The position numbers and the translations under genes are program-made. Positions 1-35,255 of a DNA stretch of 35,255 nucleotides are shown one piece after another (position 1 is the first letter of the stretch; each line of letters starts with the position of its first letter). The DNA comes from Myxococcales bacterium (GTDB lineage: Bacteria > Myxococcota_A > UBA9042). Location of the stretch: the NCBI GenBank assembly GCA_023954815.1, contig JAGSHB010000054.1:1-35255 (forward strand). The letters run 5' to 3'. The notes under the pieces are model-generated. The model was not told the DNA's origin. It ran no database searches and saw only the letters and a list, made by a program, of their open reading frames with translations.

Positions 1-485
1 ATCACCGCTTTGCGCCGCTCTAGCTCTTCCTTTTTCATGTTGCGCCACGGCCATCCGCCAGCGTGAACCAAGCGCACGCGGTTCCACGCACGGACCCAGT
101 CGATACCGGGGCGGCCGTGCTTCACGTAGCGCTGCCAATCGGCGGGTGTGCCGAGGGTGGAACGCGACCAGAGCACGCTCAGTTCAGTCGCCTGAGGGAT
201 ACCGTCACCATTGGTGTCTGCGGTCCAAAAGACGGGCTCATTGAGAGCAGCCAGGAGCCGATTGACCCGCGCCCTCGGAATACGACCCTGTTTAGCTGCC
301 GGTTTCTTCGGCGTCTTGGCACTGTCGACCGCCTTGGCTGTTGTGGTGGCAGTGCTCGGGAGCGTGGCCGCAGCCTGACCACTGGTCGGCTGCTGAGGCG
401 CCGGCTTTGCTGTTTGGGCCGGTTTCGTCTTTCCACACGCAGCGATGGCGCTACAGAGCGAGATGACGACGAGAAGGCGGGACAT
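1..485 (-). CDS. Putative lipoprotein with EF-hand-like loop (3' end beyond window)
   Basis: An open frame runs from an ATG at 485 leftward off the window edge without a stop (161 complete codons visible). A GGAG ribosome binding site lies 5-8 nt upstream of the ATG. The N-terminus is a lipoprotein signal peptide ending IAAC (lipidated Cys17), followed by a Thr/Ala/Pro/Lys-rich linker to about residue 65. Around residues 90-101 there is a DTNGDG calcium-loop-like motif (Asp90, Asn92, Asp94), then Trp-rich sequence. It begins 24 nt after the stop of the Nramp-like gene on the same strand, so the two are probably co-transcribed. I do not recognise the family. Membrane anchoring is supported by the lipobox; calcium binding is only suggested by the loop. 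Confidence 0.75.
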   Translation of the reverse strand, partial: MSRLLVVISLCSAIAACGKTKPAQTAKPAPQQPTSGQAAATLPSTATTTAKAVDSAKTPKKPAAKQGRIPRARVNRLLAALNEPVFWTADTNGDGIPQATELSVLWSRSTLGTPADWQRYVKHGRPGIDWVRAWNRVRLVHAGGWPWRNMKKEELERRKAV

Positions 486-509
486 GACAACTCCAGGAAG
501 GGGGCGTGG

Positions 510-1790
510 CTAGCTCGCAAAGCGCAGCCAGAGGTAGGCCAGCGCGAAAATACCCAGGGAGGCGATGCCAGCCCACGAGCCAAGACGCAAGGGGGTACCG
601 GGCCGATGCTCCGCCGGCATGTCAGCGCTGAAGACCGCGCGGTGATTGAGCCAAGCCAAAATCGGCGCCGTGAGGAAGGACAAAGTGGTGGCGAGATCGA
701 CCATCGCCTTCAAACTCTTGAGGAAAACCATCAGCACCACGAGGCTACCGACCGCCAGCACCACGAGGCTGATCCAATACGCCACACGATTGCTGCGCTC
801 CTCAGGCCGATCCGGATCTTCTGGGCCGCGAAACCGGGCGAATAGCACGCTCAGCGCGCGGGGGAAGCCATCGACGACGGTGAGGGTCGTACTGAACATG
901 ACGGCGAAGGCGCAGATGCCGATGACCGGCCGCGCCCACTCGCCGAGGGTCTGGGCGTAGAGGTTGATGATCTGATTGGCGAACCCGGCTGCACCGTTGG
1001 CGATGGGGACGCCCTTGCCGTGCATCACGCCCGCGCCGAGTAGGAGAAAGCAGCCAGCGAGCAGCGCGGTGCCGATGTAGCCGATGTCGAAGTCCATCAA
1101 CGTGTCTTTGACCGACGCTGTGCCCGCTTCACGGCGACGAGCGAGGGTCCAGAGGCTGTGCCAGACAGAGATGTCGATGGCCGACGGCATCCAGCCGACC
1201 AAGGCGGCCACAAAGAGCAGCTGCTTGCCTGAGAATGCGGTCGAGTTGGGCAACCACTGGACGGCTGACCAGTCGATTGTGGGCACGACTAGCGCCGCGG
1301 CGATGAGGGTCGAGACCGTCAATATCGCGACGACGACTTTGATGATGCGGTCGAGCCAGGCGTAGTCGCCGATGCCCAGGAGGCCGCCGCAGATCACCAA
1401 CAAGACGCCGCTGAGCACGATGGGCGAGGAGTCGATGCCGAGGATGGCCTTGGCCAACCCAGCGGTGACCACGGTGACAGCAGCCTGGACGGTGAACATG
1501 GTTCCCAGGGTGAGCAGGCTGTAGAGCACGAGGGCCCATTTGCCCTGCCGACGGTAGCCCTCAAGCATCGAGCGGCCCGTGGCGGCCGCGTAGAGTGGGC
1601 CGAAGCGAAAGGCTGGGTACTTCAAGATGTTGGCGGCAATCACGACCAGAATGAGCGAGAGTCCATAGACGGCGCCTGCGCGGGTCGATTGGACCAAGTG
1701 CGAGACGCCGACCGCGGCTCCAGCGAAGAGGAGACCTGGGCCGAAAGCTGTCCAAAACGAGCGTTGACTGGCGGGCGCGGAATCTGTCAT
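510..1790 (-). CDS. Nramp-family-related membrane transporter lacking canonical metal motifs
   Basis: This 426-aa integral membrane protein has about 11 hydrophobic segments and the GPGLL opening of the Nramp (SLC11) family at residues 17-21. In true Mn/Fe Nramps the first helix carries DPGN; by eye the aligned residues here are GVSH (28-31). The helix-6 MPH motif reads MPS. The usual metal ligands are therefore mostly absent, and the substrate cannot be assumed to be Mn or Fe. The ATG at 1790 was chosen because the 88 upstream in-frame codons are Arg/Gly-rich and not membrane-like. No Shine-Dalgarno precedes it, but a TATGGT hexamer (1802-1797, minus) ends 6 nt before the ATG, compatible with leaderless initiation. 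The lipoprotein at 485 follows in the same direction. Family placement is fairly sure; substrate is unknown. Confidence 0.85.
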   Translation of the reverse strand: MTDSAPASQRSFWTAFGPGLLFAGAAVGVSHLVQSTRAGAVYGLSLILVVIAANILKYPAFRFGPLYAAATGRSMLEGYRRQGKWALVLYSLLTLGTMFTVQAAVTVVTAGLAKAILGIDSSPIVLSGVLLVICGGLLGIGDYAWLDRIIKVVVAILTVSTLIAAALVVPTIDWSAVQWLPNSTAFSGKQLLFVAALVGWMPSAIDISVWHSLWTLARRREAGTASVKDTLMDFDIGYIGTALLAGCFLLLGAGVMHGKGVPIANGAAGFANQIINLYAQTLGEWARPVIGICAFAVMFSTTLTVVDGFPRALSVLFARFRGPEDPDRPEERSNRVAYWISLVVLAVGSLVVLMVFLKSLKAMVDLATTLSFLTAPILAWLNHRAVFSADMPAEHRPGTPLRLGSWAGIASLGIFALAYLWLRFAS

Positions 1791-2110
1791 GGCGGCACCA
1801 TAACCGCTGGAGACGCCTGCGAGAAGGGAGGGGCCTGAAGGTGTATTGGCACGCTGAGCGTCGGTCGTTCGGCATAGGTTCGTTGCGACGTCGCGAGGAA
1901 TCAAATCAGCCAGAGAGGCTAGCTGACGTTCGACATGACGCCCGCCCGTGCCGCGTCTGACCGGAGGCATGCTCAGCTGTTGGCGCCGCCAGACTTGCGA
2001 GGCCGTCGACGAACGCCGACCCTGTGCCCCACGCGGTGGGCCGCCCCTTGCCACCGCCTCCCGAGCTGTTGCCCTGTGTCTTGTCCGAACCGCTGCCCAA
2101 GGATGTCCCG
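1791..2110. other. Divergent intergenic region (320 bp)
   Basis: This gap separates the divergently read Nramp-like gene and trhO. Both promoters must lie here. Apart from the TATGGT hexamer next to the Nramp start I see no convincing paired -35/-10, no RNA gene and no strong repeat. Short open frames within it have neither ribosome binding sites nor recognisable sequence. Confidence 0.5.
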
Positions 2111-3034
2111 ATGAAGGCTCTCGTCGCCGCTCTCTACCACTTCGTCGAGCTCGACGACCACGTGGCGCTCCGCCCGGCGCTGCTGAAGGTCTGCCAAGAC
2201 AACGATGTGCGCGGCACGCTGCTGCTAGCCCAAGAAGGTATCAACGGCACCATCGGGGGGCCGGAGAGCGGCGTTCGGGCGGTGTTGGCGTTCCTGCGAG
2301 CCGATCCGCGACTGGCAGAGCTTGAGCACAAAGAGAGTTGGGCGGACAAGGTGCCGTTCCTGCGCCTCAAGGTCCGAATCAAGAAAGAAATTGTGACCAT
2401 GGGCCTGCCCGACACCAACCCGAACACCCGCGTGGGGACGTACGTGCAGCCCGCCGACTGGAACGCGCTGATCTCCGATCCCGACGTGGTGGTCATCGAC
2501 ACGCGCAACGACTACGAGTTCGCGATTGGAACATTCAAGGGCGCGATTGACCCGCAAACACAGTCTTTTCGCGACTTCCCGTCGTGGGTGCAAAACAACG
2601 GGGAGCTGGCCTCACGCCCCAAGGTGGCGATGTTCTGTACCGGTGGCATTCGCTGCGAGCGCGCGACATCGTTCATGCTGACCCAGGGTTTCGATGAGGT
2701 CTTCCACCTGAAGGGCGGCATCCTCAAGTACCTCGAACAAGTGCCGGCAGAGGAGAGCCTGTGGGAAGGCCAGTGCTTCGTGTTCGACCAACGTGTGTCG
2801 GTGGGGCAAGGGCTAGCGCCGGGCGACCTCGACCTCTGTCATGGCTGCCGCTGGCCGATCAGCGACGCGGACAAGGCGTCACCGCTGTTTGTGCAGGGCG
2901 TCAGCTGCCCTCATTGCGCGGATTCGCTATCGCCCGATCAGCGCACGCGATTTGCTGAGCGGCAGCGGCAGATTGACCTAGCCAAGGAACGCGGGCAGCC
3001 GCACGTATACGATGGTGGCGCCGCTGGCGAGTAG
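2111..3034 (+). CDS. trhO: tRNA uridine(34) hydroxylase TrhO (rhodanese family)
   Basis: The 307-aa cytosolic protein matches the TrhO/YceA (UPF0176) family, which hydroxylates U34 of tRNA to 5-hydroxyuridine in an O2-dependent manner, the first step to cmo5U/mo5U wobble modifications. It has the N-terminal UPF0176 domain (including [12 protein letters not shown]), then a rhodanese domain with the active-site loop CTGGIRCE (catalytic Cys176), then a C-terminal CxxC...CxxC pair (CHGC, CPHC) likely to bind zinc. ATG 2111 was chosen because it starts the conserved domain and follows an AAGGA ribosome binding site about 8 nt upstream; an in-frame ATG at 2024 would add a Pro-rich tail without a binding site. 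It stands alone, in front of an unrelated envelope gene pair. Confidence 0.95.
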
Positions 3035-3086
3035 GGACGAGCAAATGCAGCTCTGTGCCTGCCCCCCTCCATCGCCCCGACAGCGC

Positions 3087-3115
3087 TTGGGTTGGCCGCT
3101 GCGGCCGTGTAGCCT
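3087..3115 (+). promoter_or_regulatory. Candidate promoter for 3123 gene (leaderless)
   Basis: TTGGGT at 3087-3092 and TAGCCT at 3110-3115 are separated by 17 bp. The -10-like hexamer ends 7 nt before the ATG at 3123, so a normal transcription start would fall at the ATG itself. There is no Shine-Dalgarno. The hexamers are weak matches to the sigma70 consensus, so this rests on spacing and on similar arrangements elsewhere in the window. Confidence 0.35.
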
Positions 3116-3122
3116 GCCGGGC

Positions 3123-3881
3123 ATGAAGACGAGCACACGAATCGGTTTGGCAGCGCTAGTCCTTGGCTTGGTCTCGACCGTTGGCGTGACTGACGCGACG
3201 GCGGGGCGACGCCCCTTCATCTGGGTGTGGGACACGGAGGTCCTGCACGAGCGCGATGTCGAGATCGAGCAGTGGATCTGGGAGATGGACAAGGACGCCA
3301 AGCGCGTCGCGTGGCTGTGGTGGGCGCCGGTCATCGGTGTGACAGACACCCTGGAGCTCGCGGTGCCGCTGGAGGGCCTGACCTCTTGGACCAAGACCGG
3401 CAAGGGCGCGGGCGCCACCGAGACCCGCATCGCTCGATACGGTGTGGAGCTGCGCTGGCGGCTCGCTGAGAACGACCCGGAGGAATCGGGCCCCGTGGTC
3501 CCGCTGTTGCGCTTCGCTGTGAAACGGGATCTAGGCGTGAAGCTCGCCTGGCTGCTGGAGGCGAATGCGGTGGTCTCCCACGACGTCGGCAAGCTACATA
3601 GCGCCCTGGATCTTGGTGCTTTTCGCAACATTGGCGCCTCTGAGGCGACGTGGCTGAGTTACGCCGCAGGTAGCGCTTGGGAGCTGCGAGAGGGGCTGCG
3701 GGCAGGGGCTGAGGTCTTCGGCGAGATTGGCATCAGCAAGGGCTGGCAGAGCTTCACAATGGTGGGCCCTAATGTCTCGTGGACCCATGGGCGTAGTTGG
3801 CTGACAATTGGCTGTTTGATAGGGGTCACGGACAAGGCGGCGAACTGGATGCCCCGGCTGTTGTGGGCTGTGAAGCTGTAG
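3123..3881 (+). CDS. Exported protein, probable outer-membrane beta-barrel
   Basis: This 252-aa protein begins with a Sec signal peptide (MKTSTRIGLAALVLG..., cleavage probably near TDATAG, residues 24-29). The mature part alternates hydrophobic and polar residues in short strand-like stretches rich in Trp, Gly and Arg, such as WLWWAPVIGVTDTLELAVPL at about 61-80 and repeated GVELRWRL/LGVKLAWLL strands, as in small outer-membrane barrels of the transporter-like superfamily. The C-terminus is VKL rather than the classical aromatic residue, so barrel assembly is likely but not certain. It ends 13 nt before the cupredoxin start at 3895, so the two form an operon. I cannot name a family; it may be the outer-membrane partner of the copper protein. 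Confidence 0.75.
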   Translation: MKTSTRIGLAALVLGLVSTVGVTDATAGRRPFIWVWDTEVLHERDVEIEQWIWEMDKDAKRVAWLWWAPVIGVTDTLELAVPLEGLTSWTKTGKGAGATETRIARYGVELRWRLAENDPEESGPVVPLLRFAVKRDLGVKLAWLLEANAVVSHDVGKLHSALDLGAFRNIGASEATWLSYAAGSAWELREGLRAGAEVFGEIGISKGWQSFTMVGPNVSWTHGRSWLTIGCLIGVTDKAANWMPRLLWAVKL

Positions 3882-3894
3882 GATGGAAGTGACG

Positions 3895-4599
3895 ATGCGA
3901 CTCAAATTGGCGCTTGCTGCGGCGACATGTGGCGCTGCTCTTTGGGTCGCCGGGCACGCAACACTGGGATTCGCAGCGCCGAACGCTGGCGTCGGCGCGA
4001 TCCGCGGGGCCGTGAAGGTGCAACGCATGGGAAAGGCAAAGGCCGATGCGTCCGGCGTGGTGGTCTACGTGGTTGGCTTCGAGCAGCCGCCGCCAAAAAC
4101 CATCGCGAAGCTAGGCCAGCGAAAAAAGCAGTTCGAGCGCAGGCTGCTGGCCATTACAGCCGGCCAGCGAGTCGACTTTCCCAATCTAGACCGGTTTTTT
4201 CACAACGTGTTTTCGCTGTCGAAGGCCCGGCGATTCGACCTCGGGCAGTACAAGAACGGGCGCAGCAAATCGAAAGGCTTTCCGCGTAAGGGCATCGTTG
4301 AGGTGTACTGCAATATCCATCCGTCGATGAGCGCGACCATCATGGTGCTGCCAAATCGGGCCTTTGCCATGACGGACAAGACAGGCGGCTTCTCCATTGC
4401 TGGCGTGCCGCCCGGGAGTTGGACGGTCTATGCGTATAGCCGTCACGCCAAGCGCCCAACGCGGGTGACCCATGTGGTCGTGAAGGCTGGTGGCGTGACC
4501 GTGGTGAGCGGTCTGACCCTCAATGAGACGCTGCTGCAGCTAAAGCATAAGAACAAATACGGCCAAGAGTACCGCGATCGGTCTGGTCGATATCGCTAG
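3895..4599 (+). CDS. Periplasmic cupredoxin with C-terminal carboxypeptidase-regulatory-like domain
   Basis: This 234-aa exported protein has a signal peptide (cleavage near GFAA, about residue 28). Residues about 34-152 form a plastocyanin/methylamine-utilisation-type cupredoxin: His103 (FFHNVFS), then Cys139, His142 and Met145 in YCNIHPSM are a complete type-1 copper ligand set. Residues about 155-215 (TGGFSIAGVPPGSWTVYAYS) look like a carboxypeptidase-regulatory/transthyretin-like beta-sandwich. ATG 3895 was preferred over the in-frame ATG at 3883 because GGAAG lies 6-7 nt upstream; the earlier ATG starts right after the preceding stop with no binding site. It forms an operon with the barrel-like protein upstream. 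Electron transfer or copper handling follows from the ligands; the partner is unknown. Confidence 0.85.
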   Translation: MRLKLALAAATCGAALWVAGHATLGFAAPNAGVGAIRGAVKVQRMGKAKADASGVVVYVVGFEQPPPKTIAKLGQRKKQFERRLLAITAGQRVDFPNLDRFFHNVFSLSKARRFDLGQYKNGRSKSKGFPRKGIVEVYCNIHPSMSATIMVLPNRAFAMTDKTGGFSIAGVPPGSWTVYAYSRHAKRPTRVTHVVVKAGGVTVVSGLTLNETLLQLKHKNKYGQEYRDRSGRYR

Positions 4600-4704
4600 T
4601 GCCCTCGCACGCCGGCCTGCTTCTAGACGCACGAGCCGCCATCTGCCCCAACCATCCCACCGAGCATCCGCGCGCCTGATTCGGATTTCGCGTGCAAGCG
4701 TAAG

Positions 4705-4717
4705 ATCTCTGAGAGAT
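4705..4717. promoter_or_regulatory. Palindrome ATCTCT-G-AGAGAT, possible operator
   Basis: A perfect inverted repeat with 6-bp arms and a 1-nt centre. Three nt further on, a second inverted repeat (GTGAC-N5-GTCAC, 4720-4734) overlaps the candidate -35 of the promoter for the 1070-aa lipoprotein. Two adjacent dyads at a promoter suggest a regulator binding site; there is no direct evidence. Confidence 0.25.
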
Positions 4718-4719
4718 GT

Positions 4720-4749
4720 GTGACAAGCCGTCACGGAATAAGCTACAAC
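4720..4749 (+). promoter_or_regulatory. Candidate sigma70-type promoter for the 1070-aa lipoprotein
   Basis: GTGACA (4720-4725, 5 of 6 to TTGACA) and TACAAC (4744-4749, 4 of 6 to TATAAT) are 18 bp apart. A start near 4756 would give a leader of about 80 nt before the ATG at 4835. It lies in the 235-bp gap after the cupredoxin gene. Confidence 0.35.
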
Positions 4750-4834
4750 CTCGCTCGCTCTCGAAAGTGGCGGTCAGGCTCAGCCCCCGCAGCGTCCAGA
4801 GTTATGAAGTCAAAAGAAAAAAGGACACACGCCT

Positions 4835-7800
4835 ATGAATGCCCCCCTCTTCGCGCCCACTGGGGCGCCAACCACGCACCGACGCTCACCCTTGGGCCGC
4901 TTGGTGGCGTTGCTCCTACTGACGACGCTCGCCGCCTGTGGTGGCGACGAGCCTGCCGCTAGCAAGACCGACGCTGGCACCGCTACCAATGACGTCGTCG
5001 CGACGGAGGATGGGACGACCGAATCTGACAGCTCGAAGGAGAGCGATTCGGGTACGACGACCGACGACACCACGACCACGGCGGACGCTGGCTCCGCCAA
5101 GGACACCGCGACGACGCCGGACAGCGGCACCACGCCCGATGCTGGCTCGACCCCAGACAGCGCCACCACGCCAGATGCCGGCTCGACCCCAGATAGCGCC
5201 ACCACGCCAGATGCTGGCTCGACCCCAGACAGCGCCACGACGCCAGATGCTGGCTCGACACCAGACAGCGGCACCACGCCCGACGCTGGCTCGACCATCG
5301 CTGGTGACGGCGCCACCCTCGTCATCGACGATCAGGTGCTCTCCAGTGCGTTCAACACCATCACAGTCAAGTCCGCAGCGCTCCCAGCCAAGGATCTGGC
5401 CAACGGCAAGCTCAAGTTCTACGCCTTCAAGGACGGCAAGAAGGGTGCCTCCGTGGGCGTGCTCACCGTTGTCCCGCAGAAGACCTACACCGACCAGACT
5501 GTCGTTCTCAGCGTCTTCGTTGTGAGCCAGCAGACCTTCATCGCCGAGTTCATCAAAGGCGACGGAAAGCCCTACGTTGGCGCTGACGGCACGCCCCACA
5601 CGGTCAAGTTCCAGGTCACAGGCGACATCACTGAGCCGCAGCTCACCGTGAACAGCCAGATGATGGACCCGAGTGATCTCTACACCATCAAAATCGCTCA
5701 CGTCATCGTGCCCGACCGCTTCACGGTTGGCGCATGGGTCGCCGTCTACGCAGATGTGGACGGCAAGCCGGGCGCGCTGCTCGGCAAGAAGAAGTTCGTT
5801 AAAGGCGAGCATAAAGACACCGAATTCAAGTTCACCAGCAAGCTCATCAAGGGCCAGATTCTTCACGCCATCCTGCGCAAAGGCGCCGACAAAACCGGTA
5901 GCTGGACGTCGAAGGGCGCGGTCATCAACGACCTCGCCGGGCTGCCTGTCACCACGACCTTCAAAGCCGACAGCACCGCGTTTCACCCCGTCCTTGAGAT
6001 TGAAGACCAGGTCCTGACCAACCCCAAAGAGATCAAGATCAAGAAGGTCGTGATCCCGAAGGAGCACTGGGCCGGCTGGCTCGCGCTCTACGCCGACAAG
6101 GACGGTAAGGCCGGAGCTTTGCTCGGCAAGCTCTACTACACGACCGGTACGAAGACGAATAAGATCGTCAAGGTCCTGCCGCAGCAGGGCAAGAAGACGA
6201 TCCACGCCGTGCTCTACGCTGGCCAGAAGTGGGACGTGAACAAGAACGTCGTGATGGTCGCTCCCGGCGGCGGCGAGATGACGACGTCCTTCAAGATCGG
6301 CGCGGCGTCGTTGAGCTACATCACAGCGAAGCCCTACACCACAAAGAATCCGCGGCACGTGGTCGTGACGCGGGCGTACTCCTATGACAAGCCAGCCTGG
6401 GTCGTGCTCGCGCGCGACGACAACGGCAAGCCGGGCACCATCATCGCCCAGAAGAAGGTCGCCAAAAAGTTCGCCGGCAACGTGCACTTTACCACTCACA
6501 CACACGACTTCCTCACGAACGGCTCGTCATGGGACTACCTCATCGGCAAGCCCGGCACCTTCCGTCGCTGCGCGCGCGGCATCGACAAGCTGCACGTCAT
6601 GCTCTACGAGGATTTCCCGCAGGACAGCAAATTCACCTACAAGCCCGGTGGCACTGAGGATTTGCCAGTTCTCGACGCCAACAAGAAGCCGGTCCACGAG
6701 ATCTTCACGGTGACCGTGAAAGCCGCCATCCAGAACTCGCAGAAGTGGAGCAGTCGGTACTACTGGCCCTGCCCGCTCAGCCAGCACGTCTACAACTCCA
6801 CCGCGCTGCCGGTCGATTGCCGCTGCCACGCCAACGTCGTGAGCCTCGACTTCCCTGAGTGCCGCACCACCATCGCCGATGCGCTGGGCATGCAGTTCGG
6901 CGACGGTCCGCGCGCCCGGACGCAGAATTTTGGCGGCTTCTACAGCGGATTTACCGTGCCTGGCAGCAAGGAGATCATCACCCTGGTCAAATGGAAGGAT
7001 CACAAGACCAAGTGGCCTGAGAATAAGACCACCATCGACGTGGGCGTGGTCATGGCCATCGACGTGGAGACCCGCAAGCGCCGCATCGTAGGTGGTCGCT
7101 TCAACTTCCCAAAGACGGGTATCAAGGACATCGGCACTGGGCCGGTTCTGAGCTACCCCTTCCAGGTTCAGATTGGACCGAGCGGCAAGTACTACATCGC
7201 CAACTACAGCTACGTGCGCATCGGCGCGTCCCTGGTTCCCGGCGTGGACGTCATCGAGATGGACCCGAAGACCGGTAACCGCAAGTACGTCTGGCGGAGC
7301 AACCACCTCGGATTCAACTTCGACAAGAAGAAGAACCCCTACGGTCACTGCGGCAACGGTCGCACCGAGAAGTTCGGCTACTGGTCGGTGCAGATCGGGC
7401 GCAAGGCCTTTGGTATCGACAAGCAGGGCAACTTCTACTTCAGCTACGCGCACAACAGTAAGACCGCGTGGTCCAATGGCGTCGGCATCCTCAAGGTCAG
7501 CGCGGACGGCAAGAAGTGCGACATCGTCACGAGCACGGGCGTCGGCAAGGACAATTTCATCTACAAGAGCAACGTCGGCACCGGCCCGATCCCACAGGCT
7601 GGCCCGTACCGCGGCATGCTGCTCAAAGATGGCAAGATCTACACGTCCACCGGCCTAACCTCCGACCTGTACGAAATCGACGTCGCGACGGGCAATCGCA
7701 AGCTCCTGCACAAGAAGGGCGTGACCGACAACAACAGCGGCAGCTCGGGCACCCACGTGACCTGGGATCCCTACCGCAAGCTCATCTGGCAGGCCGGATT

Positions 7801-8047
7801 GTCGGGCTCAACGCTGCTCTACGACCCGGCTAAGGGTACGACGGAGCCCCTGTGGTGCCCGCAGAACGTGCGCGACTACAAGGGTATCGCTTGCCTGCAC
7901 AAGGGCGCTTGGGGCTACAACGCCATGCCTATGGAGCGTGGTATGTGGATGCACCCGACCGACAAGGACTACATGTTCGTGGTCAACCTGAACCTCATCG
8001 CTCGCGTGCACCTGCCCAGCGGTACCAGCGAGATCTTCTCGTACTAG
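4835..8047 (+). CDS. Large surface lipoprotein: four tandem beta-domains plus propeller-like C-terminus
   Basis: This 1070-aa protein has a lipoprotein signal ending LAAC (Cys35), then an Asp/Thr/Ser/Gly/Ala linker (about 40-157) containing a 12-residue repeat. Four related domains of about 100-120 residues follow, starting near residues 158, 269, 387 and 492. Each opens with a variant of 'LxIxDQVL' and has a 'xxWVAVYADxDGKPGALLGK'-like core, resembling DUF7282-type extracellular beta-sandwich domains; the fourth is longer and diverged. From about 690 to 1070 the sequence shows repeated blades (GPSGKYYIANYS, IDKQGNFYFSYA, KDGKIYTSTGLTS, YEIDVATGNR) typical of a beta-propeller. The ATG has an AAGGA site upstream and a perfect terminator downstream at 8092-8130. 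Probably surface-exposed or periplasmic; ligand unknown. Confidence 0.9.
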   Translation: MNAPLFAPTGAPTTHRRSPLGRLVALLLLTTLAACGGDEPAASKTDAGTATNDVVATEDGTTESDSSKESDSGTTTDDTTTTADAGSAKDTATTPDSGTTPDAGSTPDSATTPDAGSTPDSATTPDAGSTPDSATTPDAGSTPDSGTTPDAGSTIAGDGATLVIDDQVLSSAFNTITVKSAALPAKDLANGKLKFYAFKDGKKGASVGVLTVVPQKTYTDQTVVLSVFVVSQQTFIAEFIKGDGKPYVGADGTPHTVKFQVTGDITEPQLTVNSQMMDPSDLYTIKIAHVIVPDRFTVGAWVAVYADVDGKPGALLGKKKFVKGEHKDTEFKFTSKLIKGQILHAILRKGADKTGSWTSKGAVINDLAGLPVTTTFKADSTAFHPVLEIEDQVLTNPKEIKIKKVVIPKEHWAGWLALYADKDGKAGALLGKLYYTTGTKTNKIVKVLPQQGKKTIHAVLYAGQKWDVNKNVVMVAPGGGEMTTSFKIGAASLSYITAKPYTTKNPRHVVVTRAYSYDKPAWVVLARDDNGKPGTIIAQKKVAKKFAGNVHFTTHTHDFLTNGSSWDYLIGKPGTFRRCARGIDKLHVMLYEDFPQDSKFTYKPGGTEDLPVLDANKKPVHEIFTVTVKAAIQNSQKWSSRYYWPCPLSQHVYNSTALPVDCRCHANVVSLDFPECRTTIADALGMQFGDGPRARTQNFGGFYSGFTVPGSKEIITLVKWKDHKTKWPENKTTIDVGVVMAIDVETRKRRIVGGRFNFPKTGIKDIGTGPVLSYPFQVQIGPSGKYYIANYSYVRIGASLVPGVDVIEMDPKTGNRKYVWRSNHLGFNFDKKKNPYGHCGNGRTEKFGYWSVQIGRKAFGIDKQGNFYFSYAHNSKTAWSNGVGILKVSADGKKCDIVTSTGVGKDNFIYKSNVGTGPIPQAGPYRGMLLKDGKIYTSTGLTSDLYEIDVATGNRKLLHKKGVTDNNSGSSGTHVTWDPYRKLIWQAGLSGSTLLYDPAKGTTEPLWCPQNVRDYKGIACLHKGAWGYNAMPMERGMWMHPTDKDYMFVVNLNLIARVHLPSGTSEIFSY
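5126..5296 (+). repeat. 36-bp in-frame tandem repeat (about 4.75 copies)
   Basis: Units begin at 5126, 5162, 5198, 5234 and 5270 (the last partial). Each encodes a variant of the 12-residue unit (A/G)TTPDAGSTPDS in the linker of the lipoprotein. Copies differ by only a few bases, mostly synonymous, so they arose recently or are homogenised. Being a multiple of 3, copy-number change would alter linker length without breaking the frame. Confidence 0.9.
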
Positions 8048-8091
8048 TTCTGCGAGCTTCTGGCTGCGCCGCGGCGTAGCGACGATAGACT

Positions 8092-8130
8092 GACGGCCCT
8101 CGTGTAACAACGAGGGCCGTCGCTCTTTTT
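8092..8130 (+). terminator. Rho-independent terminator
   Basis: An 11-bp perfect stem (GACGGCCCTCG at 8092-8102, complement at 8111-8121) with an 8-nt loop is followed by GCTCTTTTT. It lies 45 nt after the stop of the 1070-aa lipoprotein and isolates it from the next gene. Confidence 0.95.
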
Positions 8131-8182
8131 GAGCATGTATCTCGGCGTGCGTTGCGCAGTGGCATCCGCTATCCTCCGCGCC

Positions 8183-10021
8183 ATGAGCCGAATGTCCCAA
8201 TCATTGTGCCCATTTTTCATCAGCATTTTCGCTGTCGGGTGCCTGCCGGATATGGCCGATGACAAGGCGGTGGCGGCACAGTTGGCCCAATCGGCAGCCG
8301 GTGATTCTGCGGGTGAGCTCACAGATTCGTCCGGTGCGAACGACACCGGGTCCGCAGACGCCGACGACATCACGGGTGCCACCAAGGAAGATGCGGCGGA
8401 CGCTGGCCCTGGCGATGCGGGCCTCAGCGATACGGGGCTCGGCGATACGGGGCTCGGCGATACGGGACTCAGCGACACTGGCGCGGCAGACGCCGCGTCC
8501 AACGACGCGACAGCGAGTGATGCGACCGGCGATGGGCTGGACGAGGAAGGCTCCAAGTTCTGCGGCGATAAGAGCGCCTGCGACGATGGCAACTCCTGCA
8601 CCGTCGACTCCTGCGCCCCCTTGGACGGAGCGTGTACCCACAAGCCACACACCGGCCCCTGTAGCGACGGGGTCGCGTGTACACTCGGCGACAAGTGCGA
8701 CGACAAGGCGAATTGCAAGGCAGGCCAGAAGGTCCTGTTTGACCGTATTTTGCCGGAGACGACCACTGCGAAGCCCTACTACGCGCTGACCCACACCTCT
8801 GGAGACGCCATCGTCGTCGGACAGCGGAACGGCCAGCCCTGGGTGGCGCGCGTGACGCCGCTCGGTGCTATCGCTTGGCAGGTCAAGGACGGTTCAACGA
8901 CTGGCGCGTGGCTCGGCGCGGCAATGGGCAAGAACGGCAACATCGTGGTCGGTGGGTATGGCGGATTAAAGAGCCTGCCCTTCCCGCGGATGGGTCATGT
9001 CAGCCCGGCAGGCAAGATTCTCTACGCGAAGAAAGTATCGACCTACGTGAACGGCAACATCCGCACCGTGACTGCGCTGAACCCTGACTTGATGGCCATC
9101 ACGCTCGACCGCGAGGTCACCGGCGCCTTGCCTGTCGACCTGTACACGCGAACGACCGGCCTCCGATGGGTGCCCTCCCAGAACAAGATTCAAGCCGCCA
9201 TCTTCGGCCACGGGTCGCCGAACAAAAGCGCTGAGATCTACAATGGTGTCGCGGAGCCAATGGCATCACGTATCACCTACGTGGGAACGCGCGAGGTCAG
9301 CAAGGCCAAGACCTACGACGGTTGGCTGCTACGCATGAACACGAAGACCAACACCGTGACTGGCAACGTGACCCTCGGGAAAAGCGGCATCGACTCATTT
9401 TACTCCGTCGCCGCACGAAAAAATGGCGGCTACTTCGCGGCGGGCGGGAGTGATGACCAAGTCAGCAGTCATAGCGAGGCTTGGTTGGTCGCGTTCGACC
9501 CGAAGCTCAACGTCATCTTCGAGAGCCACTACGGCTCAAAATGGTCCACTTGGGCGAGTCGTGTGGTGGGCAGAGCGAACGGCGGCGCGATGCTGCTCGG
9601 CGACGTTGGCGTGGGCGCCAACACGGCTCTTATCAAATACACGGACGGCTTTGTGTGGCGGGTCAACCCATTTGGTGCCACGACGCGGATCAACCACTAC
9701 GGCGGCGATAAAGAACAGGGATTTACGGGGTGGGTGCCGCGCGGTGAGGGCATGCAGCTCTTCGCTCGCCATGGCCCGGCCATCACCAGTACCTTGCGAT
9801 CGATTCGCGTCGACGCTTGGGGCTACGCCTCCTGTGCTGGATCGGGTCCTTGTATCGCCAAGCCGCTGTCCTATTGCGCCGCGGCGGCCGCCCCGTGCGC
9901 CGTGCGCTACTGCATCCCAACCGGCGCCTGCAAAACGTCCGCGCTGGGCAAGAATGAGGCCTGTGGCAACGGCAAGATCTGCACGAGCGCTGCTTCCACC
10001 GCAAAATGCACGCCGAAGTAA
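8183..10021 (+). CDS. Cys-rich lipoprotein with repeat linker and propeller-like domain
   Basis: This 612-aa protein begins with a lipoprotein signal ending FAVGC (Cys20). An Asp/Ala/Gly/Thr linker follows, including four GL(S/G)DT pentapeptides. From Cys127 to about 177 there is a Cys-rich module (CDDGNSCT, GPCSDGVACT) of the kind common in Myxococcota surface proteins. The rest (about 190-560) has repeated strands such as SGDAIVVGQRNGQPWVARV and GGYFAAGGSDD, resembling a beta-propeller, and the C-terminus is again Cys-rich. ATG 8183 was chosen because the 18 upstream codons precede no signal peptide. There is no Shine-Dalgarno; a TATCCT hexamer (8170-8175) ends 7 nt before the ATG, suggesting a leaderless message. 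Function unknown; probably envelope-anchored. Confidence 0.85.
   Translation: MSRMSQSLCPFFISIFAVGCLPDMADDKAVAAQLAQSAAGDSAGELTDSSGANDTGSADADDITGATKEDAADAGPGDAGLSDTGLGDTGLGDTGLSDTGAADAASNDATASDATGDGLDEEGSKFCGDKSACDDGNSCTVDSCAPLDGACTHKPHTGPCSDGVACTLGDKCDDKANCKAGQKVLFDRILPETTTAKPYYALTHTSGDAIVVGQRNGQPWVARVTPLGAIAWQVKDGSTTGAWLGAAMGKNGNIVVGGYGGLKSLPFPRMGHVSPAGKILYAKKVSTYVNGNIRTVTALNPDLMAITLDREVTGALPVDLYTRTTGLRWVPSQNKIQAAIFGHGSPNKSAEIYNGVAEPMASRITYVGTREVSKAKTYDGWLLRMNTKTNTVTGNVTLGKSGIDSFYSVAARKNGGYFAAGGSDDQVSSHSEAWLVAFDPKLNVIFESHYGSKWSTWASRVVGRANGGAMLLGDVGVGANTALIKYTDGFVWRVNPFGATTRINHYGGDKEQGFTGWVPRGEGMQLFARHGPAITSTLRSIRVDAWGYASCAGSGPCIAKPLSYCAAAAAPCAVRYCIPTGACKTSALGKNEACGNGKICTSAASTAKCTPK
8420..8479 (+). 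repeat. 15-bp tandem repeat, four copies
   Basis: Four in-frame units encode GLSDT, GLGDT, GLGDT, GLSDT in the linker behind the lipobox of the Cys-rich lipoprotein. The two middle units are identical in DNA sequence. Confidence 0.85.
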
Positions 10022-10126
10022 GAGGCCAAGCCCAGGTTCGTCTTGAAGGCTGAATTTCCAGGCAGATTTTGCGAATCCCGCTCATCTGCATCCCCCCATT
10101 CGCCCGATCCTCCCTCCCCAATTGCT

Positions 10127-10139
10127 GGAGCACGCTTTG
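10127..10139 (+). promoter_or_regulatory. Ribosome binding site deciding a TTG start
   Basis: GGAG at 10127-10130 stands 6 nt before a TTG codon at 10137-10139, an optimal spacing. It favours this TTG over the in-frame TTG at 10122, which lies upstream of the GGAG. Confidence 0.6.
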
Positions 10140-10820
10140 AAGCCGTGGCACCTCATCGACACAAGCCCCGTCCCCGACGGCACCGACACCCTGCAGCTTT
10201 GGCAGCGCGACACGGAGTGGTCGATTCGGCTCGCGCGGGGTGGGGAGCTGATGAACAGCCGCGCCTTTGGCTCCGAGCGTGCGTTGGCCGAGTTGGTGTG
10301 TCCTGGCTTGGCCAAGGTGCGAAAGCCACGCGTCCTGGTGGGCGGGCTGGGCCTCGGGCATACGGTCGCCGCTGCCCTGGCTGCATTGCCGCCCCATGCG
10401 GAAGTGGTCGTCGCGGAGCTTGTACCGGCGGTCGTACACTGGAATCGGGGTCCGCTGGGGCATCTCGCCGATCACCCGCTGGACGATGAGCGCACACGTG
10501 TGCATGTGGGCGATGTCGCCGAACTCATCGCGAGCTCGACAGGTCAGTGGGACGCCATGCTGCTCGACGTGGACAACGGCCCAGATGGGCTCACCCGAGA
10601 CGACAACCAACGCCTCTACAGCCGAGCCGGGCTGACGGCCGCCCGCCGTGCGCTGCGCCCCGGGGGTACCCTCGCCGTGTGGTCGGCCCACCCGAGCGCG
10701 CCCTTTTTTCGGCGTTTGCGCGGGACCAACATGCAGGTCACTGAGCACAAAGTCCGCGCCCGCGCCGGCAAGAAAGGCGGGCGCCACACCGTGTGGTTGG
10801 CCTCGCGCCCCACCAAATAG
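10137..10820 (+). CDS. Spermidine-synthase-like SAM-dependent methyltransferase
   Basis: This 227-aa soluble protein has a Rossmann methyltransferase core: glycine loop VLVGGLGLGHTVAAAL (about 65-80), acidic second strand VVVAELVPAVV (about 88-98), HVGDVAEL, and WDAMLLDVDNGPDG as the fourth strand. The overall pattern is that of spermidine-synthase-like proteins, but the catalytic D(A/S)(S/T)DP motif of true aminopropyltransferases is replaced by DVDNGPDG, so I expect methyl transfer or an unknown SAM-dependent reaction rather than polyamine synthesis. The start is TTG, supported by a well-placed GGAG. It sits between two lipoprotein genes, and a 72-bp gap separates it from the next gene on the same strand. 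Confidence 0.8.
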   Translation: MKPWHLIDTSPVPDGTDTLQLWQRDTEWSIRLARGGELMNSRAFGSERALAELVCPGLAKVRKPRVLVGGLGLGHTVAAALAALPPHAEVVVAELVPAVVHWNRGPLGHLADHPLDDERTRVHVGDVAELIASSTGQWDAMLLDVDNGPDGLTRDDNQRLYSRAGLTAARRALRPGGTLAVWSAHPSAPFFRRLRGTNMQVTEHKVRARAGKKGGRHTVWLASRPTK

Positions 10821-10892
10821 CGGCGTTGCGGCAAGCAGGCTTGACGCCGCGTGCCCGGGCCCTTTGGATGGGCGCCTACCTCAGGAGCTTCG

Positions 10893-12740
10893 ATGCGCAC
10901 AATCGCCACTGGCCACCTCGCCAAACTTGTCATCGCCTCTGCAATCGCGCTCGGTCTCAGCGCGTGCGGCAACGGCCCCATCGTGAGCCGACCGGGTGAT
11001 GCGTGGCAGTGCGGCCAGCAGCTCCGCAAGACACCAAAAGCCGATCCGCTCCTGGGTTGGGTCTCCATCTCTTCGCTCGACCGTTGGATCGCCGCTGTTG
11101 ACCGCATCGGCCAGCGCGCTGGGCAGTTTGCGCCGGGGAGCTCCGTGCGGGCGACCGCCATGGCCATGGCCGAGGACCGCGCCGATGCCATGGGTATCAA
11201 GAACCTCCGCTGGATCGACATGACCCGTCCGATCCACGCCTTGCTGCAGGCGGATCAAAAGAATCCGATCCTTGGGGTCAGCGTCGTGCTGCCCATCACC
11301 GACCAAGCCAAGGCCAGGGAAGCGACAGCGCGTCTGCACACGGACTTCCAAGCCAAGGGTCATGACCTGGTCCTCGACCTACAGAAATCAGGTGCCGCTG
11401 GAACGGGCCGCAAGCCCCTGTGGGTGCACTGGCTTGACCACGGCACCGCCCTGAGCGCGCTGAGCCCTGCGCGGCTGACGCGGGCCAAGGTGCTGGGCAA
11501 GTGCGTGGAGACGCGGCAGCCCCGCGAACTGTTGCATGTCGGCGTGGCTGTGGCGGATCTGCTGAAACGTCATCGCCGGCGGTTCAACGCGGCCAAGCAG
11601 ATGCTGCTCAAGATGGCGAAGAAGACCGGGCAGAACGACGCAGTGATCGCCCACTGGTCCAAGAAGATGGTCGACATGCTGGATGAAACCGATGCAGCCA
11701 TGCTGCTAGCGTCAGCGGGTGAAGATGACGTCTCCATCGGCATCCGCGTCAACGCGCGGGCCAATAGCGAGCTCGCCAAGGGGTGGGCTAAGCAGACCAA
11801 GCTCGGCCCCAACACCCTCGCGACGATGCTGCCGGGCGATGCCTGGCTGGCGGTTACGCAGAGCTACGACCCGTCTGAGATGCGAAAGGATCTGGACGAT
11901 ATGGTCCGCATGTACGGCGCCATGCTGAAGCTTCCACAAGCGCAACTGTCGACGTTCAAGTCGCAGATGACGGAGATGATAGGGCTCATTGGCCCCCATA
12001 GCGCCGGGGCTTTTTACCGCGAACGGCAATTTCCAATGGGGATGTACTTCGTCTGGCAGAGCTCGAACCCCGAGCGCCTGCGGCAGGTCTTGGGCGATGT
12101 CGTGCTCACAGCGATGCAGGCAGGTCTGACCTCGGCGCTGACCAAGGTGAACAACCCCAAGAAGACGGCCATTGTGGAGGCGGCAACGAGCGCTATGGCC
12201 AAGGGTTGGCACGGCATGGTCGGCGAACTGATCGCCAAGAGCGCGACGTGGCCGGTACGTATTTCCCATCCCAAAAGCGCAGCCGGATCGATGCCTTGTC
12301 ACACGCTGCGGCTCACCCCCAATGCGGCGCTCCTCGCCAAAATGGCGATCAATCGCGGCATGATGAAGGCGTTTTTGCCGAGAAAGTTGGACCTGAGCGT
12401 CTGCACTGGCGCTGGCGGCCTGCACTTCGCGTTCGGCGGCAACGCGACCGCCCGTATCGCCCAGCACGCGACCCGGCGTCATCAATCGGTCGTCTCTCAG
12501 CCGTGGTTTGTTCGCGCGAGCACCCTGGCAGGCAAAAAAGCCCACTCGGTCATGGCTATCAACCCGGCGCCGCTGCTCGAAATCGCTCGTGCGATGATGC
12601 CGCAGATGCCGGACTGGCCGGAGGCTGCATCCATCTCAACGGCCTGTCGCTACGCCGTACAATCAGTGCGCTGCGACGTGCGTATTCCTGTAGCCATCGC
12701 CGATTTTGTCGCCAAATTTCGGGGTAAGCGGACGCGCTAG
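10893..12740 (+). CDS. Putative lipoprotein of unknown function
   Basis: This 615-aa protein has a lipoprotein signal ending LSAC (Cys25) and an AGGAG site 6 nt before the ATG. The mature part is mixed alpha/beta, with long amphipathic helices around 225-275 (LLKRHRRRFNAAKQMLLKMAKK and following) and several segments of the type 'LPGDAWLAVTQSYDPSEM', reminiscent of DUF3352-like exported proteins that monitor other components. I cannot assign a family with confidence. Its Lys/Met-rich composition and lack of transmembrane helices point to a periplasmic, membrane-anchored location. It is followed after 113 bp by the acylase-family lipoprotein, which has its own likely promoter. Confidence 0.8.
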   Translation: MRTIATGHLAKLVIASAIALGLSACGNGPIVSRPGDAWQCGQQLRKTPKADPLLGWVSISSLDRWIAAVDRIGQRAGQFAPGSSVRATAMAMAEDRADAMGIKNLRWIDMTRPIHALLQADQKNPILGVSVVLPITDQAKAREATARLHTDFQAKGHDLVLDLQKSGAAGTGRKPLWVHWLDHGTALSALSPARLTRAKVLGKCVETRQPRELLHVGVAVADLLKRHRRRFNAAKQMLLKMAKKTGQNDAVIAHWSKKMVDMLDETDAAMLLASAGEDDVSIGIRVNARANSELAKGWAKQTKLGPNTLATMLPGDAWLAVTQSYDPSEMRKDLDDMVRMYGAMLKLPQAQLSTFKSQMTEMIGLIGPHSAGAFYRERQFPMGMYFVWQSSNPERLRQVLGDVVLTAMQAGLTSALTKVNNPKKTAIVEAATSAMAKGWHGMVGELIAKSATWPVRISHPKSAAGSMPCHTLRLTPNAALLAKMAINRGMMKAFLPRKLDLSVCTGAGGLHFAFGGNATARIAQHATRRHQSVVSQPWFVRASTLAGKKAHSVMAINPAPLLEIARAMMPQMPDWPEAASISTACRYAVQSVRCDVRIPVAIADFVAKFRGKRTR

Positions 12741-12795
12741 TGGCGACGAGGCCCTAGCGAGGATCTCGGCGTCATGCGCCTCCCAGCAAAAGTCA

Positions 12796-12824
12796 GTGAC
12801 AGACGACGTCGCCACCTCTAGCCT
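12796..12824 (+). promoter_or_regulatory. Candidate promoter for the acylase-family gene
   Basis: GTGACA (12796-12801, 5 of 6 to the -35 consensus) and TAGCCT (12819-12824) are exactly 17 bp apart. The -10-like hexamer is the same as at 3110. A start near 12831 gives a 23-nt leader that contains the GAGGG ribosome binding site. Confidence 0.45.
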
Positions 12825-12853
12825 GCGCCCTCCTACTACAACGAGGGCCACCC

Positions 12854-15457
12854 ATGCGTCATCGCTCCAGTCATCGATCCGTGCGCCGTTTTGGCAGTCG
12901 AATCGCTCTCGCAATCGCTGTGACGGGTGCCATCATCATGGCTGGCTGCGGCAGCGAAAACCCCGAGAAATCGGAGAAGAAGCCCACTTCTGAGCGCGGC
13001 CTGGAGCTCCCCAACGCCGACGACTACAGCGCGACCATCAGGTGGACGTCCCACGGCGTGCCGCACGTGACCGGCGAGACCCTCGGCGACGCGATTTTCG
13101 GCCAAGCGTTTGCCAATGCCAAGCTCAACGTGTGCACCACCGCAGACATCGTCGTGATGGCTAACAGTCAGCGCGCTAGCTACATGGGCAAGGGCGACGG
13201 CGGCAAGTGGCTGGAGAGCGACTTTGCCCACCGCGCCCTAGGTGTTCGCAAACGTGCGGAAGCGAGTTGGGCCAAGATGAGCGAAACCGGTCGGGCAGCG
13301 ATTATCGCCTACACCGCCGGTCACAATCACTACATCGATGTCACCCCTGATGCCGAGATTCCGGCTCGGTGTCGCGGAGAGGCGTGGCTCAAGCCGATTA
13401 CGCCCATCGATTTGACGACCTGGTATCTGACGCTCGCGCTGCAGGCGGGCAGTCGCAACTTCGCGCAATACATTGGCCTCACCCGCGCCCCTGGGGACGA
13501 GTGGACGGCCAATCAACAGGGCAAGCCCGCGCGTACGCAGGTCGCTCAGCGCACACAATTCGACTGGCTCGGGCGCTACACCGATTTTGCCTCGGACATC
13601 GTCGGCAAGCGCGTATTTCGACAGCCGCCGGAAGAGTCGATTGGCTCCAATGGTTGGGGAGTCGGCGGGGACCTGAGCGACAACGGCAAGGGCATGGTGC
13701 TCGGCAATCCCCACTTCCCTTGGTTTGGTGAGCTGCGTTTTTACGAAAACCACATCAAGGTCACTGGTGACCCCGACTTCGGCAAAGTCAACGCCTACGG
13801 CGCCAGCCTGCTGGGCATTCCTGGTGTTCAAATCGGTTTTACCGAGAAGTTCGGTTGGACCCATACGGTCTCGTTTTCCGCCAAATTCACGGTCTACAAG
13901 CTCAAACTGAAAAAGGGCGATCCCCTGACCTACGTCGTCGACGGCGAGGAGCGGAAAATCTCCGGCCGCAAAGAGACTGTTCAGGTCAAGCAGGAAGACG
14001 GCTCCATGAAGACAGTGGAGCGCACGTACTACCGCAGCGAAGTCGGCGTCATGATTGCCCTGCCCGCCATCGGCGAGTGGACCGCTGAGACTGCGTATAC
14101 GCTCCGCGACGCAAACGAGAACAATATCGAAATGCTGGACCATTTCATTCAGATGGACACCGTGCAGAGCGTCGCCGAGGCGAAGAAGGTGCTCGCAGAC
14201 GTGCAAGGGATGCCGTGGGTCAACATCTTGGGCGCTGACGCCGACGGCAACGCGCTGTACTCGGACGCCTGCGCGGAGCCGAATCTATCGAAAGCAGCGA
14301 CGGATCAGCATGCCAAGACCCTCGCTGAGGGCGACTTCTTGACTGGGTTCGCCTTTGACCTCGGGGCCTTCTTGCTCGACGGCAGCAAGAAGTTCAACGA
14401 CTGGGTCGTCGATCCTGCCGGAGCGCGGGAAGACGGGCTGGTGCCGTGCAGCAAAGTACCGCTGCTCGAGCGCAAGGACTATGTGGCCAACGCCAATCAA
14501 TCACATTGGCTCACCAACTCGGCGAAACCGCTGACCGGGTTTGGTCCCGCGTTTGGCACAGAAGAGACGGTCCGCTCCCTGCGTACCCGCATCGGACTGC
14601 ACCTGCTGACAAACAAGGGAGACAAGGGAGCCATGGGCACCGACGGCAAGTTCTCACTCGATGAGCTGCAGGCGGTTGTGGATGATGGGTGGACCATGGG
14701 CGCGGTGCTGCTCGCCGACCAGGTGGTGGATCTGTGCAAGCAAGTCACGTCGGTCACGTTGGAAGGAAAGGTCGTGGAGACAGAGGCAGCCTGCACAGTG
14801 CTGAGTCAATGGGACCGTCGGTACAAGGCCGACAGCAAGGGCGCGGTGCTCTTTCGCGAGTGGCTGACCGACTACAGCGATCGCGACAGCTCCGGCGCGT
14901 TGTGGAAGACAGGGTTTGATCTCAAGAAGCCCGTCAGCACGCCAAACACGCTGAAGATCACCGACAAGGACCCCACCAAGACGCGCGCTATGTTCGCCTT
15001 GGCGCGCGCGGTCCGGCGCCTCAACACGCTGAAAATCAAGCTAGACACGACGTTGGGAGCCCAGCAATACACGCTGAAAGACGGCAAACGGCTACCGGTT
15101 CCCGGTGCGTTCCACGGCGAGGGCGCGTTCAACGTCATCGGTTGGTCCGCTGGCCGCGACAGCACGACCTACCCAAAGATGACCCGTCCGAAGGTGGTCA
15201 ACAGCAAGTCGGGGCTGACGAGCAAGGGCTACGCCATTAACTACGGCACGAGCTTTGTCATGGCGCTGCAGTTCACGGCGGACGGACCGAAAGCGAAGAC
15301 CCTCGTCACCTACAGCCAGTCAGCGGAGGCCGACTCTCCGTGGCACTCCGATCAGACCAAGATGTTCGCCGCCCGCAAATGGAAGCCCGCGTTGTTCACA
15401 GAGGCTGCCATCGCGGCCGACCCGAAACTGCAGGTGGAGACGGTGCCAAAGAAGTAG
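12854..15457 (+). CDS. Lipoprotein Ntn-hydrolase, penicillin acylase / AHL acylase family
   Basis: This 867-aa protein has a lipoprotein signal ending MAGC (Cys32). It fits the penicillin-amidase fold: an alpha-chain region with GVPHVTGETLGDAIFGQAFA (about 68-87), then a linker, then SIGSNGWGVGG where Ser265 is the expected N-terminal nucleophile after self-cleavage. Further family landmarks follow: GNPHFPWFGELRFYE, GIPGVQIGFTEKFGWTHTVS and VANANQSHWLTNS. These proteins hydrolyse amide bonds of beta-lactams, acyl-homoserine lactones or related N-acyl compounds in the periplasm. The pattern around the beta chain is closer to AHL acylases (PvdQ/QuiP type) than to pectin- or lipid-active families, by eye only. 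Lipid anchoring is unusual for the family. Own promoter and GAGGG site. Confidence 0.9.
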   Translation: MRHRSSHRSVRRFGSRIALAIAVTGAIIMAGCGSENPEKSEKKPTSERGLELPNADDYSATIRWTSHGVPHVTGETLGDAIFGQAFANAKLNVCTTADIVVMANSQRASYMGKGDGGKWLESDFAHRALGVRKRAEASWAKMSETGRAAIIAYTAGHNHYIDVTPDAEIPARCRGEAWLKPITPIDLTTWYLTLALQAGSRNFAQYIGLTRAPGDEWTANQQGKPARTQVAQRTQFDWLGRYTDFASDIVGKRVFRQPPEESIGSNGWGVGGDLSDNGKGMVLGNPHFPWFGELRFYENHIKVTGDPDFGKVNAYGASLLGIPGVQIGFTEKFGWTHTVSFSAKFTVYKLKLKKGDPLTYVVDGEERKISGRKETVQVKQEDGSMKTVERTYYRSEVGVMIALPAIGEWTAETAYTLRDANENNIEMLDHFIQMDTVQSVAEAKKVLADVQGMPWVNILGADADGNALYSDACAEPNLSKAATDQHAKTLAEGDFLTGFAFDLGAFLLDGSKKFNDWVVDPAGAREDGLVPCSKVPLLERKDYVANANQSHWLTNSAKPLTGFGPAFGTEETVRSLRTRIGLHLLTNKGDKGAMGTDGKFSLDELQAVVDDGWTMGAVLLADQVVDLCKQVTSVTLEGKVVETEAACTVLSQWDRRYKADSKGAVLFREWLTDYSDRDSSGALWKTGFDLKKPVSTPNTLKITDKDPTKTRAMFALARAVRRLNTLKIKLDTTLGAQQYTLKDGKRLPVPGAFHGEGAFNVIGWSAGRDSTTYPKMTRPKVVNSKSGLTSKGYAINYGTSFVMALQFTADGPKAKTLVTYSQSAEADSPWHSDQTKMFAARKWKPALFTEAAIAADPKLQVETVPKK

Positions 15458-15504
15458 TTGTGACCGCCAACGTCGTGCTTGGCCAACTCTTGATGCGCTG
15501 CGTA

Positions 15505-15533
15505 TTGCACTCCCCTGACGGGCCACCTAACTT
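15505..15533 (+). promoter_or_regulatory. Candidate promoter for the Fe-S carrier gene
   Basis: TTGCAC (15505-15510) and TAACTT (15528-15533) are 17 bp apart. The identical pair with identical spacing occurs in front of the kinase fusion at 34397-34369 on the minus strand. A start near 15540 gives a leader of about 39 nt before the ATG at 15579. Confidence 0.45.
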
Positions 15534-15578
15534 GCCGTTCGATAGGGCCGTCACGGTCTGTCTCTAGGAGAATGCGCG

Positions 15579-15902
15579 ATGATTACAGTTACCCCGGCCG
15601 CCGCCAAACACATGCGGCAGCTCATCGATGACAATGCGGATGAAGCCATCAAGGGCATTCGCATCTCGGTACTCGCTGGTGGATGCAACGGGTTCTCTTA
15701 CGACCTGGATTTCGAAGACAGCCCCGAGCTCGACGACAACGTCTTCGGCGACGCCCCACGGGTCTTCATCGACGACGCATCGCTGGGCTATATCAAAGGC
15801 CTAACCCTCGATTTCGACGGCGGCCTCAACGGCACCGGGCTCAAGTTCGACAATCCCCAGGCGACCAACACCTGCGGCTGTGGATCGAGCTTCTCTCTTT
15901 AG
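15579..15902 (+). CDS. A-type iron-sulfur cluster carrier (IscA/SufA/ErpA family)
   Basis: This 107-aa cytosolic protein has the full A-type signature: Cys36 in GGCNGFSY and the C-terminal pair Cys99/Cys101 in TCGCGSSF, which bind iron or a [2Fe-2S]/[4Fe-4S] cluster and pass it to apo-proteins. Length is normal for the family. The central segment LTLDFDGGLNGTGLKFDNPQA is canonical. AGGAG precedes the ATG by about 9 nt. No iscS, iscU, suf or other cluster-assembly gene is adjacent, so it is a stand-alone carrier; IscA, SufA and ErpA roles cannot be told apart from sequence alone. It is followed after 74 bp by a thiolase gene. Confidence 0.95.
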   Translation: MITVTPAAAKHMRQLIDDNADEAIKGIRISVLAGGCNGFSYDLDFEDSPELDDNVFGDAPRVFIDDASLGYIKGLTLDFDGGLNGTGLKFDNPQATNTCGCGSSFSL

Positions 15903-15976
15903 TTTCGAGCGCTATTGCACCGCCCCGGCTGTGAAATACGGGGGCATCCCACCCCAATGTCCGCCAGGAGCCCGTG

Positions 15977-17209
15977 ATGCAAGACGTCTACATTTTTGAT
16001 GCAGTACGCACCCCACGAGGGCGTGGTCGAGCCGGCAAGGGCGCGCTGAGCGGTGTGCATCCGCAAGAGCTCTTCGCCCAAACCCTCAATCATATGGCGA
16101 CGCGGCTTGAGTTGCAGCGCGAGGATGTTCAGGACGTCATCGTCGGCTGCGTGACCCAGGTGAAGGAGCAAGGCGCCTGCATCGCGCGTAACGCAGTGCT
16201 GGCCGCCCGTTGGCCCCAGTCCGTGACGGGGGTGACGGTCAATCGCTTCTGTGGTTCGGGGCTCCAAGCCATCAACTTCGCTGCCATGGGTGTGGGCTCG
16301 GGGTTTCAGGAGCTGGTTGTGGCGGGCGGTGTGGAGAGCATGTCGCGCGTGCCCATGGGAAGCGACGAAGCCATGATCGACGGCCTCAACCTGACCCTGC
16401 GTAGCCATACGCCCATGGTGCCCCAGGGGATCAGCGCGGATCTCATCGCGACGCGCGAGGGGTTCAGTCGGCAGGAGCTCGATGCATTTGCCCTGCGAAG
16501 CCAACAGCGCGCACACCTCGCGGCGTCGGAAGGCCGCTTTGGCAAGAGCCTGTTCGACGTGGTCGACGGCAACGGTGAGGTCTTGCTCGACCGCGATGAG
16601 CACATGCGCCCCGAGACCACCCTGGACAGCCTCGGTGGGTTGCGTCCGGCGTTTGCGCGAATGGGGGCCATGGCCGTCGGCCCCAACGGCGAGACCCTCG
16701 ACCAGATCGCTGAGCATCGTTACCCCGACGCGGGGACCATCGCCCACGTGCACAGCGCTGGCAACGCCAGCGGTATCGTCGATGGGGCCGCAGCCGTCTT
16801 GCTCGGCAGCGCCGCCTACGCCCAGCGCAGCGGGTTGAAGCCACGGGCGCGCATCAAGGCCATGGCCACTGCGGGCGCGGAACCGCTGATCATGCTGACG
16901 GCGCCCGCTCCAGCCTCGCGCAAGGCATTGGCCCAGGCTGGCATGAGTGTGGGGGACATCGACCTGTGGGAGATCAACGAAGCCTTCGCCACTGTACCGC
17001 TGCAGACCATGCGTGAGTTGGACATCGATCCCGAGCGGGTCAACGTCAACGGCGGCGCCATCGCCCTCGGGCATCCCCTGGGCGCTACTGGCGCCGTGCT
17101 GCTGGGAACCGCGCTCGACGAGATGGAGCGTGAAGATAAGTCCACGGCGCTCATCACGCTGTGCATCGGTGGCGGCATGGGCATCGCAACCATCATCGAG
17201 CGGGTGTAA
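15977..17209 (+). CDS. Acetyl-CoA C-acyltransferase (thiolase)
   Basis: This 410-aa thiolase catalyses CoA-dependent cleavage of 3-ketoacyl-CoA in beta-oxidation or the reverse condensation. All catalytic elements are present: nucleophile Cys92 in [11 protein letters not shown], His366 in [15 protein letters not shown], and Cys396 in CIGGGMG, with the EINEAFA motif between. ATG 15977 is preferred over the adjacent in-frame GTG at 15974 because AGGAG is then 6 nt away. There is no 3-hydroxyacyl-CoA dehydrogenase/enoyl-CoA hydratase partner nearby. The next gene starts 2 nt after the stop, so the two are co-transcribed, an unusual pairing. Degradative versus biosynthetic type is not decided. 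Confidence 0.95.
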
Positions 17210-17211
17210 GC

Positions 17212-18630
17212 ATGATCAGCACGGATGAGCGACAGGCGCGGCGCGAGACCCTCAGCAAGGCGGTGGGCCGCGCTATCTTGCTCATGGGCAACGACGAGCA
17301 ACCACGCAACCTGCCGATGGTGGCCCTGCCCTTCCGCCAAGACAGCAGCTTTCTGTACTACACCGGCTGCGATGAGCCCGGTGCGGCCGCGCTGATTCGC
17401 GACGGCGAGTGCACCCTGTTCTTGCATCAGGTCGGCGAAGGCGACGCGCTGTGGCACGGCCCCACGCCAACGATTGAACAGCGGGCTGGAGCGCTCGGCG
17501 TGAGCGATGTGCGCCCAGCGGATGAGCTGGCCGGGGTCGTGGCCAGCACCTTGGCCGAGGGTCCCATCGCCACAATGGCGGTGTCGGATCCGGGGCGTAC
17601 CCAGCTCGCCTCATGGTGGTCCAATCGTGCCCTGGCGTTCGGCGCTCAGCACGGCGACGACGACCTGGTCGACTGCGTCATCGCCCAGCGGAGGACTAAG
17701 AGCGCGGCAGAGCTCGCCGAGTTGCGCGCGGCGGCCAGCCATAGCGCTGCGGCTCATATTGCAGTGGCCCAGGCAGCGCGGCCGGGTGCCACCGAGCGAG
17801 GACTCGCCGCCATTTTTGAAGGCGTCTTGGCAGCGCGCGGTTGCGTGCCAGGCTACGGCACCATTCTCAGTCGACGCGGGGAGATTCTGCATAACCGCGG
17901 TCACGCCGGAACGCTGACTGCGGGTGACCTGCTCTTGGTCGATGGCGGCGGTGAAGTGGGGAGCGGATACACTGCGGACATCACCCGCACCTGGCCTGTC
18001 GGGGGCCCGCTAAACGGACGCCAACTCGCGGCTTATGAGGCTATTTTACAGGCCCAAACCGCCGCAATCGACTTGTGCCGGGTCGGCGTGCGCTACCGCG
18101 AGGTGCATGACGCAGCCAGTCGCGTGCTGGCCACTTTCCTGCGCGACGTGGGCATCCTCAACTGCGACGAGGACGAAGCCCTGGAGACGGGCGCTCACGG
18201 GCTGTTCTACCCCCACGGAACCGGCCATCTCATCGGCCTAGATGTGCACGATCTCGAGAACTTTGGCGACCGGCCATCCTACCCAGCGGACCGACCGCGA
18301 CCCACGCAGTTCGGCACCCGTTCACTGCGACTCGATCTGCCGTTGGAAGCGGGCTGGGTCGTGACAGTGGAGCCTGGGCTGTATGCCGTGCCGGACATCA
18401 TCTACGACGCCAAGCTGCGCGTGGAGCTGGGCGATCGGGTCAACTGGAAGGAGGCCGAGCGCTGGGTCGGGTTTGGCGGCATTCGCATCGAGGATGACAT
18501 CGCCATCACCGCAGGCGCGCCCGAAAACCTCAGCTGGCAAACCCCGAAATCTGTGGACGCGCTCAAGACCTTGGTAGGTTCCGGTCCAACGGTCGAACAA
18601 CGCCTTGGTGTGGTGGGTGTGCCCGCGTAA
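17212..18630 (+). CDS. Xaa-Pro aminopeptidase (aminopeptidase P, M24B family)
   Basis: This 472-aa protein has the aminopeptidase P layout: an N-terminal AMP_N domain (about 1-165) and a pita-bread catalytic domain. The dinuclear metal ligands are visible: Asp244 and Asp256 (LVDGGG...YTADITRTW), His339 ([13 protein letters not shown]), Glu387 (VTVEPGLY) and Glu427 (GIRIEDDI). The loop between the two Asp residues is one residue longer than the usual 11. It should remove N-terminal residues that precede proline. ATG 17212 lies 2 nt behind the thiolase stop without its own strong binding site, pointing to translational coupling. No signal peptide, so cytosolic. Confidence 0.93.
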
Positions 18631-18657
18631 TCTGGCCCGCGCCGGATGCGACAAAGG

Positions 18658-19881
18658 CTAACGCGCATGCCGGGCAAGACCGGCGGCTTCGACGACAGCA
18701 CGACGCCCTTCCGGCCACCGCTTAAAGCGCTCGATAAAGGCATCAAAGGCCGCACGCGAGCCGTCCCGCTTCGCTGCGATAAGCGCCAGATTGACGAGCG
18801 CCTTCTTCGCCGCCGACAACACGCGGTCGATTCCTTTCCACTCGGTGTGCAGGGTCAAGAACCCCTCTAGCGCGGCCGTGGTGCCCGCCCGCTGCGCGAC
18901 CGACAAACGCACCGCCGCCAGCCGCTCACGGGCTGCCGGACCTTGCTGGGTCGCCTCTGGCCACCGCTCGTAGCGGCGCAGAAACTCCACGAGCATGGCG
19001 TCCGTCGGCAACTGACCCAGCTCCCGCCACGCGGCGGCAACCTCATGACGGCGCCCCTCGGCTAAGTAGCGCTCAATCCCCTTGGCGCCAGCGTAGCGCG
19101 CCGCCAGCGACCGATAGGCCTTGGCGGTGTCGATTCTTCGCGCTTCCGCGAGGGCCTGCGCCACCTCGTAGGGAAAGGCCTTGCGCGCCCAAGACGACTT
19201 CGCAAACCGGGCGCGATACGCCCGCCAGCGGTCGACACTCGCCGCCTGGACTGCCTCTGAAAAGCCGACGCTGGCTTCCAACTGCAACGCTTTCTTGAGA
19301 ACCGGAGCAGCCTCAGGCCAGCGTTCGTACGTCACATGGAAACGGTCAAACGCTTGCATCGTCCCTGTCTTCTTCGCGGCCTCAAACGCGATCTCCACCT
19401 GTCTCAGACGAGAGAGCGCAACGGAGGGCGTCCTAGGGTAGCGCTTGCGAAAGTCACGGTGTGCCTGTAGCGAATCGGCTCTCAGGGTCATGTCCCGATA
19501 CCAGGCTGCGGCCTCGTAGACGTAGGCTCGCCGATGCTGTTTGAGGGTCGCCTGGGTGCGCGGAATGCTCTTGCGAAACTTCCGATAGGCAACGACGGTG
19601 TCCGTCTTGTGTGCCAAACGGAGCGCAGCCTCAGCCACCAAGGTCTCCACCTTGTCGAGCTCCTCAGGAGGCACGGCGCTCTGCCGGCTGTCCTGCAAAA
19701 ACGCCTCACCCTTGTCGACCGCTTCCTGATAGCGACCGGCTTCGACCATCTCTCGCATCTGTTGATGCATTGGGGCACAACCCGCGATCGCAGCGGTCAA
19801 CATCAGCCCGACAACGCGCTGCCACGGCCTGCCCAACAAGCGCTGTACGTGCCTGGCGCGGCGCCGTTTTCCGACGCCCAT
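18658..19881 (-). CDS. Putative lipoprotein with eight helical repeats
   Basis: From ATG 19881 this is a 407-aa protein with a basic N-region (KRRRARH) and a lipoprotein signal ending IAGC (Cys35). The mature part is almost entirely alpha-helical, with about eight repeats spaced 37-48 residues. Their rough consensus is 'AxxA(K/R)xxGTxxAFxxFxxRYxRWPEA'; clear copies contain YERWPEA, RRYERWPEA and RFKRWPEG. This resembles TPR/HAT-type solenoids used for protein binding. The start is uncertain: an in-frame ATG at 19911 is possible and neither has a Shine-Dalgarno. It converges with the aminopeptidase gene (27-bp gap). Family unknown; a periplasmic or surface scaffold is the likeliest role. Confidence 0.8.
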   Translation of the reverse strand: MGVGKRRRARHVQRLLGRPWQRVVGLMLTAAIAGCAPMHQQMREMVEAGRYQEAVDKGEAFLQDSRQSAVPPEELDKVETLVAEAALRLAHKTDTVVAYRKFRKSIPRTQATLKQHRRAYVYEAAAWYRDMTLRADSLQAHRDFRKRYPRTPSVALSRLRQVEIAFEAAKKTGTMQAFDRFHVTYERWPEAAPVLKKALQLEASVGFSEAVQAASVDRWRAYRARFAKSSWARKAFPYEVAQALAEARRIDTAKAYRSLAARYAGAKGIERYLAEGRRHEVAAAWRELGQLPTDAMLVEFLRRYERWPEATQQGPAARERLAAVRLSVAQRAGTTAALEGFLTLHTEWKGIDRVLSAAKKALVNLALIAAKRDGSRAAFDAFIERFKRWPEGRRAVVEAAGLARHAR

Positions 19882-20181
19882 ATTGTGCGGACTGGCCAAT
19901 TGTGCCCCCATGAATTCAGCGTTTGGCGCGTGGCTGCTACACGCCTGACGACGCCCTCGTGCACGCACCCCTCTAGGGTAGCCCCGCAAAGGTCAGCGTC
20001 CAACCGAATCAATGTGTAGGGTTGTGATCCGCCGCCTACAAGCGGTCGTCAACGCTCTTCGCTGCGCCAATAGTGCGGTCGCGCACCCACTGGATCCGTC
20101 ACTCGTGCCGCTGTACATGGGTGGAGCACACGATCTATGGTCGCCTCATCAGCTGAGCACCATACCGACGAGGACGGCGCC
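19882..20181. other. Divergent intergenic region (300 bp)
   Basis: This lies between the helical-repeat lipoprotein and the CDP-alcohol phosphotransferase. I see only a small hairpin-forming dyad (GTGCG-N4-CGCAC, about 20076-20089) and no clear promoter pair, RNA gene or conserved short ORF. Both neighbouring genes must be driven from here. Confidence 0.45.
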
Positions 20182-21237
20182 ATGTCCCATCCAGCCACCG
20201 CGCGAGATGCGAGCAGCAAGAGCAGCTATCAGGTCGTTGACCACTCGATCTTGCTTCGTTTGCTGAAACCCTACGTCTGGGAGCCGATTGCAGCGCACAT
20301 CCCCACTTGGGTGTCTGCCAATACAATCAGCATTGTCGGAGCCCTGTCGGCCGTAGCGGCACTCGTCAGTGTCATGCTGACCGACAGCAGCCAACCCGGT
20401 TGGTACGCGCTCGCATCCCTCTTCGTGGCGATTTACATCAACCTCGACAACCTCGATGGCGCCCACGCGCGCAGAACAGGTCGATCGGCCCCCATGGGCG
20501 AGTTCATCGACCACTGGATGGACACCATCAGCAGCGGCATTGTGATCTGGGCGGTGACCTACGCCATTCAGCTCCCGCCATGGATCATCGTCGCCCTGTT
20601 GTGCACCAACACATTAGCGTTTTACGCGACCTACCTCGAGCAACAGACGACCGGGCACATGCACATGGGTATGCTCGGCAATCTGGAGGGGCTGGTCATC
20701 GTGGCGGTCATTCTCGCAGCTGTCTCCGTCTTCGGCGTCGAGATTTTCTCCGAATATCAGATATTTGGCCTACTAACCGCCTCCTGGGCCTTGGCGATAT
20801 GGACGATGCTGCAGTGCGCATGGACCGCGCTGACCTGCTCCTGGCGAACCCGCTCTGACGGGTTGAGTTGGGTCGCGCTCTTGCTCGCCTTGGGCGCTGC
20901 GTTCGCTTGGATGCGATGGGGGGAGGTGCCGTTGGTCCCCGTGGCTATCACGGTGGTGTTTTGTAATTCGGCGTTTTCCGGTCGGCGATTGGTCGCGCAC
21001 ATTTTGAAGGAGCCCCCACGGGCTGGGCGGTCAGCCGCATTGTTGGTGATGGCCGGCGCTGGTCTGTCGCTGGGTCTAGACCTGGCAGCGAATCACCAAG
21101 AGACGCTGGCTTGGGTGGTCGCTAGTCTGCTGATGATGCAGGCCGCGTTCGACTTTGTGCGCACGACACGAGGCCGCAGCCAAGATCTCCAGCCCAACGA
21201 ATTCTTGGGCTGGTTCTTCGCCAGAAGCCAGCGGTAG
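20182..21237 (+). CDS. CDP-alcohol phosphotransferase (choline/ethanolamine phosphotransferase-like)
   Basis: This 351-aa polytopic membrane enzyme carries the complete family motif DG-x2-AR-x8-G-x3-D-x3-D: Asp92, Gly93, Ala96, Arg97, Gly106, Asp110 and Asp114, preceded by Asp89. The N-terminal VVDHSILLRLLKPYVWEPIA and PTWVSANTIS segments resemble eukaryotic-type choline/ethanolamine phosphotransferases, which move a head group from a CDP-alcohol to diacylglycerol. About eight further hydrophobic helices follow. ATG 20182 is preferred over 20137 because of a GAGGA upstream and the motif distance. Its neighbours make CMP-activated 2-aminoethylphosphonate, so the natural head-group donor may be CMP-AEP rather than a CDP-alcohol; that substrate is inferred from context. 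It converges with the pntC-type gene (11-bp gap). Confidence 0.9.
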   Translation: MSHPATARDASSKSSYQVVDHSILLRLLKPYVWEPIAAHIPTWVSANTISIVGALSAVAALVSVMLTDSSQPGWYALASLFVAIYINLDNLDGAHARRTGRSAPMGEFIDHWMDTISSGIVIWAVTYAIQLPPWIIVALLCTNTLAFYATYLEQQTTGHMHMGMLGNLEGLVIVAVILAAVSVFGVEIFSEYQIFGLLTASWALAIWTMLQCAWTALTCSWRTRSDGLSWVALLLALGAAFAWMRWGEVPLVPVAITVVFCNSAFSGRRLVAHILKEPPRAGRSAALLVMAGAGLSLGLDLAANHQETLAWVVASLLMMQAAFDFVRTTRGRSQDLQPNEFLGWFFARSQR

Positions 21238-21248
21238 GGCCGCGCCGA

Positions 21249-23111
21249 TTAGCGAACGGCGACCGCAGCCTTTCGCTCGGCGATGACATCTTCAAACGCA
21301 AATAGAAAAGCGGCGATGTCAGACGGGTACAGCGCGCCCAGCACCGAGAGCCGAAAGCTGGCTCCGCCCGCGGTTTTTCCGGGGTAAATGGTGAATCCGC
21401 GCTCAAAAAGGGCGTCGTGGATGGCAACAAAGTCGTACCACTCGTCAGACGGCTCGCGGATGGCCATGAGGATACGGCTGTGGTCGGCATCCGGTAGTAA
21501 GAACTCAAAACCAAGCCGTTCAATCCCGTCGTAGAGCACTTGGTAGCAGGCGTCGTAGCGCGCGTGGCGGCCTGCGACCGTTTCAGACTCCAGCTCGGTC
21601 AGCGCTTGCGCCAGCGCAGACAGCACCTGCGGCGGGCAGGTAAAGCGCGTCTGCCCGCTGGCCTCCAACTTGTCGTATTGAGCCACCAGGTCGAGGTAGA
21701 AGGCGCGGGGCACGGCAGCGCGCGCGGCCTCAAGCGCGTCGAGTCTCGCGATCACAAACGAAATACCGGCCATCCCCTGAATGCACTTGTTCGCGCTCGA
21801 AATGATGTAGTCCAAGCCAGGCAGTGGACCGATGGGGCGCGCCGCAAAACTCGACATCGCATCGAGGATGAGCGACGCGCCGTTGGCATGGACGACTTCA
21901 GCCAATGGCGCCAACGGGTTGAGCAGCCCGGAACTGGTCTCGTGGTGAATCGCAGCAACGTGAGAGATGCGCCCTGCAGCGGCCGTAAGAATCTCTCCGA
22001 CCGCAGCCACATCAATCGGCTTGCCCCAGCCCACATCGACGGTCTGATGCGGCACACCGAGCGTTACGCAAATCGCCGTCATGCGGGTGCCGTAGTCGCC
22101 GTTGTCCAGGATGAGCAGCTCCTTGTCAGGTGGCACAACCGACGCCAGCACCGCCTCTACCGCTGCGGTGCCGCTCGCAGCAAATGGAATCGTGGTCCAC
22201 CCCGTCGGAGCCACGAGCGCGGCCAGCCGCTGACGCACATCGGCCATCATCTCAGTGAAAGAGACCTCCCGCGGGCAGACGTCCGTCATCATCATGGCGC
22301 GCTTGACGGTGTCGGTGGTGGTCGCTGGCCCCGGGTTGAGCAACACCGCGCGCGTCGGTGCCCCAGCCAGCTGCTCGTGACGGGCGATCTCGGGCCACAA
22401 CTGGGTCACAACACGGCGATAGTGAGACGGGTCGTCGATCTCTCCCCAGCGCAGGTCGTCCACCCGCGAAAGCGCGATGGCTTCGGTGGCGGCGAGGCTC
22501 ACGAGAGCGTCGGTTTCGTAGCTCATCTGGCCGTGACCGTGCTGGTCTACAAAGGCGACAAACGCTTCGTGCATCCGCGCTGCCAATCCCGCTGAAATAC
22601 GATTGATCCCGACAAATTCACCGGCGACGCTGCGCAGCGCACCGCCGTCTTTCGCCATGTCGACGAGCCGGCTGGCCTTCCCTTCGACCCACACCTCGTC
22701 ACCCGCGCCAGTCGGGCCCGACATCAGCACGACATTGGGCTCGGCGTGGTCCAACAACGTCGACAGGGCGCGCGTTTCGTACAGTAGATCGCTCTCCAGC
22801 AGCAAAAAATCGTCTTGCACCACCGCCAACGCCTTGACCAGCGACGCCATGCTGCCCGTGGTGGCAAACGCGGCGTTGTGAACCACATCGACATCGTCAC
22901 GCTGCGCCGCGAGCGCTTCGTAGGTCTCGCGCATGTGACCGGTGACGATGACGACCCGCTCAATGCCGTGCTGCTGAAGCAGGTTCAATGAACGCTCCAC
23001 GAGGGTCTGACCGCCAATCGTCAACAAGCCCTTGGGGCTGGAAGCATGAATCGATTGCAGCCGAGATCCGAGGCCGGCTGCGAGGATGATGGCGGTCGTC
23101 AAACGGGGCAT
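21249..23111 (-). CDS. pntC: Bifunctional phosphonate cytidylyltransferase / 2-aminoethylphosphonate transaminase
   Basis: This 620-aa cytosolic fusion has two parts. Residues about 1-240 are a nucleotidyltransferase: AIILAAGLGSRL, SPKGLLTIGG, a metal Asp in LLLESDLLYE and a second acidic cluster in WGEIDDPSHY, as in PntC and LicC-type enzymes. Residues about 255-620 are a class V PLP aminotransferase of the 2-AEP:pyruvate type, with Lys442 in SSANKCIQGMAG as the Schiff-base lysine and LLNPGPATTTDTVKRAM at its start. The order equals the PntC-AEPT fusion known from Treponema phosphonolipid synthesis: transaminase makes AEP from phosphonoacetaldehyde, PntC makes CMP-AEP. An AGGAG site lies 8 nt upstream. 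It is divergent from the PEP mutase gene with a 161-bp shared promoter region. Confidence 0.9.
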   Translation of the reverse strand: MPRLTTAIILAAGLGSRLQSIHASSPKGLLTIGGQTLVERSLNLLQQHGIERVVIVTGHMRETYEALAAQRDDVDVVHNAAFATTGSMASLVKALAVVQDDFLLLESDLLYETRALSTLLDHAEPNVVLMSGPTGAGDEVWVEGKASRLVDMAKDGGALRSVAGEFVGINRISAGLAARMHEAFVAFVDQHGHGQMSYETDALVSLAATEAIALSRVDDLRWGEIDDPSHYRRVVTQLWPEIARHEQLAGAPTRAVLLNPGPATTTDTVKRAMMMTDVCPREVSFTEMMADVRQRLAALVAPTGWTTIPFAASGTAAVEAVLASVVPPDKELLILDNGDYGTRMTAICVTLGVPHQTVDVGWGKPIDVAAVGEILTAAAGRISHVAAIHHETSSGLLNPLAPLAEVVHANGASLILDAMSSFAARPIGPLPGLDYIISSANKCIQGMAGISFVIARLDALEAARAAVPRAFYLDLVAQYDKLEASGQTRFTCPPQVLSALAQALTELESETVAGRHARYDACYQVLYDGIERLGFEFLLPDADHSRILMAIREPSDEWYDFVAIHDALFERGFTIYPGKTAGGASFRLSVLGALYPSDIAAFLFAFEDVIAERKAAVAVR

Positions 23112-23272
23112 AGGCGCGCTCCTATGGATTCGTCATGTGCGGCTGGGTTGAATTTCACCGACATTACACTTCAATCACACATGACGTATACAGGAGGCAC
23201 GCAAGTTCTCACTCCGTTCGACCCGCCCGATACCGGGACGCTGCAATCTCTGTTTTGAACCCAGGATCATCG
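23112..23272. promoter_or_regulatory. Shared divergent promoter region of the phosphonate genes
   Basis: This AT-richer gap separates the divergent pntC-type and PEP mutase genes. On the plus strand, TTACAC (23164-23169) and TATACA (23187-23192) are 17 bp apart, a weak promoter candidate. A GGAGG-containing stretch right after it (23194-23198) has no start codon at usable distance. Confidence 0.3.
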
Positions 23273-24976
23273 ATGGCACACAATGATAGCAACGGCGCAA
23301 CAGATAGGTTCGAGAGCTTGTTGACGAGCAAGGCGCGGACGCTGCGGCGCGCATTTGAAGGCAACGGTGTCGTCCGCTGCTTGGGCGCCCACGACGGCCT
23401 CTCGGCGAAATTGGCGGAGCGAGCTGGCGCGGACGCGATTTGGGCCAGCGGCCTCGAAGTGTCCACCGCCCACGCCGTGCCAGATGCCAACATCCTCACC
23501 ATGACGGACTACCTGCGCTCGGCCAGCTTCATGAACGACGCGGTCGATGTTCCGGTGGTCGCCGATTGCGACACCGGGTACGGTAACGTCAACAATGTCA
23601 TCCATATGGTGCGGCGCTACGAAGCCGCCGGCATCGCCGCGGTGTGTATCGAGGACAAGCAGTTTCCCAAGGTCAACTCGTTCGTGCCAGGCCGCCAAGA
23701 GCTGGCTGCTATCGGCGAGTTCGTCGGTAAGATTCGCGCAGCCAAAAAGGCGCAACGCACCCAGGAATTCATGCTGCTTGCCCGCGTTGAAGCTTTGATT
23801 GCGGGCTGGGGTCATGACGAGGCCCGCCGCCGCGCCCACGCCTACGTCGAGGCAGGCGCCGACGGCATCCTTATTCACAGCAAGCAGCCCAACCCCGACG
23901 AAATCGTGCGCTTCATCGAGGAGTGGGACGCGCCAGTGCCGCTCGTCATCGTGCCGACGACCTACCCGCAGCTGTCGCTGTCGGACATCCAGGCGCTCAA
24001 CAAGGTGCGAATGGTCATCTACGCCAACCATGGCCTGCGTTCGTCCATCGTCGCCATGTCCAACACCTTCAAGGAGATTTTGGCGGAGGGAACAACCGCG
24101 ACAGTGGAGCCGAAGATCGCCCCACTCAAAGAAGTGTTTGCGCTCCAGGGCATGCCAGAGTTGAAAGACGCGGAGAAGCAGTGGGGCCACACAGGCAAGG
24201 ACCCGATTCGCGCCATCATTCCGGCCGCGGGACAGCCCCAGGACGCGGGCCTGCGCAATGCGGTCGGCGGCGGATCGGTGGCGAAGTTGGCGATCAATGG
24301 CAAACCCCTGCTGCAACGTCAGCTGGAGCTGCTGAACAACACCGGCATCCAAGACGTCCGTGTGGTTGTGGACCAAGATGCCGGCGATTTCTCGGTGGAT
24401 GGCGCCACGATGGTGAAGAAAGACGGCGCCGTTGGCTCCCATATGGTCGGCAGCGTGCTCGCGGGTCTGCAGAGCGCCAGCCTGCAAGCGGGTGACCGAT
24501 TGCTGGTGCTCTACGCGGACATCCTCTTCGACCGCACCATCGTCGAGCGGCTGTCGGATTGTGACGGCGACGTCACCCTGGTCGTGGATCGCGCGTTCGC
24601 GAGCCGTTCAGCCTCTGGCAAGACAGTCGATCTCATCGAAGCGAGTCTGCCCCGGGCATCAGATGGCCGCCATCTGGCCTCGGAAGCGCGAAATCAGCTG
24701 CAAAATATAGGTGATTCGGTCACGGGTGACGCGGCCACGCACGAGTTCATCGGCATGGCCCTGTTTTCAGTCACCGGCGTGCAAGCCCTGACAGCGGTGG
24801 CTGCGAGTGCACCTGCTGGCGCCGACCTCACGTGGTGTCTCAAGCAGCTGCTAGACGGGGGAACCGAAATCGACGTGCTAGAGGTCGAACGCGGCTGGTC
24901 GGAGGTTCATACCCTGGCAGACCGGGACCGTGTCGCGGCCCAACTGGCAGGAGCTCCTTACTTGGTGGCGTCATGA
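23273..24976 (+). CDS. pepM: Phosphoenolpyruvate mutase fused to nucleotidyltransferase-like domain
   Basis: This 567-aa cytosolic protein starts with PEP mutase (about 12-300), which rearranges PEP to phosphonopyruvate and forms the C-P bond. The diagnostic EDK-x5-NS motif is intact (Glu127-Asp128-Lys129, Asn135-Ser136), with DCDTGYGN upstream. From about 310 on is a nucleotidyltransferase-like domain (AIIPAAG..., INGKPLLQRQLELL, LLVLYADILFD). It lacks the GxGxR loop after AAG, has AK where PK is usual, and has EVHT where EID(T/D) normally supplies a metal Asp, so catalysis is doubtful. AGGA precedes the ATG by about 8 nt; an upstream in-frame ATG at 23135 encodes non-conserved sequence. The stop overlaps the ppd start (ATGA). 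Confidence 0.92.
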   Translation: MAHNDSNGATDRFESLLTSKARTLRRAFEGNGVVRCLGAHDGLSAKLAERAGADAIWASGLEVSTAHAVPDANILTMTDYLRSASFMNDAVDVPVVADCDTGYGNVNNVIHMVRRYEAAGIAAVCIEDKQFPKVNSFVPGRQELAAIGEFVGKIRAAKKAQRTQEFMLLARVEALIAGWGHDEARRRAHAYVEAGADGILIHSKQPNPDEIVRFIEEWDAPVPLVIVPTTYPQLSLSDIQALNKVRMVIYANHGLRSSIVAMSNTFKEILAEGTTATVEPKIAPLKEVFALQGMPELKDAEKQWGHTGKDPIRAIIPAAGQPQDAGLRNAVGGGSVAKLAINGKPLLQRQLELLNNTGIQDVRVVVDQDAGDFSVDGATMVKKDGAVGSHMVGSVLAGLQSASLQAGDRLLVLYADILFDRTIVERLSDCDGDVTLVVDRAFASRSASGKTVDLIEASLPRASDGRHLASEARNQLQNIGDSVTGDAATHEFIGMALFSVTGVQALTAVAASAPAGADLTWCLKQLLDGGTEIDVLEVERGWSEVHTLADRDRVAAQLAGAPYLVAS

Positions 24977-26079
24977 TCGGTGCTCCTGCCCTCGCAGACG
25001 CGCTCAAGGAGTTGAACTACGACCTGTTCACCGGCGTGCCGTGCTCATTTTTCAAGTCCATGATCAACCAAGCGATCGCCGACGAAGATGTACGCTACTT
25101 CGCCGCGGCCAACGAAGGCGCAGCCGTCGCGATCGCGGCCGGAGCGCAGGCTGCGGGTCGGCAACCGGTGGTCATGCTCCAGAACTCGGGTCTGGGCAAC
25201 ATGATCAATCCGCTGACCAGTCTGGCCTGCATCTACGGTCAACCGATGCTCCTGCTCGTCTCGGGGCGGGGTTATGGGGTCGCCGACGAGCCTCAGCACG
25301 TCATCATGGGCCGCCGCACACACGACATGCTCGACGCGTGCGAGCTGGTGCACGCGGACTTGCCCACCGACCCTACCGACGCTGTGGCCTTGGTGGCCCG
25401 GCTGACGCAGACCTCCCTCGAATCCCAGCGCCCCGTCGCGGTGGTTGTACCCAAGGGGACGGTGGGCAAAGGGCTCGCTGGTACCATCGCCGAACTTCCC
25501 CACCCGATGAGTCGGCGCGAGGCGATCGAGGCCGTCATGGATGCCGTCCCGCACCAAACGACCGTCGTCGCAACGACCGGCATGACGGCGCGCGAACTGT
25601 TCGAAGTCGACGACCAACCCAGCAACTTCTACATGATGGGGTCGATGGGGCATGCGTCGGCGTTCGGCTTCGGAGTGGCCGTGGGTAATCCGGACCGGAA
25701 GGTCGTCATCCTCGACGGAGACGGCTCTGTGCTGATGCACATGGGCTCGCTGTCCACGGTCGGCCACTACCGCCCCAACAACTTGATCCACGTGGTGTTG
25801 GACAATGAAGCCTACGAGAGCACCGGCAACCAAGACACGACGTCGTCGACAACGCATATCGCGGATGTCGCAGCTGCGTGTGGCTACGCGAGCGCCGTTC
25901 AGGTCGATACACGCGCCGCGCTCGCCGATGCCATCGCCCGTGCTGAGCGCAGCGACGGGCCGACGATGGTGCACGTCAAAGTACACCGCCACGTACTGAC
26001 CAAACCCGTACGCATCACCACGCGATGGACGGCCGAACAGATCGGCCAACGGTTTCACGCGGCAGCGGCGTCCCGCTGA
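24973..26079 (+). CDS. ppd: Phosphonopyruvate decarboxylase
   Basis: This 368-aa TPP enzyme decarboxylates phosphonopyruvate to phosphonoacetaldehyde and so pulls the unfavourable PEP mutase equilibrium forward. It has the TPP-activating Glu48 (AANEGAAVAIAAG), TGVPCSFFKS near the N-terminus as in Ppd proteins, and the diphosphate/Mg motif GDGSVLMHMGSL...LDN (about 248-277). In Ppd, pyrimidine- and diphosphate-binding domains are arranged in one short chain as here. ATG 24973 overlaps the PEP mutase stop as ATGA, an arrangement that couples translation of the two consecutive enzymes. Downstream, 10 nt separate its stop from a small coupled ORF. Assignment is strong because of motifs plus context. 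Confidence 0.95.
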   Translation: MIGAPALADALKELNYDLFTGVPCSFFKSMINQAIADEDVRYFAAANEGAAVAIAAGAQAAGRQPVVMLQNSGLGNMINPLTSLACIYGQPMLLLVSGRGYGVADEPQHVIMGRRTHDMLDACELVHADLPTDPTDAVALVARLTQTSLESQRPVAVVVPKGTVGKGLAGTIAELPHPMSRREAIEAVMDAVPHQTTVVATTGMTARELFEVDDQPSNFYMMGSMGHASAFGFGVAVGNPDRKVVILDGDGSVLMHMGSLSTVGHYRPNNLIHVVLDNEAYESTGNQDTTSSTTHIADVAAACGYASAVQVDTRAALADAIARAERSDGPTMVHVKVHRHVLTKPVRITTRWTAEQIGQRFHAAAASR

Positions 26080-26092
26080 GGAGAGATGGGTG
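26079..26092 (+). promoter_or_regulatory. Ribosome binding site for a GTG-started small ORF
   Basis: AGGAG at 26079-26083 stands 6 nt before GTG 26090-26092, ideal spacing. The nearby ATG at 26086 is only 2 nt from the AGGAG and opens a different, short frame. Confidence 0.6.
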
Positions 26093-26215
26093 TCCACGCA
26101 CGACGACCAGCCTCACCTCGGCATGCAGCAACGTCACATCGAACTCGCCGGTGAACAGGTTGAGCAGTCCGCCCCGCGCAGCTACCGCAGGCAGCTGAAG
26201 CTCCACGCACCATGA
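26090..26215 (+). CDS. Small protein of 41 codons, translationally coupled
   Basis: A GTG-started ORF fills almost the whole gap between ppd and the membrane protein gene. It has a strong AGGAG site at 6 nt, and its TGA overlaps the next ATG as ATGA. The 41-residue product is hydrophilic, rich in Gln, His and Arg (starts STHDDQPHLGMQQRHIELAG, ends with a basic QLKLHAP tail), with no signal peptide or membrane segment. I recognise no family. It may be a real small protein or a leader whose translation loads ribosomes for the downstream membrane protein. The start site, overlap and operon position support translation; there is no functional evidence. Confidence 0.5.
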   Translation: MSTHDDQPHLGMQQRHIELAGEQVEQSAPRSYRRQLKLHAP

Positions 26216-27333
26216 CGCGATCCCGTCTCCTACGTGGTCTACGCATCTTTGTGGGCATCACCCTGGTGACGTTCGGCTATCTCATCTACTCGGCGATTGC
26301 GTCGAAACAAGCCGATTTGGCGCTTGGACTCCGAGATCTCAAGCCCGGATGGCTCGTTGTGGCTGCAATCTTCGCCCTTCAGGAGGGCATCTGGGGCGGC
26401 ACACGCTTGTTCCTCTTGGGGCGAGTGCTATGGCCAGAGATCAAGCTAAGGACTGCTATCAGCTCCGAGTTCGTCCTCATGTTCGCCGCCGGCGTGACCC
26501 CCGCCCAAGCCGGTTCGGTGCCTGCCCAGGTCGCGGTGCTCATGCACAGTGGGATGCGTTTTGTGCATGCAGCGACGGCCGAACTCCTGGTCGCTACCTG
26601 CACAATCGTGTTCTTTTTGGGATCCGCGCTCACCATCTTGGTCATGCAACAGACCGGCGCGATGGAGCTCGCGGGTGGTTCAAAACTTCACGCGCTCGTC
26701 GGGCTCAGCGTGGTGGTTTTTGGCCTCGCGCTGACGGCCATCGTGCTCGCCGCGCTCTCCCCCGGCTTTCTCAAAAAGGTGATCGCTCTGGTACTCGGCC
26801 GACCACTACGACGGTGGCCCAACCTCCTACAACGCATCCTGCTGACAGTGGACGACTTCCATGCTGGCATCCGCCTATACGCCCAGCGCGGCAAGCTCGC
26901 CTATCTCGGCGCCGTCGCGCTGACCTTCGGCTTCTTCTGCTCCAGATTCGCCGTGGCCTACTTCATCCTACTCGCGCTGGGCATCCCCACGGAGCCAACC
27001 TCGTTCGTGACCATCGGCCCGCCGATTGTGCAGATCGTACTGGTGCAAGCCCTGCTCAATTTCGCGCTCTACCTCAGCCCGACACCGGGAGCGAGCGGCA
27101 TCGCTGAAGCCGGCTCAACCTGGCTGATGGCGCCATGGGTCCAGGGAGTGTTCGCCCTGCCCTATCTCGTGCTGTGGCGGTTCTTGGCCCTCTTTCTCAG
27201 CATGATTGTCGGCGGAGTCTACGTGTTCCGGTTCCTCGGCACGACCGCTCTTGAGGCCGAAATCAACAAGGGAGATACGATGCGTGCTGCGCTGCAGTCC
27301 CGCGATTCCGGGACGAGACAAGCGCAAGACTAG
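26212..27333 (+). CDS. Flippase-like integral membrane protein (LPG_synthase_TM / UPF0104)
   Basis: This 373-aa protein has about eight transmembrane helices and the family pattern of the lysylphosphatidylglycerol synthase transmembrane region (UPF0104/AglD-like), including GVTPAQAGSVPAQ (about 96-108) and the hallmark LSPTPGASGIAEAG near residues 285-300. It lacks the cytosolic aminoacyl-transferase domain of MprF, so it is the flippase-like part alone. Members are linked to translocation or synthesis of polar lipids. Its start overlaps the small ORF stop (ATGA), which puts it in the pepM-ppd operon. It may move the aminoethylphosphonate lipid across the inner membrane; this role is inferred from operon context only. 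Confidence 0.85.
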   Translation: MTRSRLLRGLRIFVGITLVTFGYLIYSAIASKQADLALGLRDLKPGWLVVAAIFALQEGIWGGTRLFLLGRVLWPEIKLRTAISSEFVLMFAAGVTPAQAGSVPAQVAVLMHSGMRFVHAATAELLVATCTIVFFLGSALTILVMQQTGAMELAGGSKLHALVGLSVVVFGLALTAIVLAALSPGFLKKVIALVLGRPLRRWPNLLQRILLTVDDFHAGIRLYAQRGKLAYLGAVALTFGFFCSRFAVAYFILLALGIPTEPTSFVTIGPPIVQIVLVQALLNFALYLSPTPGASGIAEAGSTWLMAPWVQGVFALPYLVLWRFLALFLSMIVGGVYVFRFLGTTALEAEINKGDTMRAALQSRDSGTRQAQD

Positions 27334-27398
27334 CTCCGCCCGATGTTGAGGTTTGTGCGGCTGTGCTCTACCCTCAGGAGACTTCACTGGCGGGGCAC

Positions 27399-27788
27399 AT
27401 GAACGACACCGTGGACGACCCCGTGGACGGACGACTCGCCTTTGCGACGACAGAGGCAACCGACATCTCCGTCCTCCCGAAACGCTTGGTCCGGCGCCCT
27501 CACATCCTCCAAATCGTCGCGGGGGACGTGGCACCGCGCACCATCCCACTGACGCAAGATTCCATGAGCGTCGGCCGATCCAATGAAGCCGACATTCGCA
27601 TCATGACCGCAGACCTGAGTCGTATGCACATGCGTATTGATCGGACGCGGCGGGGCTTCAAGTGCTTTGACATGGACAGCCGGAACGGCGTGTTCGTCAA
27701 CGAAGTTCGGGTCCATAGCGCGGTGCTGCGTGATGGCGACCTCATTCAGCTCGGCAACGTCGCGCTGATGTACCACGAGGGCAGCTAA
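27399..27788 (+). CDS. FHA-domain protein
   Basis: This 129-aa protein consists mostly of one forkhead-associated domain (about 37-125), a phosphothreonine-binding module. The expected residues are visible: MSVGRSNEADI, then LSRMHMRI (Ser and His of the SxxH motif), then DSRNGVFVN and LRDGDLIQLG. The N-terminal 35 residues are Asp/Thr-rich and may hold a phosphorylation site. The start is uncertain: ATG 27399 has only a weak G-rich site, and an in-frame GTG at 27363 would add 12 residues. Its stop overlaps the next ATG (TAATG), so it is coupled to the MBL-fold hydrolase. A 65-bp gap separates it from the phosphonate operon. Confidence 0.85.
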   Translation: MNDTVDDPVDGRLAFATTEATDISVLPKRLVRRPHILQIVAGDVAPRTIPLTQDSMSVGRSNEADIRIMTADLSRMHMRIDRTRRGFKCFDMDSRNGVFVNEVRVHSAVLRDGDLIQLGNVALMYHEGS

Positions 27789-28702
27789 TGTCATTTCTCG
27801 TGCGCTTTTGGGGTGTTCGCGGCTCCATCCCAACCCCAGGGCTGCAGACTCACCGTTATGGCGGCAACACCTCCTGTGTGGAGCTGGAGGTCGATGGGGT
27901 GCGCTTCATCTGCGACGCCGGGTCTGGCATCCGCGAGCTCGGAATCGACCTGATGGAAGAGGGACCCAAGCCGCTGACCGCACACCTGTTTTTTAGTCAT
28001 ATGCACTGGGATCACATTCAGGGTTTTCCGTTCTTCACGCCGGTGTACGTGCCCAACAACCATTTCACCATCTGGGGGCCGCGCACGGGCGACCGTCGTT
28101 TCGCGCGCTTGCTGGGTGGCCAGATGCGCTCCAGCTACTTTCCGGTGGATTTTCACGACCTCGGCGGTACGATCTCGGCCGATGACCTCGGCGACGGAGA
28201 ACGGGTCATCGATGGCGTGCGGGTGCGCGTCTTCCATCAACACCATCCGGGTGTCAGTTTTGCCTACAGATTCGAAAAGAACGGCGTGTCGGTGGTCTAC
28301 GCGACCGACAGCGAAATCGACCTCGACCTCGACGACCCGGAGCTGCCCTTGCGTGACCCAGGCGCATTGCGTGGGGTCCCACAGGACCTCGTAGCGTTCT
28401 GCCGCGGAGCCAACTTGCTCATCGCGGACGGCCAATACACGGATGAGGAATACCCGAAGGTGGTGGGGTGGGGGCATGCCCGCGCAACGACGATTGTCGA
28501 CCTTGCCGTGTTAGCCGAAGTCGAACAGTTGGCCGTCTTTCACCATGACCCCATGCATACCGATGAAGAAATCTCCGATCTCATCGGCCACTGTCAGCAG
28601 CGCGCCGCTTCTCATGGCAGTGACGTCACCGTCTTCGGTGCCCGTGAGGGTTTTGAGCTGCGACTCGACCGGCCACCGGGTCGCCGGCAGACCCAATACT
28701 GA
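27788..28702 (+). CDS. MBL-fold metallo-hydrolase
   Basis: This 304-aa cytosolic protein has a metallo-beta-lactamase fold. It opens with VRFWGVRGSIPTPG and contains the zinc motif HMHWDH (about 72-77), then HQHHPGVSFAYRFE, ATDSE, DGQYTDEEY, GWGHA and FHHDPMHTDEE, which supply the remaining His/Asp ligands. This pattern belongs to the COG1235-like hydrolases often attached to signalling domains and thought to act as phosphodiesterases. It is translated from an ATG that shares one base with the FHA stop, suggesting that the two proteins act together in signalling. Substrate unknown; a PhnP role is not supported because no C-P lyase genes are present. Confidence 0.88.
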   Translation: MSFLVRFWGVRGSIPTPGLQTHRYGGNTSCVELEVDGVRFICDAGSGIRELGIDLMEEGPKPLTAHLFFSHMHWDHIQGFPFFTPVYVPNNHFTIWGPRTGDRRFARLLGGQMRSSYFPVDFHDLGGTISADDLGDGERVIDGVRVRVFHQHHPGVSFAYRFEKNGVSVVYATDSEIDLDLDDPELPLRDPGALRGVPQDLVAFCRGANLLIADGQYTDEEYPKVVGWGHARATTIVDLAVLAEVEQLAVFHHDPMHTDEEISDLIGHCQQRAASHGSDVTVFGAREGFELRLDRPPGRRQTQY

Positions 28703-28712
28703 AGTCAGACGC

Positions 28713-30008
28713 CTAGAAACCAGCGCCGGGCTGAGCCAGATAGGCCTCTTCGGCTTCGGTGTTGTCTCGTTGCAAGATGGCGTTGCGATGCGGATAGCGA
28801 CCAAATTCCGCAATGACCTCATGATGCTTGTGGGCATAGGTGACGAAGCTCTTAATGACAGCTAGGTCCGTGCGTTCGGTCAGGGCGGTGAGGGATGCGA
28901 CCGCGCGCTCCTGCCACGCCATAGACTCACCATGCTCGAACGGCATGTACACAAACGCTGCCTCAATGGGCGCCAAAGCGGCATCGTGCCCCAACTCAAC
29001 CCCGGCCAGCGCCAACGCGCGTGCCTGCTCGTCTTGGGCAAAAGCCGCTGGCGTGTCGCGGTACATGTTGCGACTGAATTGGTCGAGCAGGATGATCAGC
29101 GCCAGCCGCCCGCGCGGCGTCTCAGCCCAGCTGTCCAGCTCGCCCCGCGTCGCCCGTTGCAGGGCTCCCTCAAACCGGGTGCGAATCAAGGCGTCGAGTT
29201 CCGGATCTTTCTTGAACCAAATCTGAAACTGGGACTCAACCGGCGTGCCCGGCTCCCCGAACCAGAACGCCAATACATCCTCTGCCGTCACATGCTGCTC
29301 GGTCGTTGCCATGGTGTCGGGCTCTCCTATTTCAAACGTCAACTCGGGCAGGCCGTCGATTCGCGCGCGCACCGTCTGCCCTGGCGACAGGGGCCCAACG
29401 CCGGCCGGCGTACCCGTGAGGATGACATCCCCTGGCGCCAAGCGCACCTGCTGCGAAAGGGCCGCAATCACGGCCGCCTGGGGCGCAATCATCTGGGCTA
29501 GGCGACCGCGTTGCATCTGCACGCCATCCACCCAGAGGGCCAATTCAGCGTCTGCAGGCAGAGGCTCATCCACCAAGGCAACCTCGCCGCAGGGCGCCGA
29601 AAAATCGAAACCTTTCGCCAACGCCCAGGGGCGGCCCTGCTGCTTCGCCAAGGCCTGCACATCACGCCGCGTCAGGTCGACGGCCACACCCGCGGCGATG
29701 ATGCACTGCGCCGCAGCGTCGACGGTCAAATTGTGGCCACCGCGCCCCAAAACTAGGAGTAACTCCACCTCGTGGTGCAGCTCACAAGTCTGGGGTGGCA
29801 TCGGGATGCGCACCGGATTGGCCACCAGCGCATGGGCTGGCTTGGCGAAGAAGAACGGCGGCTGCGGCTCGCCCTGTGCGCCCATCTCGACAGCGTGGGC
29901 GTGGTAGTTGCGACCGACACACCAGATGCGACGGACGGGCAGCGTCAGCGCGCTACCGGCGACCGAAATTCGCGGGCAACGAGGCGCCGGATACAGGTCG
30001 TGCTTCAA
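28713..30008 (-). CDS. Fumarylacetoacetase-family hydrolase fused to DUF924 domain
   Basis: This 431-aa frame joins two normally separate proteins. Residues about 1-225 are a FAH-type hydrolase/decarboxylase: IWCVGRNYHAHAVEMG, ELHHEVELLLVLGRGG (metal-binding Glu residues), KGFDFSAPCG and PGDVILTGTPAGVGPL. Residues 233-431 are a complete DUF924 domain (DVLAFWFGEPG, LLDQFSRNMYRDTPAAF, PFEHGES, FGRYPHRNAIL). An in-frame ATG at 29312 stands exactly at the junction, with AGGAG about 11 nt upstream, so DUF924 may also be made separately. The start is TTG 30008, whose bases overlap the TGA of the upstream gene (TTGA), implying coupling. FAH reaction: hydrolysis of acylpyruvates or decarboxylation of oxaloacetate-like acids; DUF924 role unknown. 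Confidence 0.85.
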   Translation of the reverse strand: MKHDLYPAPRCPRISVAGSALTLPVRRIWCVGRNYHAHAVEMGAQGEPQPPFFFAKPAHALVANPVRIPMPPQTCELHHEVELLLVLGRGGHNLTVDAAAQCIIAAGVAVDLTRRDVQALAKQQGRPWALAKGFDFSAPCGEVALVDEPLPADAELALWVDGVQMQRGRLAQMIAPQAAVIAALSQQVRLAPGDVILTGTPAGVGPLSPGQTVRARIDGLPELTFEIGEPDTMATTEQHVTAEDVLAFWFGEPGTPVESQFQIWFKKDPELDALIRTRFEGALQRATRGELDSWAETPRGRLALIILLDQFSRNMYRDTPAAFAQDEQARALALAGVELGHDAALAPIEAAFVYMPFEHGESMAWQERAVASLTALTERTDLAVIKSFVTYAHKHHEVIAEFGRYPHRNAILQRDNTEAEEAYLAQPGAGF

Positions 30009-31864
30009 GCCTGGCGCCTACGCCAAACCAGCGCACCTGCGAGTAGGAGGAGCAATCCAAACCCAAGGGTCGAAGGTGTACTGGACTGGGCGGAGCACCC
30101 GCCGCTGCTGCCACCGCTGCTGCCACCACCGTCACCCGGTCCGGGCAACGGGCTCACCACTTCCTTCGTCGGATCCCAGCTAATCTCCGGCAAAGACGCG
30201 ATAAACTCAGGGGTTAAGCTGACTTTCCCCACCTCGGCCGTGTTCAACATCGCATCGACTTTGTCCGCGACACGAGGGTCAATTTTCAGCGGCTGGCCGG
30301 ATTCATCGAGCACTTCCACGCTCAGCGCCGGCTGCCCGCCCGCCTTGACCAGAGCGGCGTCGCCCTTGCCAAACACCACGCCCTGCGGACCGAAGCCACA
30401 GTCGGAGTAGGTCTTGGGCAGGTCCACCACCACGCTGTTGCCATTGGCGAACGTCAGCTTGGCCTGGCTCGCCTGGGTGCTGCCGGTCTTGCAGATAGGC
30501 TCGGCGGTCGCCTGATGCTGGTTGTCGACATCGGGCAGGGTCGGGTTGAAGGCGAAGATTGGATCCTTGTCCATCTCGTCAGCCGACATCGTGGTGTACA
30601 GCCGCGTGAGGTAGGGGAGCTTGTCCATTTTGGTCTGCACATCGGCGAGCGGCTTGACCACCTTTTCTTGCAGGTCCTTGGCGAAGGCCACTGGGTCGAA
30701 TCCCTGGGCAATCACCGCCTCCCGGTACGTCGCGCAGGTGCTACCAGCCTTTGCCTCCACGTTCTGCAGGCAGTTGTAGAAGGCGTTGTCCTCGATCTTG
30801 GCGAACGCTGCGGGTTTTGGAATGTACTTGCGAATCAGCCCCTGCATCTGAGCGTTTCGCGGCAGCCCCTGACCCAGCATCGCATTGAGAAACGCGCCCG
30901 GATCCTTGAGGACCTCGAGCTTTTTCGTGTCCCACTTCGGATTGAAAAACTTGGTCGGGAATTGGCTCATGGGCTTGGCGTATTCGGTGGTAAATGCGTG
31001 ACCAGAGGCCTGGTCGACCGCCTTACTCACCACGCTCTTGTAGTTCGTGCCCGGCTTGATCCAGTCGATGGTCGCCTCGTTCAGCGTCACATGCAGGAAG
31101 TTCTTCGGGATCGCCCGGCTCTGCCCCAACGTCCACGTCACGATGGGCATATCGGGCTGCACGGCGAGCTTGGTCAGGCGAATCGGCAGGCACGGTGCCA
31201 CCTCATCCATGGTCACCACGATGGGCGTAATATCACCGGCGCTCTGGTCTTTTTGCAGTTGCAGGGCCAAGAACACGTACTTCTGCTTGGCGTACACATC
31301 GACGAGGCCGACGGTTTCGGTGGGCTGGTTGTAGCCATGGGTGTTGAGCCACTCGACCAGCTCCGCTCCGCTGTCCCCCTGAATCACCACGGTTTTGTAG
31401 GGACCGACGATCTCGTCCTTCAAGACCTTGACCCCGCCCTCGGATCCGCCGTTTCCGCCGCCCGTCGAGCCGCCCGCGGCAGCGTCCATCATGCAAACGG
31501 AGTAGCCATTGCAGCCCTTCTTGTTCTGCCACTTCAAGTTGAAGCGCGGCTGCGTCGCCTGCTCTAAGGTCGTGAAGACGCTGTCGGAGCCGACGCCGAT
31601 ATCCGGCACCTTCAGCAGCGGCAACACCCAAGAGAACTTGTCATCGTCGCCGGTGTAGCTGATCTGAATGTGGGCGGTCACTTTCGAGCCGTCCTTGATG
31701 TAGAGCACGCGCTCCGCAGACTGATCCACCGGTTGGGTGAAACAGAAGAAGCCGCCGCACGCCATGGCAGGCGTTGCCCCCAAGACAAGGGTGGTCGCAC
31801 AGACGGCCAACGCGGCGGTCCAGCGCACGTTGAGTGGGGATGGAAATTGGGGTTGCGCGCTCAT
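30005..31864 (-). CDS. DUF2330 family surface protein with MYXO-CTERM sorting signal
   Basis: This 619-aa exported protein has a signal peptide (cleavage near TPAMA, residue 35), then the DUF2330 opening CGGFFC...PVDQSAERVLYIKDGSKV. An Ala/Gly/Ser-rich insertion near 125-140 (GGSTGGGNGGSEGG) interrupts the domain. The C-terminus has a Gly/Ser-rich linker, GGC at about Cys590, a hydrophobic segment (LGFGLLLLLAGALVW) and a terminal RRR cluster, which is the MYXO-CTERM signal recognised by myxosortase in Myxococcota for surface delivery of Cys-modified proteins. GGAGG lies 6 nt before the ATG, and a strong promoter lies upstream. The stop overlaps the start of the FAH/DUF924 gene. DUF2330 function is unknown. 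Confidence 0.93.
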   Translation of the reverse strand: MSAQPQFPSPLNVRWTAALAVCATTLVLGATPAMACGGFFCFTQPVDQSAERVLYIKDGSKVTAHIQISYTGDDDKFSWVLPLLKVPDIGVGSDSVFTTLEQATQPRFNLKWQNKKGCNGYSVCMMDAAAGGSTGGGNGGSEGGVKVLKDEIVGPYKTVVIQGDSGAELVEWLNTHGYNQPTETVGLVDVYAKQKYVFLALQLQKDQSAGDITPIVVTMDEVAPCLPIRLTKLAVQPDMPIVTWTLGQSRAIPKNFLHVTLNEATIDWIKPGTNYKSVVSKAVDQASGHAFTTEYAKPMSQFPTKFFNPKWDTKKLEVLKDPGAFLNAMLGQGLPRNAQMQGLIRKYIPKPAAFAKIEDNAFYNCLQNVEAKAGSTCATYREAVIAQGFDPVAFAKDLQEKVVKPLADVQTKMDKLPYLTRLYTTMSADEMDKDPIFAFNPTLPDVDNQHQATAEPICKTGSTQASQAKLTFANGNSVVVDLPKTYSDCGFGPQGVVFGKGDAALVKAGGQPALSVEVLDESGQPLKIDPRVADKVDAMLNTAEVGKVSLTPEFIASLPEISWDPTKEVVSPLPGPGDGGGSSGGSSGGCSAQSSTPSTLGFGLLLLLAGALVWRRRQA

Positions 31865-31907
31865 GGTTGCCTCCGCGGTTCACCTGCGTTCTACACCCTG
31901 CGGGGGC

Positions 31908-31936
31908 AAGATAGACATCCGACAGCGCGCTTTCAA
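31908..31936 (-). promoter_or_regulatory. Candidate promoter for the DUF2330 gene
   Basis: Read on the minus strand, TTGAAA (31936-31931, 5 of 6) and TATCTT (31913-31908, 4 of 6) are 17 bp apart. An AT-rich stretch lies upstream. A start near 31901 gives a leader of about 37 nt containing the GGAGG site. This is the best sigma70-like promoter in the window. Confidence 0.55.
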
Positions 31937-32001
31937 GGCGATTTTACGGGACTTTATGTAGATTTTCGGCTTTGAGTCACGCGAACACAGCGCCGGTGAG
32001 G

Positions 32002-34362
32002 TCAATAGGAGAAGCCCGATCCACCGATGAACTCTCGCAGCAGGGACGTGGTCGGCACATGATCCGGATAAATCGTCACCCACGCATCGAGCAGATCGAG
32101 CAACCGCTCGGCAGTTGCCTGGGCGGGATCCGCTGGCGGCACCTCCAGAAGATAGCGTTCAGCGAAGACCTTCAGCACCGAAATCTCATAGACCAGGGAC
32201 GTATCGAAGACCGCGTCGGCGTGATCCTGATAGGGGAAGATGTGCAAGCGTTCGCCCCGACGCACATTCGGCCAACGGCGAATCGTCTCCGCTGCACTCA
32301 GCGAGCGCCCATGCCTGTCCCGCACGATCCGTCGCAGCAAGCGCAGGTCACTGGCGTGAACCTGGGTCAACCGGTCGATGGGCAACTGAATCAGCGGACA
32401 GACAAAGATACGAAACACCCGCTCCTCGGGCAGCGCGTCGGCTAGGCGCGGGTTGAGACCGTGGATCCCCTCCACGAGCAGCAGGTCCTCAGGAAAGAGC
32501 TGCATCAACTCGCCGCCATCAGGTGAACTAGTGCCTGTACGAAAATCATAACGCGCTGTGCGAACGGGCTTTCCCTCTACCAACGCCGCGAGATGCTCCT
32601 GCAGCAAGTCGAGTTGCAAAGCCTCGATGGACTCGAAGTCGTACTCCCCATCGGGCCCAATAGGCGTGTGAACCCGGTCGACATAGTAGTCGTCCAGCCC
32701 CAACGCCACCGGCTGCATACCGTTGACCTGCAGCTGTACACTCAGCCGCCGGATGAACGTCGACTTCCCAGAGGACGACGGCCCGGCGATGCTGATCAGC
32801 CGAATCTCGTCCCGCCGAGCGGCGATGGCATCCGCGATGTGACAGATGCGCTTTTCGTGGAACCCCTCGGCCACTCGAATCAGCGGCTCCACCGCGCCGT
32901 CGATACACGCCCGGTTGAAATCCCCCACCGAGTGCATCTGCAGGGTGCGCAACCAGCGCTGTTGCGACAGGGTCATCTGCATGACCTGCTTGCTCACCCG
33001 GCGAGCCAAATCCGACGCTGGTCGACAATCTTGCAGCGCCTGCCGTTCGGAGGCGCCTGCGTTGGGCGGCACCTCGCGCCTGTGCCCCTTCACGCCGTAA
33101 ACCAAGAGCAGGCCGTCGCCGTCGGCAACCACCTCAAATCCAGATAGCCTCCCCGTACTCGGCAGCAGCGGTCCCGTCTCCAGCGCAAACACCTCGCCGT
33201 AGGCCAACACCGCTACGGTGCGATTGCGGGTCGTCTCCAGCAGACGGACTGTCTCGATAGCACCCTCGCGCTCAAAATAGTCGACCGCCTCCAGCACCCC
33301 CAGGCGCTCACGAATCAGCGGTACGTCGCGCTCGACGAGTTCAGTCAAGGACTGCTGCAGCTCGGCCGCGGTCACCGCCATGGTCACCAGCGGCGAAATA
33401 GGCTGGTTGGGCGTCGTCACTGCATACGGACTTTCGAAGTGCCCATACGGCCTCTTTGCAGCATCCGGACGATGAAATGTCGCGCTCGTATGTTGTTCTG
33501 TCGCGTCCCTTGGCTCCCCATTTCCTGAAAAACCATTGTCTGGAGCACCACCGTCGGGATTCAACAGCGTCAATCGCCGGGAAAACCCCAAAGATGGGCC
33601 CAAGGACAACCGCAGACCGATACGCCGAGCGGCCTCGAGCGTCGCCAGGCCGAGGCTCTGACGAAAGATCCGCTGGCCTTCCCAATGCGCTGTCGTCAGC
33701 GGCGAGACCCGGCAGGAGCCCACCAGCGGACTACCCAGAGCGCGAGCGCGCCCATCGACCAACGCAGCGACGACCGGCACACCGTCGACGTGCGTGGGCA
33801 ACAGCTCATCGGCCACCGTCCCCGTGGGTACTACGTGCGGCACCCCGTCCACGTTGACGTCTAGCTCTACGCGCCGGGGCAGCGCGCGCTCTTGCAGGAG
33901 TAGGCTTACCGTCTCATTCATCCGCGACAGGTGAGACGACACGCTGCTGACAACCTCGCGCAGCAGCTGCACAGCGAGTTGCGGCCGTTCACGCGTCAAC
34001 TCCGCCAGTCCGTCATCGTCAAGCGACAACAGCAGACAGTCCTCGTCGGCGATCACGCTCGCGGTCCGGCGCCCGCCAACGACGAGCGCCACCTCGCCAA
34101 AGTGCTGACCACGACGCAACGTGCCCAACGCCACGCCCCGGTGCATCACCGAGACGCTCCCCACTGCGACGACGTACATCGCGTCACCGCGGTCCCCCTC
34201 ACGTACGACGTGTGCGCCCTTGCGGACCGACACCGTACGCATCACAGCGCCCAACGCGCGGCGGTCTTCATCACTCAGTCCCATCAGCGGCGGAACAGCG
34301 CCCAACACCTCGAGACGCTGCGCGCTAGTGAAGTCGAAACTCGGCGTCGGGGACTGATTCAT
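32002..34362 (-). CDS. Cyclic-nucleotide-binding domain fused to uridine-kinase-like nucleoside kinase
   Basis: This 786-aa cytosolic protein has three parts. Residues about 25-140 are a cNMP-binding domain with the phosphate-binding cassette FGEVALVVGGRRTASV (88-103). Residues about 165-400 resemble the TGS/threonyl-tRNA-synthetase second-additional-domain module (RVELDVNVDGVPHVVPTGTVA, IFRQSLGLATLEAARRIG), with a low-complexity insertion around 270-325; the usual His of the HSLG motif is replaced (GPSLG). Residues about 520-786 are a uridine-kinase/PRK domain with Walker A GPSSSGKST (Lys533), LGLDDYYVDR and LLLVEGIHGLNPRLAD. TGS-SAD-kinase proteins of about 550 aa are known nucleoside kinases; the cNMP domain is an extra sensor. 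No Shine-Dalgarno; leaderless start likely. Confidence 0.88.
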   Translation of the reverse strand: MNQSPTPSFDFTSAQRLEVLGAVPPLMGLSDEDRRALGAVMRTVSVRKGAHVVREGDRGDAMYVVAVGSVSVMHRGVALGTLRRGQHFGEVALVVGGRRTASVIADEDCLLLSLDDDGLAELTRERPQLAVQLLREVVSSVSSHLSRMNETVSLLLQERALPRRVELDVNVDGVPHVVPTGTVADELLPTHVDGVPVVAALVDGRARALGSPLVGSCRVSPLTTAHWEGQRIFRQSLGLATLEAARRIGLRLSLGPSLGFSRRLTLLNPDGGAPDNGFSGNGEPRDATEQHTSATFHRPDAAKRPYGHFESPYAVTTPNQPISPLVTMAVTAAELQQSLTELVERDVPLIRERLGVLEAVDYFEREGAIETVRLLETTRNRTVAVLAYGEVFALETGPLLPSTGRLSGFEVVADGDGLLLVYGVKGHRREVPPNAGASERQALQDCRPASDLARRVSKQVMQMTLSQQRWLRTLQMHSVGDFNRACIDGAVEPLIRVAEGFHEKRICHIADAIAARRDEIRLISIAGPSSSGKSTFIRRLSVQLQVNGMQPVALGLDDYYVDRVHTPIGPDGEYDFESIEALQLDLLQEHLAALVEGKPVRTARYDFRTGTSSPDGGELMQLFPEDLLLVEGIHGLNPRLADALPEERVFRIFVCPLIQLPIDRLTQVHASDLRLLRRIVRDRHGRSLSAAETIRRWPNVRRGERLHIFPYQDHADAVFDTSLVYEISVLKVFAERYLLEVPPADPAQATAERLLDLLDAWVTIYPDHVPTTSLLREFIGGSGFSY

Positions 34363-34368
34363 ACGCTC

Positions 34369-34397
34369 AAGTTAGCCAGAAGGCGGAGCGGGTGCAA
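34369..34397 (-). promoter_or_regulatory. Candidate promoter for the kinase fusion (leaderless)
   Basis: On the minus strand, TTGCAC (34397-34392) and TAACTT (34374-34369) are 17 bp apart, identical to the pair at 15505-15533. The -10-like hexamer ends 6 nt before the ATG at 34362, so transcription should start at or next to the A of the ATG. Confidence 0.45.
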
Positions 34398-34518
34398 AAT
34401 CCTAGGCGTCGATTCTCGAAGCTGGGCAGGTACGGTTGAAGAGCCCGTGGCAAGTTCTCAAATGATGACGGATGACGCGCGGCAGGTGACCATGACAGCA
34501 ACCCACAGCCGGCGACCA

Positions 34519-34547
34519 TTGCACGCAAGCGTCCGCCACCCGACAAA
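34519..34547 (+). promoter_or_regulatory. Candidate promoter for the Cys-repeat lipoprotein
   Basis: TTGCAC (34519-34524) and GACAAA (34542-34547) are 17 bp apart. The -35-like hexamer recurs in this window, while the -10 match is weak. A start near 34554 would leave just the AGGAG site before the ATG at 34564. Confidence 0.25.
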
Positions 34548-34563
34548 GCGACCAGGAGACACC

Positions 34564-34959
34564 ATGACCACCCATTCGCTCGCGCCCGTTGTCCTCGTCC
34601 TGACCCTCTGCAGCTTTGCGGGGTGCGAGAAGAAGCCGTGCGCGCGGGATTGTGAGTGGTCTGGGCTGTGCACGCCCAAAGCGGAGAGCTGTATCGCCGC
34701 AACAAGCGCCGACTGTCACCCATCCAAGGCCTGCAGATTCTACGGCAAGTGCTCTGCAAAGGCGGGCAAATGTGAGCGCCTGTCCGCGGCCGATTGCAAG
34801 ATGAGCAACAAGTGCCTATGGGCTGGTGAATGCGGCTTCAAGGACGGAAAGTGTACCGCAGTTAGCGCCGACGATTGTCAGCGCTCCAAGTACTGCAAAG
34901 ACCAGCGCATGTGCCGCTTGAAACGCAAATACGGCGGGTTCGCTGCTTGTGTGAAGTAG
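34564..34959 (+). CDS. Small Cys-repeat lipoprotein
   Basis: This 131-aa protein has a lipoprotein signal ending FAGC (Cys21) and an AGGAG site just upstream of the ATG. The mature part is built from about four Cys repeats of roughly 27 residues with the pattern 'SAxDCxxSxxCxxxGxCxxKxGKC'; the last copy is degenerate (YCKDQRMCRLKRKYGG). Such short, Cys-patterned lipoproteins are common in Myxococcota but have no assigned role. Disulfide bonds in the periplasm or on the surface are likely. The upstream open frame continues far into the kinase gene region, but ATG 34564 with its binding site and signal peptide is clearly the start. It converges with the partial gene at the right edge. Confidence 0.88.
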   Translation: MTTHSLAPVVLVLTLCSFAGCEKKPCARDCEWSGLCTPKAESCIAATSADCHPSKACRFYGKCSAKAGKCERLSAADCKMSNKCLWAGECGFKDGKCTAVSADDCQRSKYCKDQRMCRLKRKYGGFAACVK

Positions 34960-35000
34960 TCGCCAACGTCACCTGAGTCGTGAGCCGATGCGGCGTCACA

Positions 35001-35028
35001 GGCCCTGAATTCACTGGGGTTCAGCGCC
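35001..35028. terminator. Possible hairpin between convergent genes
   Basis: An imperfect 9-bp stem (GGCCCTGAA at 35001-35009, TTCAGCGCC at 35020-35028, one mismatch) with a 10-nt loop lies between two convergent genes. There is no T-run on either side, so a terminator role is only possible. Confidence 0.2.
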
Positions 35029-35048
35029 AAATCAGCACCGTTCCAGCG

Positions 35049-35255
35049 CTACTTGATGACGCTGCGCAGCCAAGCTAGGAAGCCAAACCGGCCGTTCTTT
35101 TTGGTGCCAGTGGCTACGCCTGCGTTCGACTCACCGCCAAGACGCATCCGCACCTTCTTCTTGCCGCTCTCGCCAATCTGCGCGCCTGAAGAGAACGAAA
35201 AGCGTGCACCTTTGGCGCTGCAGCCGTCGTCGGTCTTGCCGTTGCAGTTGTCGTC
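35049..35255 (-). CDS. C-terminus of a Myxococcota-type surface protein (5' end beyond window)
   Basis: An open frame enters from the right edge and ends at TAG 35051-35049, giving 68 residues. It opens with DDNCNGKTDDGC, the putative metal-binding motif DxDCxG..DxGC found in many Myxococcota extracellular proteins, then a Gly/Ser/Lys-rich strand-like stretch and the C-terminal LAWLRSVIK. It has no MYXO-CTERM tail. The reading frame is inferred from the motif and the absence of stops. The full protein and its function cannot be judged. Confidence 0.7.
   Translation of the reverse strand, partial: DDNCNGKTDDGCSAKGARFSFSSGAQIGESGKKKVRMRLGGESNAGVATGTKKNGRFGFLAWLRSVIK

Follow-up and report, generated by a model that had tools for sequence, protein, structure and literature searches.

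A five-gene block in a Myxococcales genome predicted to lead to an aminoethylphosphonate lipid through a eukaryote-type phosphotransferase

The genome of a Myxococcales bacterium (6.44 Mb, 97% complete) carries a compact block of five genes that, judged by the families and motifs of their products, probably encodes a pathway to a 2-aminoethylphosphonate (AEP)-diacylglycerol phosphonolipid. The block lies on contig C271, within the window, that is, the whole stretch of 35,255 nucleotides analysed here. The four predicted steps from PEP to CMP-AEP rest on families with tested members. By its family assignments the gene set is of a kind already predicted in Roseomonas, Burkholderia and lichen Nostoc, and what is new is a transferase of the eukaryotic CEPT type. 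The features are the following (window positions).

20137..21237, plus strand: CEPT1/CHPT1-type CDP-alcohol phosphotransferase (CDP-AP), 366 aa (PF01066 6.9e-13; phmmer CEPT1 2.2e-19)
21249..23111, minus strand: PntC-AEPT fusion, N-terminal CTP:AEP cytidylyltransferase and C-terminal AEP transaminase (6pd1 5.2e-127)
23135..24976, plus strand: PepM with a C-terminal MobA-like nucleotidyltransferase, NT2 (PF13714 1.6e-55; PF12804 2.1e-10)
24973..26079, plus strand: Ppd, phosphonopyruvate decarboxylase (TIGR03297)
26212..27333, plus strand: UPF0104 / PF03706 (MprF flippase-like) membrane protein (PF03706 2.3e-20)
19653..27408, strand not applicable: block missing from the same-genus genome G138, which has 411 bp instead (blastn and tblastn of the window flanks)

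All five genes (window 20137-27333) are intact and grouped as an earlier note on this DNA had described them, and curated models agree. The start that it gave for the phosphotransferase, 20182, is a possible inner Met of an open reading frame that begins at 20137. For PepM, the ATG at 23273 is the likelier start, and Ppd starts at the ATG at 24973, in an ATGA overlap with the PepM stop codon. Because PntC-AEPT is divergently encoded on the minus strand, the five genes do not form one operon; a search for promoter and terminator signals at the block found none that were convincing. Co-location of pepM, ppd, aept, a cytidylyltransferase gene and a CDP-AP gene, as found here, is what defines a predicted phosphonolipid gene cluster; PMC5987646, after Yu 2013, lists pepM, ppd, AEPT, NTPT, CDP-AP and hpnL.

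The comparison with close relatives delimits the block as a unit. The order of an M24 peptidase gene, a lipoprotein-like gene and an MBL gene is kept in G138 and in the same-family genome G281, where the peptidase and MBL genes are spaced by about 1.8-1.9 kb, versus 9.2 kb in the window. When the window flanks were compared with loci L164 and L165, the 7.76 kb of window 19653-27408 corresponded to the 411 bp of G138, the alignment edge at 19653 falling inside the lipoprotein gene, which places the block at gene level at about 19990-27398. The difference is the five genes, which were either gained here or lost there. At the limit used, no PepM protein match was found in the other searched genomes of the genus and family, and signs of an insertion mechanism were sought at the block and neither tRNA nor inverted repeats were found. 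Just beyond it, a small FHA-like open reading frame (window 27399-27788) overlaps the start of the MBL-fold gene and is kept in G138.

The AEP-making enzymes correspond to those named in the earlier note: a PEP mutase with an intact EDK-x5-NS motif, a phosphonopyruvate decarboxylase and a PntC/AEP-transaminase fusion. The PepM motif, EDKQFPKVNS, fits EDKxxxxxNS, and the protein matches 5unc at 1.1e-107 and PF13714 above the cut-off; against the TIGR02320 PEP mutase model it scores 309.5 bits, just under the cut-off of 319.6. Ppd reaches 385 bits against TIGR03297 (cut-off 312.5) and the AEPT domain 377 bits against TIGR03301 (cut-off 361), with the PLP lysine motif SANKCIQG present. The fusion aligns with the solved Treponema denticola enzyme over residues 6-606, and the PntC domain satisfies the GxG(T/S)R...PK criterion. 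All five PntC residues checked in the alignment (R17, K27, E106, K154 and E199) equal R15, K25, E104, K153 and E196 of Tde-PntC. PepM would convert PEP to phosphonopyruvate, Ppd would decarboxylate this to phosphonoacetaldehyde, and the AEPT domain would aminate it to AEP. The other domain of the fusion, PntC, would then activate AEP with CTP to give CMP-AEP.

A second nucleotidyltransferase, which the earlier note had overlooked, forms the C-terminal domain of PepM (NT2, NTP_transf_3, window 24200-24973). It lacks a clear GxG(T/S)R...PK motif; this motif is degraded in the window and in genome G159, and PK is kept in most relatives. NT2 was considered as the main cytidylyltransferase and set aside for its poor motif. 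Because that motif is degraded and the PntC domain has the five checked residues, it is the PntC domain that is taken to carry out cytidylylation. The window NT2 and those of loci L002 and L083 make up a separate subtype common to G159 and Nitrospina, with PK altered or lost in two of the three.

Rice et al. 2019 defined PntC and called the tailoring that follows C-P bond formation in bacteria enigmatic (PMC6697681). The T. denticola PntC-AEPT (Tde1415, 6PD1/6PD2) resembles the window fusion in its two-domain order, in the match of about 5e-127 and in the key PntC residues. The same paper reads its cluster as part of surface glycan tailoring, and its passages on that cluster name no CEPT partner. 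AEP might likewise go to a glycan here (a capsule, LPS or teichoic-like polymer), the CDP-AP serving another lipid: for most of the pepM/PntC systems studied so far, the presumed role is the decoration of glycans or lipids, with LicD-like transferases, and an AEP-capsule is known in B. fragilis (PMC6697681). However, the block holds neither a glycosyltransferase nor a LicD-like gene, its sole transferase is of the CEPT type, and CEPT co-occurs with pepM, so that a glycan destination is considered unlikely.

The CDP-alcohol phosphotransferase with every active-site residue that the earlier note had recognised was confirmed by a PF01066 match above the cut-off and by the full motif, D104xxD107G108xxA111R112...G121E122xxD125H126xxD129. 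The best solved relatives by sequence are CEPT1 and CHPT1, the type to which the human enzyme making phosphatidylcholine and phosphatidylethanolamine belongs, and an AF2 model (pLDDT 82.5) matches them over the full-length fold (VIA Z 31.9-33.6 over 326-333 residues), versus Z 14.4 for the best other CDP-AP type. In CHPT1 the extended motif is D1xxD2GxxAR...GExxDHxxD, in which Glu129 and His133 are needed for activity, are missing from most bacterial CDP-APs and are proposed to activate diacylglycerol (PMC10182977). E122 and H126 of the window enzyme correspond to this Glu-His pair. On the modelled fold and motif, the enzyme is assigned to the eukaryotic CEPT1/CHPT1 type and not to the usual bacterial type. 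It shares the fold (Z 33.6 to CEPT1/CHPT1) and the extended motif with the eukaryotic enzymes and with the T. denticola diacylglycerol choline phosphotransferase, but identity is only about 16-18%, and the choline-contacting Glu43 and Phe186 of CHPT1 are replaced by L and M. These two positions were tried as a head-group marker and rejected, as they gave no clean split between enzymes from genomes with and without pepM. The window enzyme took no clear position in a tree built from CEPT-like enzymes.

The distribution of these genes in the phylum links the CEPT-like enzyme to phosphonate synthesis. PepM was found in 33 of 379 genomes and the CEPT-like enzyme in 31, with both in 24, and by genus the overlap was 19/22. 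The probability of such an overlap is about 2e-18 at genus level, if genera are independent, and about 6e-6 at family level, assuming 60 families; the counts treat related genomes as independent, and the estimate by family is the more cautious of the two. The prediction that the phosphotransferase would accompany pepM in related genomes held. CDP-AP genes occur in 20/33 pepM neighbourhoods, in genomes that average about seven such genes each. CEPT-like genes lie directly beside pepM/ppd clusters in several Myxococcota and, outside the phylum, in one Opitutaceae and one Bacteroidales genome; a Nitrospina genome and one Deltaproteobacterium have both genes apart in the genome.

Genus g2, genome G297, Treponema and Fulvivirga have CEPT-like genes but no pepM, and the fold alone therefore does not fix the head group. 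A nucleotidyltransferase gene directly precedes the CEPT-like gene in g2 and G297, and in the latter (L139:6422-9383) PF03706, nucleotidyltransferase and CEPT-like genes form a tight three-gene run. This arrangement suggests that the module is Kennedy-like in general. The window enzyme could make ordinary PE or PC by the Kennedy route, the AEP pathway beside it serving another purpose. Treponema does have a 1,2-diacylglycerol choline phosphotransferase, and the pepM-less CEPT-like genes adjoin another nucleotidyltransferase; against this, choline/ethanolamine kinase was not seen in the block, the PntC residues match those of the AEP-specific enzyme, and the tie to pepM is strong and the genes are present as a single block, which leaves the ordinary route improbable. 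In another genus of the window's family (L146-L150; genomes G153, G060, G005, G021 and G050), a stand-alone NTP_transf_3 gene is followed by a CEPT-like gene in the absence of pepM, possibly for a Kennedy-type PC/PE route or for the use of scavenged AEP.

The predicted final step resembles the Kennedy pathway in that a head group activated by CTP is moved to diacylglycerol, and differs from it in that the head group is a phosphonate derived from PEP and the enzyme is linked to PepM/PntC and not to choline kinase. The CEPT1-like membrane enzyme would transfer the aminoethylphosphonyl group of CMP-AEP to the hydroxyl of diacylglycerol, deprotonated by H126/E122 in a Kennedy-like reaction with a C-P bond. 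The earlier note had also allowed for AEP-ceramide, and phosphonosphingolipids do occur in B. stolpii (PMC6148460). A ceramide or other sphingoid acceptor is nevertheless very improbable, because no serine palmitoyltransferase was found in the 97%-complete genome, where the only SPT/KBL-family protein found was glycine C-acetyltransferase, and CEPT1-type enzymes use diacylglycerol. The suggestion that phosphonate replaces the phosphate head group is more tentative: the genome keeps a phosphatidylserine decarboxylase, and an AEP lipid would therefore be made in addition to ordinary PE and not necessarily in its place.

The UPF0104 protein exceeds the cut-offs of PF03706 (73.7 bits, cut-off 33.4) and TIGR00374 (58 bits, cut-off 43), and it gave no match to the HpnL subfamily TIGR03476 at E up to 0.01. 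Its expected association with pepM was seen in part. Among the 33 pepM genomes of the phylum, the window alone has PF03706 near pepM; its close homologues (48-53% over nearly the full length) were found in only four other genomes, all pepM-positive and each with an adjoining CEPT-like gene, and PF03706 lies inside the pepM cluster in Roseomonas and Mycetohabitans. By analogy with its MprF-like domain, the protein may be a phosphonolipid translocase that carries the lipid through the inner membrane, or may handle it in some other way, which is the weakest step of the pathway. The pathway reading gains strong, though indirect, support from the CEPT fold and motif, from the co-occurrence with pepM, from the CEPT-UPF0104 pairing where pepM is present and from the occurrence of the five genes as one unit. 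The route from PEP through AEP and CMP-AEP to a lipid drawn in the earlier note was supported in part, and its lipid product and translocation stand as predictions. It is a serious possibility, which we put forward tentatively, that AEP-diacylglycerol is the product of a bacterial CEPT1-type enzyme reserved for CMP-AEP and partnered by a dedicated UPF0104 translocase.

Clusters with CDP-AP and hpnL in lichen Nostoc and Burkholderia have been called phosphonolipid genes (PMC5987646). Together with those of Mycetohabitans and Roseomonas, they share with the window AEP synthesis, a cytidylyltransferase, a CDP-alcohol phosphotransferase and a PF03706 protein, and annotated Roseomonas and Mycetohabitans records show the full functional set. 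In these two, however, the CDP-AP is short (200-230 aa) and lacks the Glu-His pair, and their PF03706 protein is of the HpnL type, whereas the window has a CEPT1-type enzyme and a protein that is not HpnL; the window block is thus of the known, predicted kind with a different, eukaryote-type transferase. A 2OG-Fe oxygenase, which would make 1-hydroxy-AEP, was not found in the window genome in a search run without a positive control. The block and the phylum-wide CEPT/pepM tie provide a specific candidate final enzyme and a candidate translocase. If the reading is true, CEPT/UPF0104 pairs would be a marker of organisms that make phosphonolipids, and would fill in, for several phyla, the final step that bacterial phosphonolipid synthesis has lacked. 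Since phosphonate lipids withstand ordinary phospholipases (PMC5987646), they could matter for predation, for persistence and for the cycling of phosphorus.

Other arrangements were also observed. At pepM clusters L035-L038, L040 and L047, a different CDP-AP class (DGVxARA...) adjoins pepM, and several of these genomes (G067, G140, G342, G348 and G278) have a CEPT-like gene elsewhere. On plasmid p1318-3 of Roseomonas marmotae (L094), the pepM/CDP-AP/HpnL-type cluster adjoins the hopanoid genes ispH, hpnH and shc. In Nitrospina (L064:1323-9023), one PF03706 gene and one gene for a 2OG-Fe oxygenase lie within 8 kb of a CEPT-like gene, with pepM on another contig; this oxygenase is 48% identical to that of the Mycetohabitans pepM cluster.
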